Below are positions 1 to 64,000 of a DNA stretch of 64,000 bases, in pieces (the stretch's first letter is position 1; each line of letters begins with the position of its first letter). The notes under the pieces were generated by a model. The model had not been told where the DNA came from, did no database searches, and worked only from the letters and a program-made list of their open reading frames with translations. The position numbers and the translations under genes are program-made. Source of the stretch: Myxococcaceae bacterium JPH2 (lineage in GTDB: Bacteria; Myxococcota; Myxococcia; Myxococcales; Myxococcaceae); assembly GCA_016458225.1 (NCBI GenBank), contig JAEMGR010000001.1, forward strand, positions 930,001 to 994,000, in the 5' to 3' direction.

Positions 1-557
1 ACCGACTCCGCCGAGCCGTTGGTCCCCGTCACCGCGTACGAGAGGATGACCCACGAGCCCTCGGGCACGGACTCGGGAATCGACACGTCCAGGGTGCCGC
101 CGCGCTGGAGGGTGAACCCCGACGACGACAGCAGGCGCATGCTCGACATGAGCGCGGTGTTGGCCGCGGTCAGGTTCGCCAGCGCCGTCTGGGCCGTCCA
201 ATACATCGACTTGATGCTGCTGGAGTGGTCCTGGGTATTCCATCCCACGTGGATGGTGCGGCCATTCACGATGGCGCTCCCATTCGGCCCGTGGAAGCCC
301 TGCCAGTGGATCAGCGTGTCGCTCCCCGCCGCGCCCTTGAACGGCGCATTGAAATATCCGTAGTAGGGATGGGTCGTCGACTTCTAGCCATTGAATGTCG
401 ACGTCACCGTCTCCGCCCCCGCCAGGACCACGGCGATGTCATAGGCGGTGGGGCCCGTGTTCTTGATGTCCTTGTTCACGTCATAGGCAAGCGCCGACGA
501 CGCGGCGAACACAAGCACCAGGGACGACGCCAGGAAGCCATTGCGAGCAGAGATCAT
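1..557 (-). pseudogene. Secreted protein gene interrupted by an in-frame amber stop (3' end outside window)
   Basis: Reading from the ATG at 557 gives a clear signal peptide (MISARNGFLASSL..., cleavage near ALA-YD) and a mature region. Codon 58 is TAG (386-384). The same frame then stays open for 127 more codons to the window edge, with coherent composition (aromatic, Gly/Asn-rich, e.g. HPYYGYFNAP and WQGFHGPNG), so one gene has been broken by a point change. I do not recognise the family. The product would be exported. Either the gene is dead, the base call is wrong, or the stop is suppressed; I favour a mutation or base error. No partner gene is visible. Confidence 0.6.
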
Positions 558-709
558 GAGCCACTCCCGAGGGGCTGCCTGAAAGCCGCCGGGCCTCCAG
601 GGTGCCGGCAGGGTATGGCTCGGCGTTCACACTCATAATCGTGGAATTCGGGGAGCGAACACTGCGCGAAAGCCCCCGCAGACCGTGCGGCATGAGAGAG
701 TCTCTCCGC

Positions 710-2509
710 ATGGGAGCTGCTTCGCGAGGCTGGGTTCACCTCCGCTCAACGTGGGCGAGAGCGGGAGGCGTCGTGGCGAGTCTGCTGATGCTGGTGCCGT
801 GGCTCGTGCTCGCGGCGCCCACGGCGCCCACCTCCGCGGAAGTGCTCGTGGGGACCTGGGGCAGCGAGAGGCTCCTCGGTCCCCAGGTTCGAGGCGAACT
901 GACGCTCGTGAGTCATGAAGGCGCATGGCGTGCGCGCATCGCGGGGTTCGACGTCCCCGCGCGCGTGGAGGGCGGGAAGCTCCGCGTCACCCTCCCGGGT
1001 GGACAAGGAGAGCTGAGAGGTCCCGTACCGGAAGCCGGGCAGCGCATCACCAGCCACTGGATCCAACCGCGCGTCCGCATGAGCGGCATGAAGTTCGCCA
1101 CCCCCGTGACGCTGACACCGCTTCAGCCGGGCGTCTGGCGCGGCGAGGTCGCGCCCCTGGAGGATCGCTTCTCGCTGTACCTGGTCGTTCGCAAACAGCA
1201 GGACGACACGGTGGAGGCGTTCCTCCGCAATCCGGAGCGCAACCTCGGCGGCAAGCAGTCCTTCCGCGTCGAGCTCCAGGGCGATGCCGTCCGCCTCAGC
1301 GCCAAGGGCGGCGGCCTCCACCTCGAAGGAACGTATGACGCGAAGTCCGCGCGGCTGTCCCTGCGCCTCCCCGCGATGGAGGAGACCTTTGAGTTCACGC
1401 GGCGCGACCGGGACCAGGCCGTGGGGCTCTACGCGCGCACGCCCGAGACAGGCCCGTATGTGTATCAACCCCCGCTCGCGGAGGACGATGGTTGGGCGAC
1501 GACCTCGCTCGACGCGGCGGGGATGGAGGCCGAGCCCGTTCGACAGCTCGTGCAGCGCATCCTCGACCAGGAGCCGGGCCCTGAGGCCGCGCCCGCCATT
1601 CAAGGACTGCTCATCGCGCGCCACGGGAAACTCGTGGTCGAAGAGTACTTCCAAGGCTTCGACAAGGAGCGCCCGCACGACTTGCGGTCCGCGGCGAAGA
1701 GCTACGCCTCCGTGATGATAGGCATTGCCCTGGACCGGGGCGCGCCCTTCACCGTGGACACCCCAGTGCTCGCGCTGTTCCCCGAGTACAAAGGGAAGGT
1801 GGCGAACCTGGATGCGCGCAAGCGCCGGCTCACCGTCGCGAATGTGATGTCCATGTCCACGGGCCTGGCATGCGACGACGATGACCCGGCCTCGCCGGGG
1901 AACGAGGACCGCCTCGATGACGACGTGCCGGACTGGTACCGCTACACGTTGGACCTGCCCATGGTGGCAGAGCCCGGGAAGCGCGGCGTCTACTGCTCGG
2001 CGAACATCAACCTGCTGGGCGGCATCCTGCGCAACACCACCCGCACGTGGCTCCCGGAGTTCTTCCACCAAGCCATCGCCACGCCGCTCCAGATGCGCGA
2101 CTACCACCTCGACCTGATGCCCGACGGAGAGCAATACCTGGGCGGAGGCATCTTCATGCGCCCGCGCGACGCGCTGAAGCTCGGCCAGCTCTATCTGTCA
2201 GGCGGGATGTGGAACGGGCGGCGCGTCGTGAGCCAGCGTTGGGTGGAGCGCTCCACCGCGCAGCAGTCCACCCTGCCGGATGGCCGAACCTACGGATACG
2301 CCTGGTGGAGACACGCGTTGCGCGTGGGCGACCACACGTACGCCGAATACGAGGCCAGCGGGAATGGAGGACAATTGGTGATGGTGGTCCCCGAGTTGGA
2401 CCTCGTCGTCATGTTCACCGCGGCCAATTACAATCACGTCTCCCTCTGGAGGAAGTTCCGCGAGGAGCTGTTGCCTCGGTACATCCTCGCGGCCGTCAAG
2501 CCCGGGTGA
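710..2509 (+). CDS. Secreted serine hydrolase, beta-lactamase/transpeptidase fold
   Basis: About 599 residues. The ATG at 710 is preferred: a GAGAG-type ribosome site sits 9 bases upstream and the product begins with a basic segment, a hydrophobic run (VVASLLMLVPWLVLAA) and an Ala-rich cleavage region. ATGs at 602 and 692 are alternatives. The N-terminal ~250 residues look like a beta-sheet domain; the C-terminal half is a class C beta-lactamase-like domain. The SxxK motif is SAAK at residues 327-330, the second motif is the YCSANINLLGG stretch, and the third is SGNGG near the end in place of the usual HxG. Likely a periplasmic esterase or D-aminopeptidase; substrate cannot be told. Confidence 0.85.
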   Translation: MGAASRGWVHLRSTWARAGGVVASLLMLVPWLVLAAPTAPTSAEVLVGTWGSERLLGPQVRGELTLVSHEGAWRARIAGFDVPARVEGGKLRVTLPGGQGELRGPVPEAGQRITSHWIQPRVRMSGMKFATPVTLTPLQPGVWRGEVAPLEDRFSLYLVVRKQQDDTVEAFLRNPERNLGGKQSFRVELQGDAVRLSAKGGGLHLEGTYDAKSARLSLRLPAMEETFEFTRRDRDQAVGLYARTPETGPYVYQPPLAEDDGWATTSLDAAGMEAEPVRQLVQRILDQEPGPEAAPAIQGLLIARHGKLVVEEYFQGFDKERPHDLRSAAKSYASVMIGIALDRGAPFTVDTPVLALFPEYKGKVANLDARKRRLTVANVMSMSTGLACDDDDPASPGNEDRLDDDVPDWYRYTLDLPMVAEPGKRGVYCSANINLLGGILRNTTRTWLPEFFHQAIATPLQMRDYHLDLMPDGEQYLGGGIFMRPRDALKLGQLYLSGGMWNGRRVVSQRWVERSTAQQSTLPDGRTYGYAWWRHALRVGDHTYAEYEASGNGGQLVMVVPELDLVVMFTAANYNHVSLWRKFREELLPRYILAAVKPG

Positions 2510-2585
2510 GCCTGAAGAGTCCCCACGACACCCGGGACGCACGCGTCTGCCCAGGCGGCCACGAAGCGCGATGGCTGCGCCCCGG

Positions 2586-3134
2586 TCACAAGAAGGGCGC
2601 TGCGCACTCGGCCCACTGCGTTCCGGGCGGCAGGAAGGCGCGTGCTGCATCGCCGCGCGTCAGCCACCAGCCTCCACCGCGCAGCTCACGCTCGAGTTGA
2701 CCGGGGCCCCAGGACGCATGCCCCGTGAAGCGCAGCACCGCGCTTCCCTGCGGCGTCCCCTCCCCTTCCTCCCAGCGCAGCCCCGCGAGCCCTTCGCCTG
2801 AGCCCACCCGAGTCAGGGTGAACCGCCGCTCCGGCTGCACGGGACCGCCCCAACGCGCCACGCCGTCCGGCAAGGGCCCCTCCCCCGGCGTGCGCGGGCG
2901 ATTGAGCACGAGCCCCCACGCCCCTTCAGCGCCCGCCTCGAGCAGCAACACCACCGTCCCATCGAAGTTGCGATCCACCGCGCCCGGTCTCGCCACCAGC
3001 AGGAGCCCCGGCGCGGGCTCGCGTGTCGAGAGCCCCGCGTCACGCAGTCCGTCACGCCAACGCGGGAGGGCACCGAGCAGCACGACGCCCACCAGCGACA
3101 ACAGCCACAGCTTCCCGCGCGCACGGACCTCCAT
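2586..3134 (-). CDS. YqgE/AlgH family protein (UPF0301)
   Basis: About 182 residues from the ATG at 3134; a GTG at 3158 would add eight. The hallmark stretches are present: RNFDGTVVLLLE, GAWGLVLNRP, then GHASWGPGQLERELRGGGWW in the C-terminal half. Family members are small cytoplasmic proteins of uncertain biochemical role. This copy begins with a hydrophobic segment (LWLLSLVGVVLLGALP), so it may be membrane-anchored or exported, which is not usual. It converges on the serine hydrolase gene and diverges from the LysM gene. Confidence 0.85.
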   Translation of the reverse strand: MEVRARGKLWLLSLVGVVLLGALPRWRDGLRDAGLSTREPAPGLLLVARPGAVDRNFDGTVVLLLEAGAEGAWGLVLNRPRTPGEGPLPDGVARWGGPVQPERRFTLTRVGSGEGLAGLRWEEGEGTPQGSAVLRFTGHASWGPGQLERELRGGGWWLTRGDAARAFLPPGTQWAECAAPFL

Positions 3135-3294
3135 GCCCGCGACTGTAACGCGAGCCACGCACCTGCCGGGTCACTCCCGTCTCACGCCTGTGATTGCGCC
3201 CCCACCCCAGCCCGTTTCGCCCGCCGCCAGTCTCACAGTCTCGCTGTATTTCTGTGTACACTGCGGGTGCAGCGCCACGCCAGGACGGGGGACC

Positions 3295-3948
3295 ATGCCG
3301 CGCAAGCACACGGTGAAGGCGGGAGAGCACTTGATGCGCATCGCTCGGAAGTACGGCCTGCCCGACTGGAAGGCCCTCTACGACGCGCCCGAGAACGCCG
3401 CCTTCAAGCAGCGCCGGCCCAACCCCTTCGTCATCCTGCCCGGGGACACGCTGCACATCCCCGACGCCGCACCGGCCGAGGTCAAGGCCGGCACGGGCAA
3501 GCAACACACCTTCACGCTGAAGAAGGCGCAGACCACCCTCAAGCTCCAGCTCCACGATGACGGCCCCGACGCCCGTCCCCTGGCGCGCGCGCGCTATCAC
3601 CTCGACATCGAGGGAGCGCAGCCCGTGGAGGGCCAGACCGATGGCGAGGGCTGGCTGGAGACGCCCGTCCCCGTGGACGCCGAGGAGGCCACCCTCACCG
3701 TGTGGCTCACCGAGCAGGAGTCGATGGAGTGGACGCTGGAGCTGAGCCACCTGACGCCCTCCGATGACGTCGCGGGCGCGCGGGCGCGGCTCAACAACCT
3801 GGGCTTCGACAGCGGAGACCCCAGCGCCGCGGAGGATCCACTCACGGAGCAGATGCTGCGCGCCTTCCAACAGGCCCATGGCCTGGAGGAACAGGAAGCG
3901 CTCGGCCCCCAGACGCGCGCCCGGCTGGAGCGCGAGCACGGCTGCTGA
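3295..3948 (+). CDS. LysM and peptidoglycan-binding domain protein
   Basis: 217 residues from the ATG at 3295, preceded by a G-rich ribosome site. Residues 1-55 form a LysM-type module (HTVKAGEHLMRIARKYGL... ILPGDTLHIP); the centre is a beta-rich spacer; residues ~155-213 match a PG_binding_1 helix bundle (ARLNNLGFDSGD... TEQMLRAFQQAHGL). There is no signal peptide, so despite its wall-binding domains it is not exported by Sec. The alpha/beta hydrolase gene follows 14 bases downstream, almost surely on the same transcript. Inference: a carrier or accessory protein for a contact-dependent (type VI-like) lipase effector. Confidence 0.8.
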   Translation: MPRKHTVKAGEHLMRIARKYGLPDWKALYDAPENAAFKQRRPNPFVILPGDTLHIPDAAPAEVKAGTGKQHTFTLKKAQTTLKLQLHDDGPDARPLARARYHLDIEGAQPVEGQTDGEGWLETPVPVDAEEATLTVWLTEQESMEWTLELSHLTPSDDVAGARARLNNLGFDSGDPSAAEDPLTEQMLRAFQQAHGLEEQEALGPQTRARLEREHGC

Positions 3949-3962
3949 ACCCCTTTTCGAGA

Positions 3963-5756
3963 ATGCCCATGGCGCCCACTACCTCCCAGCCCCCTGACTC
4001 CGAGTCCAAGCAGAAGGTGCGCGTCGCACTCAACAGCGCGAACAAGCTCGTCGTCCGCGACGTGCCCAACATCATCGTGCTGGTGGGCGGCACCGTCGAC
4101 CCCGGCAACATGGACACCGCCGCGCGCTCGGCCAGCTTCCATGACCCGAAGCTCGCGACCAGCGCCCACGACCCCAACTGGTACTGGCAGGACAACCGTC
4201 CCTTCCGCGCGGCGCTCGATGCCCTGCGCAAGGACTACACGAACCTGCACCTCTTCACGATGCATGGGTGGAGCGGGGACAACAACCCAGACAACCGGAC
4301 CATCGCGGGCAAGTACCTGGCGGATCGCCTCTGCGGCGGCGGCGGTGAGAAGCCATACTACGCGGCCTTCCTCAACCGCGAGGTCTCCATCCATCTCATC
4401 GGTCACTCGCACGGCGGCAATGTCATCAACGCCTTCACCGAGCGGGCCGCCACGTCGAAGGAGTGGCCGAAGAAGTGGAAGATTCGCAGCATCACCTATC
4501 TGTCCACGCCCTTCTTCACGAAGATGCATCAGGTGAAGACGGGCGCGTTCAGCGACGCGTGCCACATCACCAACGTCTTCTGCAAATACGACCTCACCCA
4601 GCGCGTCGTCGCGGACTTCTCGCTCATGCCGTTGCACGACGTCCTTCGCCAGAAGGGCAACTCGGACGCGCTCATGAAGGAAGTGCACGCGCTCCACTTC
4701 GACACGGCCAAGCTGACGGCCGCGCTGCAGTCCACTCGGGTCGTGGACAAGGATGACCGGACCTGGCACATCGACCTGCACCTGCTGATGGACAAGGTGA
4801 AGGCGGAACATCTCTATGATGAGTCCCTTGCCGCGATCGCCCAGCTCCGCAAGGTGTTCGACGCGGTGAAGGGACTGCTGCGCCAGTTCAACACGCCCCT
4901 GCAGTTCCCCGTCGCCACGGAGCTGAAGGGCAAGCTCACCCATGAGCGCAAGGTGCTGAGCGACTCGCTCCTGGCGCGCTTCCTCGCGGAGCTGAAGACC
5001 GTGGAGAAGGGCATCGACCCCACGGAGAAGGCGCTCCGCGCCCGGCGCAAGAAGGGCGAGTACCCCGTGGGCGGCCTCTTCGATGACCTGCACCTCACCG
5101 ACTTCCTGCAGCCGCTCGTGCGGCTCATCGGGGTGGACCGGAAGACCTTGAACGGTCCGCTGTGGGCGCTCATCGGCTCGATGCTCGAGGAGCAGGTCGC
5201 GGAGTTCGACAACACGGTCACCTCTCCCGCCGCGCAGCTCAAGGCCACCAAGTTCGCCACGGCCATCACCCAGGTGGATGTCACCAAGGAGGATGCGTAC
5301 AGCCACCGGCACAAGGACGTCGAGTTCGGCCGGTTCATCTCGCGGCTGGAGGGAATCGAGAAGCGCTACGCCGTGGCACCCGCGCTGCGCAATCCTCGCG
5401 ACCTGCGCGACCTGCTCTTCACCTTGCTCGCGCAGGTGGAGCCGCTGCGGCTGCTCGTGCAGAAGTGGGCCTCGGCCGCGGACTGGGCCTCCTCGCTGGC
5501 CAGCTATGCGAGCAAGACGAAGTCCCCCGGCCTGCGCATCATCATCGACCTGGTGAACCACCTGGAGAGCTACTTCGTCATCGTCAGCGAGCGGAGCGCG
5601 GGCGGGATCCAGGTGGATCAACCAAAGGTCGATCCACCCTATGGGAGCCTGGACTACTTGATGCGGGTGTCCCACTCCGTCAGCCGACAGGACCTCTACC
5701 CGCCCGTGAAGGAGGCCTTGAAGAAGCAACTCGACACGCGCCTGAAGCGCGGCTGA
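3963..5756 (+). CDS. Large alpha/beta hydrolase, probable lipase-type effector
   Basis: 597 residues (an ATG at 3969 is an alternative start). The N-terminal ~230 residues are an alpha/beta hydrolase core: a beta strand IIVLVGGT near residue 37, TMHGWSGD near 99, and the nucleophile elbow GHSHGG with Ser149. The C-terminal ~350 residues are helical, without a domain I recognise. There is no signal peptide. Together with the LysM/PG-binding gene directly upstream this resembles antibacterial phospholipase effectors of type VI systems; no structural type VI gene or obvious immunity gene is in the window, so the role is inferred. Confidence 0.7.
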   Translation: MPMAPTTSQPPDSESKQKVRVALNSANKLVVRDVPNIIVLVGGTVDPGNMDTAARSASFHDPKLATSAHDPNWYWQDNRPFRAALDALRKDYTNLHLFTMHGWSGDNNPDNRTIAGKYLADRLCGGGGEKPYYAAFLNREVSIHLIGHSHGGNVINAFTERAATSKEWPKKWKIRSITYLSTPFFTKMHQVKTGAFSDACHITNVFCKYDLTQRVVADFSLMPLHDVLRQKGNSDALMKEVHALHFDTAKLTAALQSTRVVDKDDRTWHIDLHLLMDKVKAEHLYDESLAAIAQLRKVFDAVKGLLRQFNTPLQFPVATELKGKLTHERKVLSDSLLARFLAELKTVEKGIDPTEKALRARRKKGEYPVGGLFDDLHLTDFLQPLVRLIGVDRKTLNGPLWALIGSMLEEQVAEFDNTVTSPAAQLKATKFATAITQVDVTKEDAYSHRHKDVEFGRFISRLEGIEKRYAVAPALRNPRDLRDLLFTLLAQVEPLRLLVQKWASAADWASSLASYASKTKSPGLRIIIDLVNHLESYFVIVSERSAGGIQVDQPKVDPPYGSLDYLMRVSHSVSRQDLYPPVKEALKKQLDTRLKRG

Positions 5757-5786
5757 GGCTCTCGTCCACTGGGGCCTTGTCCGGGT

Positions 5787-5802
5787 GAGCGCCGAGGCGC
5801 TC
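5787..5802. terminator. Hairpin downstream of the LysM-hydrolase pair
   Basis: GAGCGC and GCGCTC form a 6-bp stem around a 4-base loop, 30 bases after the hydrolase stop. There is no T tract, so termination is only a suggestion. Confidence 0.3.
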
Positions 5803-5875
5803 GAATCCTCGTGTGCCGGTGGGCCCTCCAGCACATCCTGGAGGACACCACCTTCCATTCAGGAGGATTCACCGC

Positions 5876-6754
5876 ATGACTGGCACCGCGACTCGCCCCG
5901 CTGAGCAGAGTGGCACCTTCAAGCTGGGCGGAGACCTTCCCATCCATCGTCTGGGTTATGGCGCCATGCAGCTCACCGGCCCGGGCATCTGGGGTCCGCC
6001 CAAGGACCGAGCCGAGGCCGTGCGCGTGCTGCGCCGCTCCCTGGAGCTGGGCGTGGACTTCATCGACACCGCGGACTCCTACGGTCCCTATGTCAGCGAG
6101 GAAATCATTGCGGAGGCGCTCCACCCCTACGCGCCAGGCGTCGTCATCGCGACCAAGGCGGGGCTGGTGCGCACGGGGCCCAATCAGTGGTTCCCGGTGG
6201 GCGCACCCAAGTACCTGCGTCAGGAATTGGAGATGTCCCTGCGCCGGCTGAAGCGGGAGCGCATCGACCTCTATCAATTGCATCGCATCGACCCGAAGGT
6301 CCCCATGGAGGAGTCCCTGGGCGAGCTGAAGGCCCTCCAGAAGGAGGGGAAGATTCGCCACATCGGGCTCTCCGAGGTGTCGGTGGAGGAGATTCAGCGC
6401 GCTCGCAAGGTGGTGGACATCGTGTCGGTGCAGAACCGCTACAACCTCACCGACCGCGTGCACGAGACAGTGCTCGACTACTGCGAGAAGGAGAACCTGG
6501 GTTTCATCCCTTGGTTCCCGCTCGCGACGGGTGGGCTGGCCAAGCCGGGGAGCACGCTGGACTCGGTTGCTCGCAAGCACAACGCCACCCCGGCGCAGAT
6601 TGCGCTCGCGTGGCTCCTGGCGCGCTCGCCGGTGATGCTGCCCATTCCTGGCACCTCGTCCGTGAAGCACCTGGAGGAGAACCTTCAGGGCGCCACGCTG
6701 AAGCTGAACCAGGACGAGCTGGCCGCGGTGGATGCCCAGGCCCGCGCTGGCTGA
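5876..6754 (+). CDS. Aldo/keto reductase
   Basis: 292 residues. The ATG at 5876 is fixed by a strong AGGAGG at 5861-5866, 9 bases upstream. This is an NADPH-dependent aldo/keto reductase barrel with the catalytic tetrad visible: Asp64 and Tyr69 (FIDTADSYG), Lys94 (VVIATKAG) and His136 (DLYQLHRID). The C-terminal [14 protein letters not shown] segment is the usual cofactor-phosphate binding loop. The start [20 protein letters not shown] is typical of the YajO/PdxI-like oxidoreductases. It stands alone and converges on the next gene. Substrate unknown. Confidence 0.9.
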
Positions 6755-6797
6755 GTCGCGCGCTCCAGCCCGCTTCGCGGTCGTAGACGACGGGCGT

Positions 6798-8279
6798 TCA
6801 CTCGACGGTGAACGCCTCCTGCGGCAGCGGCTCGACGCACGAGGTATCCAGCTCGCCGTCCGGCTGATCCAGGAAGGCCACGGCCATCTGATGCATGCAC
6901 GGCTCATATTCGAGCATGCCGTGGCCGCGGCCCGGGAACACGACGTGCTTCGCGCGCGGAAGGTCTCCGAGCAGCGCCTGCGCGTTCGCGACCGGCGTCC
7001 GTGAATCGAACTGCCCCACGGTGATGAGCGCGGGCAGCGCGCTCCGGACCGGCTCTCCCGCATGCGGCTCCGGCGGTTGACCCGCCGTCCACGTCGGGCA
7101 GGCATGACGGTCGGCATGAGCGGAATAGAAGGCATCGATGCGCCGGAGCCGGTCCGGCCAGCCCTCCCCCAGGAGGGGCAGCGCCCGGGTGTCGATGGGA
7201 TGCCCACCCTCGTCCCGGCACATGACGGACAGGTGCATGCCCCGCGCATTCGGGTGGAAGTCGAGCGAGATGTAGATGGGCAAGAGGGTCGCCGCGGTGG
7301 AGAGGTCGCCGCGCGCGATCAGGTCCATGAAACGCGGGAGGTCGCGGTACACGTCTCCGCCGAGGGACCTCCCCATCATGATCAACACGTCATGACCGGT
7401 GATGCGATGGTCGCCGAGTTGCACGGGGGCATCCTCGAGCGCGAGGAGGGCGTTGGCGAAGCGGGTGCGCAGGTCCGGGTACGCTTTCGCGCACGAAGGC
7501 TGCCGGCCACAGGCCGCGATCACTTCCGTGAGGACCTCCAGCGTATTGGCCTCGTAGAACGTGGGCGCCTGCACGGGGGCTGGCGAGTCGAGCACGACGG
7601 CGCGGATGCCCTCTGGAGCGTCCCGCATCGAAACGAGCGCCAGGCGCGAGCCATACGATGAACCCACGATGTTCCACTTCGAGAAGCCACGCTCACGCCC
7701 CAGGAGGATGCGGAGCTCCTCCATGTCCCGCGCGTTGTGCGTGCTGTCGTAGCCCGCGAGGTCCGCGCCGGACGCGGTCACCCGGTCGTGGCACGCGGTC
7801 ACCGCCGCCAGCATCTCGTCCATCGTCTTGAATCCCGCCCCTCCGGCGACGTCGCGAGCGAGTTCGGGGCAGTCGAGATCCTCGGGCGTCGTATTTCGCG
7901 AACCGCGCTGGTTGAGGACGACCACGTCTCGCTCCTGCCGCAAGGAGAACTCGGGGAGATGGGGGATGCTGGCGACGACCTCCAGCGCGCTCGGACCGGG
8001 TCCACCGGAATAGAGCGCGATGGGGTCTGGCTTTGGCTCCGCGGTCCGGGCGGGAAGGATGACGAACGGCAGGCCGATGCTGCGGCTGTTCGCCTTCGCC
8101 CGGTTCTCCGGCACCGAGAGCGTGCCGCAGATGGCGGATGCGTCGGGAATCGAGACCGCGCAGGGGCCGAAGGTCAATCGCGTGCGCGAATCGACGCCCC
8201 GCTCACCGCAAGCGGGAGCGACCAGGATGGACGAGCAGAGGAGCAGCAGCGTGAGATTGTGGCCGCGAGCCAAGGGCAT
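6798..8279 (-). CDS. Lipoprotein alpha/beta hydrolase, tripeptidyl aminopeptidase-like
   Basis: 493 residues from the ATG at 8279; the frame is open further upstream but there it is antisense to the kinase gene. An N-terminal hydrophobic segment ends in a lipobox-like APAC (Cys24). The fold is the S33/TAP type: SGGPGPSA oxyanion region at 91-98, nucleophile GSSYG with Ser208, and a C-terminal TAP-like cap ending in the Asp (QFDSRTP) and His (GRGHGM) regions. Paired Cys residues suggest disulfides in the periplasm. It lies 58 bases downstream of the sensor kinase gene on the same strand and could be read through from that operon. Confidence 0.85.
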   Translation of the reverse strand: MPLARGHNLTLLLLCSSILVAPACGERGVDSRTRLTFGPCAVSIPDASAICGTLSVPENRAKANSRSIGLPFVILPARTAEPKPDPIALYSGGPGPSALEVVASIPHLPEFSLRQERDVVVLNQRGSRNTTPEDLDCPELARDVAGGAGFKTMDEMLAAVTACHDRVTASGADLAGYDSTHNARDMEELRILLGRERGFSKWNIVGSSYGSRLALVSMRDAPEGIRAVVLDSPAPVQAPTFYEANTLEVLTEVIAACGRQPSCAKAYPDLRTRFANALLALEDAPVQLGDHRITGHDVLIMMGRSLGGDVYRDLPRFMDLIARGDLSTAATLLPIYISLDFHPNARGMHLSVMCRDEGGHPIDTRALPLLGEGWPDRLRRIDAFYSAHADRHACPTWTAGQPPEPHAGEPVRSALPALITVGQFDSRTPVANAQALLGDLPRAKHVVFPGRGHGMLEYEPCMHQMAVAFLDQPDGELDTSCVEPLPQEAFTVE

Positions 8280-8337
8280 CTCCAAGGTCAGGAACGCCGC
8301 GAGTCCGCGACGTCCCAACAGAGATGCCGGATGCGCT

Positions 8338-9687
8338 TTAGGAATTGATGAAGCGCGCCCCGGGAAAGCGCAGGGTGATTCCGAGCCCCCGCGCCTCGAG
8401 CCCCTCGTGGACGGTGAGGGTGGCGCCCTGCAATTGCGCAATCCGTGCCACGAGCGACAGCCCGATGCCGGTGCCGCGCCGCGCATTGCCACGGACCCGA
8501 TAGAAGCGCTCGAAGATTCTCCCCCGCTCGTCAGCGGGGACTCCGGGCCCGTCATCGCGAATCCCGAGCAGGACCGCACGGCAGTCATCGACGGGATGAC
8601 ATGCGATGTGAATCCGTCCGTGCCCCCCGGAGTATCGGAGGGCGTTGTCGAGGAGGTTGCGGATGAGCACCCCCAGCGCGTCGACGTGTCCGTCAATGAG
8701 CGCCGGTTCGAGGTCGAGCGTGAGCGTCTGCCGATTCTCCTCCACGAGGACTTCGACATCTCGCGCCACGACGCGCACCAGCATCGAGAGGTCGACCCGC
8801 TCACGCGCCGAGGCCTCGTGCAAGGCGCCGAGTCGGGAGGAGTCGAGGAGCTGTTCCGCCAGCCGGGCGCTGCGTGCCACGCCCGCGTCGAGTTCACGCA
8901 GGGCGGCCTTCCGCGCGTTGGCATCCTCCGCCTTCAGCGCGACCTGGGCCTGCAAGGTGAGCGCGGCCAACGGGGTACGCAGCTCGTGGGCCGCGTCGGC
9001 GAGGAATCGCCGCTCGGCCTCCAACGAATGTTCGAGCCGCTTCAGCAGCGCGTTGAATGCGTCGACCAACGGGCGCACTTCGCCCGGAAGGTCCGCGCTC
9101 GGAACCGGCCGGGTGTCGAGTGGCGCTCTTCGCGAGAGCGACTCATGCAACGCGCCCACCGGGCGCAGTGACCAACGCACCACGGCCCACGTGGCGCACG
9201 TCCAGGCAGCGAGGACCACGAGCGAGAGCAGGAACCCCGTCCGGGAGAGCATGCGGAGGTCATGCTCCACGCCAGGGTGGAGCCGACCGACCTGGACCTG
9301 CAGCCCGCGCGTCCCGTCGGAGAGCGCATACGTCCACCAGACCTCGTCACCGATGCGGCTGCGCCCGCCCCCCTCCAAGAGGTCGGACTTGAGCGCGACC
9401 GTAGGAGCACCCGCGGACCGCAGGACGAGGTGTCCGTGGGACCACACCTGATACTCGCCGAGGAACCAGCGCGGGAGTTCAATGTTCGCGCGCTCGACCC
9501 GGATGCCAGCGTCGACGCTCCGTTGAACGCGCGCGAGGACCTGCTGTGCCGCCTCGCGCGGCGGAAACTCGTCCCACATCGCTTCACCGCGCCACACTTG
9601 ATGGAAGACGAGAGCGGCGCCCGCGCACCAGAGGCCGAGGACCATCCCCAGCATCGCGGCGAGCATCCTCAGCCGGAGCGACTTCAC
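8338..9687 (-). CDS. Sensor histidine kinase, QseC-like
   Basis: 449 residues. Two membrane helices (about 8-30 and 152-172) flank a periplasmic sensor region of ~120 residues, followed by a HAMP-like linker, the phosphoacceptor box FLADAAHELRTPLA (His234), the N box NLLDNALRYS (~344-353), and DDGPGVP and GTGIGLSL nucleotide-binding motifs. The start codon overlaps the stop of the response regulator gene by four bases (ATGA), so the two are translationally coupled. The arrangement and DAAHELRTPL box match the QseC/PmrB group; the signal is unknown. Confidence 0.93.
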   Translation of the reverse strand: MKSLRLRMLAAMLGMVLGLWCAGAALVFHQVWRGEAMWDEFPPREAAQQVLARVQRSVDAGIRVERANIELPRWFLGEYQVWSHGHLVLRSAGAPTVALKSDLLEGGGRSRIGDEVWWTYALSDGTRGLQVQVGRLHPGVEHDLRMLSRTGFLLSLVVLAAWTCATWAVVRWSLRPVGALHESLSRRAPLDTRPVPSADLPGEVRPLVDAFNALLKRLEHSLEAERRFLADAAHELRTPLAALTLQAQVALKAEDANARKAALRELDAGVARSARLAEQLLDSSRLGALHEASARERVDLSMLVRVVARDVEVLVEENRQTLTLDLEPALIDGHVDALGVLIRNLLDNALRYSGGHGRIHIACHPVDDCRAVLLGIRDDGPGVPADERGRIFERFYRVRGNARRGTGIGLSLVARIAQLQGATLTVHEGLEARGLGITLRFPGARFINS

Positions 9688-10349
9688 GCGTCCCCGTTTC
9701 CGATCCGGTAGCCCAACCCGTGCACCGTCTCGATGAGCCCCTCCCCCAGCTTCCTCCGGAGCTGATGCACGTAGACCGCGATGGTGTTGCTGTCCTTGCC
9801 TCCAGTGCCTTCGTAGACCTCGTCCTCGAGCTGGCCACGCGACAGGACCCGTCCCTTGCGTTCCAGCAGCGCCTTGAGCATCCGGAACTCATGCGCACTC
9901 ACTGCGACCGGCAAGCCGGCGCGCGAGACCGTGCGTCGCTCGGGGTCTACGGTGATTTGACCGTATCCCAGGAGGGGAGAGACGCGCCCCTGAGCGCGTC
10001 GCACCACGGCGCGCAGGCGCGCTTCAAGCTCCGCGAGCTGGAACGGCTTCACGATGTAGTCGTCCGCGCCCGCGTCGAGTCCGCGGATGCGATGGCTCAG
10101 TTGGTCTCGGGCCGTGACGATGAGCACGGGGGTGGAGTCGTACCGCTTGCGCAGAAAGGACAAGAGGTCGAGTCCCGAGCCATCGGGGAGACCGAGGTCG
10201 AGCAGCACGGCCGTGAAGCGATGGTCGAGGAGCAGAGGACGCGCCTGCTCGAGGTCCTCCACCCATTCGCACGAGTGCCCGTGCTCACGCAGGCCGGCAA
10301 GCGCGGCGCTCGCGAGCATGCGGTCGTCCTCCACCACGAGAATGTGCAC
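9684..10349 (-). CDS. OmpR-family response regulator, QseB-like
   Basis: About 221 residues if started at the GTG at 10349, which has GAGGAG seven bases upstream; GTGs at 10355 and 10367 are alternatives. Receiver domain with acidic pocket VVEDD and phosphorylatable Asp51 (LLDLGLPDGSG), conserved Lys in DDYIVKPF, then a C-terminal winged helix ending TVHGLGYRIG. It forms an operon with the kinase that follows. Two TTCGTCCC direct repeats 10 bp apart lie 68-85 bases upstream of this start, the spacing expected of an OmpR-type autoregulatory site. Confidence 0.93.
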   Translation of the reverse strand: MHILVVEDDRMLASAALAGLREHGHSCEWVEDLEQARPLLLDHRFTAVLLDLGLPDGSGLDLLSFLRKRYDSTPVLIVTARDQLSHRIRGLDAGADDYIVKPFQLAELEARLRAVVRRAQGRVSPLLGYGQITVDPERRTVSRAGLPVAVSAHEFRMLKALLERKGRVLSRGQLEDEVYEGTGGKDSNTIAVYVHQLRRKLGEGLIETVHGLGYRIGNGDA

Positions 10350-10416
10350 GAACACGCTCCTCGACACGTGGCGGCCACCGAAGCGGCCTGGCCGCGTCCG
10401 CCCAGAGCCGCCCGGG

Positions 10417-10434
10417 TTCGTCCCGCTTCGTCCC
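10417..10434. promoter_or_regulatory. Direct repeat, candidate response-regulator box
   Basis: TTCGTCCC occurs at 10417-10424 and again at 10427-10434, a 10-bp period. A related inverted element, CGAAGGGACG, follows at about 10452-10461. OmpR/PhoB-type dimers bind such head-to-tail repeats; the site lies directly upstream of the QseBC-like operon, so autoregulation is the natural reading. Confidence 0.5.
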
Positions 10435-10517
10435 AGTGAGAATTCGGAAACGAAGGGACGGACCGGCCCACGCGGCCTTGAACACCCCCGCGGGCGCCGG
10501 CTGTCACCTCCGTGGTC

Positions 10518-11693
10518 TCAATCCTTCCGCGAGGGAGCGTGTTCGAGCGACGTCCCCACTTCAAACAAGCTCTCCAGAATCGCGAGGGCGGGCTCGATGC
10601 CCTGTTTCACGCCGTTGTTGGTGAGCACCACCGCGGCCATCCCGTCCCTTGCGCGGATGCGCATGAACGTCGTCACGCCCCACTCGCTCCCGTCATGTCC
10701 ATACATGGATTCACCCGCGAACTCCGTGTGGATGAACCCGATGGCCTGGGTCCCATCCACCTCCGGCGCGGGGATGTATGGCCGGAGCATCTCCTCGCGA
10801 CTGGCACGTCCCAGCACGCCGCGCGCCTCGAGCAACGCAGGGGTTCCCACGGCGGCCGCGAATCGGACGATGTCGTAGGCCGAGGCGAACAGTCCTCCGT
10901 TCGGGTAGTCAGCGAACGTGTAGGGCCCGTAGGTGTCATGGCGGGTCCCGTTCCAGTGATAGGGAACAGCCACCTCGTTGGGCGAGAAGTCATCGAGCCG
11001 CAGGGAGCTGTGGTCCATTCGGAGGGGCTCGAGCACCGCGTGGCGGCAGGCCTCGCGGAAGTCCTCGCCCGCGGCGAGTTCGCCGATACGGCCAACCAGC
11101 GAATAGCCCTGGTTGGCGTAGGACCAGGTTGTTCCTGGGGCCTGGGGGAGGAAGTTGGCGTCTGCGTTGTAGTAGGTGCCACCCGGCTCGAAGTAGCCAC
11201 GCACCGCGTCGGCCAAGGGAATCGAGGAATCGCGCCCGATGGAATAGAACGTCACGCCCAGCGCCGCGCTGTCGGCGATGCCGCCGGAATGGGTGAGGAG
11301 GTGACGCAGCGTCACCGCGTCGGCGTGCGGGTGGCCCAGCTTGAAGTCGAGCGAGCCCACGATGGGTCTATCCAGGTCGAGCAGGCCGCGCTCGACCATG
11401 GACATGATGGTCACGGCGGTGACCGTCTTGGTGATGGAGGCGAGCAGCAGCGGGGTGTGCTCCGTCATGGGCCGCCCCGTCTCCAGGTCTGCCTGTCCGT
11501 ACCTCCGACAGAAAATCACGCGCTCGCCTCGCGCCACGCACACAGCCACGCCGGGCAGATGCAGGGACTCCATGGCCGAGGCGACCCGTGAATCCAGCGC
11601 GGTGAACGAAGGGGCAGGAGCAGAAGGCTCATCGCCGCACCCTGATAGGACAGACAACCACACGACACACGTCAGGAATCGCTGAAGGTTCAT
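10518..11693 (-). CDS. Beta-lactamase-family serine hydrolase lipoprotein
   Basis: 391 residues from the ATG at 11693, which places a lipobox LSGC (Cys19) after a short hydrophobic signal. The class C-like motifs are intact: SITK (Ser86, Lys89), YAN in TWSYANQGYSLVG, and HDGSEWG near the C-terminus in the HxG position. Family members are esterases, D-amino peptidases or penicillin-binding protein relatives rather than true resistance enzymes. It lies upstream of the two-component operon on the same strand, 168 bases away, with the repeat site in between. Confidence 0.88.
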   Translation of the reverse strand: MNLQRFLTCVVWLSVLSGCGDEPSAPAPSFTALDSRVASAMESLHLPGVAVCVARGERVIFCRRYGQADLETGRPMTEHTPLLLASITKTVTAVTIMSMVERGLLDLDRPIVGSLDFKLGHPHADAVTLRHLLTHSGGIADSAALGVTFYSIGRDSSIPLADAVRGYFEPGGTYYNADANFLPQAPGTTWSYANQGYSLVGRIGELAAGEDFREACRHAVLEPLRMDHSSLRLDDFSPNEVAVPYHWNGTRHDTYGPYTFADYPNGGLFASAYDIVRFAAAVGTPALLEARGVLGRASREEMLRPYIPAPEVDGTQAIGFIHTEFAGESMYGHDGSEWGVTTFMRIRARDGMAAVVLTNNGVKQGIEPALAILESLFEVGTSLEHAPSRKD

Positions 11694-12054
11694 GGATGAG
11701 GTGACATCCCAAGTCCTCGGGCCGGGGGCTTCCGGACACATGGCTGGGCGGGTCGGCGGTTCAACACCCGGGCGTCATGGAACTGCTACGCAAGCCAAGC
11801 CTGATACGTCTATTTCGTGAGGTCGCCCCACCAGGAACTGCCCTGGCGTCATCACCGAGACTTCGAAGCCACCACCAATAAATTCCTAACAAATGTCTGA
11901 GTTTGAATTCGCGACGAACTTTCAGCCCATGCGGACTGGCGGCTGAAGCCCGTACACGCGAGGAGTCTTTCAACGGGCGATTGAAGCGGGCGCGCGGGCC
12001 CGAGTCAGCGGAGCCACGCCCCAGAGCCGAGCGCACGAGGCCGCTTGCCTCGCG
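11694..12054. other. Intergenic region, no supported gene
   Basis: 361 bases between two minus-strand lipoprotein genes. Composition is more AT-rich around 11870-11910. It must carry the promoter of the 10518-11693 gene, but I cannot place one with confidence. A 25-codon minus-strand reading frame (11775-11852) has no ribosome site and is not called. Confidence 0.5.
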
Positions 12055-12801
12055 CTACTTCTTCTTCGAGGGCCGGCACTCACCCACCGAGCCCTCGGCG
12101 CAGTGACTCCCGTCCGTCCAGATGGCGCCGGACAGGTTGGCGCCATCCAATCGCGCGCCCTGCAGGTTGGCGTTCTCCAGCACGGCCTCTCTCAGGTCCG
12201 CGTCGCGCAGGTTGGCGTTCTCCAGGTCGCAGCGCTCCAGCACGGCGCGCCGCAGCTTGGCGCCTCGCAGGTCCGCGCGAGCCAGCAACGCGCCTCCCAC
12301 CGGCACGGAGTACGCCTGGGAGCGCTCGGTGCGGCGGTAGGGGCCATTGGGCCCGTGGAAGCCGCGCTCCTCCAGGTTGATGCCACGCAGGTTCGCGCCC
12401 TCGTACCGGGCGGACTCCAGCCCTCGCGCGCCTCGAAGGTCCGCGCCCTCCAGGTTCGCCCCCTGAAGAACCGCCTGCTCCAGGAACGCCCCGTCGAGGT
12501 TGCACTCGCGCAGGTCCGCGTCCTGAAGGTCCGCGAGCGTGAAGTCCACACCGGAGAGGTCCGCGCCTCGAAGCTGCGCACGCACCAGCCGAGCCTTCTC
12601 CAACCGCGCGCCGGAGAGCCGAGCCCGCTCCAGGTCCGCTCCCTCCAAGGAGACCCCGCGGAGATCGCACCCCGAACACTCGCGCGACACGAGGAGCCCG
12701 CGAGCACGCTGCTCCAGCTCGCTGGGACAGCCCGCCCCCAAGAGGCCAGACATTCCCAGCAGGCAGACCGGAAGCAGACGCATCGCACGGGAGCGGGACA
12801 T
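12055..12801 (-). CDS. Pentapeptide-repeat lipoprotein
   Basis: 248 residues. A signal sequence ends in GAGC (Cys25), so it should be a lipoprotein. Residues ~43-135 and ~165-230 consist of tandem pentapeptides of the A(D/N)Lxx type (GADLERARLSGARLEKARL and so on), predicted to fold as a right-handed quadrilateral beta helix. The two blocks are separated by a ~35-residue non-repeat insert (RGFHGPNGPYRRTERSQAYS). The tail ends in three lysines. Role unknown; some pentapeptide proteins mimic DNA, but a lipid-anchored one is more likely structural. Confidence 0.85.
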   Translation of the reverse strand: MSRSRAMRLLPVCLLGMSGLLGAGCPSELEQRARGLLVSRECSGCDLRGVSLEGADLERARLSGARLEKARLVRAQLRGADLSGVDFTLADLQDADLRECNLDGAFLEQAVLQGANLEGADLRGARGLESARYEGANLRGINLEERGFHGPNGPYRRTERSQAYSVPVGGALLARADLRGAKLRRAVLERCDLENANLRDADLREAVLENANLQGARLDGANLSGAIWTDGSHCAEGSVGECRPSKKK

Positions 12802-13148
12802 GGTCCGACACTACACCGGGCCTGCGGCAGTCACACGGCCCCACGAGGTCCTTCGCTCAAGCCGACGCGCGCGGAGTTCGCGAGCACAGGCCAATACCTG
12901 GCTTCAATCCGTGCGCTCGGGCCTCGCCTCGGCGGAGCGTGAATCGGACAGCGTGTTGTCCCGGCAGACAACACTCCCGCCCGCGTGGGACGTCCGCCCG
13001 TCGCTCACGAACAGGAGTCGCTTCTTGCAGCGTCCCCAGCCCCGCGACAGTCCCCGCCACCGGGGCCGCTTGCGAAGCTGTCCGTCAGCGACGGGGCACG
13101 CGGAGGTGACATGCCCTGGGATTTTCGGACCACCTGAAGCTTGAGAGG
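12802..13148. other. Intergenic region with a hairpin and a possible IS end
   Basis: 347 bases without a supported gene. It holds a perfect dyad (12953-12974, listed separately). Just before 13149 the stretch TGCCCTGGGATTTTCGGACC resembles the terminal repeats I associate with IS3-family elements; this is recollection, not a comparison. Confidence 0.4.
12953..12974. promoter_or_regulatory. 22-bp dyad: 8-bp inverted repeat
   Basis: GTGTTGTC, six bases CCGGCA, then GACAACAC: a perfect 8-bp inverted repeat located ~150 bases upstream of the pentapeptide gene start. It could be an operator or an RNA hairpin; there is no T tract. Confidence 0.4.
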
Positions 13149-13750
13149 ATGCCGCGCCGGGTACGACGGAGGCAGGCGGGGAAGAAGCGTCGGTTCAGCG
13201 AAGAGCAGATGGTCGCGATTCTGCGCGAGGCGGAGCGGAAGTCAGTCCCGGAGACGGTGGCGCAGAATCTGGCGCGGCTCGAACAGTTCAGGCAGCCAGG
13301 CGCGTACAATCACTCTCCGGTCGGCTGGGCCATGGCGGACAATGCTCCGCTCCAGAAGCAGGGCGTGCCGGTGTACTGCTACAACTTCCCCGGCCCGGAA
13401 TACACATACATCCGAGCCAGCGCGCCGCTGTCTCCCGGCCGCCACACCCTGCGCTACGAGTTCGAGAAGACAGGGCCCGAGCCCTTCGGGGCGGGCGGCA
13501 GGGGCTGACTGTATGTCGACGACACGAAGGTGGCGGAGGGACACATTCCGCGCACGGTGTCCGCGAGCTACTGACGAGACCTTCGACGTGGGCCGGGACA
13601 AGGGCTCGGCGGTCAGCCCGGAGTACGGCTCGAATGCGCGCTTCACGGGCCGGATGTACCGCGTGGACTTCGACCTGCATCCGGACCACGCGGACCCGGC
13701 CCGAAGCGCCGAGGCCCGATTCCAACACCAGCTGCTGCGGCAGTCACAAA
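13149..13750 (+). pseudogene. Remnant: IS3-type OrfA start joined to a decayed arylsulfatase
   Basis: Residues 1-~33 from the ATG at 13149 (KKRRFSEEQMVAILREAE) are the N-terminus of an IS3-family transposase OrfA. From ~13255 the frame switches to sulfatase sequence: QFRQPGAYNHSPVGWAMADNAP is a central sulfatase stretch, joined directly to the C-terminal part YCYNFPGPEYTYIRASAPL, so several hundred residues are missing. A TGA at 13506-13508 interrupts the frame before LYVDDTKVAEG, and a shift near 13565 is needed to read DETFDVGRDKGSAVSPEYG. Together these are signatures of the arylsulfatase C-terminus. The gene is dead; the IS fragment marks how it was disrupted. Confidence 0.8.
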
Positions 13751-13998
13751 ACGGCGCCACTCCCAGGCCACGTCCCGTGGCGTCCTCGGCTTGGGAGCGG
13801 ACCTCCCGCGACGAAACTGCAGACACTGTCCGCATCGGACCGAGACTCTCCCCTGGAAGTCTCAGCCCTCGCCGAGCATCGTGCCCGCACTCGCGCTGCC
13901 GGCACGATGTGGCGCGACTTGCTGGTGTAGCACCCTTTGTCGGCGTGCTATCTCCTGCAGGAATTCACCGAGCGGCACACTTGAGCCGAATAGCCCAC

Positions 13999-15297
13999 AT
14001 GCGCGCAACGACAGGCAGGTTCTGGGGGGTGGTAGGCGGGGGGATGATGGCTGTCATCCTGGGGGGATGCTTCACCTCGAAAGAGGTAGACGGCACGGAG
14101 AGCTTCTTTGGACCGAAGCTCGTCGAACGATTCGCGGCGGTTCCGGGCCTGGGCACGGAGACCACCTACACCCTCGAGGTGAAAGGACATGAGCCACTGC
14201 GGGTAGAGTGCCCGACGGGAGTCGATGGCAGAAGAACAGGGGGCATCGAGACGTCTCCTGACAAGAGCCGCCTGGCCTTCTGGTGCGGGAACAAGCAGTG
14301 GCGCGTGGTGTACAAGGTCAAAGGCAAGCTCATCGAAGAGTGCCCGCCCTATGCAATGGGAGACACGCTGAATTGGGACGCGGCCAAGGACTTCAAGACC
14401 GCCGCGCCGGAGCTGGTCCGTTGCAGTTCCTTCTCGACCGTGTCCCAGCTCTTCCGGCAGGTGGCCACGGAGCCCGAGTTGCCTCGGCTCTTCATCCAGT
14501 CATTGGGGATGACGAAGCGACTCGGCAAGAACAACGACTTCAGCTATTGGGATCCCACCTGGCGGTCGGAGCTCCAAGCCTCGCCGGCATCCGTTCAAGA
14601 ACAAGTACGCGAGGGCCTCAAGGTTCGGTTCGCACGCGTGGACAGCATCGTGGATGCTGCCGCGCTGACGGACCTCATGACGGTGGTTGGCGCGGACAAG
14701 GAGACGGAGCCGTTGCTCCACTCCCTCTTCTTGCGGGCGGTGGCGCAGCACCCCCGCGAGGACTCGTTGGAGTCCGCCTTGGCCTGGGTGCGTGAAAGCT
14801 GGGGGGACGCTGTCGCCACGCATTATGCGTGTGAAGCCATGGCGCTGGGCTCGATCCAGAAGACCGGGGCCCTCTTGCTGGCAAGCTCCCAGATGCCTTG
14901 CGAGGCCTTTGACCACCATGTGGCTTCGCAACTGAGCGAGCCCTCCCTGCTATGCAATCCCCACATCCAATGCGACCAGGAGCCGTGCTCCGTGACCGAG
15001 CACATCCAGGATGGTTCTGCGAACTCCCTGACTCAATCGGAGCAGGAGCAGATCGCCGTCCTCGCGGCGGTCCAGCGCAAGCAGGTTCCCGCCTGGTTCC
15101 CGCTGGCCATCCGGCGTCGGGGGTACGTGGTGGAGATGCCGCAGACTCCGGCCTGCGCGAAGGCGGAGCCGGGCACGCCGTGCGCGTGCGACGTCAAGGT
15201 CTGTGAGATGGTGGGCCCCAAGGAGGGGCGGACACCATCGGAGTGCAAGCTGGAGTTCGACGACAAACGGAAGCACATCCGAGTCGTGGCCCCGTGA
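13999..15297 (+). CDS. Lipoprotein of unknown function
   Basis: 432 residues. The frame is open much further upstream, across the sulfatase debris, but the ATG at 13999 puts a proper lipoprotein signal at the N-terminus (VVGGGMMAVILGGC, Cys24). The mature protein is mixed alpha/beta with several Cys in the C-terminal third (CNPHIQCDQEPC, ACAKAEPGTPCACDVKVCEM). I recognise no family. It stands alone, facing the DUF2380 toxin locus across a hairpin. Confidence 0.8.
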   Translation: MRATTGRFWGVVGGGMMAVILGGCFTSKEVDGTESFFGPKLVERFAAVPGLGTETTYTLEVKGHEPLRVECPTGVDGRRTGGIETSPDKSRLAFWCGNKQWRVVYKVKGKLIEECPPYAMGDTLNWDAAKDFKTAAPELVRCSSFSTVSQLFRQVATEPELPRLFIQSLGMTKRLGKNNDFSYWDPTWRSELQASPASVQEQVREGLKVRFARVDSIVDAAALTDLMTVVGADKETEPLLHSLFLRAVAQHPREDSLESALAWVRESWGDAVATHYACEAMALGSIQKTGALLLASSQMPCEAFDHHVASQLSEPSLLCNPHIQCDQEPCSVTEHIQDGSANSLTQSEQEQIAVLAAVQRKQVPAWFPLAIRRRGYVVEMPQTPACAKAEPGTPCACDVKVCEMVGPKEGRTPSECKLEFDDKRKHIRVVAP

Positions 15298-15306
15298 CTC
15301 CAACCT

Positions 15307-15329
15307 GCTCGCGTCACATCCACGCGAGC
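15307..15329. terminator. Hairpin between convergent genes
   Basis: GCTCGCGT and ACGCGAGC form a perfect 8-bp stem around a 7-base loop, 10 bases after the lipoprotein stop and 50 bases before the end of the minus-strand gene. It could act on both strands; there is no T tract. Confidence 0.5.
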
Positions 15330-15378
15330 CCGTGAGCGCGCCGGGAGCATCCTCGGAATAGAATGACGACTCCTCGCA

Positions 15379-15849
15379 TCAGGCCTCTTCGTCGGGGAGG
15401 AGCATCTGCAGAAACTCATCGTCGGGACCGAGAGGACGCCAGCCAACGCGAGGAGGCGACGCGCGAAGTACGGCTCTCGCCTGCCTGACTCGCTCCTTGT
15501 GCGAATCAGGAGTGTAGGCGGTCCACGACCCGAGCATCATCGCGACCTCGCCACGAATTGTGTCGTCCAGCATCTCCGGCCAGCCACTCGGAAAACGTTC
15601 GGACAACTCACGAACCAGCACGTCTCGAACAAAGCGAGCGACCTGTTTGCGCTGCTCCGCCTCATACAACAAGCCGCTGAGTACCTGCACCGCAGCCACA
15701 TCCTCTCGCCCCAGTTCGTCGGCGAGTGCATACAGAGGGACCGCTGGACGAGCATCAGCGAAAGCGGTGAGCGAGGCATAGCCGAGAGCACGGGCTCGTT
15801 CATACAGCCGAGCCTTGACGTTGCCGAGCCAGGCCTCTCCGCCATTCAT
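15379..15849 (-). CDS. Small cytoplasmic protein, putative immunity partner of the DUF2380 lipoprotein
   Basis: 156 residues, helical and acidic at the C-terminus, with no signal peptide. Its ATG overlaps the stop of the DUF2380 gene by four bases (15846-15849), so the pair is translationally coupled. Proteins of this type (VKARLYERARALGYASLTAFADARP...) recur, as I recall, next to DUF2380/TIGR02269-type lipoproteins in myxobacteria. Some are labelled NUDIX, but no Nudix box is present here. By analogy with the SitA/SitI outer-membrane-exchange toxins, an immunity function is inferred. Confidence 0.6.
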   Translation of the reverse strand: MNGGEAWLGNVKARLYERARALGYASLTAFADARPAVPLYALADELGREDVAAVQVLSGLLYEAEQRKQVARFVRDVLVRELSERFPSGWPEMLDDTIRGEVAMMLGSWTAYTPDSHKERVRQARAVLRASPPRVGWRPLGPDDEFLQMLLPDEEA

Positions 15850-17420
15850 CGACCAGCCCCAGGGGTGAAGCTCATTGGAATTTGATAGTCCCGCATGTGC
15901 TTCGCGACCTCCTTCAAGATCTCATTCCGCGTCAGCCTACGTCCAGCTTCAACTTCGGCCTCTCGCAGCGTCTCCATGATCATCCGGTTCCACTCGCCCG
16001 GCCACGTGCGCCCCAGCTTCCAGTTACCACCTCCGTGAAGCGCCTCATGCTGTGCCTGCTCGAGCCTCACGCAAAACTGATCGATGTCCATGGCTCCCTT
16101 GAAGCCGCGTTGCTCGAACCACTCTCGATATTCGTTGGGTAGCACGTGATGCTTCGGCGCATCGGACATGCCCGCCCCAGCCCTGCCCCTCACCTGCATG
16201 CCGCGAACTTCCGGGCTGTCCCCCAGCGCGTCGCGCACACCTTGCGGCAGCTCCCCGTTCCCCTGTGCCATCAGCACGTGACCGGCGTGGATTCGGACCG
16301 CCGCACTCACTGCCGGCAGGGAGATGACGCCCGCCTGCACGAGCCGCCGAATCATCTCCACCCACTCGGCGGAGACCACGAGCTGCGAGCCCGTCATCAC
16401 TCCGTTCGCGCCCATCACGAGGGCCACCCCAAGCGTTACAGGTGCTGCCGGAGGCGGCGGCAAGCGTGGCAAAGACAGCTTCAGCGCCGAGACCAGGGTC
16501 ACCATCTCGAGGACCTGCGCCGCTGCCATGACCTGCCCACTGCGCTCCCCGGACAAACGAACCCCCTCGCGAATGGATGCAAACTCACGCGTCAGCTTGC
16601 CCATCAACGCGGGCATCGCGGTCGCCGCGGCTTCGGCCTGCTCGGGGTCCTGTGATGCGAGCGCAGTCAGGGTGGGCTCCATCAGCCGCTGCACACGGCT
16701 CATGTCCACGAAGAGCCGCTCGGCGCTGTAGCTGGGGACCTGCTCGAGCGTGACATCCGCGAGACCCAGAAAGTCAGTCCATGTCGCCAGGAGGATGGCG
16801 CCGAACATCGCGGCCTGCAGCCGAGGGCCTGTCATCCGGAGGATGCCCAGTTCCATGTCCTCGTCCGCGACTCCTCCCGCCGTCTCCGCCAGAGCAGTGG
16901 TCCCCGCCACTGTCCCACTGAGCCAGCGCAGTTGATTGGCGCCGGAGTCGACGTAGCGAGTGAACACGCCATTGGCGCCTCCTATCCCCTGCTTCCGCGC
17001 CGCGAGCCTGGAGAGCGAATTGGCAATGCCGCGGGTCGAACCCTTCACCTCGTCGACGGCATCGAGAACGGCTCGCCGAGTCTGCGCGACACTGGCGCGC
17101 GCTCCCCCAACCGCCGAGCCAGCTCCGGCTTCGTCTTCACGCGCTTCACGACGGCGCGTCAGCCGTTCCGACGCATCAGCAGTGTGCGGCAGGGCGTCCA
17201 GGTGGAGCGTCTGGCCGCGCTCCGGCGCCACCGACGCACAGCCGGTCAACAACAGGAGCACTCCAACCGAGAGGGCAGCGACGCGCTCCAACCGCCGAGC
17301 AGAACCGCGGCGTGTGCCCCGTCCCCAGCGCGCCAGGTCCCGGAGGAACGTGGAGGGAGCGTCGCCCTTCGTGAGAAAGCCAACACTCCCGACAGCGCGC
17401 GAGTCAGACGGTTCGAGCAT
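15846..17420 (-). CDS. DUF2380 (TIGR02269-type) lipoprotein, candidate SitA-like toxin
   Basis: 524 residues from the ATG at 17420; a TTG 18 codons before the lipobox Cys would give a more ordinary signal peptide. The signal ends LLLLTGC (Cys61 in this numbering). The middle is helical, with two hydrophobic stretches (MFGAILLATWTDFLGLA; LGVALVMGANGVMTG). The last ~100 residues are the DUF2380 module: HHVLPNEYREWF, LEQAQHEALHGGGNW, WPGEWNRMI, LTRNEILKEV and IPMSF. Its paired His and later His/Asn suggest an HNH-like nuclease. SitA toxins of Myxococcus are lipoproteins of this family transferred by outer-membrane exchange; assignment here is by family resemblance. Confidence 0.72.
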   Translation of the reverse strand: MLEPSDSRAVGSVGFLTKGDAPSTFLRDLARWGRGTRRGSARRLERVAALSVGVLLLLTGCASVAPERGQTLHLDALPHTADASERLTRRREAREDEAGAGSAVGGARASVAQTRRAVLDAVDEVKGSTRGIANSLSRLAARKQGIGGANGVFTRYVDSGANQLRWLSGTVAGTTALAETAGGVADEDMELGILRMTGPRLQAAMFGAILLATWTDFLGLADVTLEQVPSYSAERLFVDMSRVQRLMEPTLTALASQDPEQAEAAATAMPALMGKLTREFASIREGVRLSGERSGQVMAAAQVLEMVTLVSALKLSLPRLPPPPAAPVTLGVALVMGANGVMTGSQLVVSAEWVEMIRRLVQAGVISLPAVSAAVRIHAGHVLMAQGNGELPQGVRDALGDSPEVRGMQVRGRAGAGMSDAPKHHVLPNEYREWFEQRGFKGAMDIDQFCVRLEQAQHEALHGGGNWKLGRTWPGEWNRMIMETLREAEVEAGRRLTRNEILKEVAKHMRDYQIPMSFTPGAGR

Positions 17421-17611
17421 GGTCGTGGTCCCCCCGAGCGCCCTTCCGCGAAGGACTCGCGCAAAGGCAGACTCAAGGTACCGCCAGCTCAATCCAGACT
17501 GAACGACGTGACAGGTTCAGACAGGAGGAACCCCGCATCACGCCCCATGCATCCGCGAGGCCCTGCTTGAGCAGCGTGGGCCTCGCTGCACGGCTCACGG
17601 CGAGCTGAGCC

Positions 17612-17965
17612 CTAGTAGAAGCAGGGGCCGGTCTCACGCAGTTCGAGGGTGGCCCACTCGCTCGCGGGACACTCTCTCGCGATGGCCATGGCCTCTTCGC
17701 GCGTCTGGACGTCGAGGTAGAAGAAGCCCCCGACAATCTCCTTCGCCTCCGTGAAGGGCCCGTCGCTGACCAGCGGCTTTCCGGCTCGCACCGTGAGCCG
17801 CACGCCCTCGGCGTCGGACTTGAGCGAGTCGGCGAACTTGCACACGCCTCGCGCCGTGATGCTCTCGACGAACTGCCCCATGCGCTCGAAGGCGCGCCGC
17901 GCTACATCCGGCGGCCGAGTGCGCCGCTCCGCGCCTGACTCCAACACCAACAGCATGTATGCCAT
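17612..17965 (-). CDS. YCII-related (DGPF-type) protein
   Basis: 117 residues. The compact ferredoxin-like fold is recognised by MAYMLLVLESG at the start, LVSDGPFTEAKEIVGGFF in the middle and the alternating hydrophobic AMAIAREC helix. Proteins of this family are cytoplasmic and often lie beside extracytoplasmic-function sigma factors, but no sigma gene is present here. It is 24 bases downstream of the LysR gene on the same strand and may be co-transcribed. Biochemical function unknown. Confidence 0.85.
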   Translation of the reverse strand: MAYMLLVLESGAERRTRPPDVARRAFERMGQFVESITARGVCKFADSLKSDAEGVRLTVRAGKPLVSDGPFTEAKEIVGGFFYLDVQTREEAMAIARECPASEWATLELRETGPCFY

Positions 17966-17989
17966 TGCAGACTCCTTGACCGCGTGACC

Positions 17990-18886
17990 CTAGCGCACTC
18001 GCGCGGGTTCCGGCTGCGCCAGCACCCAATCCGCGAACGACTTCGCCGCCGGTCTCAATCGCCGATGCGCGGGGTACACCACGAAGTACGAAAAGCGCGT
18101 GGTCATGGAAGGTCCAGGCAAGCGAACGAGCCGCCCATCCGCGAGATACGCCGCCGAGACGCGCTCACGCGCCAGCACCACGCCGAGTCCCTGGGTGGCC
18201 GCCATCAGCGCGGCGGACGTGTCGCTGAAGTGGAAGCGCTCGTCGATTCGCGCGTCCCTCACCCCCGCCGCGCGGAACCAGTCGTTCCAACCCTGCCGAG
18301 ACAGGTCGGCGATGAGCGGCAGCGCCGCGAGGTCCGCGGCCTCGCGCAAGCTCGCGAGCCCCGGCAGCACAGGCGAGGCCACGGGGAACAAGGCGTCGTC
18401 CATCAAGTGATGCGCGGTCAGTCCAGGCCAGGGGCCCTGCCCGTAGCGGATGGCGAGGTCCGCGCCGCCCTCGTCAAACCGCGCCAGCGCCGCCTCGGTG
18501 TCGACGTGCACGCGAATGCCCGGGTGCACCCGAACGAACGCGGGCAGACGCGGCAGCAGCCACCCATAGGCCAGCGAGTGCAGCATCGAGACGCGCACCC
18601 GCTCGGGCCAGTCCCGTCCCGCGAGCAGGTTGCGCATCACGCTGTCCATGTCGGACATCGCGGAGCTGGCCGCATCGGCGAGTTGGCGCCCCTGCGGCGT
18701 CAGCGCCACCCCGCGCGCGTGACGCTGAAACAGGACGAGCCCCAGCCGCGCCTCCAACTGGCGCACGTGGTGGCTGACCGCGCTGGCGGTCAGGTGCAGC
18801 TCCTTCGCCGCATGGGCGAAGTTCTGGTGGCGGGCGGCGGACTCAAACGCCGCCAGCGCGGGAAGCAGGTCCGTTCGCAGGGCCAA
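17990..18886 (-). CDS. LysR-family transcriptional regulator, GcvA-like
   Basis: 298 residues. The start is a TTG at 18886, supported by GAGG seven bases upstream. The N-terminal winged helix is clear (LLPALAAFESAARHQNFAHAAKELHLTASAVSHHVRQLE, shown here only to name it by its first and last parts); the remainder is the periplasmic-binding-like effector domain. The DLLPALAAFE and HHVRQLE features match the GcvA/AmpR branch. It is divergent from the EamA transporter gene with 135 bases between, so it probably controls that transporter as well as itself. Confidence 0.9.
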   Translation of the reverse strand: MALRTDLLPALAAFESAARHQNFAHAAKELHLTASAVSHHVRQLEARLGLVLFQRHARGVALTPQGRQLADAASSAMSDMDSVMRNLLAGRDWPERVRVSMLHSLAYGWLLPRLPAFVRVHPGIRVHVDTEAALARFDEGGADLAIRYGQGPWPGLTAHHLMDDALFPVASPVLPGLASLREAADLAALPLIADLSRQGWNDWFRAAGVRDARIDERFHFSDTSAALMAATQGLGVVLARERVSAAYLADGRLVRLPGPSMTTRFSYFVVYPAHRRLRPAAKSFADWVLAQPEPARVR

Positions 18887-19021
18887 GGGTGAGCCTCAAA
18901 TCTGGCTTGTGTCTGCCGCTCAGAGTACGCGCTTGTGGCCCGGACCGCGATATCCAGAATGCGCCGCGGACACCCAGCCCGTTAAACGTGTCGCCGCTTC
19001 CCTGAAACGGATCCCTCCCCC

Positions 19022-19924
19022 ATGAGCGCTCCCGCCCTCTCCCCCGCGACACCCGTCTCCCCCTCCCTCTCCACCTCCTGGCGCACCCCTCTCGAGTTGG
19101 GCGGACTGGCCGCCGTCTGGGGCGCGTCCTTCCTCTTCATGCGCATGGCCGCCAAGGACTTCGGCGCGCTGCCCCTGGTGGAGGTCCGGCTGGTGCTCGG
19201 GGCGCTCGTGCTGCTGCCCCTCCTGTGGCGCGCGCGCGCCGACTTCACGCTCGCGCGCTGGCCCATGTTGGCGCTGGTGGGCGCCATCAACTCGGCGGTG
19301 CCCTTCTCGCTGTTCGCCTGGGCCGCGCAGCGCGCACCCGCGGGCGTGGGCGCCATCACCAACAGCATGGCCGCGCTGTTCACCGCCCTCGTGGGCTTCG
19401 TGTTCTACGGCGAGCGCATCGGAACGCGGCGAGCGGTGGCGCTGGTCGCGGGCTTCGCGGGCGTGGTGGTCCTCGCGAGCGGGAAGGCGGCGGGGGCCAG
19501 CCTCGGCTGGGCGGCGGCGGCGGGTACCACGGCCGCGTTCCTGTATGGCATTGGCGCCAACCTGGTGCGCCGCAAGCTCACCGGACTGGCCCCGGGCGCG
19601 ATCGCCGCGGCGACGCTGCTCTGCGCCTCGCTGCTGCTGTCGCCCTTCGCGCTGCTCTCGTGGCCCGAGCACGCCATCCCGGCGAAGTCCTGGGCCGCCG
19701 CCGCGGGGCTCGGAGTGTTGTGCACCGGCATCGCCTACGCGGTGTTCTTCCGGCTCATCCAGCGCATCGGCGCGGCCCGAGCCGTCACGGTGACGTACAT
19801 CGTCCCGCTGTTCGGCGTGGCCTGGGCGTGGCTGCTGTTGGACGAGGCGGTGACGCCCAGTCTGGCGATCGCCGGCGTGCTCATCCTCGGCGGCGTGGTG
19901 CTGAGCCAGCGCGCGCCGGCCTGA
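19022..19924 (+). CDS. EamA/DMT-family transporter
   Basis: 300 residues with about ten hydrophobic helices arranged as two EamA repeats (roughly 25-155 and 165-298). Typical stretches are GGLAAVWGASFLFMRMA at the first helix, FYGERIG at the end of the first repeat and LFGVAWAWLLLDEAVTPS in the second. Drug/metabolite exporters of this class sit in the inner membrane and commonly export amino acids or metabolites; substrate cannot be read from sequence. Divergent from the LysR gene. It ends six bases before the convergent NagB-like gene. Confidence 0.9.
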   Translation: MSAPALSPATPVSPSLSTSWRTPLELGGLAAVWGASFLFMRMAAKDFGALPLVEVRLVLGALVLLPLLWRARADFTLARWPMLALVGAINSAVPFSLFAWAAQRAPAGVGAITNSMAALFTALVGFVFYGERIGTRRAVALVAGFAGVVVLASGKAAGASLGWAAAAGTTAAFLYGIGANLVRRKLTGLAPGAIAAATLLCASLLLSPFALLSWPEHAIPAKSWAAAAGLGVLCTGIAYAVFFRLIQRIGAARAVTVTYIVPLFGVAWAWLLLDEAVTPSLAIAGVLILGGVVLSQRAPA

Positions 19925-19930
19925 GCCGCC

Positions 19931-20677
19931 TCACCGCGGGCGGTGGTGCCGCACCCCGCGCGCCGCGGGCTCGTCCAACCAGACCTCCACGTCCCGGTGG
20001 AGCTGGAGGAAAGAGGCCGGACAGTGCGGCGTCACCGGCCCGTGCAGCATGGCGGTCACCGCCGCCGCCTTGCTCGCACCGAACGCGAGCAACACCACGC
20101 GCCGCGCCTGGAGGATGCTGGACACCCCCAAGGTCAGCGCCGCCATCGGCACGCGCGAGGGGTCGTCTCCGAACAACATGGCATTGGCCAGCCGCGTCTC
20201 GCGACTGAGGCGCGCGCGGTGACACGAGGCCACCAGCGACTCGCCCGGCTCGTTGAAGGCGATGTGTCCATTGGGGCCGATGCCCAACAGGAGCAGGTCC
20301 AGTCCCCCCACGGCGGCGAGCGCCGCGTCGTAACGGGCGCACTCGGCCTCGGCGTCCTCCGCGCTCCCATCGAGGAAGTGGATGCGCTCGGGCGAGAGGT
20401 TCACGTGATGAAACAGGTGCCGCTCCATGTACGCGCGGAAGCTGCCTGCGTCCTCGGGCGGCAGCCCCAGGAACTCGTCCAGGTTGAAGGTCACCACCCG
20501 CGAGAGGTCCAGCCCCCCGCGTCGCGTGAGCGCCACCAACTCCCGGTAGACGTTGAGCGGGGTGCGGCCGGTGGGCAGCCCCAGCACAAGGTCCGGCTGC
20601 AAACGCACCGCCTCCGCGAGACGGGCGGCACAGGCCTCGGCGGCTTCCTTCTCGGAGCTGAAGACACGCAGGTTCAC
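19931..20677 (-). CDS. nagB: Glucosamine-6-phosphate deaminase-like protein
   Basis: 248 residues from the GTG at 20677; the frame runs upstream, but family members begin at VNLRVFSS. NagB deaminates and isomerises glucosamine-6-phosphate to fructose-6-phosphate. Visible motifs: GLPTGRTPLNVY (phosphate binding), FNLDEFLGL with Asp67, and GIGPNGHIAFNEPG with His138 and Glu143. The Asn in GPNGH is found in Bacillus-type enzymes, where E. coli has Asp. It stands alone between an EamA gene and an amidase gene, without nagA or a PTS gene nearby. Confidence 0.85.
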   Translation of the reverse strand: MNLRVFSSEKEAAEACAARLAEAVRLQPDLVLGLPTGRTPLNVYRELVALTRRGGLDLSRVVTFNLDEFLGLPPEDAGSFRAYMERHLFHHVNLSPERIHFLDGSAEDAEAECARYDAALAAVGGLDLLLLGIGPNGHIAFNEPGESLVASCHRARLSRETRLANAMLFGDDPSRVPMAALTLGVSSILQARRVVLLAFGASKAAAVTAMLHGPVTPHCPASFLQLHRDVEVWLDEPAARGVRHHRPR

Positions 20678-20796
20678 GAGCGGCCCACAGCATAGGGCGC
20701 CCGCGCGTCCTTGCCGCGTCCATTCCCCTGGCTGGCGGGAAGAGGACAGAGCCGTCGGCGCCCCGTGGACAGAAGACGCGCTAGACTGCGGGCCAC

Positions 20797-22263
20797 ATGG
20801 ACCCCTTCGTGACACTCGACGCGACCGCGCAGGCGGAGCTCGTCCGCCGCAAGGAAGTCTCCGCGCTGGAGCTGGTGGACGCCGCCATTGCCCGCATCGA
20901 ACGGCTCAATCCCAAACTCAACGCCGTCACGCAGACCCAGTTCGAGCAGGCCCGCGACAAGGCGAAGCGCCCGCTCCCCCAAGGCCCCTTCACCGGCGTG
21001 CCCTTCCTCCTCAAGGACTTCCTGCTCGCGCAGGCGGGTGTCCCCCTCACGGGAGGCTCGCGCTTCTCGCGCGACTTCGTCCCCGACCACGACGCGGAGC
21101 TGCTCCAGCGCCAGCTTCGCACCGGGCTCGTCGTGCTCGGCAAGACGAACACCCCCGAGTTCGGCCTCTTGCCCACCACCGAGGGCGCGCTGCTGGGCGC
21201 GTGCAAGAACCCGTGGGACCTGGGGCGCACCGTCGGCGGCTCCAGTGGAGGCGCCGCCGCCGCGGTGGCCAGCGGCATGGTGCCCTTCGCGCACGCCGCC
21301 GATGGAGGTGGATCCATCCGCATCCCCGCCGCGTGTTGCGGCCTCTTCGGACTCAAGCCCACGCGAGGCCGCAATCCGCTCGGCCCCGAGCTGGCGGACC
21401 CGTATCACGCGCTCGTCGTGGAGCACGCCGTCACCCGCTCCGTGCGCGACAGCGCCGCGCTGCTCGACGCCACCGAGGGCGCGGATCCAGGCGCTCCCAC
21501 GCTGGCACCGCCCAAGACGCGCCCCTACTTGCAGGAAGTGGGGACGCCCCCTGGCCAGCTCCACATCGGACTCAAGTTGCGCAATGCCATGGGCGCGCCC
21601 ATCCACCCCGAGTGCCTGCTGGCCGTCAGTCAGGCCGCCAACCTGCTGGAGGAGCTGGGCCACATCGTCATCGAGGAGGAGACCCTCGATGACCTGAATC
21701 GGGTCGGCGTCCTCGCGGATCACTCCCTGCCGAACGAGGAATCCCTAAGCCTGCACTTCATGACGGTGTGGGCCGCGGGCGTCGTCTACACCATCGACAG
21801 CTTCGCGCAGCGCCTGGGCCGCACGCCCGGGCCCGAGCACTTCGAGCCCTTCACGTGGAGCCTGTATCAGTTCGGCCTCTCGCAGGGCCTGAGCGCGTTC
21901 CTCCAAGCCCAGGCGGAGCTGCAACGCTTCGCCCGCGCGCAGGCTCGGGCCTTCACCGACGTGGACGTCTGGCTCATGCCCACCGTGGCGGAGCCGCCTC
22001 CGGCGCTCGGCACCTTCGGCGCTCCGGCGGACGCGCCCCTCACGCCGCTGTTCCGCGCCGCGTCCTTCACGCCCTACAGCCCGCTGGCCAACCTCACCGG
22101 CCACCCCGCGATGAGCGTGCCCCTGCACTGGACGCCCGACGGGCTGCCCGTGGGCGTGCAGTTCCTGGGTCGGTTTGGCGGCGAGGCCACCCTCTTCCGG
22201 CTGGCCGCCCAGTTGGAAGCCGCCCAGCCCTGGGCCACGCGGCGTCCGCCCCTGTTCGGGTAG
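20797..22263 (+). CDS. Amidase signature family enzyme
   Basis: 488 residues. The amidase-signature triad is intact: Lys73 in FLLKDFL, the cis-Ser in [15 protein letters not shown] (~149-150), and the nucleophile Ser173 in [10 protein letters not shown]. Length and layout match 6-aminohexanoate-cyclic-dimer hydrolase/GatA relatives that hydrolyse small amides; no gatB or gatC is nearby, so it is unlikely to be the tRNA amidotransferase subunit. Cytoplasmic, with no signal peptide. It precedes pfk on the same strand with an 82-base gap. Confidence 0.9.
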
Positions 22264-22345
22264 CAGGGGGACGCTGTGCCCCCTGGCGGGCGCTCGGGCA
22301 ATCGGTCCTCACGGAACTGGCACCGGGCGCGATAGAACGTCCCCC

Positions 22346-23383
22346 ATGAAAGTCGCCGTGCTCACTGGCGGGGGAGACTGCCCCGGCCTCAACGCCGTCA
22401 TCCGAGCCATCGTCCGTCGTGCCAGCGAGCACGGTATTGAAATGATGGGCCTGCGCGATGGCTGGAAGGGATTGCTGGACGACAATCACTTCCGCCTCAC
22501 GCGAGAGACCACCTCCGGCATCCTGCACCGCGGTGGCACCATCCTCGGCACCTCGCGCGTCAACCCGTTCAAGGTGGAGAACGGCCTGGAGCGCGTGAAG
22601 CGCGCCGTGGAGCGCAATGGCATCCACGCCATCATCGCCATCGGCGGCGAGGGCACCCTGTCCGCCGCCACGCGCATGTCCCAGGAGGGCCTGCGCATCG
22701 TCGGCGTGCCGAAGACCATCGACAACGACCTCAACGGCACGGACTTCACCTTCGGCTTCGACACGGCGGTGAGCATCGCCACCGAGGCGGTGGACCGGCT
22801 CCACTCCACCGCCGAGTCCCACAAGCGCGTCATCGTCTGCGAGGTGATGGGCCGGCACGTCGGGTGGATCGCCACCTACGCGGGCATCGCGGGCGGCGCG
22901 GACGTCATCCTCGTGCCAGAGATTCCCGCGGACCTGGAGCGCGTCGCGCAGCACATCCAGCGCCGACATGCCGGCGGGCGCTCCTTCTCCATCGTCGTGG
23001 TGGCCGAGGGCACCCGCATCAAGATGGCGGCGGACCAGGGTGAGCAGCTCATCACCACCGGCTCGCTGGACGAGGCCGGCCGGCCTCGGCTGGGCGGCGT
23101 GGGCAATCTCATCGCGGCGGAGATCGAGCGGCGCACGGGCTTCGAGACGCGCGTGTCCGTGCTGGGCCACATCCAGCGCGGCGGCGCCCCCACGGCCCAC
23201 GACCGCGTGCTGGCCACCCGCTATGGCGTGCATGCCTGCGACATGGTGGCCCGCGGCGAGTTCGGGAAGATGGCCGCGCTGCGCGGCAATGAGATTGTCA
23301 GCGAGGAGCTGTCCGTCGCGACCCGCGAACTCAAGCAGGTGCCGCGCTCGTTCTTCGAGGTCGCCCAGGTGTTCTTCGGCTGA
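22346..23383 (+). CDS. pfkA: 6-phosphofructokinase
   Basis: 345 residues from the ATG at 22346. Phosphorylates fructose-6-phosphate in glycolysis. Motifs: GGGDCPGLN (8-16), IGGEGTLSAA (99-108), PKTIDNDL (122-129, catalytic Asp126), EVMGR, and RRGGAPTAHDR-like near the C-terminus. At the donor-discriminating positions it has Gly103 (ATP-type, E. coli Gly104) but Lys123 (PPi-type, E. coli Gly124), and Glu102 replaces the usual Asp. This mixed signature is found in other ATP-dependent groups. The myxobacterial Pkn4 kinase is known to phosphorylate a PFK, but no kinase gene is adjacent here. Confidence 0.92.
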   Translation: MKVAVLTGGGDCPGLNAVIRAIVRRASEHGIEMMGLRDGWKGLLDDNHFRLTRETTSGILHRGGTILGTSRVNPFKVENGLERVKRAVERNGIHAIIAIGGEGTLSAATRMSQEGLRIVGVPKTIDNDLNGTDFTFGFDTAVSIATEAVDRLHSTAESHKRVIVCEVMGRHVGWIATYAGIAGGADVILVPEIPADLERVAQHIQRRHAGGRSFSIVVVAEGTRIKMAADQGEQLITTGSLDEAGRPRLGGVGNLIAAEIERRTGFETRVSVLGHIQRGGAPTAHDRVLATRYGVHACDMVARGEFGKMAALRGNEIVSEELSVATRELKQVPRSFFEVAQVFFG

Positions 23384-23436
23384 CCCGACATCCGGTAGCA
23401 TCGGCGCCCTGACCCCCACGCCAAGGGATGGTGCCG

Positions 23437-25083
23437 ATGCTCACCGGCCGCATGATGGACTTTCCGCTCACGCTGACCCACTTCCTGGAGCGTGCGCGCA
23501 CGTACTTCGCCCGCTCGGAGATTGTCAGCCGCAACCCGGACAAGTCCTTGCATCGCTATACGTACGCGGACTTCTACCGGCGCACGTGTCAGCTCGCCCA
23601 TGCCCTGACGAAACTGGGAGTGAAGCAGGGCGACCGGGTGGCCACCCTGAGCTGGAATCACTATCGTCACCTGGAGGTGTATTTCGGCGTGCCCGCCATG
23701 GGCGCGGTGATGCACACGCTGAACCTCCGCCTGCACCCCACGGACCTGGGCTACATCGCGCGCCACGCCGAGGACCAGGTCGTCATCGTGGACCGCTCTC
23801 TGCTCCCCCTGCTGGAGAAGTTCCAGGCCGCGGTGCCCTCGCTGAAGCATGTCATCGTCGTCCCGGATGACGGGCCCGTGCCCGAGGGCATGCTCGACTA
23901 CGAGAAGCTGCTGGGGCCCGAGCCCACCCACTTCGACTTCCCCCGCCTGGACGAGAACACCGCCGCGGCGCTCTGCTACACGTCCGGCACCACGGGCAAC
24001 CCCAAGGGCGTGCTCTACAGCCACCGCTCCACGGTGCTGCACACGCTGGTGTGCTGTCTTCCCGAGGTGCTCGGGCTGCGCGAAGCGGACACCGTGCTCC
24101 CGGTGGTGCCCATGTTCCACGCGGCGGCCTGGGGGCTCCCCTTCGACTGCGTGGCCACCGGCGCGAAGATTGTCTTTCCCGGACCGCACCTGGACCCGCC
24201 ATCGCTGCTCGACTTGATGGCCGAGGAGAAGGTGACCATCGCCGGAGGCGTGCCCACCATCTGGCTGGGCATCCTCGCCCTGCTCGACCGCGAGCCGACG
24301 CGCTGGGACCTCCACGCCATGCGCACCATGGTGATTGGTGGCTCGGCCGCGCCGCCGTCGCTCATTGATGGCTTCCGCAAGCGCCACGACCTGGAGGTGC
24401 TGCACGCCTGGGGCATGACGGAGATGAACCCCCTGGGCACGCTGGCGCGGCTCAAGGGAGACCTGCACCACGCCACCCCCGAGGCCCAGCTCGCGGCCAA
24501 TGCCTCGCAGGGCTTCCCCGTGCCCTTCGTGGAGACGCGCCACGTGAGCGACACCGGAGAAGTGCTGCCCTGGGACAACGCGACCATGGGCGAGCTGGAG
24601 GTGCGCGGGCCCTGGGTGGCGGCCTCCTATTTCAGCAACGAGGGCGGGGACCGCTTCTCCTCGGATGGTTGGTTCAAGACAGGCGATGTGGTCACCATCG
24701 ACCCCGAGGGGTACCTGCACATCACCGACCGCAGCAAGGATGTCATCAAGTCGGGAGGTGAGTGGATCAGCTCCGTGGCGTTGGAGAACGCGCTGATGAG
24801 CCACCCGGCCGTGCTGGAGGCCGCGGTGTTCGCGGGCCGGCACCCGCGCTGGGATGAGCGTCCGCTGGCCGCGGTCGTGTTCAAACAAGGACAGCAGGCC
24901 ACGAAGGAGGAGCTGGCCGCGCACCTGGAGAAGCTCGTCACCAAGTGGTGGCTGCCGGACGACTATTTGTTCATCCCCCAGATTCCGCGGACCTCCACTG
25001 GCAAGTTCCTCAAGACGAAGCTGCGCGAGGACTTCGGCGATCACCTGCTCAAGGCGTCGGGCACCGCCTCCTCGGGCAGCTGA
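23437..25083 (+). CDS. Long-chain fatty acid CoA ligase (AMP-binding enzyme)
   Basis: 548 residues from the ATG at 23437, which has AAGGGA at a good distance; the ATG at 23428 is an alternative. Adenylate-forming enzyme that activates a carboxylic acid with ATP and couples it to CoA. Motifs: P-loop YTSGTTGNPKG (~181-191), HAWGMTEMNP (A5), GWFKTGDV (A7), DRSKDVIKSGGEWIS (A8), and the A10 Lys in RTSTGKFLK. The MMDFPLTLTHFLERA start and length match FadD-like medium/long-chain ligases. Monocistronic as far as can be seen. Confidence 0.9.
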   Translation: MLTGRMMDFPLTLTHFLERARTYFARSEIVSRNPDKSLHRYTYADFYRRTCQLAHALTKLGVKQGDRVATLSWNHYRHLEVYFGVPAMGAVMHTLNLRLHPTDLGYIARHAEDQVVIVDRSLLPLLEKFQAAVPSLKHVIVVPDDGPVPEGMLDYEKLLGPEPTHFDFPRLDENTAAALCYTSGTTGNPKGVLYSHRSTVLHTLVCCLPEVLGLREADTVLPVVPMFHAAAWGLPFDCVATGAKIVFPGPHLDPPSLLDLMAEEKVTIAGGVPTIWLGILALLDREPTRWDLHAMRTMVIGGSAAPPSLIDGFRKRHDLEVLHAWGMTEMNPLGTLARLKGDLHHATPEAQLAANASQGFPVPFVETRHVSDTGEVLPWDNATMGELEVRGPWVAASYFSNEGGDRFSSDGWFKTGDVVTIDPEGYLHITDRSKDVIKSGGEWISSVALENALMSHPAVLEAAVFAGRHPRWDERPLAAVVFKQGQQATKEELAAHLEKLVTKWWLPDDYLFIPQIPRTSTGKFLKTKLREDFGDHLLKASGTASSGS

Positions 25084-25168
25084 CCGCGGATTGGCTCGGC
25101 GCGGCCCTCAACAGAGGCGACCGCGCCGGCCGCACCGCGCACCGGCACGGGTGTAGAACGGGGAGCGC

Positions 25169-25687
25169 ATGCCCACCGTCAAGCAACTGCGCCCCTTCGC
25201 CCGTGCCCCTCTGGCCAGTTTCCTGGATGCCTCCGGCGCGGTGGTCCTCATCCAGCAGCCGCCCGAGCCCGTCTTCCAGCAGGTGGCCCTGCGCCTGGCC
25301 CAGGCCCGCACCGTGGGCATGGCGCACCGCTCCCGCCTCGTCGAGCGACTGCTCGTCATGCTCCAGGGCTTCGACGCGCTGAACGTCCATTTCCTCCGTC
25401 CGGACCACGACGGCCAGGAGCTGACCGTGGGCCGATTGGAGGACTGCAAGCTGGTCGTCCATGACCCCTCCGTCTCCAAGCTCCATGCCGTGCTGCGTTG
25501 GCACGCCGCGGCGCACACCTGCTCCGTGCGCGACTCTGGCTCCATGAATGGCACGTGGCTCAACACCCGCTCGCTGAACGAGGGTGAGGAGTGGATGCTC
25601 AATGATGGCGATGCCTTGGGCTTCGGTGACGCGCAGTTCCTCTTCCTCCGCGCCGAGACACTCCACGCCCATCTCCAGGCAGGGTGA
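25169..25687 (+). CDS. FHA domain protein
   Basis: 172 residues. The N-terminal ~70 residues are helical and unassigned; residues ~73-160 form a forkhead-associated domain with GR at 88-89, the SxxH motif (Ser103, His106), and SMNGTWLN (Asn127). FHA domains bind phosphothreonine, so this protein probably reads the output of a Ser/Thr kinase; myxobacteria have many. Cytoplasmic, no other domain. It lies 85 bases after the acyl-CoA ligase gene on the same strand. Confidence 0.85.
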   Translation: MPTVKQLRPFARAPLASFLDASGAVVLIQQPPEPVFQQVALRLAQARTVGMAHRSRLVERLLVMLQGFDALNVHFLRPDHDGQELTVGRLEDCKLVVHDPSVSKLHAVLRWHAAAHTCSVRDSGSMNGTWLNTRSLNEGEEWMLNDGDALGFGDAQFLFLRAETLHAHLQAG

Positions 25688-25802
25688 GCGCGTCTGACAT
25701 TGCGCGTCATCATTCTGTCGACACCGTTTGATTCTGTCGGCGCCACAAAATTAACACACTTGGAGTCAAGTCCAACCCGGAGGGGGTTTGGACAGACAAC
25801 TC

Positions 25803-25826
25803 GTTGCGTCATTCGTGAGACGCAAC
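25803..25826. promoter_or_regulatory. Inverted repeat upstream of the effector-like hydrolase
   Basis: GTTGCGTC and GACGCAAC form a perfect 8-bp inverted repeat with an 8-base centre, 67 bases upstream of the hydrolase ATG. The surrounding 150 bases are unusually AT-rich for this window. Operator or leader hairpin; no known factor can be named. Confidence 0.4.
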
Positions 25827-25893
25827 TCGTGGAGGTTGATCCAGGAGAATTGGAAATCGTTGTCACTTTTCATCCAATTCCGCAGGAGCTTCC

Positions 25894-26838
25894 ATGAACC
25901 CCCTCGAGCGCGGCCGTAACATCCTCAACCGGGTCCGGACCGGTGCTGAGCACGCTGTCGACAACGTGAAGCACACGGTGCAGAACACCGCGCACCAGGT
26001 CGCCGAGGGTGGTCGCAAGGTCGGGCAGGCGGTCGACGCCTTCGAGCACAAGGTGGAGGCGAAGGCCACCACGGTGAAGGAGCTGTTCGGCAAGGGGAGC
26101 CAGCCGGACCGCAAGTACGACGGCCAGTTCGTGGGTGCGGGGGGCCAGACGTTCCCGCCCAACACGCCGCTGTCGTCCATCCCGGGCGTGACGCCGCGCA
26201 ACAACCCGAACCCGAAGGAGACCGTGGTCTACGTCAACGGCATCCTGACGGAGAAGGCGACCCAGTCCTACACGCTCCAGGAGATCGCCGACAAGACGGG
26301 GGCGAAGGCCATTGGCATCCACAACTCCACGGAGGGCGCCGTCGCGGACGTCATCCAGTGCGCCAAGGACAAGCTCGATAAGGGCAAGAACCCGGCGGTG
26401 GACACGCTGGCGGACACGCTCTACTCGGAGCTGAAGGCCGGGCGCTCGGTGCACGTCATGGCGCACAGCCAGGGCGGTCTCATCACCAGCCGCGCGCTGG
26501 GTGACGTGGCCCGCCGGCTGCGCATCGAAGATGGGCTGTCCCAGGCGGACGTGGAGAAGACCATGTCCAAGCTGAACGTGGAGACGTTCGGCGCGGCGGC
26601 CATGTCCTATCCGGACGGCCCCAACTACGTGCACTACGTCAACACGAAGGACATCGTGCCGGGCGCGTTCGGCCTGGGCGACGGCAAGGGCCTGGACGAG
26701 TTCCTCCACCACCCCGGCAAGGGCGCCGTGGTGCACCGCTTCACGGAGAGCGGCAGCCCCGTGCAGGCGCACTCCATCGACACCACGTACCTCAACCACC
26801 GCGTCCCGTTCGACCAGGCGCGCGCGGGCAAGTTCTAA
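25894..26838 (+). CDS. Alpha/beta hydrolase with amphipathic N-terminal helix
   Basis: 314 residues; AGGAG at 25884-25888 fixes the start. Residues 1-65 form a charged amphipathic helix or coiled coil (AEHAVDNVKHTVQNTAHQVAEG); residues ~108-300 form the hydrolase with strand ETVVYVNGIL, nucleophile AHSQGG (Ser192), and a late His in FTESG...AHSIDT. There is no signal peptide. The helical leader resembles late-embryogenesis-like or effector leader segments. It may be a lipase-type toxin, but no immunity gene is evident; it is followed convergently by the mtnA operon. Confidence 0.7.
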   Translation: MNPLERGRNILNRVRTGAEHAVDNVKHTVQNTAHQVAEGGRKVGQAVDAFEHKVEAKATTVKELFGKGSQPDRKYDGQFVGAGGQTFPPNTPLSSIPGVTPRNNPNPKETVVYVNGILTEKATQSYTLQEIADKTGAKAIGIHNSTEGAVADVIQCAKDKLDKGKNPAVDTLADTLYSELKAGRSVHVMAHSQGGLITSRALGDVARRLRIEDGLSQADVEKTMSKLNVETFGAAAMSYPDGPNYVHYVNTKDIVPGAFGLGDGKGLDEFLHHPGKGAVVHRFTESGSPVQAHSIDTTYLNHRVPFDQARAGKF

Positions 26839-26868
26839 CCCGCGCGCGTCCTCGGCCCGGCCCGCGCG

Positions 26869-27543
26869 TCAGTCCTGGGAGTCTTCAGGGAGCGCGGGCT
26901 GCTGGCCGTAGGTCTTGAAGCGGTCGATGACGCGCGTCATCTCCGCGCCGTCGAGCACCACGGGCGTGCCCACCTGGAGGGCGCGCCAGTACATGGCGGC
27001 CAGCGTCTCCACCTCCACCGCCAGCTTGAAGGCCGCGGGCAGGTCCACGCCCAGCACCACGAGGCCGTGGTTGGCCAGGAGGCAGGCCTTGCGCCCCTCC
27101 AGCGCGGCCAGGGTGTTCTGCGCCAGCTCCGCCGAGCCGAACGTGGCGTACTCCGCGCAGCGCACGTCCGTGCCCCCCGCCGCGGAGATCATGTAGTGGA
27201 ACGCGGGGATGCTCTTGCGCAGACACGCGAGCGTCGTGCTGAACATGGAATGCGTGTGGAGCACCGCGCCCATGTCCTGCCGCGCCGCGAGCAGGTCGCG
27301 GTGGAGCTGCCATTCCGAGGACGGACGTCGCCGGCCCTCGTGGCTCCCGTCGAAGCGCATGAACACGAGGTCCTCGGGGACGAGCGCGTCGTAGTCCATG
27401 CCGGTGGGGGTGAGCAGGAAGCCGCCCGCCACGCGCACGCTCAGGTTCCCCGAGGTGCCCTGGTTGAGGCCCGCGCTGTTCATCCGCCGCGCGGTGGCGA
27501 TCATCGCCTCGCGCAGCGCCCGGTGCTCACCCTCCCCCGTCAC
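26869..27543 (-). CDS. Class II aldolase, FucA-like; candidate methylthioribulose-phosphate aldolase
   Basis: 224 residues from the GTG at 27543, which overlaps the mtnA stop (GTGA). Zinc-dependent class II aldolase/adducin fold: Glu77 in PSSEWQ, metal ligands His96 and His98 in LHTHS, third His159 in ANHGL. The stretches IPAFHYMISAAGG and FKTYGQ follow E. coli L-fuculose-phosphate aldolase closely rather than MtnB. Coupling to mtnA suggests it acts on 5-methylthioribulose-1-phosphate, as the Ald2 enzymes of the DHAP shunt do (products DHAP and methylthioacetaldehyde). A fuculose-phosphate role cannot be excluded. Confidence 0.8.
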   Translation of the reverse strand: MTGEGEHRALREAMIATARRMNSAGLNQGTSGNLSVRVAGGFLLTPTGMDYDALVPEDLVFMRFDGSHEGRRRPSSEWQLHRDLLAARQDMGAVLHTHSMFSTTLACLRKSIPAFHYMISAAGGTDVRCAEYATFGSAELAQNTLAALEGRKACLLANHGLVVLGVDLPAAFKLAVEVETLAAMYWRALQVGTPVVLDGAEMTRVIDRFKTYGQQPALPEDSQD

Positions 27544-28655
27544 GAGCCTGTGCCTCGCGCCGCCCGCCGCTCGGGGAAGAGCGAGAGCATGCCTTCCTCG
27601 GTGGCCGGGCAGACGCCGCGCTCCGTGACGAGCGCCGTCACGAGCCGCGCTGGCGTCACATCGAAGGCGTAGTTGGCGGCGGGGCTGCCGGGCGGGGTGA
27701 TGCGCACGGTGGCCACCTCTCCGGACGGCAGGCGGCCCGACACCTCGCTCAGCTCCGTGCCCTCGCGCTGCTCGATGGGGATCTCCTTGAGGCCGTCGCG
27801 GAGGGTCCAGTCGATGGTGGGCGAGGGCAGCGCCACGTAGAAGGGCACGCCGTTGTCCTTCGCGGCGAGCGCCTTGAGGTAGGTGCCAATCTTGTTGGCC
27901 ACGTCGCCCTGGGCCGTCGTGCGGTCCGTGCCGACGATGCACAGGTCCACCATGCCGTGCTGCATGAGGTGGCCGCCCACGTTGTCGGCGATGACGGTGT
28001 GCGCAACGCCGTGCTGGCCCAGCTCCCAGGCGGTGAGGCCCGCGCCCTGGTTGCGGGGGCGCGTCTCGTCCACCCAGACGTGGATGGGGAGGCCCGCGTC
28101 GTGGGCCAGGTAGATGGGCGCGAGCGCGGTGCCCCAATCCACGGTGGCGAGCCACCCCGCGTTGCAGTGGGTGAGCACGTTGAGGCGGCCCTGCTTGCCC
28201 TTCTTCTCCCACGCGGCCTGGAAGAGCTTCAGCGCGTGCTCGCCGATGGCGCGGTTGATGGCCACGTCCTCGTCGCAGAGGGCGGCGGCGCGGCGCCACG
28301 CCTCGGCCTCGCGCTGGGCGGGAGGGAGGGGGGCGAGCGCCGCGAGCATGCCGTCGAGCGCCCAGTGGAGGTTGACGGCCGTGGGGCGGGTGGCGCGGAG
28401 CATGGCGTGCGCGGCCTTGAGCGCGGCGTCCGAGGCATCCACGCGGAGGGCCAGACACAGGCCATACGCGGCGGTGGCGCCAATGAGGGGGGCGCCGCGC
28501 ACCAGCATGCTCCGGATGGCGTGGGCCGCCTCCTCCGCCGTGGAGAGCCGCACCTTCACGAAGGCGTGGGGCAGGCGGGTCTGATCGAGCACGCCGACGG
28601 ACACACCGTCGGACTCGACCCAGATGGAGCGCATCGGGTGGCCATTCACCTTCAT
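27540..28655 (-). CDS. mtnA: 5-methylthioribose-1-phosphate isomerase
   Basis: 371 residues from the ATG at 28655, with GAGGAA nine bases upstream; the frame extends further but that part has no family features. Converts methylthioribose-1-phosphate to methylthioribulose-1-phosphate. eIF2B-like fold with hallmarks IRSMLVRGAPLIGATAAYG, LTHCNAGWLAT (catalytic Cys), VDETRPRNQGA and GTDRTTAQGDVANKIGTY (catalytic Asp). The aldolase gene follows with a 4-base overlap. The other methionine-salvage genes lie 12-15 kb away, so the only mtnA in this window is linked to the aldolase and not to mtnB. Confidence 0.95.
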   Translation of the reverse strand: MKVNGHPMRSIWVESDGVSVGVLDQTRLPHAFVKVRLSTAEEAAHAIRSMLVRGAPLIGATAAYGLCLALRVDASDAALKAAHAMLRATRPTAVNLHWALDGMLAALAPLPPAQREAEAWRRAAALCDEDVAINRAIGEHALKLFQAAWEKKGKQGRLNVLTHCNAGWLATVDWGTALAPIYLAHDAGLPIHVWVDETRPRNQGAGLTAWELGQHGVAHTVIADNVGGHLMQHGMVDLCIVGTDRTTAQGDVANKIGTYLKALAAKDNGVPFYVALPSPTIDWTLRDGLKEIPIEQREGTELSEVSGRLPSGEVATVRITPPGSPAANYAFDVTPARLVTALVTERGVCPATEEGMLSLFPERRAARGTGS

Positions 28656-29085
28656 GGAGCGTCGTTCCTCGGGGAGCGGATTCTCCCCCGAAGGTAGCAG
28701 CCCCCGGCGCGCCGCCGAAAGGACTCCGCGCGGCGGGTGGAGGCGGGGGCGCACACGGTCCCCAGGAGGGGAACAGCACCCGCGCTCACGGCCGAGCAGC
28801 GGTGCGTCAATCCCAGACACCGTCCCCACGTGAATCAGGGCGCCGTGCTCATTCCACGTCACGCGCGTGTGACATGACGACACCTCCGCGCAGTCGACGC
28901 ACACCCGGGTCCGAGCGGGGCGAGAAGACACGGCAAAGACTGACTGTTATTCTCAAGTCGGCATCCGTCCAGGCGCGCACTTCCCGCAAGACATTCAGCT
29001 CGGCTCACTGGACGGGATGTACGCCGTCGCATTGCTTCTCGGACTTCCCCTCGCGGTCCCAGACGTTCTGCCTTCGGAGCCCACC
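28656..29085. other. Divergent intergenic region
   Basis: 430 bases between mtnA (minus) and a small secreted protein gene (plus). It must hold both promoters. A near-palindrome GTCACGCGCGTGTGAC lies at 28858-28873 (seven of eight positions pair). No riboswitch-like structure is evident, and I see no convincing gene. Confidence 0.4.
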
Positions 29086-29397
29086 ATGTCTCGAGTCATG
29101 AAGTCGCTCGTCGTCCTGGCCAGCCTCGCCCTGCCGCTCACCGCGGTGGCTGGACCCAACCCTTATGGAGAGTGCCTGGACGTCTGTGATTGGACGGTGC
29201 CTTGCAGTCGCTGGTGCACGGCCGGGTGGCCCGGGGACTGGCACATCTACACGTGCGCCACCCATGGTCCGGACTGCGCGCCGGGCCTCGCCGCGGAGCA
29301 GACCGAGCAAGAGCGCCAGCTCATCAACTGGGACCTGGAGGCGACCTGCCACGAGGCCACGCCCGAGTCCCAGCCCGCCTCGACATCGCAACCCTGA
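29086..29397 (+). CDS. Small secreted Cys-rich protein
   Basis: 103 residues from the ATG at 29086 (GGAG six bases upstream; a further ATG at 29098). A clean signal peptide (SLVVLASLALPLTAVAG) is followed by a mature part with seven Cys in ~55 residues (GECLDVCDW, PCSRWC, YTCATHGPDC, ATCHE), probably disulfide-linked, and a Pro/Ser/Thr-rich tail. I recognise no family. Codon use is typical of the host. Exported to the periplasm or beyond; function unknown. Confidence 0.75.
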   Translation: MSRVMKSLVVLASLALPLTAVAGPNPYGECLDVCDWTVPCSRWCTAGWPGDWHIYTCATHGPDCAPGLAAEQTEQERQLINWDLEATCHEATPESQPASTSQP

Positions 29398-29551
29398 AAC
29401 ACGCCCGTTCCGGGTGTAGACAACTCACAACAACCCTCGTGGATACCTTCGGTCACGCGCGTATCCCCGAGGGCCATGCGAGCCCCGCTGTCTCATGGCA
29501 ACCCTGGACGATTCGAGGTCACCATTCCCTCACGAAGCATCAGCGAACGGC

Positions 29552-30256
29552 TCACTCGCCTGACGACACCGCGCGCCCCTTGGGGAGCGCCAAGCCCGTT
29601 CGGATGAGCCAGACGAAGGCCGGGAAGCGCGCCAGGGGCAGCAGATAGGCCGCCGCGGGGAGGACCAGCGAGAGCGCGGACAACTCCGCCAGGGACGCGA
29701 CCACCAGGCCCATCACCATCAACGTCCGCGACACCAGCCCGTGCAGACCCGCCGAGACCGCCACGCCCGCGATGAGCAACCCAATCCCCACCGCGTAGCC
29801 CGGCCCTCCCGTCAAGAACGCGAGCACGTGGAACGCTCGCACCACGCCCGGCGACGCCGCGATTCCTGGCTCGGACAACACCCACTGCGCCAACGCCGAG
29901 GCCCCCATCCAGAAGGACGCCAGGAACCCGCCATACAGCGCGATGGTCGTCCCCGCCACGTTCACCCCAAGGAAGCGCAGCCGGCTCACCACCGTCGCCG
30001 TGAAGATGCCCAACGGCACCGAGGCGCAGAACTGCAAGAACGCACTCGTCCGCACCGCGACCCCGTTCGCCGTGAAGTACGCCAGCGAGAGTTCCTCGAC
30101 CTGAAACGGAGAGGGGAACGGTGTCCCCTTCGCGATGGCGATCGACAAGCCCAGGCTCGCCACGAACAAGGCCGCGAAGATGGACGCCACCATCACCAGC
30201 GGCGGCCCCGGATGCTTCACCACCATCAACTGCGACTCCACATTGTTTTCACGCAT
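29552..30256 (-). CDS. Multi-pass membrane protein, DUF4386-like
   Basis: About 234 residues from the ATG at 30256 (a GTG at 30265 is an alternative). Six or so hydrophobic helices are visible (MVASIFAALFVASLGLSIAI, LQFCASVPLGIFTATVV, TTIALYGGFLASFWMG, VLAFLTGGPGYAVGIGLLIAG, MVMGLVVASLAELSAL, LPAAAYLLPLA). The arrangement resembles DUF4386 membrane proteins, but I am not certain. It is divergent from a MarR gene 59 bases away, with an inverted repeat between them, so it is probably the regulated target. Confidence 0.75.
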   Translation of the reverse strand: MRENNVESQLMVVKHPGPPLVMVASIFAALFVASLGLSIAIAKGTPFPSPFQVEELSLAYFTANGVAVRTSAFLQFCASVPLGIFTATVVSRLRFLGVNVAGTTIALYGGFLASFWMGASALAQWVLSEPGIAASPGVVRAFHVLAFLTGGPGYAVGIGLLIAGVAVSAGLHGLVSRTLMVMGLVVASLAELSALSLVLPAAAYLLPLARFPAFVWLIRTGLALPKGRAVSSGE

Positions 30257-30277
30257 ATCGTTCACCTCGCGAACGAT
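30257..30277. promoter_or_regulatory. Inverted repeat, candidate MarR operator
   Basis: ATCGTTC, seven bases, GAACGAT: a perfect inverted repeat abutting the ATG of the membrane protein gene and 38 bases upstream of the MarR ATG. Placement between divergent genes fits a MarR-type operator controlling both. Confidence 0.55.
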
Positions 30278-30315
30278 TCATCCATCAAACAATGTAGGCA
30301 CGCTAGATTCGATTC

Positions 30316-30876
30316 ATGAAGAAGGATGAAGAGGAGCGGCCGGGCCCAGGCCGAGAAGGCGGGTCGACCGCGTTCCTGCTCGCGCAGATTGGCGCCCATG
30401 CCGCCTCCCGGTTCGCCGAGAACCTGGGTCCCACCGGCCTCTCACCGCCCCAGGTCGGCATCCTGCGCGCCCTCGGGCACGGGGCAGGCTCCAGCCAGCA
30501 CGCCCTGGCCAAGCGCCTGTCCATCCTCCCCAGCCGCATGGTCCTGCTCGTGGACGAGTTGGAAGGGCGCGGGCTCGTCGAGCGGCGCGACAACCCCGAG
30601 GACCGGCGCCTCTATGAACTCCACCTGAGCCCGCGAGGCCGACAGACCCTGGAGTCCGTCGGCCGCATCGCACGCGCCCACGACGAGGCCGTCTGTGCGG
30701 CGCTCGACGAGCGTGAGCGGGGCCAGCTTCGCGCCTTGCTCCTGCGCATCGCGGAACACCAGGGCCTCACCCCAGGCGTCCATCCCGGCATGCGACACGT
30801 CGGGAAGACCGCCTCGGGCGCACCTCCACTGCCTTCGGGAGGAAAGGGCCGTCGCCCCAAGAAGGGCACGCCCTGA
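30316..30876 (+). CDS. MarR-family transcriptional regulator
   Basis: 186 residues. Winged helix-turn-helix of MarR type: LGPTGLSPPQVGILRALG, QHALAKRLSILPSRMVLLVDELEGRGLVERR (recognition helix region) and the wing NPEDRRLYELHLSPRG. An extra ~35-residue basic tail (GGKGRRPKKG) follows the dimerisation helices. Divergent from the membrane protein gene and probably its repressor; the inverted repeat between them is the likely site. Ligand unknown. Confidence 0.9.
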   Translation: MKKDEEERPGPGREGGSTAFLLAQIGAHAASRFAENLGPTGLSPPQVGILRALGHGAGSSQHALAKRLSILPSRMVLLVDELEGRGLVERRDNPEDRRLYELHLSPRGRQTLESVGRIARAHDEAVCAALDERERGQLRALLLRIAEHQGLTPGVHPGMRHVGKTASGAPPLPSGGKGRRPKKGTP

Positions 30877-30903
30877 CGCCGCGCCTGGGCACTGCCGAGA
30901 GCA

Positions 30904-33210
30904 TCAGCGCGCGGCCGTCTCCAGGTACCGCGCGGCGTTGCGCGGACCCATGCCGTCATACGAGCCCATCCGATTGCCCAGCTCGCGCAGGAAGTAGACC
31001 CACTGCTCCTTGCGCGACAGCCCGGGTGGCACCGAGATGCCTACCGTGTTCCTCGGGTAGTCGCGCACCGCGTCCGCGAACTGGCGCAGGAACGTTCCGT
31101 TGTCCTTCTGCCCCGCCGTGGCGGACCGCGCAATCGCATGGAGCATCGCGAAGCGCTGGTCCGGCGTGAGCCCGAAGTCCTTGCCCACCCGCGCGAGCTG
31201 ATCCAGCGCGGAAGCTCCGCCAAAGAACTCCGGGAACGTCTTGCCCAGGGACAGCACCTGCTCGCGAGACCAGCCGGTGGACTCGATGATGGAGGCCACC
31301 TGCTCGGGCGAGCTGTACCGCGCCAGATTGAGGACCTGCTCGACGTCCGCTCCCGCCTTGCCCAGCAAGGTGCGCTGCTCGCGATGGAGCTGGGCCTCAC
31401 GCTCAATCTCCTCGCGCATCACGATGCCCGCGCTCACCAGCTCGCCGATGACGTAGACCGCCGCGCCCGCCGCCGCCAGCGGCGCACCAACTCCCGTGGC
31501 CCCGAGCGCCAGCAAGCCTCCACCCGCGAGCCCCATGACGTCCCCCGCGATGGACAGGCCCGTGCCCACGTTCCCCTGCCCCGCGAGGATCTCATTGCGC
31601 TGGATGAACAAGTCCAAGGCAGACGCCACCACGCCGAAGCCACCGGACACCCGCGCGGCCACCAACGCCCCGCCCGACTTGTTCGCCGCGGAGAGCGCCG
31701 TGCTCGCGAGGCTGGAGAACTGCTGCCCGCTGAAGGCATCTGCCCACAGCCGCCCCAACGTGTCCTGCGACTTCGCGGATTGATTCGCCTGCATCAATCC
31801 CAACACCAGCCCCGCCGCCGCGAACGGCCCCGCAAGCTTCGAGGAGCCCGACTCCAATCCCCGGAGGACCCCCACGCCCTCCGCGCTCTTACCATTCGCC
31901 AGGAGGCGCAAGCCTTGGAGTCCCGTGCGCCAGGCCTGTGGCAAGTCGTTCACCTTCAAGTCCACCGCCGCGCCGCCCGCTTGCTGCGCGAGGTATCCGT
32001 TCGTGAGCAGGGATTGGAGATGGTCCACCGCCTGGGCCTGCGTGGCCTTGGGGTGTGTCTCGAAATAGCTGACAAGCGCGCCCGACATCGCCTTCGTGTG
32101 GACCGTATCCAGCGGCAGCGCGGTCTTGAACGGCGCGAAGGCGGAACCGGGCCGCTCCATCTTCGCGGCCCATGTAAGCGCCACGTCCGCGTGGGAGGAC
32201 TGCGCCAGCGCCCCATAGGCCGCGTGGAGGGCCCGAGCGCTCGCCGTGCCGGTGGGCCCGCGCAAGGCCTGCTCCAAGAGTGGCGCATTGCGCGCGAGCG
32301 CGGTGTCCAGCGCCTGGGCCTTCGTCTCGAAGTCCGCGTACTCCGAGCCGTGCAGCGTGCGAAACGCCTGGATGTAGTCGCGCTGTTGCGGCTCGGTGAG
32401 GTACGGCCCGAACGACGCGATGTCCGAGGCGAGCCGCTGCTCCAGCGCCTCCCGCTGAACGAGCGCCGCCGAATACGCCTGCTCCGCCGCATGGACTTGC
32501 GACACCGCGCCATCCAACCGCGCCTGCGTCGCCGCGCCCGCGCTCCCCAGACACGACGCCAGCACGTCTCGGTCCGCCGACGCCAGGTGCCCTCGCGAGA
32601 CCGCCGCGTCCAGGGCGGGCTTCAGCGTGGCGGGGTTGCCGTGCATCGCCACCCACTCCAGCGCGCTGTCCGCCACGCGTGCGGTGCCCACTGAGGTGAT
32701 GCCGGGCGGGCGCGGGGGAGGATTCGGCACGGCCGCCTTCACCCCGGCGGCGAAGTCACGAGACAGCGCCTCTTCCAGCGTGGCCGTGGGCGTCGCCTGG
32801 AGGAGATCGATCAACTTCGACTGCAGCGCCGGGTTGCCCGCCGCCTTCTCCAGCGCCACCTGCGCGGCTCCCGTCGCGGAACGCTCCTGCGAATAGCCTT
32901 GCGTGAGCAGCGTCCAGGCCTCGGCCACGTTCACCGTCGTGGCATCATCCGAGACCTCCTGCACCTCGCGAGTCGCCGCCACTTCCTCGCGCTCCATCGC
33001 GGTCCATCGCGGCGCGCCCGACAGCTCCGGTCCTCGGCGCCGCTCGGACTCTGGAAGAAAGTCATCCTTGGGCAGAGGTGGAGGCGGGGGCGGAAGAATC
33101 AGCGTTCGCTCCGGCGCGGGGGCCTCCGCGGCGTCGACGCCTTCCTCGCCCCCCGACTCCGCGGACGAGACTCCACCCCATGACGACATCACTCGCGCCA
33201 AGACGTTCAT
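30904..33210 (-). CDS. Large protein with hydrophobic Gly/Ala-rich segments; candidate effector
   Basis: 768 residues from the ATG at 33210 (GGAAGG upstream); the longer frame is unlikely. The N-terminus is Pro- and acid-rich with a run of prolines near residue 42; the middle is helical, Ala/Gln/Leu-rich, of the kind that forms long bundles; residues ~545-592 form a long Gly/Ala hydrophobic hairpin (GDVMGLAGGGLLALGATG... AVYVIGELVSAG). The C-terminal ~150 residues are soluble. No signal peptide and no recognised domain. It diverges from the DUF4150 PAAR-like gene, so a membrane-acting type VI-style cargo is plausible, but this is inference only. Confidence 0.6.
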   Translation of the reverse strand: MNVLARVMSSWGGVSSAESGGEEGVDAAEAPAPERTLILPPPPPPLPKDDFLPESERRRGPELSGAPRWTAMEREEVAATREVQEVSDDATTVNVAEAWTLLTQGYSQERSATGAAQVALEKAAGNPALQSKLIDLLQATPTATLEEALSRDFAAGVKAAVPNPPPRPPGITSVGTARVADSALEWVAMHGNPATLKPALDAAVSRGHLASADRDVLASCLGSAGAATQARLDGAVSQVHAAEQAYSAALVQREALEQRLASDIASFGPYLTEPQQRDYIQAFRTLHGSEYADFETKAQALDTALARNAPLLEQALRGPTGTASARALHAAYGALAQSSHADVALTWAAKMERPGSAFAPFKTALPLDTVHTKAMSGALVSYFETHPKATQAQAVDHLQSLLTNGYLAQQAGGAAVDLKVNDLPQAWRTGLQGLRLLANGKSAEGVGVLRGLESGSSKLAGPFAAAGLVLGLMQANQSAKSQDTLGRLWADAFSGQQFSSLASTALSAANKSGGALVAARVSGGFGVVASALDLFIQRNEILAGQGNVGTGLSIAGDVMGLAGGGLLALGATGVGAPLAAAGAAVYVIGELVSAGIVMREEIEREAQLHREQRTLLGKAGADVEQVLNLARYSSPEQVASIIESTGWSREQVLSLGKTFPEFFGGASALDQLARVGKDFGLTPDQRFAMLHAIARSATAGQKDNGTFLRQFADAVRDYPRNTVGISVPPGLSRKEQWVYFLRELGNRMGSYDGMGPRNAARYLETAAR

Positions 33211-33456
33211 GCCGTGCCTTCCCCCTGGGCAACCACTCGGGAGTCCCACTCGAGGTCGCGAGCTCCTCACGACCCTCCCGACAGGCATTCGAACGACGGC
33301 GTCGCCGATTGCATATCGCTCGACCCGCGCTCCCACGAAAAAGGGGCCGCCCCTCCCTGCGAGGGTTCGGGCCTAGACAAAACTCCTGCATGTTCCTCCC
33401 AACAGAGAGTCGGTCCACCTGAAGCGGGTCGAGCCCAAGGTGCTATATTAGAGCCC

Positions 33457-33924
33457 ATGGGGAAGAACTTCGTGGGCGTGAACAAGTTATCCATTGTCAA
33501 CGCTGACTCGGGCGGGACGACCATCGCGTTCCCCGACCTCTGCAAGACGCCCAGCCCGGCGGGCCCAGTTCCCATCCCATATCCAAACATCGCCCGATCG
33601 GCGGACACCGACAGTGGATCGAAGCAAGTCACCGTGGAGGGCAAACCCCTCTGCCTGAAGGACTCGAACTTCTCCACCAGCACGGGCGACGAGGCCGGCA
33701 GCGCGGGCGGCGTGGCTTCGGGGAAGACAAAAGGCAAGGCTGAATTCGTCAACTACTCCTTCGATGTCTCCATTGAGGGCAAGAATGTGCCGCGCTCGTT
33801 CGACCTCATGGTTCACAACGACAAGAACACGCCGCCCTTTCCCCTGGTCCAGCCCCCCGTCATCGCAATGGGGAAGCAGGACGAGGCGCTCAAGTGTCCC
33901 TGCTGCGGGGACTCCCAGACCTGA
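33457..33924 (+). CDS. DUF4150 PAAR-like protein
   Basis: 155 residues from the ATG at 33457. The DUF4150 (PAAR-like) signature is nearly complete: IAFPDLCKTPSPAGPVPIPYPN near residue 25, KQVTVEGKPLCLKDSNFSTSTGDEAG at ~55-80, and KAEFVNYSFDVSIEGKNV at ~95-112, ending with CPCCG. Proteins of this class are thought to cap the VgrG spike of type VI systems and to connect effectors to it. It heads a plus-strand pair with the DUF6484-like gene. No vgrG, hcp or tss gene lies in the window, so the machine must be elsewhere. Confidence 0.85.
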   Translation: MGKNFVGVNKLSIVNADSGGTTIAFPDLCKTPSPAGPVPIPYPNIARSADTDSGSKQVTVEGKPLCLKDSNFSTSTGDEAGSAGGVASGKTKGKAEFVNYSFDVSIEGKNVPRSFDLMVHNDKNTPPFPLVQPPVIAMGKQDEALKCPCCGDSQT

Positions 33925-34011
33925 CAGAGTGAGCCCTGCCACCTGCCCCAGGACCGTCCCAGACACACCCTGTCATCTCAGCCCGGGGAAAATGAGGACC
34001 CCATCCACGGC

Positions 34012-34439
34012 ATGCGTGTCGGCTGGGTGGTAGGCGTGGACCCCGGCGGTTCGATTCAAGTCGACTTCGCCGGCAACCGGCACGGTCCGCTGCTGGCGCG
34101 CACCACCGTCTCCCTCGAAACGGACCAGTGGCGACAGGCCGCGCGCGAGCGACGGGAGGCGACGCTCTTCTTCGATGAAGGCAAACCCACCCGTCCCGTC
34201 CTGACAGGACTCCTTCAACCCATGCCGCCCACGCCCCTGCTCGACGCAATGCTCTCACAACAGCCCAGGTCGACGGCCGGCGTGTCCTGCTGGAGGGGCG
34301 CGAGGAGGTGGTGCTGCGGTGTGGAAAGGCAACCCTCATCCTTCGCGCCGACGGCAGGGTCATCCTCCGCGGGGTGGAGGTGTTGACCGAGGCGGAAGGT
34401 GTCCACCGCATCCGCGGCGGGAAGGTGAAGATCAACTGA
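34012..34439 (+). pseudogene. DUF6484-like protein with a one-base frameshift
   Basis: The first frame, from the ATG at 34012, reads MRVGWVVGVDPGGSIQVDF... TRPVLTGLLQPMPPTPLLDAML, the typical beta-barrel of DUF6484 proteins. At about 34250-34260 the sense moves to the next frame, which reads TAQVDGRRVLLEGREEVVL... HRIRGGKVKIN and stops at 34439. The second half is a clear continuation (ILRADGRVILRG), so a single base is missing. These proteins accompany DUF4150/PAAR and VgrG genes. Either the gene is mutated or the base call is wrong; the same doubt applies to the next gene. Confidence 0.65.
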
Positions 34440-34448
34440 CGCGGGCCG

Positions 34449-35212
34449 CTACAGTCCCAACTCTTCGGGGAACGGCCCGGACGCGGCCTGGAAAGCTTCC
34501 GCGGGCATGAAGGGCAGGCGTGGACGCATGGTATGCCCCACAGTCCCGCCAGCCGGACCAACGCGAGGCCCTCCACGAAGATGGAAGCCTCCGTCTGTGC
34601 GAAGTACGCATCGAGCGCGTCTTGGCTCCGGTCAGCATCGACGTTTTCCTCCCATTCCCGGGTCAACACCGATAGAGCCTGCCAGAAGGCATCAGCGTCC
34701 TTGCTCATAATGGAGGCAAGGGCATCGAAGCGGGCAGAGGGTTCCTCCAGACAACGCGCGAAGGAAGCCAACCGTGTTTCGTCTGGCTGTCCCTCCAGCA
34801 AAGGCCCGGAGAGCAGGTCGAAGTAGCGGAAGTCCTCCTCGGGCTCCATCTTCGGGGCCCAGGGAGTGTCCAGCTTCGCGCCAATGACGCGCGCCAGTGA
34901 CAATTGGTTGAGCGCAATCGCATCCAGCAGAGGCTGCGCCCGAGACTTGCAGAGGTAGTACGCGTCCAACCGAGGAGAGCTGGCGCGCTGGTCCAGTACC
35001 CACTCGTAGCGGCGGGCGCTCAAGAAGAGCGAGTGCTGAAACCCATCCACGTCCAGGTCAAGGAGCAGCAGACCGCAGCCAAGTTGGCGGGAACGGGCGC
35101 AGACGTCCAGAACCGTGGCCGCATTCGGGCCCCCCTCGCGCAGCCTCTCCAGGCCGTCCTCGATCACTTCTTCGAGATTCTCCAGCGCGATGTCCAATTC
35201 GAGCATGCCCAT
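34449..35212 (-). pseudogene. Imm49-like immunity protein with a one-base frameshift
   Basis: The ATG at 35212 has AGGAG five bases upstream, inside the stop of the preceding gene. The first frame runs to LALVRLAGLWGIP; at 34530-34531 a base is missing, and the next frame continues MRPRLPFMPAEAFQAASGPF and PEELGL before TAG at 34449. Read through, it gives ~254 residues. The helical sequence and the late P-x-x-P-x-E region resemble Imm49 immunity proteins. It lies downstream of an Imm11 gene, so the locus holds more immunity genes than toxins. Function inferred. Confidence 0.55.
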
Positions 35213-35220
35213 CGGGACTC

Positions 35221-35811
35221 CTAGGGAAGGGGCTCGCCCATGGCGGCAACACTGATGCCGGTGCATCCGGCAGCCCTGAGCTTCTCCAACAAGTCTGAGC
35301 GAATGAGGATGCGGTCCTTCAGCTCGCCGAGCCGGAAGAACATGGCTTCCTCAGGCACCTTGTCCTCCTGCACATGCAGCTTGCTGAGGCTGGTGCTCAC
35401 CACCTTCCGCTTCGTCGGATAGAGGTCGTACTCGGAACGGTCCCAGTCGAAGCAGTCGAAGCACTGGAGGGCGTTCGCGATGAAGTAGGGCTCAGGAACC
35501 TTCTTGCGCTTGCGATCCTTGAGAGTGAAGGGGAGGAATTCCACCTGCCTTGCCCCGATCCCCGCCTGCGCCAATATGGTCCGGGCCTTCTCCGAGGTCA
35601 GTACCACCTCATGGATGTTGTCAATGAAGTCGGTGATCATGTCACCACCCTTCTTCGACAGGGTGAGGTCCAATTTGGGCGGGTACTTGTCCTCCAGTGC
35701 CATGCCCTCGCTCAGCATCCAGTAGTCCTCGAAAGAGTCATCGAGGTTTTCAATGACGCCCACACGAGGGTCACTGTTGATAACGAAAACGAAATACTCG
35801 TGACGTGCCAT
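35221..35811 (-). CDS. Imm11-family (DUF1629) immunity protein
   Basis: 196 residues, no signal peptide. The family pattern is visible: an N-terminal beta-rich part (FVFVINSDPRVGVIE), DMITDFIDNIHEVVLTSEKARTIL at ~57-80, YFIANALQCFDCFDWDRSEYD in the centre, and the closing FFRLGELKDRILIRSDLLEKLRAAG. Such proteins protect against cognate polymorphic nuclease toxins. It lies 17 bases downstream of the AHH nuclease gene and is the best candidate for its immunity partner. Base composition is visibly lower in GC than the flanking genes, consistent with horizontal acquisition. Confidence 0.8.
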   Translation of the reverse strand: MARHEYFVFVINSDPRVGVIENLDDSFEDYWMLSEGMALEDKYPPKLDLTLSKKGGDMITDFIDNIHEVVLTSEKARTILAQAGIGARQVEFLPFTLKDRKRKKVPEPYFIANALQCFDCFDWDRSEYDLYPTKRKVVSTSLSKLHVQEDKVPEEAMFFRLGELKDRILIRSDLLEKLRAAGCTGISVAAMGEPLP

Positions 35812-35828
35812 GCTCTGACCTTATCAGC

Positions 35829-36719
35829 TCACTCAGGGTTGACTCGGCCGATCTGCCTGCCCGACTGCATGACCTTGATCTGCTTGAGAATTTTCTTGGA
35901 GACGGAGTCGAGTTCGACTGCTACGTCCTCGGTGTCCTCACAGGCTTTCGTCCTCATGGCTTTGTCGAGTTTCTTCTTCACACTCTTCAGCATGTTCCTC
36001 ATGGACTTGGAATAGGCAGCGTGCTCCTTCAGTCCCCAGGGGCAATGCGCCGGCAGTTCGACAATCTTCGAGACAGAGGTTTCCTGTGGCAGCAGGACGA
36101 TGTTCTTCTGGCCGTTGATGTTCCACTTGGAAGCACACAGAATTTCAACGCGCTGTTTGGTCTTATCATCATTGCCGCAGACGTACTCCTGGAGCGCGCC
36201 CTGCGGAATCAGGTGATGATAATTGTGGTGATACGGGTACCACGCCCCGTAACCGCCGGCGGGCCCGTTCTTCACCGCAAAGGTGGGCTGCGGTCCCTGC
36301 GTGTACTTTCTGGGGACGTGCTCAACTGGAAGTGTGTAGCCATAATGCCAGCCCGCCTCATTGAGACTTAGCCATTTGATGGACCCTCCGAAGCGGCCCT
36401 CGAAGCGCTTACGGAACTCGCTCGTCTTCCGAGCGGTTCGCACCTTCGCCCTCACCTCCTCCGAAATCTTTGAGGTGAGCTTCAAATCTCCACGTCTGCG
36501 CTTGTCGCGCGACACATCGACATAGCCCAGCGCCTCGGCGTTCTTGCGGTGGTCTTTGTTGTACATGTCTTTGCGAGAGGCGCTCACTTCATAGCCGTTC
36601 ATGGCGTAGTGACAGGCGGTCGACCCATAGCCACCCGAATGACGCCAGAGGCAGCCAGTCGTGTCATCCTGATGGTATTGCGCCTTGAAATCCCATGAGA
36701 CATGTTTTTTCTTGCTCAT
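35829..36719 (-). CDS. AHH-type nuclease toxin
   Basis: 296 residues from the ATG at 36719. The C-terminal half carries the AHH/HNH-fold nuclease: YHHLIPQGAL (His168-His169), WNINGQKNIVLLP (Asn206) and LPAHCPWGLKEHAAY (His225, His233), the metal-binding and catalytic pattern of AHH toxins. The N-terminal ~150 residues are rich in His, Tyr and Lys without a known delivery domain, so secretion probably uses the PAAR-like protein or another adaptor. The Imm11 gene follows immediately. Lower GC than surroundings. Confidence 0.8.
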   Translation of the reverse strand: MSKKKHVSWDFKAQYHQDDTTGCLWRHSGGYGSTACHYAMNGYEVSASRKDMYNKDHRKNAEALGYVDVSRDKRRRGDLKLTSKISEEVRAKVRTARKTSEFRKRFEGRFGGSIKWLSLNEAGWHYGYTLPVEHVPRKYTQGPQPTFAVKNGPAGGYGAWYPYHHNYHHLIPQGALQEYVCGNDDKTKQRVEILCASKWNINGQKNIVLLPQETSVSKIVELPAHCPWGLKEHAAYSKSMRNMLKSVKKKLDKAMRTKACEDTEDVAVELDSVSKKILKQIKVMQSGRQIGRVNPE

Positions 36720-36748
36720 CGCCAACCCCATGCGCCAACTTCGAATGC

Positions 36749-37819
36749 TCACACCCCAGAGAGTCGCGCCGCCGCGAGCTCTCCGAAGTCGGAACTGGAC
36801 CAGACAAGTACCTGCTCTCCATGAGAGTACCCTCGGGCGACCCCCTGGAGTGCGGCACATACCGAGATGAGCCCACTGGCGGCCCCAGTGTCCCCCAGGC
36901 ATTCGGCGGGGGCGTGGAGGTGGACCCGCTCCAGAGGACGCGTCTCCCGAAGCATCGACTGCGCGAACCCCCACTCCAGCGCACGCGAATGTTCGCCATT
37001 GACGTCACCGAAGATGTCGCCAACCGAAGCTGAACCCGAGGGCCACGCTTGGCGGATGGCATACGCCAGAGCGCGCCCAGATTCAGCCCCCCTGCGCCCC
37101 TCGCCAGATACCCGTCCCGTCCTCACCGATGCCAGCGCGCCCAACAGCGGCGCGTTGCGCCGCACTGCCTCAGAACCAAGCTCCAGCAGCACGGCGGCAG
37201 CCGCCTCGCCCGGCATCAGCCCCACGGGATGCTCAGGCGTCTTCAAACGCCTCCGAATTGCGAGCCACTGGAGCGTGTCCTCCTCCACGAGGCTGTCGAT
37301 GCCCAGCACCAACGCGCGTCTGAACCGTCCCGCCTGGAGGAACTGGGAGGCCTGCAGGAGAGCACTGAGCCCCGAGGCATGCCCCGACTGAAGGACCGAG
37401 ATGTTCTGGAGCGGGAGAGTCAAACCGCTATGCCGAAGCAGCCTTGAGGGGAGCTCCTCGGCGATGAGTTCATCCTGGAATTCGAAGTCGTCTCTCCGAG
37501 TGGGTGATAGGCAAAGCAGCAGCGCCGTCTGCTGGAAAAAGGTGGCGCCACCTTCGAGAAAGTCCGCCGCGCGAAACAGGTCTTCCAGTGCGAGCGCCCC
37601 AAGCTTGATGAGCCGGGCCAGGCCGGTAAACCCGTCCACCAAGCCTCGCAGAGGGTGGCCCGTGACCACGGACGTGCCTGGTTCGTCCACCTGGAGAACC
37701 TTGAAAGACAGGGGGCGGGGTCGAACAATGCGGGCCCGGAGCGAGGCACAGGACTCGATCGCCCCATGGCCTATGGAGCTCACCATGCCCACTCCCGTGA
37801 AGACGAGCGAGCTGGACAC
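36749..37819 (-). CDS. Beta-ketoacyl synthase-like protein lacking the active-site Cys
   Basis: About 356 residues if started at the GTG at 37819; the frame is open upstream into the TIGR02270-like gene, so a fusion is possible. Thiolase-fold features: VFTGVGMVSSIG at the N-terminus, PLLGALASVRTG, GDVNGEHSRALEWG and GDTGAASGLISV (His-containing loops in true synthases). At the nucleophile elbow it reads LQSGHASGLSALLQ, with no Cys, so it should not condense acyl chains. Similar degenerate proteins accompany type VI effector genes in myxobacteria, as far as I recall. It lies directly upstream of the AHH gene. Confidence 0.65.
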   Translation of the reverse strand: MSSSLVFTGVGMVSSIGHGAIESCASLRARIVRPRPLSFKVLQVDEPGTSVVTGHPLRGLVDGFTGLARLIKLGALALEDLFRAADFLEGGATFFQQTALLLCLSPTRRDDFEFQDELIAEELPSRLLRHSGLTLPLQNISVLQSGHASGLSALLQASQFLQAGRFRRALVLGIDSLVEEDTLQWLAIRRRLKTPEHPVGLMPGEAAAAVLLELGSEAVRRNAPLLGALASVRTGRVSGEGRRGAESGRALAYAIRQAWPSGSASVGDIFGDVNGEHSRALEWGFAQSMLRETRPLERVHLHAPAECLGDTGAASGLISVCAALQGVARGYSHGEQVLVWSSSDFGELAAARLSGV

Positions 37820-39164
37820 GTGCGTGCGAGCCTTGGGGGCGGCTACTCGCTCGACAGTCGGCAAGGAGGGCAGTGGCGACCCGCCCCGCATCAGCCTTCG
37901 GAACGGACCGGTGGAAAACCCGCCCAGGGCTCCGCGCTGCCTCTCCATTTCCAGTATCTGCCGGGCAGCGAAAAGTTTGGTGTCAGTTTGGTATTGCCCC
38001 CTGGTGCGGACCGCCAACTCCAGCGCCAACACGGGCCGCCTGCGCATGGAACCGTGCTCCAGAGTTTCGACGAGCCGCTCGGGGCTCCAAGCGGCGCCGC
38101 CAAGGTAACGCTCTGTGGGCTTGAATCCGGAGCGCGCCTCCTGCCACCACATCGCAATGCGCTGAAAGTCTGGGAATGGTAGATCTCCATCCGGTCCCGC
38201 GTCCCCCCCCAGCCTCCACGGGAGGGAGGACGAACCCCGGCGACAGCGGCAGGCCCGTGATCGCTGCGAAGGCCTCCACTGCGACCGAAGCCACTGACTC
38301 ATCCCTCATCCAAGACAGCAGCGCGTCGGCGGCCGCCGGCCTCCCACTAAAGCCGAGCGCCCAGAGGGCATCGCGTCGGTTCATGGGCGACTCAAGCGCT
38401 CGCAGCAGCGGTTCGAGTTCCTGTCCCATGGTTCCCAACGTCCAGGCAACAGCAGCAGGCCTCCAGAACTCCGTGGGATGAGCAATGGACTGCTCACACG
38501 CAAGCCACGCCTCAGGGAGCCCGAGTATCAATCCAGTCTCCAGGGCAGCCCCACGTATTGATGGGACTCCCGAGTGGAGTGCTTGCTGAAGACAGGCCAG
38601 CTTGATCCGTGAGGGGAAGTAGCGAGCCGCGCGCAGAGCAGTACATGCCAAGTCCGGAGCGCCGTCAGCGACAAGCGGATCCAGACTGCCGGGAGGAGGG
38701 TGTCGCCGGGCCACGAGAACGTCCAGCAGGGCGGCCCGAGCGGAGGGGGCGGCGCACTCGAATGCGGCCAGCAATGGAAACTCCAGACCTTGACGTGAGG
38801 AGAGGCGGAGCGCAACTCGGAGCCCGTCGCGCTGATGGGGCTCTCCTTCCTGCAGGGCGTCCAGAATGGCTCGGCTCCAATCTTCTTCCATACCAAGGAG
38901 TGCGAGCCCTGCCGCAAAGGACTCCCCTCGACTGTCGGCATTCAGTCGGGGAAGTAGCAGGCGCCGAGCGACCTGGAGACCTCCCAGCGCCAGCGCATCT
39001 ACGTGTGCCAGCAATCGCTCTTCCGGGCCGCCCGCAACCTCTCGCAGCGTGTAGAGAGGAGAAGAGAGACTGTCCTCCCATCGATTGAACAGGAAGGCGG
39101 CCTCATCCAAATGCTCCTCAGCAACATCCCAGCGCAGAGGTGGCGGATCTGTAGGGCGTGACAT
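37820..39164 (-). pseudogene. TIGR02270-family protein with a poly-G frameshift
   Basis: The ATG at 39164 opens a Leu/Ala-rich HEAT-like repeat protein (RWDVAEEHLDEAAFLFNRWE... LREVAGGPEERLLAHVDAL). The frame is lost at a run of eight G on the coding strand (plus 38203-38210). With seven G the next frame continues correctly: FPDFQRIAMWWQEARSGFKPTERYLGG and RRRPVLALELAVRT, the C-terminal signature of the TIGR02270 family. The reconstructed sequence then runs in frame into the ketosynthase-like protein without a stop. Homopolymer slippage, real or from sequencing, is the obvious cause. Role unknown, but family members sit in type VI effector loci. Confidence 0.65.
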
Positions 39165-39504
39165 GACGGGTTCAATATTAACCGCAAGCAGCCACGTGCA
39201 TCCGCGCACCACGATCAAGTAGTCCAGAGAAATGCCGCTCAGCCGGACCGCGGTTCGGCGTGGAAGTGCGCTGCGAGGTAGTGGATGAGGCGGCGTGCGT
39301 CACGTCCGAGAAGCGCGCAAGCCACCCCATCCCAGTCTGCCTTGAAATTTCCAGAAATTGCAGACATCCAAGAGAAGGCGATCGAATGATGTCGTTCAGG
39401 ACACCAAGACAACAGTGCAAGACATGCACCGCGACGTTCAAAACTTAACGGAGCTGCTGCACTGCCATTGTTCTGTCGACCGCCGTGCCCTCGCGGGCCT
39501 CGGC
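39165..39504. other. Intergenic region with one doubtful small frame
   Basis: 340 bases between two minus-strand genes. It must contain the promoter for the TIGR02270-like gene; I cannot place it. The only coding suggestion is the short frame at 39239-39367. Confidence 0.4.
39239..39367 (-). CDS. Possible 42-residue protein or gene remnant
   Basis: The ATG at 39367 gives a short frame with protein-like composition (FKADWDGVACALLGRDARRL, IHYLAAHFHAE) and high third-position GC. There is no good ribosome site, and the frame is open upstream, so it may be the tail of a lost gene. Confidence 0.25.
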   Translation of the reverse strand: MSAISGNFKADWDGVACALLGRDARRLIHYLAAHFHAEPRSG

Positions 39505-40026
39505 TCAGAGGTCGTGGGTCTTCAGCTCTCCGAGGTACTGCGCCTTGCCCAGGTCCACACCGTTGTGGCGCAGGATGGAATAGGCCGTGGTGGCGTGGAA
39601 GAAGAAGTTCGGCAGGGACATCTGGGTCAGGTAGTCCATACACTTCATCCCCTTGCCCGGCATGAAGCTCAGCGGCGCGGAGCGCGTCGCCGCGCCCTCA
39701 AACTGCTCGGGCTTGAGCGTGAGCAACCAGTCCCGCGTCTTGTTCAGCCGCGCGTGCAGCTCGTCCACCGTCGTCTCGGTGTCCTCGTACCGAGGCGGCG
39801 GCACCCCCGCGAGAAGCCCGGCCGCCCCCTTGGCGATGTCGCTCAGGATTTGAACCTGGCGGACAAAGGGGAACTGATCCGGCGCGAGCCGCGCGTTCAG
39901 CAGGACCTGGACGTTGAACTTCTTCTGCTCGGACAGCGCCACGGCGCGGTCCAACCAGACATGCACCTGGGACAGCATGCGGAGGAACATCGGGACGGAC
40001 ATCTCGTAGGCGTTCATGCCGGCCAT
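39505..40026 (-). CDS. DUF1993 family protein
   Basis: 173 residues; GAGAGG nine bases before the ATG at 40026 supports this start. A four-helix bundle of the DinB-like DUF1993 type: YEMSVPMFLRMLSQVHVWLD at the start, DQFPFVRQVQILSDIAKG, the YEDTETTVDELHARL segment and FFFHATTAYSILRHNGV with the conserved His. Cytoplasmic, function unknown. It follows mtnP on the same strand by 68 bases and could be co-transcribed. Confidence 0.88.
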   Translation of the reverse strand: MAGMNAYEMSVPMFLRMLSQVHVWLDRAVALSEQKKFNVQVLLNARLAPDQFPFVRQVQILSDIAKGAAGLLAGVPPPRYEDTETTVDELHARLNKTRDWLLTLKPEQFEGAATRSAPLSFMPGKGMKCMDYLTQMSLPNFFFHATTAYSILRHNGVDLGKAQYLGELKTHDL

Positions 40027-40094
40027 TCTGCGGGGCCTCTCACGTCCGTGAAAGGCCCTTCAGGATGTATGGCGTTGCCCCACCGACCGATGGA

Positions 40095-40979
40095 CTATTG
40101 CTTGAGGACGCGACCCGCCACGGCGGACAGCTTCTGGAGCACCGCGGGGTCACGCGCCTCCGGGGCGGTGATGAGCGCGTGGTCCAGCGCCGTCTGGCAG
40201 CCGTGCTTGCACGGCCCCTGGTGCGCGCCCAAGAGCGGCGCCACGTTCTTCACCAGCCCGCGCGCCTTGCCCGCGTTCCCCAGGAGCACCGCCACCACCT
40301 GGTCCACCGTGACGGCGTCATGGCCCGGGTGCCAGCAGTCGAAGTCGGTGACCATGGAGACGCTCGCGTAGCAAAGCTCCGCCTCTCGGGCGAGCTTGGC
40401 CTCCGGCATGTTCGTCATGCCAATCACATCGCAGCCCCAGCTCCGGTAGAGCTTGCTCTCCGCCAGCGTGGAGAACTGCGGCCCCTCCATCACCAGGTAC
40501 GTGCCGCCGCGCACGACCTTGAGGTCCAATCCCTCACACGCGGCCATCACCGCGTCCCCCAGGCGCGCGCACACCGGCTTCGCCATGGACACGTGCGCCA
40601 CCAGCCCGGTGCCGAAGAAGCTCTTCACCCGCGCGAAGGTGCGGTCCACGAACTGGTCCACCACCACGAAGGTCCCCGGCGGCAGGTCCTCGCGCAGGCT
40701 GCCCACCGCGGAGATGGACAGGACGTCCGTCACCCCGGCGCGCTTGAGCGCGTCGATGTTCGCCCGGTAGTTCAGCTCCGAGGGTGGGATGCGGTGCCCA
40801 CGGCCGTGACGCGGCAGGAATACCACCGGGTTCCCAGCGATCTTCCCGAAGCACAGCTCGTCCGAGGCGTCTCCAAAGGGAGAGGCGACGCGGCGCCAGC
40901 TCACGTCCGTCATTCCGTCAATCTGATACAGGCCGCTGCCGCCGATGATGCCGAGGACGGGCGTGGAGGGATTCGACAT
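40095..40979 (-). CDS. mtnP: S-methyl-5'-thioadenosine phosphorylase
   Basis: 294 residues. Cleaves methylthioadenosine with phosphate to adenine and methylthioribose-1-phosphate, the substrate of MtnA. Signatures: LGIIGGSGLYQIDG, FLPRHGRGHRIPPSELNYRANI, GTYLVMEGPQFSTLAES and GMTNMPEAKLAREAELCYA, with Asp in TDFDCWHPGH typical of MTA rather than purine-nucleoside substrates. Last gene of the mtnB-mtnD-mtnC-mtnP series, 34 bases after mtnC. Confidence 0.95.
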   Translation of the reverse strand: MSNPSTPVLGIIGGSGLYQIDGMTDVSWRRVASPFGDASDELCFGKIAGNPVVFLPRHGRGHRIPPSELNYRANIDALKRAGVTDVLSISAVGSLREDLPPGTFVVVDQFVDRTFARVKSFFGTGLVAHVSMAKPVCARLGDAVMAACEGLDLKVVRGGTYLVMEGPQFSTLAESKLYRSWGCDVIGMTNMPEAKLAREAELCYASVSMVTDFDCWHPGHDAVTVDQVVAVLLGNAGKARGLVKNVAPLLGAHQGPCKHGCQTALDHALITAPEARDPAVLQKLSAVAGRVLKQ

Positions 40980-41013
40980 GGGGATGCGCGCTCCGGTACG
41001 GAATGTGAGGAGT

Positions 41014-41712
41014 TCAGGCCCTGAGGGCCCAGGGGTCGAGTTGCTCGAAACTGGGGTAGGCCGGGTGGCCGTGGCCGGGCCGAATCACCACCTCGCCCCG
41101 GTCCAGACACGCGGTGCGCATGCCCGCTGTCTTCGCGGCATCCAGCTCCGCCACGTTGTCCGACAGGAAGAGGATCTCCCCGGGAGGCAGCCCCACCGCC
41201 TGCGCGATGCGCGTGTACGAGGGAGCCTCCTGCTTCGGGCCGGTGGTGGTGTCGAAGTAGCCGGAGAACAGCGGCGTCAGGTCCCCCTGCGTGCTGTAGC
41301 CATAGATGAGCTTCTGCGCGGCCACGCTGCCCGAGGAATAGACATACAGGTGCAGTCCGCGCTGGTGCCACTGGCGCAGCCCCGCCGCCGCGTCGGCGTA
41401 GACGTGGCCGTGCAGCTCGCCGCTCGCGTAGCCCGCCGCCCAGATGAGGCCCTGCAACGTCTTGAGCGGGGTGACCTTGCGGTCCTCGTCCAGCCATTGC
41501 AGCAGCGACGCCACCACGGCGTCATCGCTCGGAGCGCCGCCCACCAGCGCTCGCGCCGAGTCCAGACACTGGCGGACCTCGGGGTCGCTCCGGTGCGCGG
41601 CCACATAGGCCGCCAGGTGGCGCCGCGCGTGAGGGAACAGCACATCCTTCACGAAGGAGATGGAGCTGGTCGTCCCCTCGATGTCCGTGACAATCGCTCG
41701 CAGGTCGCTCAC
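41014..41712 (-). CDS. mtnC: Acireductone synthase (enolase-phosphatase E1)
   Basis: 232 residues from the GTG at 41712, which overlaps the mtnD stop by four bases (GTGA); the longer frame is antisense noise. HAD-family enzyme that enolises and dephosphorylates diketomethylthiopentyl-phosphate to acireductone. Motif I VTDIEGTTSSISFV with nucleophile Asp10, LYVYSSGSVAAQKLIYGYS (motif II), GPKQEAPSY (Lys) and FLSDNVAELDAA (acidic motif). Central gene of the methionine-salvage operon. Confidence 0.95.
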   Translation of the reverse strand: MSDLRAIVTDIEGTTSSISFVKDVLFPHARRHLAAYVAAHRSDPEVRQCLDSARALVGGAPSDDAVVASLLQWLDEDRKVTPLKTLQGLIWAAGYASGELHGHVYADAAAGLRQWHQRGLHLYVYSSGSVAAQKLIYGYSTQGDLTPLFSGYFDTTTGPKQEAPSYTRIAQAVGLPPGEILFLSDNVAELDAAKTAGMRTACLDRGEVVIRPGHGHPAYPSFEQLDPWALRA

Positions 41713-42251
41713 GGCTCGTACTTGGGGAAGAGGTCCGCGATGGCGTTGCCCGTGAAGTTCCCCACCCAGCCATCCGGACGGATGAAGAAGCGGATGGCCG
41801 CGAACAGGGGCTGCGACCCCATGTCGAACCAGTGGCGCATGCCCTCGGGGACGCTGATGAGGTCCCCGCGCGTGCACACCACCTGGAACACCTTGTCCGC
41901 CGCGTGCAGGTAGAAGCAGCCGCTGCCCTCCACCATGATGCGGGACTCGTCCTCGGTGTGGGTGTGCTCGGAGAGGAACTTCTGGCGCGCCTGCGCCACG
42001 TTGGCCGCGTCCGGCTTGATGCGCACCACGTCCACCGTGTTGTAGCCGTGCTCCGCCTTCTCCGCGTCCACGACGTTCCGATAGGCCGCGAGCACCTCGT
42101 CCTGGCCCGCGCCGTCCGGCAGCGCGATGGAGGCGTCGACGCGACGGAAGCGGACGCCAATGGACTTCAGCTCGCGCCCGATGTCCTGCGTCTCGGTGAA
42201 GACGCCCAGCGGCTTGGGGGAGGACTCCTGGTAGATGGTCAGGCTGCTCAT
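41709..42251 (-). CDS. mtnD: Acireductone dioxygenase
   Basis: 180 residues. Cupin enzyme that oxidises acireductone to the 2-keto precursor of methionine (Fe form). Metal ligands are visible: His96, His98 and Glu102 in EHTHTEDE, and His140 in PEGMRHWFD. Start and stop each overlap the neighbours (ATGA with mtnB, GTGA with mtnC), so translation is coupled throughout. Confidence 0.96.
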   Translation of the reverse strand: MSSLTIYQESSPKPLGVFTETQDIGRELKSIGVRFRRVDASIALPDGAGQDEVLAAYRNVVDAEKAEHGYNTVDVVRIKPDAANVAQARQKFLSEHTHTEDESRIMVEGSGCFYLHAADKVFQVVCTRGDLISVPEGMRHWFDMGSQPLFAAIRFFIRPDGWVGNFTGNAIADLFPKYEP

Positions 42252-42877
42252 CGACGCACCTTCATCTTTTCGAGTTCGTAGGTCAGCAGATGTTCCAGCG
42301 CCACCGTGTGGCGGCGCGCCTCGGCCATGTCGCGGCCCCAGGCATACAGGCCATGTCCCGCGATGAGATACGCCACCAGGTCCGCGCGCTGGGCCAGCAC
42401 CGCGGTCACCTTGTCCGCGAGCCGAGGGATGTCCTGGTCGTTCGGAAAGATGGGAATGCAGACCGTCGTCTCGTGGGTGCGCGTGTTGCCCAGGGCCTTG
42501 AGCAGCTCGAAGTTGCTCAGCTTGATTTCACCCTCGCCCTCCAGCATCGAGGACAGCAGCGCGGACATCACGGAGTGGGTGTGGAGCACCGCCTGGGCCT
42601 CGGGCCGCTCGCGATAGATTTGCAGGTGCAGCGGCGTCTCCGCCGAGGAGCCCTTGGGCGGCGGGGCGTGGATGTCCGCCACCAGCACGTCCGACTCGGT
42701 CAGCTCCCCCTTGTCCACTCCAGAGCGCGTGACGGCCGCGGTGCGTGCATCCAGGCGGCGCGAGAAGTTGCCACTTGTGGCGGGTACGAAGTTCCGCACG
42801 CTGAGGAAGCGCCCCACGTCCACGATCTCGCGGGCGGCTTCGGACAGGGTGGCGGCGACTGCCGGTTCGGCGCTCAT
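42248..42877 (-). CDS. mtnB: Methylthioribulose-1-phosphate dehydratase
   Basis: 209 residues; GAGGGG lies just before a double ATG, giving starts at 42880 or 42877, the latter better spaced. Zinc enzyme of the class II aldolase family that dehydrates methylthioribulose-1-phosphate. Motifs: RNFVPATSGNFSRRLD, Glu80, LHTHS (His99, His101), IAGHGLYAWG (third His), and NTRTHETTVCIPIFPNDQDIP, which is specific to MtnB. First gene of the mtnB-D-C-P run. Its substrate comes from MtnA, whose gene is at 27.5-28.7 kb beside a second aldolase-type protein. Confidence 0.95.
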   Translation of the reverse strand: MSAEPAVAATLSEAAREIVDVGRFLSVRNFVPATSGNFSRRLDARTAAVTRSGVDKGELTESDVLVADIHAPPPKGSSAETPLHLQIYRERPEAQAVLHTHSVMSALLSSMLEGEGEIKLSNFELLKALGNTRTHETTVCIPIFPNDQDIPRLADKVTAVLAQRADLVAYLIAGHGLYAWGRDMAEARRHTVALEHLLTYELEKMKVRR

Positions 42878-42928
42878 CATCCCCTCGGGAAAACCATGAC
42901 GCGACGCGAGGTCGCGGGACCGCGGGGA

Positions 42929-42957
42929 GCATAGTCCGGTGTTGACGGGTGCACCAA
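42929..42957 (-). promoter_or_regulatory. Candidate promoter of the mtnBDCP operon
   Basis: On the minus strand, TTGGTG (42957-42952), 17 bases, then TATGCT (42934-42929), about 50 bases upstream of mtnB. Matches to the housekeeping consensus are 3/6 and 4/6 with ideal spacing. No riboswitch is apparent in the short leader. Confidence 0.4.
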
Positions 42958-43016
42958 GCACGCATGAAGACGCGAGAAATCGCGATGTTACGGCGTCTCA
43001 CGTTCTCACGACGTGG

Positions 43017-43370
43017 CTAGTGTGACGGCGAGGTGGCGAGCGACTCGACCTGCTCGGTCGTGGGGTAGGCCGGTGGACCGTACACGTTGAACGTCACCGC
43101 CTCGACATCCCCTGCGTTGACGACGCGCACGGGTGTTCCGTCGGGGACGAGGAGCATGTCGCCGCGCCGCATCAGGCGGGTCTCTCCCTGCAGCTCCACC
43201 TCCACCAGTCCTTCGAGTACGAGGAGCACCTGGTCGCTGCCCTCGTTGGACAGCGGAGCGGGGCTGCTGGCGCCACCTGGGTCCAGCCGCATCACGGCGG
43301 CCTGCGAGCGCTTGCCCGTCAGCAAGACGTCGAACCACGAGGACTCTTCCGTCACGTTCCGGATGTGCAT
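43017..43370 (-). CDS. Single-domain cupin protein
   Basis: 117 residues from the ATG at 43370. A small beta-barrel cupin: GGASSPAPLSNEGSDQVLLVLEGLVEVEL (metal site region, His replaced by Ser/Asn), then RRGDMLLVPDGTPVRVVNAG. The metal ligands are largely missing, so it is probably a binding or regulatory protein rather than an enzyme. It lies upstream of the mtnB promoter on the same strand; a link to methionine salvage is not implied. Confidence 0.75.
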   Translation of the reverse strand: MHIRNVTEESSWFDVLLTGKRSQAAVMRLDPGGASSPAPLSNEGSDQVLLVLEGLVEVELQGETRLMRRGDMLLVPDGTPVRVVNAGDVEAVTFNVYGPPAYPTTEQVESLATSPSH

Positions 43371-43540
43371 GCCCCAAGCGTGCGCACCGACACGCCCGCA
43401 TCCAGGGCACACAGGCCCGTCCCCTCCCCTGCTCTCCAGGCGAGAGCGCTGTCGCTCGCAGCGATGCGTCTGGGGGAGCGAGTCCTGGCACCCCACGTTG
43501 GGTGAGGCGAACCGTGCCCACTCACGCCCGGAGGCGTCCC

Positions 43541-43981
43541 ATGAAGGTCGAGGACATCATGACCCGGAATCCTGTCACCTGCATGCCGGACACGAGCATG
43601 CGACAGGCCGCGAAGTGGATGGTCGAGGGCGACTGCGGCGCGCTGCCCGTGGTGGACAGCGACGGGCTGCCCGTGGGCGTCATCACCGACCGGGACATCA
43701 CCTGCCGCGTGGTGGCGCAGGGAAGAGACCCGGCGGCGCTGACCGTGAACGACGCCATGACGCCCAACGCCGCCACGGTGTTCGGAGACACGACCGTGGC
43801 GCAATGTCTGGAGTTGATGGAAGCGGCGCAGGTGCGGCGCATGGTGGTGCTGGATGATGACGGCACGGTGTGCGGCATGGTGGCGCTGGCGGACATCGCG
43901 CGCAGCGCCCGGCCCGAGCAGACCGCGACGTTGTTGCGAGAAGTCTCGCTGGGGACCTCCAGCGCCTCGCAGACAGGCTGA
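43541..43981 (+). CDS. CBS-domain-pair protein
   Basis: 146 residues; GGAGG six bases upstream fixes the ATG at 43541. Two CBS domains in tandem: residues ~1-60 (VEDIMTRNPVTCMPDTSMRQAAKWM... GVITDRDITCRVV) and ~70-125 (VNDAMTPNAATVFGDTTVAQCLELM... GMVALADIARSA). Such stand-alone pairs bind adenine nucleotides and sense energy state. Divergent from the cupin gene. No effector domain is attached. Confidence 0.9.
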   Translation: MKVEDIMTRNPVTCMPDTSMRQAAKWMVEGDCGALPVVDSDGLPVGVITDRDITCRVVAQGRDPAALTVNDAMTPNAATVFGDTTVAQCLELMEAAQVRRMVVLDDDGTVCGMVALADIARSARPEQTATLLREVSLGTSSASQTG

Positions 43982-44119
43982 CATCGCGAGGCGTTCCCAC
44001 CCGGTGCGTGTGATTGATGGCTCCTACTTGAAACAAATACGCAAACGGGCTTCATTGCGCGAGTCCCGGGGAGTCGGTGTGCCCCCGGGGCTGTCTCGCA
44101 ACGAGGGAGGACACACGCG

Positions 44120-44377
44120 ATGAAGACGATGACGAAGGCGTTCCTGGGTGCGCTGTTCCTGATGGCGACTCCCGCCCTGGCCAATGACAGCTATCACGTC
44201 TACAAGACGTCCAATGGCGAGTGTGAAATCGACACGCGCGACCACTCGAAGATGAAGGACCAGCGTGGCACGGACCAGTGTCTGGGTCACTTCAGCAACC
44301 GCACGGACGCGGAGAAGGTCCGCTCGTCGCAGGTGAAGTCTGGCTCGTGCAAGTGCCCGAGCGGGAACAACTGCTAG
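44120..44377 (+). CDS. Small secreted Cys-containing protein
   Basis: 85 residues, with GGGAGG upstream of the ATG. A signal peptide (KAFLGALFLMATPALA) is followed by a hydrophilic mature region with five Cys (GECEID, DQCLG, GSCKC, NNC at the very end), probably forming disulfides with one Cys left over. No known family. Followed by a strong hairpin between it and the kinase gene. Confidence 0.7.
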   Translation: MKTMTKAFLGALFLMATPALANDSYHVYKTSNGECEIDTRDHSKMKDQRGTDQCLGHFSNRTDAEKVRSSQVKSGSCKCPSGNNC

Positions 44378-44387
44378 TCGGAGCCCC

Positions 44388-44410
44388 GAGCCCTGGCGTC
44401 GCCAGGGCTC
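44388..44410. terminator. Strong hairpin between convergent genes
   Basis: GAGCCCTGGC and GCCAGGGCTC make a perfect 10-bp stem with a 3-base loop, 10 bases after the small secreted gene and 19 bases before the end of the kinase gene. A bidirectional terminator is likely even though no T tract follows. Confidence 0.65.
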
Positions 44411-44429
44411 ACCCGCCTCGCGGGGCGCT

Positions 44430-45698
44430 TCAGCGGAACATCGCGGTGAACAGCGACATGCCCAGGCTCACCGCTGAGGCCAGCCCCAGCGAGAACAGCG
44501 CGCCGGTGACGAGGACCACGAGCACCGGGTGCGCATCCACCACGCGCAGCATGCGATGCAAGCCGTTCTTGAGGAGCGTGCGCTGACAGTGCACCTGGAT
44601 GCGCCCATCCAGCACGCCCTGGAGCGACGTCACCATCTCCTCCACCGAGCCGTAGCGCTGCGCGGGGTCCTTGTAGAAGCCCTTCACCACGAACCACGCC
44701 AGCTCGGCCGGCACGGGCGGTTGGTTCGTCGTGCGGTGCAGGTCCTGCATCGAGGGCAGCACCGTCTCCACGCCCTTGAAGATGTCCTCCAATGACTTGC
44801 GGCCCTCCAGGTAGTGGCGCAGGCAGAGGAACTCGTGGAACACGACGCTGAGGCTGTAGATGTCGCTGCGCACGTCCAGCGTGGCGTGACTTCCGCGCGC
44901 CTGCTCGGGGGACATGTACAGCGGCGTCCCCATCACCGTGCCCTGCTGCGTGTGCGGCGACGTGGTCTCCGGCAGGGGCAAGGCCGGCGGGGAGCCATGG
45001 CGCATGGCCACCGGAAGCGGCGGGGGCACGGACTCGGGACCGGAGCGCACGCGCCTCGCGAGACCCCAGTCCAGCACCGTCACTTCACCGAACGGGCCCA
45101 CCATGATGTTCGCGGGCTTGAGGTCCCGGTGGATGAAGCCCTTGCGGTGCGCGTAGGAGACGGCGTTGAGCACGCCGAGGAAGATTTGCATCCGCATCGT
45201 GTACGGGAAGCGCGCGTGAGCCTCCGGGTCGCCTCGGCGCAGCCTCGCGATGATGGACTCGAGCGTCTCGCCCTCCAGGTGCTTCATCACGAAGAAGTAC
45301 CGGCCGCGCTCATCCACGCCCACGTCGTGCAACGGGACGATGTTCGGATGGTCGAGCTGGCCGACGATGCGAATCTCCTCCACGAAGCGCAGCACCCGGT
45401 CCATGTCCGCGCCCGGGTGCATGCGCTTGAGGGCCACCTGACGGTCGATGTCGTGGTCCTGGAGCAGCACGACCTCGCCCATGCCTCCCTGGCCCAGGGG
45501 ACGGACCTCCTCGAAGCGCTCGCGCGCGAAGGGGACCACGGCGGGCTGCGCGCCCTTCCACTCCACACGCGGCAACACGGTGTTGCGCGGCGCCGCGGAC
45601 GGCGTGCCCAGCGGTGCTTCATGGGAGGAGCCCGAGGACAGCAGCGTGTCCTCGTGACCCACGTCGGTGGCAGGGTGCTCCAGGAGCGTGTCGGCCAT
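44430..45698 (-). CDS. Membrane-anchored Ser/Thr protein kinase
   Basis: 422 residues from the ATG at 45698. Hanks-type kinase domain ~62-370: GQGGMGEVV glycine loop, Lys91 (VALKRM), HRDLKPAN (190-197), DWG in place of DFG (210-212), then GTPLYMSPEQA and DIYSLSVVFHEFL. A hydrophobic helix near the C-terminus (LVVLVTGALFSLGLASAV) anchors it, with almost nothing beyond, so there is no external sensor domain. It lies 51 bases downstream of the response regulator gene on the same strand, probably the last gene of the VWA-kinase-regulator run. Confidence 0.93.
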   Translation of the reverse strand: MADTLLEHPATDVGHEDTLLSSGSSHEAPLGTPSAAPRNTVLPRVEWKGAQPAVVPFARERFEEVRPLGQGGMGEVVLLQDHDIDRQVALKRMHPGADMDRVLRFVEEIRIVGQLDHPNIVPLHDVGVDERGRYFFVMKHLEGETLESIIARLRRGDPEAHARFPYTMRMQIFLGVLNAVSYAHRKGFIHRDLKPANIMVGPFGEVTVLDWGLARRVRSGPESVPPPLPVAMRHGSPPALPLPETTSPHTQQGTVMGTPLYMSPEQARGSHATLDVRSDIYSLSVVFHEFLCLRHYLEGRKSLEDIFKGVETVLPSMQDLHRTTNQPPVPAELAWFVVKGFYKDPAQRYGSVEEMVTSLQGVLDGRIQVHCQRTLLKNGLHRMLRVVDAHPVLVVLVTGALFSLGLASAVSLGMSLFTAMFR

Positions 45699-45749
45699 GG
45701 CCCCTGAAATAGCAGGCCGTCTCGCGGCACGCATCCCGCACCCGGGTTT

Positions 45750-46466
45750 TCACGCCGGCGCGGCGCCTTCGCCCTCCACCTCCAGCCGATAGCCCACGCC
45801 TCGCACCGTCTGAAGACAGAAGCGCGACGCGCTGTTCCATCGCAGCTTGCGCTTCAGGCTGGAGACGAAGTTGTCCACGGTGTGAGGATCCACCACCACG
45901 TCCGTCCCCCACACCGCGTCGAGGATTTCGTCGCGCCGCAGCGCGCGCTCCCGCTCGCGGATGAAGAAGGCCAGCAGGTCGAACTCCTTGCGCGTCAGCT
46001 CGATGGCCTCGCCAGACGGGTGCTCCACCCGGCGCCCGGCGAGGTCCAGGGTGTAGCCCGCGAAGCGGACCGTCTTCGCCTGCACGCCTCCCGCGCGGCG
46101 CACCAGCGCGCCCACGCGCGCCAACAGCTCGCGCAGACGATAGGGCTTGCCCAGGTAGTCCTGCGCACCGGACTCGAAGCCGCGCACCACGTCGTCCTCC
46201 AGCGTCCGCGCGGTGAGCATCATCACCGGCACCGTGGCGCCCTCGTCCCGCATGGCCCGGCACAGCGAGTAGCCGTCCCCGTCCGGGAGCATCACGTCCA
46301 GGAGGATGAGCTGGAATCCGCGCCGGGACAGATGCTCGCGGGCCTCGCGCACCGAGGTCGCCTCCTCCACGACATAGCCACCCTGGTGCTCCAGGTTGTC
46401 GCGCAGCGCGAGCCGCAGGTTCGGATCATCCTCGACGACGAGGATGGCGGGGGATGAAGCAGTCAT
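45750..46466 (-). CDS. OmpR-family response regulator
   Basis: 238 residues. Receiver domain with VVEDDPNLR, phosphorylatable Asp in LILLDVMLPDGDGYSL, Thr in MMLTART and Lys in QDYLGKPYRL; winged helix ending TVRGVGYRLEVEGE. Its start lies one base after the histidine kinase stop, so they are co-translated. Likely DNA site: the TTCATCAT direct repeat upstream of the first gene of the run. Confidence 0.93.
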   Translation of the reverse strand: MTASSPAILVVEDDPNLRLALRDNLEHQGGYVVEEATSVREAREHLSRRGFQLILLDVMLPDGDGYSLCRAMRDEGATVPVMMLTARTLEDDVVRGFESGAQDYLGKPYRLRELLARVGALVRRAGGVQAKTVRFAGYTLDLAGRRVEHPSGEAIELTRKEFDLLAFFIRERERALRRDEILDAVWGTDVVVDPHTVDNFVSSLKRKLRWNSASRFCLQTVRGVGYRLEVEGEGAAPA

Positions 46467-46467
46467 G

Positions 46468-48291
46468 TCAGCGCTCCGGAAAACTCAGCTCGAAGGTGGT
46501 GCCCTCGGGGCTCGATGCGGCGACCCGCAGCGAGCCGCCGTGCAGCGCGGCGATGCGTCGACAGAGCGAGAGCCCCAGGCCACTGCCTGGAACGTCTCGC
46601 CTGCCCACGGAAGGCAAGCGACGGAACTCGTCGAAGACGTGCTCCCACTCGGACTCGGGGATGCCCACGCCATTGTCCGAGAAACGCAGGCGACCGCCCG
46701 GAAACACTTCCACGCGCAGGCACACGGGGTCGCGCGTGTTGTACAGACAGGCATTGCGCCCCAGGTTCGCCAGGAGCAGGCGCAGCAACTGCGCGTCGCC
46801 ATTCAGCCCATGGTCGCCCACGTCCGCGGACAGGGACACCGGCACCTGGGTCCAGCCCTCCAGGTCCTGGCGCAGCCCCGCGAGCAGTTCGTCCCAGCGC
46901 ACCGGCGCGAGCTTGGGCGTCCAGCGCCCCTTGTCGATGCGATTGAAGGACAGCAGGTTCTCCACCAGGAAGCCCAGACCGTCCGCCTCGCGAATGATTC
47001 GCGCGGGGTAATCCCTGGCGCCCGCGCCCTCCGCCACCCGCCACTCCAGCGTCTCCGCGAGCAGGCGAATGGAGGCGAGCGGCGTGCGCAGCTCGTGGGA
47101 GACCGTGGCGACGAAGTCGCTCTTGAGTTCAAGGAAGCGGTGCTTCCGGTGCTGCGCCAGGAATGCCAGGCCCGCGATGACGAACGCGAGCACCGCGCAC
47201 ATCCCCACCATGAAGGACTTCAAGGCATGACGCCGAGCAAGGGCCGCCTCACCCCGCGCCCACAGGGGTGACTCGACGGAGACCGGCAACGACGCAAGCA
47301 GGAGCACGGGCTCATCCCCGGGCAGCGTCACCGTCCCGTCCTCGCTCAAGAGCCCTCGCTCCCGCATCTCGCGGGTGAGCGCTTCCAAATGGGCGGGCAC
47401 GTTCACCGTGACGCCTCGCACGATGGCGCCTCGGTCCGGCTCCAGGTACCAGCCGGACCGCGCCAGGACGGGCCCGTCGATGTGCTCCGGCAGGTCCAGG
47501 GGCGCGGTCGCGAGTTCCTGGGCGCGCGCCTCGAAGTCATCAGCTGGAATGCCCAGGCGCATCGACAACGTGGTGATGCGCTCGCGGAGGAACTGGAAGT
47601 CCGCCGCGGTGAGCTTCGAGCGCTTGAGCAACAACAAGCGCTGCAACCCCTCCATCCCCACCGAGCCCGGCCCGCCGCGCCAGCCCTCTCGCACCATCGC
47701 CCGCATCACGTCAGGCAGCAGGCCCCCCTGGGCGGCCACGCGCTCCACCACGAGCAGGAGCGAAGGCAGGTCCCGAGAGGAGGCCAGCATGTAGTGCGTT
47801 CGGTGAAAGAAGAGCGCGCCCAGGGCCTGCATCGTCGCCGCGGTCCGGCCCTTCACCGCCAGCGCGCGCTCCACGCTCTTCATGAGCGCGAGGCGCTCGG
47901 CCCAGGGCCCCTCGCCGGCCTTCGTCACCTCCGTGCCAGCGCGCAGCCGCGCGTAGCGGTCCTGCGCTGGCGCCCCCTTGGCCGGGCTGAAGCGCGCGAG
48001 CCGAGGGAGGAGTTGCTCATCATGTTCGCGCAGGTAGAGCCCGGTGGCGGGCAGCAGCGGCTCCCACCGAGCGGCCTCCAGCGAGTGACGAACGCCCTCC
48101 AGCTCCCGCCGCAAGGACTGCCGCAGTGAGGCCCGGGCATATTGCTCCAGGGCCTCGCGCTGGGAGCGCAGCGCCGCGCGCGCGTCGTCGCGCTCGTCGA
48201 TGAAGATGCTCTGGAGGCTCCACAAACCCACCCCGAGCCCGGCGAGGCCGAGCACGAGGGCAATCAGGGTGGGCAACAGCCGGCGAGTCAT
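46468..48291 (-). CDS. Sensor histidine kinase with large periplasmic domain
   Basis: 607 residues. Membrane helices at ~7-27 and ~355-378 enclose a periplasmic sensor of more than 300 residues, mostly helical. The kinase core follows: LKSDFVATVSHELRTPLAS with His399, NLGRNACLYN (N box), SDNGVGIP and GSGLGLSLCRRIAALHGG. Transcribed 12 bases after the VWA gene and directly before the response regulator. The VWA protein may feed into the sensor domain; that is inference from gene order. Confidence 0.93.
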   Translation of the reverse strand: MTRRLLPTLIALVLGLAGLGVGLWSLQSIFIDERDDARAALRSQREALEQYARASLRQSLRRELEGVRHSLEAARWEPLLPATGLYLREHDEQLLPRLARFSPAKGAPAQDRYARLRAGTEVTKAGEGPWAERLALMKSVERALAVKGRTAATMQALGALFFHRTHYMLASSRDLPSLLLVVERVAAQGGLLPDVMRAMVREGWRGGPGSVGMEGLQRLLLLKRSKLTAADFQFLRERITTLSMRLGIPADDFEARAQELATAPLDLPEHIDGPVLARSGWYLEPDRGAIVRGVTVNVPAHLEALTREMRERGLLSEDGTVTLPGDEPVLLLASLPVSVESPLWARGEAALARRHALKSFMVGMCAVLAFVIAGLAFLAQHRKHRFLELKSDFVATVSHELRTPLASIRLLAETLEWRVAEGAGARDYPARIIREADGLGFLVENLLSFNRIDKGRWTPKLAPVRWDELLAGLRQDLEGWTQVPVSLSADVGDHGLNGDAQLLRLLLANLGRNACLYNTRDPVCLRVEVFPGGRLRFSDNGVGIPESEWEHVFDEFRRLPSVGRRDVPGSGLGLSLCRRIAALHGGSLRVAASSPEGTTFELSFPER

Positions 48292-48303
48292 TCGGAGGGA
48301 GAC

Positions 48304-50517
48304 CTACTTGATGCGGGGCGCGCGGTCGAAGTCCATTCCGCGAACGGGGACGATGGACTCGAAGCGGTCGTCGCGCTTGTCGAGCGAGCGGGTGGTCCGG
48401 ATGAGCGCCCCCAGCGTCTTCACGTCGGGCCGGTCCTTCAGCGCGGGCCCCAATCCCTCCCACAGTCCGATGAGGCGGTCATAGGTCAGCGGGCGAATCC
48501 AATACGAGCCGCGCAGCTTCTCGGCGAACGCCGCCGCCACATAGGCCAGACGCGTGGTGGGAGCAGCAGCCTCAAACGAGGACCGCATGGCCTCGGAGGG
48601 GAGCGGAACCTCCAACGGCTTCGAGGCGCCTCCCTCCGGTGCCTTGAAGCGAACGCGGAACATCCCCAGGGGCAAGTTGGGCGCGCGGAGCTTCACCTCG
48701 TAGAGCGCGGTCACTTCGTGGCCCGCGCCCACCTCCCCCGCATCCACCTTGTCGTCCGCGAACTCCTGCCGCGTCAGGGCCCGGTTCTCGTAGCCGATGA
48801 GGCGATAGCGAGACACGACCGCGCGGTCGAACTCCACCTGGAACTTCACATCCTTGGCCACGACCTGGAGCAGGCCCGTGAGGTTCTGCACGAAGATGCG
48901 CCGCGCCTCCTCCAGCCGGTCCACGTAGGCGTAGTTGCCCTCCCCAACCTGGGCCAGACGCTCCATCAGGACGTCGTTGTAATGGCCCATGCCAAAGCCC
49001 ACCGTGGACAGGGTGATGCCCTGGGCCGCCTGATCCTTCACCCGAGCCCAGATGCCATCCGCATCGGTGACGCCGTTGTTCGCCACGCCGTCCGAGCAGA
49101 GGATGACGCGGTTGATGCCACCCTCCACCCGGTTGCGCGCCGCCAGGGCATAGCCCAATTCCAGACCCGCCTGCGCGTTGGTGGAGCCACCGATGGACAC
49201 GGAGTCGATGGCGGCGTGCAGCGTCTGTTTCTCGGTGGCGACCGTGGGCGCGAGGACCTCTCGCGCTTCACTGCCATACGCGACGATGGAGATCCGATCG
49301 CGCGCGTCGAGCGCATCCACCAGCAGGTGCAGCGCGCGCTTCACGAGCCCCAGTCGCTCGCTTCCGTCCATGGACCCCGAGACATCGATGACGAAGACCA
49401 GATGGCTCGGCTTGCGCTCCGCGGCGCGGACCTCCGGCGCCTTCACGCCGATGCGCAGGACCCGGTAGCCAAAGCGCGCGGGGGACGGAAAGCCCTCCAC
49501 GCTCACGGTGAACGGGGCATCGCCCCCGTTGACGTAGCCATACTCGAACGCGTTGATGAACTCCTCGACTCGCACGGCGCGCTCGTCTGGGAGCGCGGAC
49601 CGTTCGAGATAGGCACGGGTGAGCGAGTACGAGGCCGTATCGGTGTCCACGGAGAACGTGGAGAAGCGCTGCTCCTCCGTGTCCACGGTGGGATTCACGC
49701 CGTAGCCCTTGAAGTACATGTCACTCAAGGGCGGGGCTGTGGCCACCGGTTCGGAGTGACCGGGCACGGGCTCGCTGGGACGCGGTGCGCGGAACACCGT
49801 CTGAGGCGTGCCATCCGGAATCACCACCGGCATGAGCGGCACGGCCCAGTCGGGCGCGGCGTCACGACTGCTGTTGCTGCCTCCATCCGTGAGCCGCTCG
49901 ATTTCGGCGAGGCCATCGAACTCGCGATTGCGCTTCTGGGAGGTCGGTTGAGAGAGAGGTCCCGGCAGCAGAGGACTGCCATGCATCGGGTAGGACACAT
50001 CGTCCGGGCTCAGTCCTTCAACTATCTTCTCAAGCAGCGCATCGTCCTGCTGCCCCTCCTTGCCCTCCGGCTCGCTAGCGATTCGGTGGATGAGTTCCTG
50101 GTCTACCGTCGCTCCCGGAACCGTGGAGCGAACATCCTCCGTGGGCGCATCCGCACTCTCGAACACCTCGGACACGAGCTTCAGCGCGATGTTGATTCGG
50201 ACGACTCGGCCCGCTCGGAGCCGGACGCCCGTTCGCTCCACCACGGCGAAGCCTGCCTTCTCGAATCGGAGGGAGTAGGTCCCCGGCAGCAACTGGGGGA
50301 CTCGATAGTCACCCGTGGCATTCGTCATCACGGTCTGAGCGCCCATGGGCGACGTCGCGACCACGACGACAGCCGACTCCCCGTTCGGATTCCGCGCGCT
50401 GGTGACCCGGCCCAGTAGGACGCCGGCCGCGGCCTTCCCCGCCTCGCCTTGCGCCCAGGCGGGCGAGACGAAGAGCAGGATCCACGCGCACAGGGCACTT
50501 CGAAACACGAACCTCAT
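48304..50517 (-). CDS. Secreted von Willebrand factor A protein with carboxypeptidase-regulatory-like N-terminus
   Basis: 737 residues from the ATG at 50517, giving a signal peptide (FRSALCAWILLFVSPAWAQ). A CarboxypepD_reg-like beta sandwich follows (~30-110: GRVTSARNPNGES... TNATGDYRVPQLLPGTYSLRFEKAGF), then a disordered Pro/Ser linker, a YfbK-type N-terminal segment (STFSVDTDTASYSLTRAYL), the VWA domain with MIDAS Asp378-x-Ser-x-Ser (IDVSGSMDG) and a DUF3520-like C-terminus. Periplasmic or outer-membrane-associated; binds a protein partner via metal. First gene of the run with the two-component system and kinase. Confidence 0.88.
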   Translation of the reverse strand: MRFVFRSALCAWILLFVSPAWAQGEAGKAAAGVLLGRVTSARNPNGESAVVVVATSPMGAQTVMTNATGDYRVPQLLPGTYSLRFEKAGFAVVERTGVRLRAGRVVRINIALKLVSEVFESADAPTEDVRSTVPGATVDQELIHRIASEPEGKEGQQDDALLEKIVEGLSPDDVSYPMHGSPLLPGPLSQPTSQKRNREFDGLAEIERLTDGGSNSSRDAAPDWAVPLMPVVIPDGTPQTVFRAPRPSEPVPGHSEPVATAPPLSDMYFKGYGVNPTVDTEEQRFSTFSVDTDTASYSLTRAYLERSALPDERAVRVEEFINAFEYGYVNGGDAPFTVSVEGFPSPARFGYRVLRIGVKAPEVRAAERKPSHLVFVIDVSGSMDGSERLGLVKRALHLLVDALDARDRISIVAYGSEAREVLAPTVATEKQTLHAAIDSVSIGGSTNAQAGLELGYALAARNRVEGGINRVILCSDGVANNGVTDADGIWARVKDQAAQGITLSTVGFGMGHYNDVLMERLAQVGEGNYAYVDRLEEARRIFVQNLTGLLQVVAKDVKFQVEFDRAVVSRYRLIGYENRALTRQEFADDKVDAGEVGAGHEVTALYEVKLRAPNLPLGMFRVRFKAPEGGASKPLEVPLPSEAMRSSFEAAAPTTRLAYVAAAFAEKLRGSYWIRPLTYDRLIGLWEGLGPALKDRPDVKTLGALIRTTRSLDKRDDRFESIVPVRGMDFDRAPRIK

Positions 50518-50594
50518 CGGGGCGACCTCAGCGCGACGGGAGGAGGACATCATCCCGAGCACGCCCACAGCAAACCGCATGTGCTGCTCGTCAC

Positions 50595-50613
50595 TTCATC
50601 ATCGTTTCATCAT
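50595..50613. promoter_or_regulatory. Direct repeat TTCATCAT x2 upstream of the VWA operon
   Basis: TTCATCAT at 50595-50602 and 50606-50613, an 11-bp period, 78-96 bases upstream of the VWA gene. Period and placement suit an OmpR-type regulator, and one is encoded in the operon. A nearly identical site lies at 52214-52232. Confidence 0.5.
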
Positions 50614-50705
50614 GCGTGGCCCGCGATGAGGTGGGTAGCCCCAGATATCTCGCCCCACCAAGGCAGGCGAGCGGGGTCATCCCACCCGGTCCGCGCACCG
50701 CGTCC

Positions 50706-51164
50706 TCAGTCCTCGGGCGTCGCGTCCAGGTTCTCCACCATCCGGCGCATGAGCGAGATGAGCGTCGCGCGCTCGCGCGCGGTGAAGCCCGCGGTTGCCT
50801 GCTCGGCCACCTCCCACAGTTGCTCCTTCGCCGCCGGCACGCGCGCCTTCGCCTTCGCCGAGAGAACGATTTGACTCGCCCGCTTGTCGCTCGGGTGCGG
50901 CTCTCGGGTGATGAGTCCGTCGCGCTCCATCCGCGTCAGCAGCGCCGCCATCGTGGGTTGCTCGACATGGGCCAGCTCGGCGAGCTGCCGCTGCAAGAGC
51001 GAGCCGTTCTCCTCGAGCGCGAACACGACCGGCAAGTACGCCATCCCGAAGTCGAGCGGCCGGAGCCGCTGCTCGAAGTGCCGCATCAACAACCGGGACG
51101 CGTGGTTGATCCAAAAGGTCGGCGCCGATTCGGGGTCCCAGCGGGGGCCTCGCTTGATATTCAT
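50706..51164 (-). CDS. MarR-family transcriptional regulator
   Basis: 152 residues. LRPLDFGMAYLPVVFALEENGSLLQRQLAELAHVEQPTMAALLTRME (DNA-binding helices, named by its ends) followed by the wing HPSDKRASQIVLS and dimerisation helices. Divergent from a methyltransferase gene 60 bases away; a perfect 12-bp palindrome overlaps its start codon, the expected place for an autoregulatory operator. The likely target is the methyltransferase. Ligand unknown. Confidence 0.92.
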   Translation of the reverse strand: MNIKRGPRWDPESAPTFWINHASRLLMRHFEQRLRPLDFGMAYLPVVFALEENGSLLQRQLAELAHVEQPTMAALLTRMERDGLITREPHPSDKRASQIVLSAKAKARVPAAKEQLWEVAEQATAGFTARERATLISLMRRMVENLDATPED

Positions 51165-51174
51165 AGCATGCTAT
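51163..51174. promoter_or_regulatory. Perfect palindrome, candidate MarR operator
   Basis: ATAGCATGCTAT, a perfect 12-bp palindrome beginning on the start codon of the marR-type gene (51164-51162) and 50 bases upstream of the divergent methyltransferase ATG. Placement fits a shared operator. Confidence 0.6.
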
Positions 51175-51224
51175 CTACATTGTTTCGCGGTCCAAGACCA
51201 GCCCGCAGCACTTCTGGAGGTTCC

Positions 51225-51797
51225 ATGTCCGTCCCCTCGTCGAGCGCCGATTTCGACCGTGCCTACCTCGCCCCCTTCACCCTCTGGGGCGACCTGCGCA
51301 TCCCCTCCGAAGTGAAGGACCTGGTCCGGCAGGAATCACCCAGGACCTCTCTGGAGCTGGGGTGTGGAGTCGGGAGGATCTCCCGCTACCTGGCCCACCA
51401 AGGCCTGCGCGCCACGGGGGTCGACTTCTCTCCCGTCGCCATCTCCCACGCGAAGGCCCGGGTCGCGCAGGATGCCGTCCGCCCCGAGTACCTCGTCGGA
51501 GACGTGACGCGCCTGGATTCTCTCCAGGGACCGTTCGACATGGCCGTGGATGTCGGGTGCTTCCACTGCTTCAACCCTGAGGGTCAGCGGGCCTATGTCG
51601 CGGAGGTGGCGCGCCTGCTCAAGCCAGGAGCCACGCATCTCATCTGGGCGCTGGACTCCACGCCGAGCGACCTGAAGCTTTCGCCCGATGTCGTGCAGAG
51701 AATCTTCGCCCCGAGCTTCGAGCTGCGGCGTGCTCGGTCGAGCCGACGCCGCGTCGTCGCGTCCCATTGGTACTGGCTGGTCCACGCCGGCCGCTGA
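51225..51797 (+). CDS. Class I SAM-dependent methyltransferase
   Basis: 190 residues; GGAGG four bases before the ATG at 51225 sets the start, and the longer frame upstream is antisense to the MarR gene. Rossmann methyltransferase: motif I LELGCGVGRIS (43-53), acidic residue VDFSPVAI, DVGCFHCFNPEGQ in the motif II/III region, and VARLLKPGATHLIW. Short, thiopurine-methyltransferase-like layout. Substrate unknown; probably controlled by the divergent MarR. Confidence 0.9.
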   Translation: MSVPSSSADFDRAYLAPFTLWGDLRIPSEVKDLVRQESPRTSLELGCGVGRISRYLAHQGLRATGVDFSPVAISHAKARVAQDAVRPEYLVGDVTRLDSLQGPFDMAVDVGCFHCFNPEGQRAYVAEVARLLKPGATHLIWALDSTPSDLKLSPDVVQRIFAPSFELRRARSSRRRVVASHWYWLVHAGR

Positions 51798-52483
51798 GCG
51801 GCAAGACTGTCTTTCCAGCCATGGGCCCCCATGCGAGACCCAACTGGGGACAGCGCCACGTCAAAGCGCCGCACCCAGTTGGGCCTCAGCCCCGCCGCCC
51901 TCACGAATGACTTGAAGCCCCTCGCCTCTCCCTCTCGGAGTGATCGCCCCCTCGGCGACTCCGTGATGACGTCCTCCCGCTTCGCATTCGCCTCCGTGCG
52001 CCGCTCCCCTCCAAGGACTGGGAGAACACGCTCACGGAGCCCCAACGAGCGACTGCTTCAGCTCGTCACTGCTCACCGTCCCCGCGGCACTCGCCATTCC
52101 TCCAGACAGCTCCAACGAATGCACAGGGGAGCCTCATGACGACCGCCTCGGAGCAGGTGATGTCGCATCATTGGCAGGCCGGCCGTCTCCGTGCCTCACG
52201 AGAACATCCTCGCTTCATCATCGTTTCGTCATACGTGAACCGGACGTCCGGGAGTGAGCGTCCGCAGCATGGACGCGTCTCGCCGCTGTGCTGCCGCGGA
52301 CTCTCGCGACTTCCCAGCGCGCTCTACTCAGTGTCTGTCTTTGGGCTGTGGCTCGGCGAATCTTCCATGCCGTGATGCCGCGTGGCAGCCTTGCAGAAAA
52401 GAACGAAGCTATCAACTTGCGCGTGTCTTCCGTACTTCCGCGTGTGACCGGGGTTCTTCCGGTCCATCCAGGAGACATCCGCA
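51798..52483. other. Long intergenic region with the second TTCATCAT site
   Basis: 686 bases between a methyltransferase and an alpha/beta hydrolase gene, both plus. Small frames on both strands lack ribosome sites and coherent composition, so I call no gene. It contains the direct repeat at 52214-52232. The hydrolase ribosome site AGGAG is at 52470-52474. An untranslated RNA or a decayed gene is possible. Confidence 0.4.
52214..52232. promoter_or_regulatory. Second copy of the 11-bp direct repeat
   Basis: TTCATCAT at 52214-52221 and TTCGTCAT at 52225-52232, again with an 11-bp period and with flanking bases shared with the 50595 copy (CTTCATCATCGTTTC, CGTG after it). It lies 252 bases upstream of the alpha/beta hydrolase gene and has the opposite orientation relative to the downstream gene compared with the first copy. 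Confidence 0.45.
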
Positions 52484-53266
52484 ATGAATGCAACGAGAGA
52501 CTCGCGGACCGCCGTGCTCGACGGACTGCGCATGCACTACACGGTGATGGGCGAGGGCCCTCCCCTGCTGTTGCTCCATGGCTTCACCGGCGTGGGCGCG
52601 GATTGGGCCCATGTCTTTGATTTGGAGGCGCTGAGCCGCCAGTACCGGCTGATCATCCCGGACCTGCGCGGCCATGGCCGCAGCGACAATCCCTCGGAGG
52701 ACTTCACCATGCGCCAGTGCGCGGTGGATGTCCTGACGCTGCTGGACTCGCTGGGAGTCGAGCGGTGTCGCGCCCTGGGAATGAGCCTGGGCGGCAACAC
52801 GCTGCTCCATGTCGCGACTCGCGCCCCTGGACGCATCGAGAGCATGGTGCTCGTGTCCAGCACGCCGTACTACCCCGCGCAGGCGCGCCGGCTCATGGCC
52901 ACCTTCACGGAGGAGTCGCGCTCCGAAGCGGAGTGGGCGGAGATGCGCTCCAAGCACATGCAGGGTGACGCGCAGATTCGCGCGCTCTGGCGCCACGCGC
53001 GCGGCTTCGCGAACAGCTTCGACGACATGAACTTCACCTCGCCCTTGCTGGGCACGGTGCGCGCGCCGACCCTGGTCGTCCAGGGAGACCGGGATCCGCT
53101 CTATCCCGTGGAGCTTTCGGTCGAGCTGTACCGCGCGCTTCCGGCGTCCCGCCTGTGGGTCGTTCCGGGTGGTGGCCATTGCCCCATCTTCGGGGAGCAG
53201 CGCGAACCCTTCGCTCGCGCCGCACTGGCCTTCCTCGCGACTTCCCCCAACGACCTCAGGGCGTAG
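52484..53266 (+). CDS. Alpha/beta hydrolase
   Basis: 260 residues. Classic alpha/beta hydrolase: oxyanion HGFTGVG, nucleophile GMSLGG (Ser101), acid in VVQGDRDPLYP and final His in PGGGHCPIF. Resembles the 3-oxoadipate enol-lactonase/haloperoxidase-like group; substrate unknown. Cytoplasmic. Its last 11 bases overlap the end of the convergent VanX-like gene. Confidence 0.9.
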   Translation: MNATRDSRTAVLDGLRMHYTVMGEGPPLLLLHGFTGVGADWAHVFDLEALSRQYRLIIPDLRGHGRSDNPSEDFTMRQCAVDVLTLLDSLGVERCRALGMSLGGNTLLHVATRAPGRIESMVLVSSTPYYPAQARRLMATFTEESRSEAEWAEMRSKHMQGDAQIRALWRHARGFANSFDDMNFTSPLLGTVRAPTLVVQGDRDPLYPVELSVELYRALPASRLWVVPGGGHCPIFGEQREPFARAALAFLATSPNDLRA

Positions 53267-53927
53267 GCGGCGTGAACGGCACGTCCTGAACCGGGAGCTT
53301 CGTGGCGCCGGGCAAGTCGAAGTGCCACCACTCCATCTTGTTCGGCGTGAAGCCCGTCGCCGTCATCGCCTCGAGGAGGATGGCCCGGTGCTCTCGGGAC
53401 GCGGGCGTTCCTCCCGCATAGCCCTGGTGCGCCGCTGGGCTGAAGCTGTCGAACGGGGTGGGCATCTCCACCTCGCCCCCCTCCCGCGTCACCAGCGTCA
53501 GATCCACCGCCGCGCCTCGGTTGTGATTGGAGCCCTTGCGCGGGTCCGCCACATACCCAGGCTTGGGCATGATCTTCCACATCTCCCACTGTACCGCGCG
53601 CGGCCGATAGCAATCATAGACTTTCAGCCGATAGCCTTTCGGCCGCAGCGCGTCCGCCGCTTGCTTCAGCCGGCGCGCGGCGTCTGGCAACAACAGACAC
53701 CGCGCGCCGTCGGGATACACCTTGCGATTCAGGAAGTTGTCGGGCGTCGCATAGCGGAGGTCCAGCACCAGGTCCTCCACCACCGTCGTCGCGTCCACCA
53801 GCGGCGCGATGCCCGCGTTCTTCGCATCCGGCGCCGGGGGGCTCGCTGCTCGCTGGGGCGCTTGCGCGAGCGCTCCGCTTCCCAGCCCCAGCCCTACCGC
53901 CACCAGCCATCCCAATGCGACGCGCAT
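53256..53927 (-). CDS. Secreted D-alanyl-D-alanine dipeptidase, VanX/DdpX-like (M15D)
   Basis: 223 residues with a signal peptide (ALGWLVAVGLGLGSGALAQ). Zinc dipeptidase: Arg in YDCYRPR (~108), GSNHNRGAAVDLTL with zinc ligands His135 and Asp142, and MEWWHFD with Glu199 and His202. These enzymes cleave D-Ala-D-Ala. In the periplasm it would recycle or trim peptidoglycan-derived dipeptide rather than confer vancomycin resistance. It follows queC by two bases, so it is co-transcribed. Confidence 0.9.
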   Translation of the reverse strand: MRVALGWLVAVGLGLGSGALAQAPQRAASPPAPDAKNAGIAPLVDATTVVEDLVLDLRYATPDNFLNRKVYPDGARCLLLPDAARRLKQAADALRPKGYRLKVYDCYRPRAVQWEMWKIMPKPGYVADPRKGSNHNRGAAVDLTLVTREGGEVEMPTPFDSFSPAAHQGYAGGTPASREHRAILLEAMTATGFTPNKMEWWHFDLPGATKLPVQDVPFTPPTP

Positions 53928-53929
53928 GC

Positions 53930-54622
53930 TCAGACTCCGTCCGTGTACGGCGTAGGGTCCGGGACTCCGGCCTCCTCGAAGCCCTTCTTGCGCAGCAGGC
54001 AGCTGTCACACCGGCCACACGCGCGGCCCTTCGCGTCCGGGTCGTAGCAGGAGTGGGTCAGGCCGTAGTCCACGCCCAGCCGCACGCCCTCCTGGATGAT
54101 CTGCGCCTTCGTCAGGCCCGACAGCGGCGCGTGCACCGTGAAGCGCGCGCCCTCCACGCCCGCCTTGGTGGCCAGGTTCGCCATGGACTCGAAGGAGCGG
54201 ATGAACTCGGGGCGGCAGTCCGGATAGCCGCTGTAGTCCACCGCGTTGACGCCGATGTAGATGTCCGTGGCGCCCACCACCTCCGCCAGGCCCAGCGCCA
54301 TGGAGAGGAACAGCGCGTTGCGCGCCGGCACGTACGTCACGGGAATCTCGTGCGACATCTCGCCGTCCGAGCGGTCCTTGGGCACCGGGATGTCCGCCGT
54401 GAGCGCCGAGCCACCAATCTGGCGCAGGTCCACCGTCACGATTCGGACGTCCGTCACGCCCATCACCTGAGCCACCTTGCGGGCCCGCTCCAGCTCCACC
54501 GAGTGACGCTGTCCATACGCGATGCCCAGACATACGGGCTCGAAACCCGCCGCCTTCGCCATCGCCAGACACGTCGTCGAATCCAGGCCCCCGGACAGGA
54601 GCACCACCGCGCGCTTCGTCAT
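53930..54622 (-). CDS. queC: 7-cyano-7-deazaguanine synthase
   Basis: 230 residues. ATP-dependent conversion of carboxy-deazaguanine to preQ0 on the queuosine path. PP-loop [13 protein letters not shown] (~6-18), central [18 protein letters not shown] and [19 protein letters not shown], and the zinc Cys cluster SCYDP... ACGRCDSC. No other que gene is nearby; it sits in a packed minus-strand set between an acyltransferase and the VanX-like gene. Confidence 0.96.
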
Positions 54623-54668
54623 CAGTTCCTCCGTGCTTCGTCGCGGCGCACGTTACACGACGCGCGCT

Positions 54669-55913
54669 TCAGCTCGCCCGACTGGATGAAGCCACCGGGC
54701 CCGGCCCCAGGAAGGGCTGCTCGAAGTACCGGTGAAACATCCGGCTGGCGACCACGATGAGCGGTGCCCCCACGAGCGCCAGGAACGCATACAGCCCACC
54801 GGACGACAGACCGAGCGCACGCCCCACCTGCTCCACTCGAATCAGCAGCGGCACGTGCACCAGATACAGGCTGTACGAAAAGCCCCCCAGGGCCACCAGC
54901 CACCTCGGTGTGAGCCCGCGCACCCAGCGGCTCGTCGCCTCCTCGCCGCGCGTCGTCACCCGAGTGCAGTGCACCACGAGGCAGGCCGTTCCCAACGCGA
55001 GGATGAAGTCGCTCACCCAATGGAACGGGCTGCGCTCCACGCCGGAGGGGGCGTACCAGTTGAGCGGGGGATAGACGTAGACAAGCACCTCGGCGCCCAC
55101 CCCGAACCCGACCGCGAGCCAGACCCACGGCACGCGCTCCCAAGTCGGCGACTCGTGCTCAGCGAAGTTGATGGACGCGGCCACCATGCCGAGCGCGAAC
55201 AGGCCGATGAACCAAGGCGCCGCTGAGTGGATGCTCGGGAAGGCCCACGTCAGCGCGCAGCCTACCGCCGTGCCCGCGCCGATGGCCGCCGCTCCGCCCC
55301 ATCTCCGCCACGCAGGCAACAGGAGGAAGGGGAAGAAGAAGTAGATCTGCCACTCCGTGGCGATGCTCCACAGGGGGCCGTTGGTCGCGTAGACCCACTC
55401 GGGAAACAGGTTGTGCACGAGCGCCAGGTGCGAGGCCACGTTGCCCGGCGAGAAGCTGTGCCGCCCGCTCTCCCGCCCCAGCAGGAACGAGGGCAGCACG
55501 CACAAGAGCGAGAACACGAAGGCCGCGTAGTACGGCGGCAGGATGCGATGCGCGCGACGGCGCAGGTACGTGCGCCACCCTCCCGAGAGTTCGCGTCGCC
55601 GCGAGCGCACCACCGGCAACATCAAGCAGTAGCCCGACAGGACGATGAAGACGACGACCGCCGAGTGGCCTCGGACGAACAGGTCCACGACGTGCCGCCA
55701 CGGCGCGCTCACGCCGGGGGTGGGCGGTGTCCAGCCCACGGTCTGGAGCATGTGGTGGTTCAGCACGTAGAGCGCGGCGAGACCGCGCAGCCCCTCCAGG
55801 AAGGGCAGGCGCAATGAGGCTGGAGCGGGAGACTCCGCGCCGGGGATTCGCGCGGTGGGCTCAGCGGACTGCCGCTCGTCGGGGGACGGCGCTGCGGGCA
55901 GGGGCTGGGCCAT
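54669..55913 (-). CDS. Membrane acyltransferase (OafA/acyltransferase 3 family)
   Basis: 414 residues with about ten membrane helices. Typical start LPFLEGLRGLAALYVLNHHM with the catalytic His in the NHHM segment, HSAVVVFIVLSGYCL, RRRAHRILPPYYAAF and GFSYSLYLVHVPLL near the end. These enzymes O-acylate sugars of surface polysaccharides. It lies 3 bases downstream of the lipoprotein gene. Confidence 0.9.
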   Translation of the reverse strand: MAQPLPAAPSPDERQSAEPTARIPGAESPAPASLRLPFLEGLRGLAALYVLNHHMLQTVGWTPPTPGVSAPWRHVVDLFVRGHSAVVVFIVLSGYCLMLPVVRSRRRELSGGWRTYLRRRAHRILPPYYAAFVFSLLCVLPSFLLGRESGRHSFSPGNVASHLALVHNLFPEWVYATNGPLWSIATEWQIYFFFPFLLLPAWRRWGGAAAIGAGTAVGCALTWAFPSIHSAAPWFIGLFALGMVAASINFAEHESPTWERVPWVWLAVGFGVGAEVLVYVYPPLNWYAPSGVERSPFHWVSDFILALGTACLVVHCTRVTTRGEEATSRWVRGLTPRWLVALGGFSYSLYLVHVPLLIRVEQVGRALGLSSGGLYAFLALVGAPLIVVASRMFHRYFEQPFLGPGPVASSSRAS

Positions 55914-55916
55914 GGC

Positions 55917-56525
55917 TCAGTACGTTCGCTCGCCCCGGATCGTGTAGACGGTGGTGCAGGTGGAGGGCTGGCAGTTGCACTTGGGGCCCGAGCCCGGAAG
56001 GAAGACGTCTCGCAACGTGCCGCACGCGAGCGTCGCGTCGTAGCCGCCTTCCCTGGGCCCTGGGGGCGTGCCCGTGGGCGTGCCTCCATCCAGGCGGGCA
56101 CAGTCGCCCTCGATGCCACGCGTCTGGCTGTCGCTCAGCAACATCACGTTGAGCGCCTCTTCAATCTGCGAGTCCTCGCAGCCCGTGCCACATGACGCGC
56201 GGGGCGCGGAGGCGCGGTGCGTGGACATGGCGAGTTGCCCCTCGAAGCCCGCGTCGCGCGTGAAACCCTGCACCGTGAAGAAGCCCGTGCCCGCGTCCGT
56301 GTCGCGCGAGAACGTGCCCTCGAAGCGGAACGTCCCCGCGTCGTCAATCTGCGCGAAGTCTGGCGAGCCCGCGTCGCAGGTGGTGCGGCCCGGATCCAGC
56401 TTCGCCTCGAAGCGGAACGAGCCCACCACCTGGTTGCCCGGGTACACGGGGTCCGAATAGCAGGCCATCGCCACCAGCACCGCGGTGACGGGGACCAGGA
56501 GCAGCGCGAGTCGCTTCAAGGGCAT
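55917..56525 (-). CDS. Lipoprotein of unknown function
   Basis: 202 residues from the ATG at 56525. Signal LKRLALLLVPVTAVLVAMAC (Cys22), then a beta-rich mature domain with repeated FRFEGTFSRD-type strands and six or more Cys near the C-terminus (SCGTGCEDS, KCNCQPSTCTT). No family recognised. Transcribed 13 bases after the TPR gene end and 3 bases before the acyltransferase gene. Confidence 0.8.
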   Translation of the reverse strand: MPLKRLALLLVPVTAVLVAMACYSDPVYPGNQVVGSFRFEAKLDPGRTTCDAGSPDFAQIDDAGTFRFEGTFSRDTDAGTGFFTVQGFTRDAGFEGQLAMSTHRASAPRASCGTGCEDSQIEEALNVMLLSDSQTRGIEGDCARLDGGTPTGTPPGPREGGYDATLACGTLRDVFLPGSGPKCNCQPSTCTTVYTIRGERTY

Positions 56526-56538
56526 GAGGCCCGCGAGG

Positions 56539-59500
56539 TTAGACGTCCAGCGCCGCGAGGGCCACCGCGCGGAAGGCCTCGCTGTTCGCCAGCACCGCAC
56601 CCACCTCCACCCGCATCGGATCCCCGCCACGCACGCTCGCGTCCAGCAGCGCCAACACCCGGCCCGCCGCGAGCGACGCAGGCATCGCGCGCCAGGCCGT
56701 CACCGCCGCCGCGTCCAGCCCCGGCACGGGTCCAGGACGCGTCAGCCGCGCGCCGTCCTCGCCCAGCACCAGCGCCAGCGCGCACAGCCAGCCCAGCTCC
56801 ACGGGCCCGAAGCACGCCAGCGACGCCGCGCCCAGCACCAGCGTGTCCGGCGTCAGCAGGTACGCCTCCACGCCTCCCGTGGGGGCCACGCGGATGCGCA
56901 CGTCCGCCGCGCCCAGCGACGCGAGCATGGGGCTCAGCGCGGAGTGCAGCCGCGGGAGGCTCTCCGTCGTCACCGGTACGGCGTTCGCGGGCAGCACGTG
57001 CTCGAAGGTTCCCTCGCGCGCAGGCAGCGCGGACACGGGCGGGCGCGGGGCGGGCGTCTTGCTCGACGCGAGCGCCGCCGCGATGCCGTCCACTCGCTCG
57101 ACCACGTCCTTGCGGCCCACGGCACGCAGGGCCTCCGCGAAGAGCGTCCAGCCGTCCACGTCCACCGTGCGCTCGCGCAGCAGCGCCGGCCAGAGGCGGA
57201 TCGCCAGCGAGGCACCCTCGGCGGTCGGCGCGAGCCGCTCGGCGACGAGGCGCGTGGCCTCGGGGGAGAGCACGCCTGAGTCCGCCAGTCGCTCGGCCAG
57301 TCGCGTCGCCGGGGCCACGAGCTGCGCCTCCAGGTAGCCGCGCAGGATGGACTCCAGCATCGCCGGCTCGTCCGTGAGCCGCTCGCGAAGCTGGAGCGCT
57401 TCTCCCGTATGGCCTCGCTCCTCCGCCAGCCGCGCGCGACGGGCCAGCCGCTCATCCGTCTCCGGGAGCTGCTCCAACTGCGCGGCGGCGTCGCCGGGAC
57501 GCCCGAGGGCCTCGAAGGCATCCGCGAGCCGCTCGCGATGCGGCGCCCACGCGTCCGGGCCCTCCTCTGCAGACAGGCGCTCCGCCAGGGAGAGGAAGAC
57601 CGCGGGCTCGCGCGACTCGTCCACCAGGGCGAGCAGGAAGCGGACCGCGGGCAGGCACGCGTCATCGTCCGCGAGCGCCGACTCGAAGGCCTGACGCGCC
57701 TCCGCGGGCTGCGCCAGCGGGCCTTGGAGCAGCTCGCCGCGCTCCAGGTGCAGCGCCGCGCGCGACTTCGGATCCGCGTCGCCCTCGGCGAGCCGTGCCA
57801 GCGTGCGCTCGGCGGGCTCCAACCGCTCCAGGGCTCGCTCCAGCGTGTAGCGCTCGCGCAGCAGGGATGCGCGCCGCTCGGGCCAGCCGTCGGCGAGCAT
57901 CGTCAGGGCTTCGATGCGCGCGGGCTCGGGCTGTGCGCGCACGTGCGTCAGCACGGCCTCCGCCACGGGCTCGGGCAGTCCTCCCGCGTCGGGGAGCAGG
58001 AGCGTCAGTCGGGCCGCGAAGCCCGGCGTGGTGGACAGCTCGTCCAGTGCGCGCAGGCGAGCCCGCACGGACGCGGCCGCGCCGCGCGCCACCTCATCTC
58101 GCAGCGCCACGGCGAAGGCAGCGTCGCGCTCGGCGGACAGGCCCGCCAGTTCGAGCAGTCCTTCCCACTCGCCCTCCGCGCGGAGGCCATCCGCCAGGGC
58201 TCCCGCGTGGGCGGCATCCGCGTCTGGCAACGCGACGAGCGCCCACAGCGCCTCGCGCGAACGGGCCGTGTCGCCCGCCTGCGCGGCCATCGCCAGCGCG
58301 TCGGTGTACTCGCCGGCGGCCATGGCGGGCGCGAAGCCCACGGCCACGGCTCGCGCGAAGGCGCCGAGTCGTCCGAAGCGCTCGGCCAGCTCGGCGGGGG
58401 TCAGCGTGTCTGGGGCCTCGGAGGCGATGCGCTCGATGACCTCCAGCGCTTCACCCGACTCGTTCGCCTTCTCCCAGAGGTCGGCCGCCTCCAGCAGCAG
58501 CGGGGGGCGCTCGTCGGGAGCGGCCAGCTTCGCGGCCTGCAACAGTGACTGGGCCGCGCGCGGCGCGTCTCCCGAGGCTCGATGCAGGTGCGCTACCAGC
58601 AGCGCGGCGCGCAGGTCCGGCTCGGTGGAGGCCGCGGCCTTCGCGGCCTTGAGCGCGTCCTCCAGCCGCTCGGCCTTCTCGAACGCGCGCGCGGCGGCGA
58701 CGAGCAGCGTCACGCGCTGCGCTCCCGTCACCAGCTCGGCTCGCGCCACGCGCACCTCGGCGCGTCGCGCGTGCGACTCTCCGAGCAGCGGCTCCAGCAC
58801 CTCGAGCGCCTCGGCGTAGCCCGCGCCGGACGGGCCGCGTGCCACCACGAGTTCCAGCGCCTCGCGGGCAACGTCCTCGCGCCCCGCTTCACGCGCGAGC
58901 GTCGCGAACTCCAGCCGCAGCGTGGAGGCCTCGTCCGCGTCCACCGTCAGCGGGATGAGCCGCTCCAGCGCGTCGACCAGGAGCGCCGTCTGCGCTCTTG
59001 CGCGCAGTCCCTCCACGAGCGCTCGCAGCGCCGGCACGTCCGATGGATCCGCCTCGGCGGCGCGCTGGGTGAGCGCCCAGGCCGCCTCGGGGTCCGCCAT
59101 CGACTCGGCGGCGACCGAGGCGGCGGCCAGGAGCAGCTCGGCGGCGCGGGCGCCTCCTGCGGCCTCCGCTCCCGCCTCGTACACCGCCAGCAGGTCGCCG
59201 TGGCGCCCCAGCGCGCGCAGGCCTCGCACCGCTCGGTCGATGACCGTCGCGTCCGAGGGCCGCAGCCGAACGAGGGGCAGCAGCGCGTCGATGGCCTCGC
59301 GCGGATCCTCGAAGAGCTCCGCCGCGCGGCGGTACATCGCCTCGCGGGTGGCGCCATCGTCGGTGCGCTGCGCGAGCAACAGTGAGGCCCGGTAGAGCCC
59401 CGACGCGTTGTTCGTGCGCGCGTGCACTTCCGCGAGCAGCGAGAGCGCTTCGTGACCGCGCTCGCCCTCTGGCTCCAACGCGACCACCGCGTCGAAGGAC

Positions 59501-62500
59501 TCCGCCGCGTCGTGGAAGGCGCCCGCCGCGAGCGAGGCATGGCCCAGTCGCAGATGCGTGCGCGCGCGCAGCGGCACCGGCAGCGCGTCACCGCCCGCGG
59601 ACAGGAGCTTGCGGTCATACGGCCGCGCAGCGGTGGGGCCGCCGTCTCTCGCGGCCAGCTCCGCGCGTGCAGACAGGGCGTCCACGTCGGTGCTCGCGCG
59701 GGCCAGATAGTCGTCGAAGGCCTCGGCGGCCAGCAGCGCCTCGCCCGCGTCGAGCAGCGTCGTCGCGCGCTCGCGCAAGAGCGGCAGGGCTTCGTCCGGC
59801 GTCACCGCCGCCGCGCGCTGGGCGAGCAACTCCGCCAACCGGCGCACGTCTCCGGCCGCGCGCTCGCGCACGCGCTCGAAGGCCTCCTCGCTCGCGGGGC
59901 TCAGCTCGAAGGCCTGGTTCTCACACAGCAACGCGCGCTCGTGAGCGCCTGCGTCACGGAAGGCCCGGGCCGCCGAGAGGTAGCTGGCGGCGGCCTCGGT
60001 GGGCGACTGTCGTCCGGCGCGGCGGAGCATCAGCTCGGCCAGGGCCTGCCAGTCCTCGGTGGACACGAGGAAGGCGTGGTGCCGGGTGAAGACGGGCTCG
60101 CGGAACGGATCCGCCTCCAGCAACACCGCGTCGAACTCAGCGGCATCGGCGGGGCGACGCACCTGGTGCAGCAACTCCGCCGCCTGCGCGGTCAGCTCCA
60201 GGTCGTCCGGCCTCGCGGAGCGCGCGGCGATGAGGGCCGCGGCGGCGGCCTCGGGCTTGTGGGCACGGTCCCGGTACAGCAGCGCGGCCCGGTAGAAGAG
60301 GTCCGCTCGGCGAGCCGCGTCGGGCGCGTCTCCGGCGCACTCCTCGTACCAGGCGGCCAGCTCGCCCAACCGGTCTTCTTTCTCCAGGAGCCCCGCGAGC
60401 AGCGTCTCCGCCTCCGCGAGCGCGCGGTCCTGACGGAGCGCCTCACGCAGGAAACCCTCGGCCTTGGTCGAGTCGGCCAGGACGCCCAGGTTCAGCCGAG
60501 CCAGCCGGAGCAGCACGGGCGCTCGCGCGGGCGTCTCGATGAGCAGCGGGAGCCCGCGCTCCAACCAGCGCGCCTCGGCCGAGGCATCGTCCCGGCGCTC
60601 CGCCAGCGCCGCGCCCAGCCGCGCCGTCCCCAAGTCCGCCGCCAGCGCGAAGGCGCTCTCCAGCGCTTCCTCCGCGGCGGAGAGGTCCAGCTTCACGTCG
60701 CGCAGCAGCTCCGCGCGACGACGCTCGTGCGTCGCGGCTTCGGCGGGCCGGCCCTGCTCGGTCAGCAGTTCCCGGAGGTCCACCAGCGCGCGCAGCGCTT
60801 CGTCCGCGCGGCCCGTGTCCTCCGCGAGCCGGGCCTCTTCTTCGTAAGCGGCGAGCGCGGAGGCGAGGTCGTCCGCGGCGAGGCTCAGCCCGGCCACCTG
60901 TCGCAGCTCGACGAGGAGGTCCACCACGCGGCCCGTCTCGCGGTAGAGCGACACGAGCCGACGGTGCAGCGGCAGCGGCGCCTCGGACATGCTCGCAGCG
61001 CGCGACAGCAGCGAGGCCGCCACGCCCGCGTCGGACAGGGCTGCCCGCGCGCGGTCCGCCAGCGCGACCAGCCGCTGCGCCGTGCGCTCCGAAGGCGCCA
61101 GCGCGCGCGCGTGCGTGACGAGCACCTCGAACGCGCCCCGCGGATCATCCCGCTCCAGCAGCGCGGAGAGTCGCCCCACCGCGGGCTCGCACAGCGGTCG
61201 CTCGGCGAGCAGGGTCCGGTAGGCCGTCACCGCGCGCCGGACGTCCCCGGACTGCTCGGCCAGTTCGCCCAGCCGCAGGAACACGTCCTCGGCCTGGTCC
61301 GGAGCATCGTGGAAGTCCGCCGCGGCGGCGAGCGACTCTTGCAGCGGGAGCGCCTCGCGCACCGCGCCGCGCTGGTAGAGCAGCTCCGCGAGGATGGCGA
61401 GGTCTTCGCCCTGCGCGGCCATCAGGGCATGCGCTCGACGCGCCAGCCGCAGCGCCCGGTCCACGTCCTCGGCCCGGCGCGCATGCGCCACGCCTTCGCG
61501 CAAGAGCGACGCAGCCTCCTCCGGCAACGCACCTTCTGCCGCGGCCTCCAGGAGCAATGCGGCCTCCAGCGGCTCGCCCCGCCCCGCCACCAACGACACG
61601 AGCCGGCGACGCACCGCCGAGTCCGTTGGCTCCAGGCGCAGGGACTGGCGCAGCGCGGCCTCGGCGGGCCCCGGCTGACCCAGTCGGTCCAGGTACAGGC
61701 CGGCCAGCTCCGCGTACAGCGCCGCGCCTGAGCCCGTGGGCGCATGCGGCGCCTCTTCGGCCAACAGCGCGGTCAGCCCCTTCCAGTCCTCCAGCCCGCG
61801 CAGCACGCGGTGCAGCCCGTCGATGGCGCGCGCGTGGCGCGGAGCGAGCGCCAGCGCGGACTCCAGGTCCCGAGCGGCCTCGCGCAACCCACCCGCCGCC
61901 TCGAGCAGCGCGGCGCGCGTCAGCAACGCCTCCACACGTCGAGGCACGGGCCCCTGGCGCGCGGCCTCGGCCAAGGCGGAGGCCTCTTCGTCGGTCTGGC
62001 CATCTCGGCGGGCCAGCTCCGCGAGCGCGAAGAAGGCGTCGCAGCGCTCCTCGGCCGGCGGCTCCAGGTCGATGGCCGCCCGCAGCGCCTCACGCGCGGG
62101 GCCTCGCGAGTCCTTGCGCAGCAGCACGGCGGCCAGCGCCATCATCCGCTCACGCGCCCTCGCGCCCAGGGAGGCATCGGCGGCCACGGCGCGGCGCCAC
62201 GCCTCCAGCTCAGAGGACTCCTCCTGCGCCTCGTGCGCCAGCTCAGCCAGCGCGAGCCACAGCGGCGCGGGGCGGTGCGACAGCGACGCGGCCTCGGCGT
62301 AGTCCTCGCGGGCGACATCCAAGCGCCCCGCGCTTCGATGCAGCGCCGCGCGACGGGCCAGCAACTCCGCGCGGGCCTCACCCGTGGACGCGGACACCAG
62401 CGTGCCCAGCAACTCCAGGCGCTCGGCCTCCTCGTCGGGCGTCCCGGTGCCGGCGGGCGGCAGCAGCTCCAGCAGGGCCTGCGCGGCCCAGGTGTCCTCG

Positions 62501-64000
62501 GGCTCGTCGCGCAGGAGCCCGCGCAGCGAGTCCGCCGACGTGGTGGTCCGCCCCAGGGCGAGGCTCAGCTCCGCCAGCTCGCGCCGCACCTGACGCCGGG
62601 CTTCTCCCGTGAGGCGCGGCCACAGCTCCACCAGCAGGTCCGCCAGGGCCTCGCGTGCGCCCGCCTTGCGGTGCAGCGCGGCCAGCTCCAGGCGCGCGTC
62701 CAGGTCCTCCGGCGCGCGCGCGCAGTACTCCGCGAGCAGTCGTCGCGCGGCGTCCGTGCGTGACGCCCGCACCGCGGCGGTGGCGGCCTTGCGCGTGAGG
62801 GCCACCCGCTCCGTCTCTCGGGGCGCGTCCGCGTCCGAAGGCGGCAGGGCCAGCACGGCCTCGAAGTCCTCCAACGCGGCGCGCGCGTCGGTGACGAGGC
62901 GCAGCTCGCCCCGGTGCACCCGGGCCGGCGCGTAGGTGGCGTCGCGCTCCAGCGCCTCGGCGAGGAACGACTCCTCGCGGCTCGTTCCCGCGGCCAGGAG
63001 CGAGGCACGGAAGAGGAGCTTCGCGCCCTCTCGCGCTTCCGGCACCAACAGGGCGCGGCGCGCGTACAGGCGCGCGGCCTCCAGCTTCTCGCCGCGCTCC
63101 AGCTCCAGCTCGGCCAGCAGCTCCAGCACTTCGGCGGCCAGCGGCCCCTTGGGGCTGGCCTCCAGCGAGGCCGTCAGGCGCAGCAGCGCCGCGGGGCGCT
63201 CTCCTCGCTCCAGCAGGACCCGAGCGCTCTGGAGATAGAGCGGCGCGGCTTCTTCCGCACGGCTCGCGCCCACCAGGGCCTGGGCACGCGTGGCCCACAG
63301 CTCCGCGAGCGCCTGCGCCTCACCCGCCTCGGTGTAGAGGGCTTCGAGCCGCGCGGCCAGGGCGTCATCCAACCGACGCAGCGGGAAGGCCTGCGCGTAG
63401 GCGGCGATGGCCCCCTCGCGGTCGCCGAGCATCTCGCACGCGCGACCCAACCGGGAGCGCACGTCCGCCAGCTTCTCGGGCGCGGCCGTGCGCGGCATCA
63501 TCGCGAGCAGTCCCTCCAGCGCGCGCCGGGCATGCTCGGGCCGCTCGCAGCGCAGGGACAGGTCCGCCAGGTCCAGCAGCACCGCCGAGTCGGGGGCCAG
63601 CCGCGCCGCCTTCTCCAGCGCCACCAGCGCCTCGCCCACGCGACCCAGGCGGGCCTCCAACACGTTGGCCAGCTCGCGCAGGGCCGCCGCCCCGAGCCGC
63701 TTGTCGCCCTGCGCCTCGGCCACCCGCGCGCGCTCCTCCAGCGCCGTGGCCAGCCCCGCCATGTCCGAGCGCTTGCGCTGCAACGCGCACAGCTCGCCCA
63801 GCGAGGGCAGGTCATCCGGCTCCGCGCGCAGCACCTCTTGCAGCGCGTGCGCCGCGAGGTCCAGGTCGAACGCGAGGTCGCGCGCGGCCACCGACAATCG
63901 CCGATAGCGCTGCGCTCGCTCCTTGGGCTCCGTCGTCAGCCGCGCCAACGAGGCCAGGCACCGCGTCAAGAGCGCGCCATCCCGCCGCGCCTCCGCCAGC
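56539..64000 (-). CDS. Giant TPR-repeat protein (5' end outside window)
   Basis: At least 2,486 codons, still open at the window edge. Almost the whole length is Ala/Leu/Glu/Arg-rich helical repeat of tetratricopeptide type, with A-x-x-Y and Pro positions spaced 34 or so (e.g. AAYAQAFPLRRLDDALAARLEALY; DLEAVLALPP). Only the last ~200 residues differ (LTPDTLVLGAASLACFGPVELG), a possible small globular domain also seen in other repeat proteins of the clade. No signal peptide or catalytic motif is visible. Likely a scaffold. The next genes follow within 13 and 3 bases. Confidence 0.88.
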   Translation of the reverse strand, partial: LAEARRDGALLTRCLASLARLTTEPKERAQRYRRLSVAARDLAFDLDLAAHALQEVLRAEPDDLPSLGELCALQRKRSDMAGLATALEERARVAEAQGDKRLGAAALRELANVLEARLGRVGEALVALEKAARLAPDSAVLLDLADLSLRCERPEHARRALEGLLAMMPRTAAPEKLADVRSRLGRACEMLGDREGAIAAYAQAFPLRRLDDALAARLEALYTEAGEAQALAELWATRAQALVGASRAEEAAPLYLQSARVLLERGERPAALLRLTASLEASPKGPLAAEVLELLAELELERGEKLEAARLYARRALLVPEAREGAKLLFRASLLAAGTSREESFLAEALERDATYAPARVHRGELRLVTDARAALEDFEAVLALPPSDADAPRETERVALTRKAATAAVRASRTDAARRLLAEYCARAPEDLDARLELAALHRKAGAREALADLLVELWPRLTGEARRQVRRELAELSLALGRTTTSADSLRGLLRDEPEDTWAAQALLELLPPAGTGTPDEEAERLELLGTLVSASTGEARAELLARRAALHRSAGRLDVAREDYAEAASLSHRPAPLWLALAELAHEAQEESSELEAWRRAVAADASLGARARERMMALAAVLLRKDSRGPAREALRAAIDLEPPAEERCDAFFALAELARRDGQTDEEASALAEAARQGPVPRRVEALLTRAALLEAAGGLREAARDLESALALAPRHARAIDGLHRVLRGLEDWKGLTALLAEEAPHAPTGSGAALYAELAGLYLDRLGQPGPAEAALRQSLRLEPTDSAVRRRLVSLVAGRGEPLEAALLLEAAAEGALPEEAASLLREGVAHARRAEDVDRALRLARRAHALMAAQGEDLAILAELLYQRGAVREALPLQESLAAAADFHDAPDQAEDVFLRLGELAEQSGDVRRAVTAYRTLLAERPLCEPAVGRLSALLERDDPRGAFEVLVTHARALAPSERTAQRLVALADRARAALSDAGVAASLLSRAASMSEAPLPLHRRLVSLYRETGRVVDLLVELRQVAGLSLAADDLASALAAYEEEARLAEDTGRADEALRALVDLRELLTEQGRPAEAATHERRRAELLRDVKLDLSAAEEALESAFALAADLGTARLGAALAERRDDASAEARWLERGLPLLIETPARAPVLLRLARLNLGVLADSTKAEGFLREALRQDRALAEAETLLAGLLEKEDRLGELAAWYEECAGDAPDAARRADLFYRAALLYRDRAHKPEAAAAALIAARSARPDDLELTAQAAELLHQVRRPADAAEFDAVLLEADPFREPVFTRHHAFLVSTEDWQALAELMLRRAGRQSPTEAAASYLSAARAFRDAGAHERALLCENQAFELSPASEEAFERVRERAAGDVRRLAELLAQRAAAVTPDEALPLLRERATTLLDAGEALLAAEAFDDYLARASTDVDALSARAELAARDGGPTAARPYDRKLLSAGGDALPVPLRARTHLRLGHASLAAGAFHDAAESFDAVVALEPEGERGHEALSLLAEVHARTNNASGLYRASLLLAQRTDDGATREAMYRRAAELFEDPREAIDALLPLVRLRPSDATVIDRAVRGLRALGRHGDLLAVYEAGAEAAGGARAAELLLAAASVAAESMADPEAAWALTQRAAEADPSDVPALRALVEGLRARAQTALLVDALERLIPLTVDADEASTLRLEFATLAREAGREDVAREALELVVARGPSGAGYAEALEVLEPLLGESHARRAEVRVARAELVTGAQRVTLLVAAARAFEKAERLEDALKAAKAAASTEPDLRAALLVAHLHRASGDAPRAAQSLLQAAKLAAPDERPPLLLEAADLWEKANESGEALEVIERIASEAPDTLTPAELAERFGRLGAFARAVAVGFAPAMAAGEYTDALAMAAQAGDTARSREALWALVALPDADAAHAGALADGLRAEGEWEGLLELAGLSAERDAAFAVALRDEVARGAAASVRARLRALDELSTTPGFAARLTLLLPDAGGLPEPVAEAVLTHVRAQPEPARIEALTMLADGWPERRASLLRERYTLERALERLEPAERTLARLAEGDADPKSRAALHLERGELLQGPLAQPAEARQAFESALADDDACLPAVRFLLALVDESREPAVFLSLAERLSAEEGPDAWAPHRERLADAFEALGRPGDAAAQLEQLPETDERLARRARLAEERGHTGEALQLRERLTDEPAMLESILRGYLEAQLVAPATRLAERLADSGVLSPEATRLVAERLAPTAEGASLAIRLWPALLRERTVDVDGWTLFAEALRAVGRKDVVERVDGIAAALASSKTPAPRPPVSALPAREGTFEHVLPANAVPVTTESLPRLHSALSPMLASLGAADVRIRVAPTGGVEAYLLTPDTLVLGAASLACFGPVELGWLCALALVLGEDGARLTRPGPVPGLDAAAVTAWRAMPASLAAGRVLALLDASVRGGDPMRVEVGAVLANSEAFRAVALAALDV

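Follow-up and report, generated by a model that had tools for sequence, protein, structure and literature searches.

A probable autoregulated envelope two-component system encoded with a YfbK-like exported protein in Myxococcaceae

Three adjacent genes in Myxococcaceae bacterium JPH2, coding for a YfbK-like exported VWA protein, a sensor histidine kinase (HK) and an OmpR/PhoB-family response regulator (RR), appear from sequence comparison to be a conserved co-oriented operon, whose order and spacing are kept beyond chance. This triad is probably a two-component system of the envelope that regulates itself and, in addition, a small set of exported proteins. We infer that a predicted 18-bp direct-repeat box at the head of the operon is bound by the triad's own regulator.

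Gene arrangement in the window

The window, i.e., the whole stretch of 64,000 nucleotides that was analysed, belongs to a genome of 9.0 Mb; the only other genome of the host genus is G014. Gene calls were made with a simple codon-score caller. Four genes are co-oriented on the minus strand (50517..44430) and separated by gaps of 12, 1 and 51 nt, just as the earlier note had them; all are minus-strand ORFs, and their domains were confirmed with Pfam. The features of this run are the following:

48304..50517 (alternative 48304-50580), minus strand: YfbK-like exported VWA protein with signal peptide
50179..50418, minus strand: CarboxypepD_reg (CarbReg) domain (PF13620) of the VWA protein (Pfam)
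49459..49722, minus strand: vWF_A (PF12450), the N-terminal YfbK domain, present also in VWA-less relatives (Pfam)
48910..49401, minus strand: VWA domain with intact MIDAS, the segment lost once in genus g19 (Pfam)
48310..48870, minus strand: YfbK_C (PF12034) region, present also in VWA-less relatives (Pfam)
46468..48291, minus strand: sensor histidine kinase, 607 aa, with two TM segments (Pfam HisKA and HATPase_c)
47221..48201, minus strand: periplasmic sensor domain of the kinase, ~327 aa, between the two hydrophobic segments
45750..46466, minus strand: OmpR/PhoB-family response regulator with recognition-helix region VDPHTVDNFVSSLKRKL (Pfam Response_reg and Trans_reg_C)
44430..45698, minus strand: membrane-anchored Ser/Thr kinase, the downstream neighbour (Pfam Pkinase)

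The VWA gene start at 50517 opens a good signal peptide (MRFVFRSALCAWILLFVSPAWA) and is preferred because the alternative start at 50580 sits just 15 nt past the box described below. PF12450 and PF12034 both scored above gathering and flank the VWA domain, which places the window protein in the YfbK family; its MIDAS motifs (DVSGS, GST and SDG) are intact by eye. In the histidine kinase, the phospho-accepting His motif (SHELRTP) is intact by eye and N/G boxes are present; no HAMP domain was matched by Pfam. By sequence, the HisKA and HATPase_c domains of the kinase and the REC and Trans_reg_C domains of the regulator make an OmpR/PhoB-type pair, which stays below the NCBIfam equivalog cut-offs for PhoB (TIGR02154; regulator, 187.9 vs 296.2 bits) and PhoR (TIGR02966; kinase, 108.2 vs 334.2 bits). 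The Ser/Thr kinase has an intact HRDLKPAN motif by eye, carries DWG in place of DFG, and ends with a hydrophobic segment with no domain beyond it. An in-frame ATG at 45734 may extend its ORF, in which case the gap to the regulator would be 15 nt. A scan for sigma-70 promoters and terminators yielded nothing useful.

Beside the Ser/Thr kinase, a small secreted protein of 85 aa is encoded on the plus strand (44120-44377); among the loci compared, only the window genome and its sister carry this gene.

Periplasmic sensor domain

The kinase was thought at the outset to possess a periplasmic domain of more than 300 residues, and ~327 residues were indeed found between its two hydrophobic segments. 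This domain matched no Pfam family, and its search against PDB sequences gave no match beyond the kinase core. Relatives, searched for with 23 sensor sequences, were found in 82 of the 96 genomes of the family and in a single one of 99 other genomes of the phylum. The AF2 model of the domain, built from four sequences only, is mainly helical (pLDDT 86, pTM 0.71); fold searches with this four-sequence model returned generic helical matches only, with none at E<=0.001 in Foldseek and a top Z of 7.6 in VIA-align. The model of the VWA protein was poor (pLDDT 58.6), and its meaningful fold matches were limited to the VWA core.

Conservation of the triad

Each protein was used as a query in a survey of 96 genomes from 26 genera of the family, and about 80 neighbourhoods were read. 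A YfbK-like gene lies immediately 5' of the orthologous histidine kinase in 68/96 genomes (13 genera), and the complete order VWA-HK-RR, with the regulator directly next, occurs in 59/96. Spacing is tight: -4 to 30 nt between VWA and HK genes in 34 of the 35 loci where the two directly adjoin, and -4 to 29 nt between HK and RR genes in 37 of 38 loci, the latter set taking in at least six HK-RR pairs of a paralogous system. Exceptions include a segment of ~700 nt between the VWA and HK genes in two g7 genomes, and the genera g26, g18 and g12, where the regulator either does not adjoin the kinase or lies past the contig end. Two g5 genomes (G024 and G026) do not have the triad.

Outside the family, one triad was found in a Nannocystaceae MAG (L175) and a second in a genome of another family (G113, L284); being present in two Myxococcota genomes beyond the family, the triad is therefore old in this phylum. 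A kinase-motif pattern scan of genome contigs returned mostly unrelated kinases and was useful for L174-L177.

Linkage of the genes had been expected to be conserved throughout the run. This holds for VWA-HK-RR, whose order and near-zero spacing are kept across genera, so that the absence of conserved linkage, which the earlier note had named as counter-evidence, does not apply to the triad; it does not hold for the Ser/Thr kinase.

A paralogous kinase-regulator pair was identified in most family members (G000:C39:38366-40911, L134-L140, L287). It is followed by a gene for a protein with a TonB C-terminal domain, and no YfbK protein is encoded in front of it. The recognition helix reads DPRTVDN in the paralogous regulators vs DPHTVDN in those of the triad.

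The Ser/Thr kinase as a neighbour

An ortholog of the Ser/Thr kinase follows the regulator directly in only 4 of 68 genomes (G000, G014, G056 and G067), and in most triad genomes it is far off or missing. Five large g19 genomes have it two genes further downstream. In g3 its place is upstream of the triad, with one intervening gene (G004, G006 and G007) or about 10 kb off (G002, G003 and G005). In g1 and g19 the triad is flanked by the genes c5-c8, coding for a VanX-like dipeptidase, QueC, a lipoprotein-like gene product and a large TPR protein. In g5 (Corallococcus-like) the Ser/Thr kinase is found beside c5-c8 and the triad at another site (L148 vs L105); the simplest reading of these neighbourhoods is that the triad moved as one unit and left the kinase at the old place. 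On this reading, we treat the Ser/Thr kinase as a neighbour. No regulator box was found at this gene in those surveyed genomes where it is unlinked. A four-gene system including the Ser/Thr kinase was rejected on the grounds of this non-conserved linkage.

In g5, a small secreted CarbReg-only protein is encoded directly 3' of the regulator, in the place of the Ser/Thr kinase (L102-L106, L173).

Direct-repeat box

Alignment of upstream regions revealed a box at the operon head, and a further copy was found upstream in the window:

50596..50613, minus strand: predicted response-regulator box ATGATGAAACGATGATGA at the operon head
52215..52232, minus strand: second copy of the box (one mismatch), not followed by any intact exported gene

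The consensus, RTGATGA-AAC[CG]-RTGATGA, is 18 bp long and consists of two 7-bp repeats with a 4-bp spacer, which gives a period of 11 bp, the architecture of ArcA/PhoB boxes (PMC3798270). The box at the operon head lies 78 nt 5' of the preferred VWA start. With up to three mismatches, three boxes were observed in the window vs 0.06 expected; with up to two, six sites were found in the own genome vs 0 with a reversed control; and with up to one, sites occur in 51/92 genomes of the family (1-8 in each), the control giving 0.

The box was detected in every surveyed triad genome of g1, g3, g5 and g19, and the two g5 genomes that do not have the triad (G024 and G026) do not have the box either. The operon starts with this box in most of the branches. 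It keeps its position at the operon head when the first gene is a different one, namely c43 in g7 and HK in one g4 genome. The paired half-sites differ by clade: TGATGA, TGAAGA (g26 and relatives), TGAG[CG]A (g7) and TGACGA (the paralogous system, in several genomes of which the variant ATGACGAAACCATGACGA precedes the TonB_C gene). The two half-sites vary in step from clade to clade, in support of a direct-repeat binding site. No box fitting the pattern was found at L115, L122, L128 and L175.

The second box of the window may be what is left of a CarbReg gene since lost, or may serve as a regulatory site at a distance; an exact counterpart is present at the matching place in a Citreicoccus genome (L094:14782). 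In g6, a genus without the triad, a near-box GTGATGAAATCATGATGA is situated 25 nt before a gene for a LysR-type regulator in three species (L340, L371 and L380), and is probably unrelated to the box of the triad.

Predicted regulon

To predict the regulon, we read the genes that follow 19 exact sites located elsewhere than at operon heads. Thirteen of these sites precede genes for CarbReg proteins, viz. Oar-type TonB-receptor-like proteins, full-length YfbK and small CarbReg proteins; two precede TPR lipoprotein genes, three are before other genes whose products seem to be exported, and the remaining site is unclear. Within the own genome, exact off-operon sites are found at two tandem CarbReg-TonB receptors (contig C9), and weaker ones before genes for a TPR lipoprotein and for a DUF4139/DUF4140 protein into which a CarbReg domain is inserted. 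One-mismatch sites form a less pure set, with several located before unrelated genes.

Some of the duplicated genes with boxes clearly share 5' sequence, and part of the shared boxes may go back to promoters that were duplicated along with related 5' ends of genes. Hitchhiking of the promoter with CarbReg genes is nevertheless unlikely to be the sole source of the box, since just 3 of the own genome's ~36 CarbReg ORFs have it (up to one mismatch), which argues that the association reflects more than family descent, and since TPR lipoproteins and CarbReg-less YfbK lipoproteins have boxes as well. The box thus yields a short list of targets that can be checked, Oar-like TonB receptors among them.

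A local expansion was seen in g19 at L143 (4.7-17.3 kb), where several small secreted CarbReg-only proteins are encoded around an unlinked full-length YfbK gene and several of those genes carry boxes.

A VWA-less YfbK protein in genus g19

In 27/27 species, the YfbK gene of the g19 operon encodes a protein of 447-511 aa with CarbReg, PF12450 and YfbK_C and without the VWA domain and its MIDAS, the PF12450 and YfbK_C domains being almost contiguous. All 27 copies fall into a single clade (100/100) in a tree of PF12450 and YfbK_C, for which one change is enough. The genes are free of internal stops, and dN/dS is about 0.25-0.4 for close pairs by a simple Nei-Gojobori count; saturation makes the values for more diverged pairs less dependable. 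A full-length YfbK paralog is present elsewhere in most g19 genomes; G062 is without a close one. The MIDAS motifs (DxSxS, T and D) are kept in every full-length protein examined. In deeper branches (g7, g9, g12, g15, g26 and others), the protein has no CarbReg domain and, judging by its N-terminus, is a predicted lipoprotein.

Since g19 has dropped the VWA domain throughout and kept the flanking domains, the metal-binding domain is dispensable at this operon in that genus and the flanks are not. The earlier suggestion that the VWA protein, as one of a metal-dependent adhesion type, could occupy the sensor domain is thereby weakened as regards an essential role of its VWA domain. A single inherited loss in one genus constitutes a natural experiment on the need for the metal site.

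Proposed mechanism and alternative readings

In the reading that we favour, the kinase would sense the state of the envelope via its lineage-specific helical periplasmic domain and, as intact motifs and family knowledge suggest, phosphorylate the regulator. The latter would bind the 18-bp repeat that heads the operon encoding it, resulting in positive or negative autoregulation, and also the boxes before unlinked YfbK, Oar-like CarbReg-TonB receptor, small CarbReg and TPR lipoprotein genes; conservation of the box is what points to such a small envelope regulon. The YfbK protein would be an output of the system itself and might in turn act on the sensor, and, because one genus has discarded the VWA domain, any feedback surface would more likely be PF12450/YfbK_C than this metal-binding domain. 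Whether the repeat might instead belong to another regulator, with the triad as one target among several, has to be considered: boxes are also found before genes unrelated to the triad, and the assignment of the box to the triad regulator is made from sequence. We nevertheless consider this improbable, as box and triad co-occur and disappeared jointly in g5, the operon head keeps the box through changes of the first gene, the geometry of the box suits OmpR/PhoB-type regulators, and it changes along with the regulator in the paralogous system. Still less credible, and in our opinion very unlikely, is a system of four parts, with the VWA protein docking on the sensor via its MIDAS and the regulator being a substrate of the Ser/Thr kinase. 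It would agree with the unbroken run of the four genes in G000 and G014, with the Ser/Thr kinase adjoining the regulator in G056 and G067 and lying not far off in several genomes of g3 and g19, and with the intact MIDAS of the full-length proteins examined; against it stand the unlinked or missing Ser/Thr kinase in most triad genomes, the lack of a box at this gene where unlinked, and the VWA-less operon copy in all 27 g19 species, in which the rest of the gene is intact.

As to the YfbK protein itself, it could well be a regulated effector only (e.g., in envelope or surface remodelling) with no sensing role, sharing the operon as the main target of the regulator; we take this seriously, while rating it somewhat short of probable. 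The order target-sensor-regulator with autoregulation is common among two-component operons, and the full-length YfbK copy of g19, having left the operon, still has the box, both as expected for an effector. The same genus speaks against this view, for the VWA-less version stays directly 5' of the kinase in all 27 species despite full-length paralogs in most of them, which suggests a reason to remain with the kinase and argues mildly for a role next to it. A more specific and rather doubtful idea is that of an exported co-sensor: the YfbK protein would dock through PF12450/YfbK_C on a new type of sensor domain, the VWA domain would serve as an interchangeable metal-dependent surface probe, and the regulator would adjust CarbReg surface proteins, TonB receptors and the co-sensor itself.

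Comparison with known systems

Our search of the open-access literature found no paper on the triad, the box with its regulon or the VWA-less variant, in agreement with the earlier statement that no system with this set of genes is described. For Escherichia coli YfbK, this search found no assigned function. The conserved operon and the predicted box provide a testable regulatory context for YfbK-type proteins in the genetically tractable Myxococcus.

The triad resembles OmpR/PhoB-family systems (PhoBR, ArcA, CpxAR) in having a HisKA/HATPase kinase and a REC/winged-helix regulator. Cpx has an exported accessory partner, CpxP, and is similar in this respect too, an exported partner (there CpxP, here the YfbK-like protein) standing beside a two-component system. 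With ArcA and PhoB it shares the 18-bp direct repeat of 11-bp period (PMC3798270), here as a sequence pattern alone. Unlike those systems, it has a sensor domain with no Pfam match or convincing PDB fold match, a YfbK-like companion, a small apparent regulon of CarbReg, YfbK and TonB-receptor genes, and scores below the NCBIfam equivalog cut-offs.

E. coli YfbK has the same core of PF12450, VWA and PF12034, and its periplasmic or lipoprotein location is shared by distal relatives; the window protein and its near relatives differ by the CarbReg domain, an ordinary signal peptide and co-encoding with a two-component system, and one clade by being without VWA. Oar, a TonB-dependent transporter of Myxococcus xanthus, combines CarboxypepD_reg with a TonB-receptor barrel (PMC6434023). 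Some of the predicted targets have this architecture; they are other paralogs, however, and the likeness concerns architecture, not PopC secretion. CglB, to which the reference list of PMC12204202 points, is reported to be a VWA adhesin of myxobacterial gliding; it is likewise an exported MIDAS-bearing VWA protein from the same bacterial group. We know of no YfbK_C domain or kinase operon for CglB. Overall, the components are of known kinds; the open-access literature searched gave no precedent for bringing them together, for the box and the regulon predicted from it, or for a YfbK protein of the VWA-less form.
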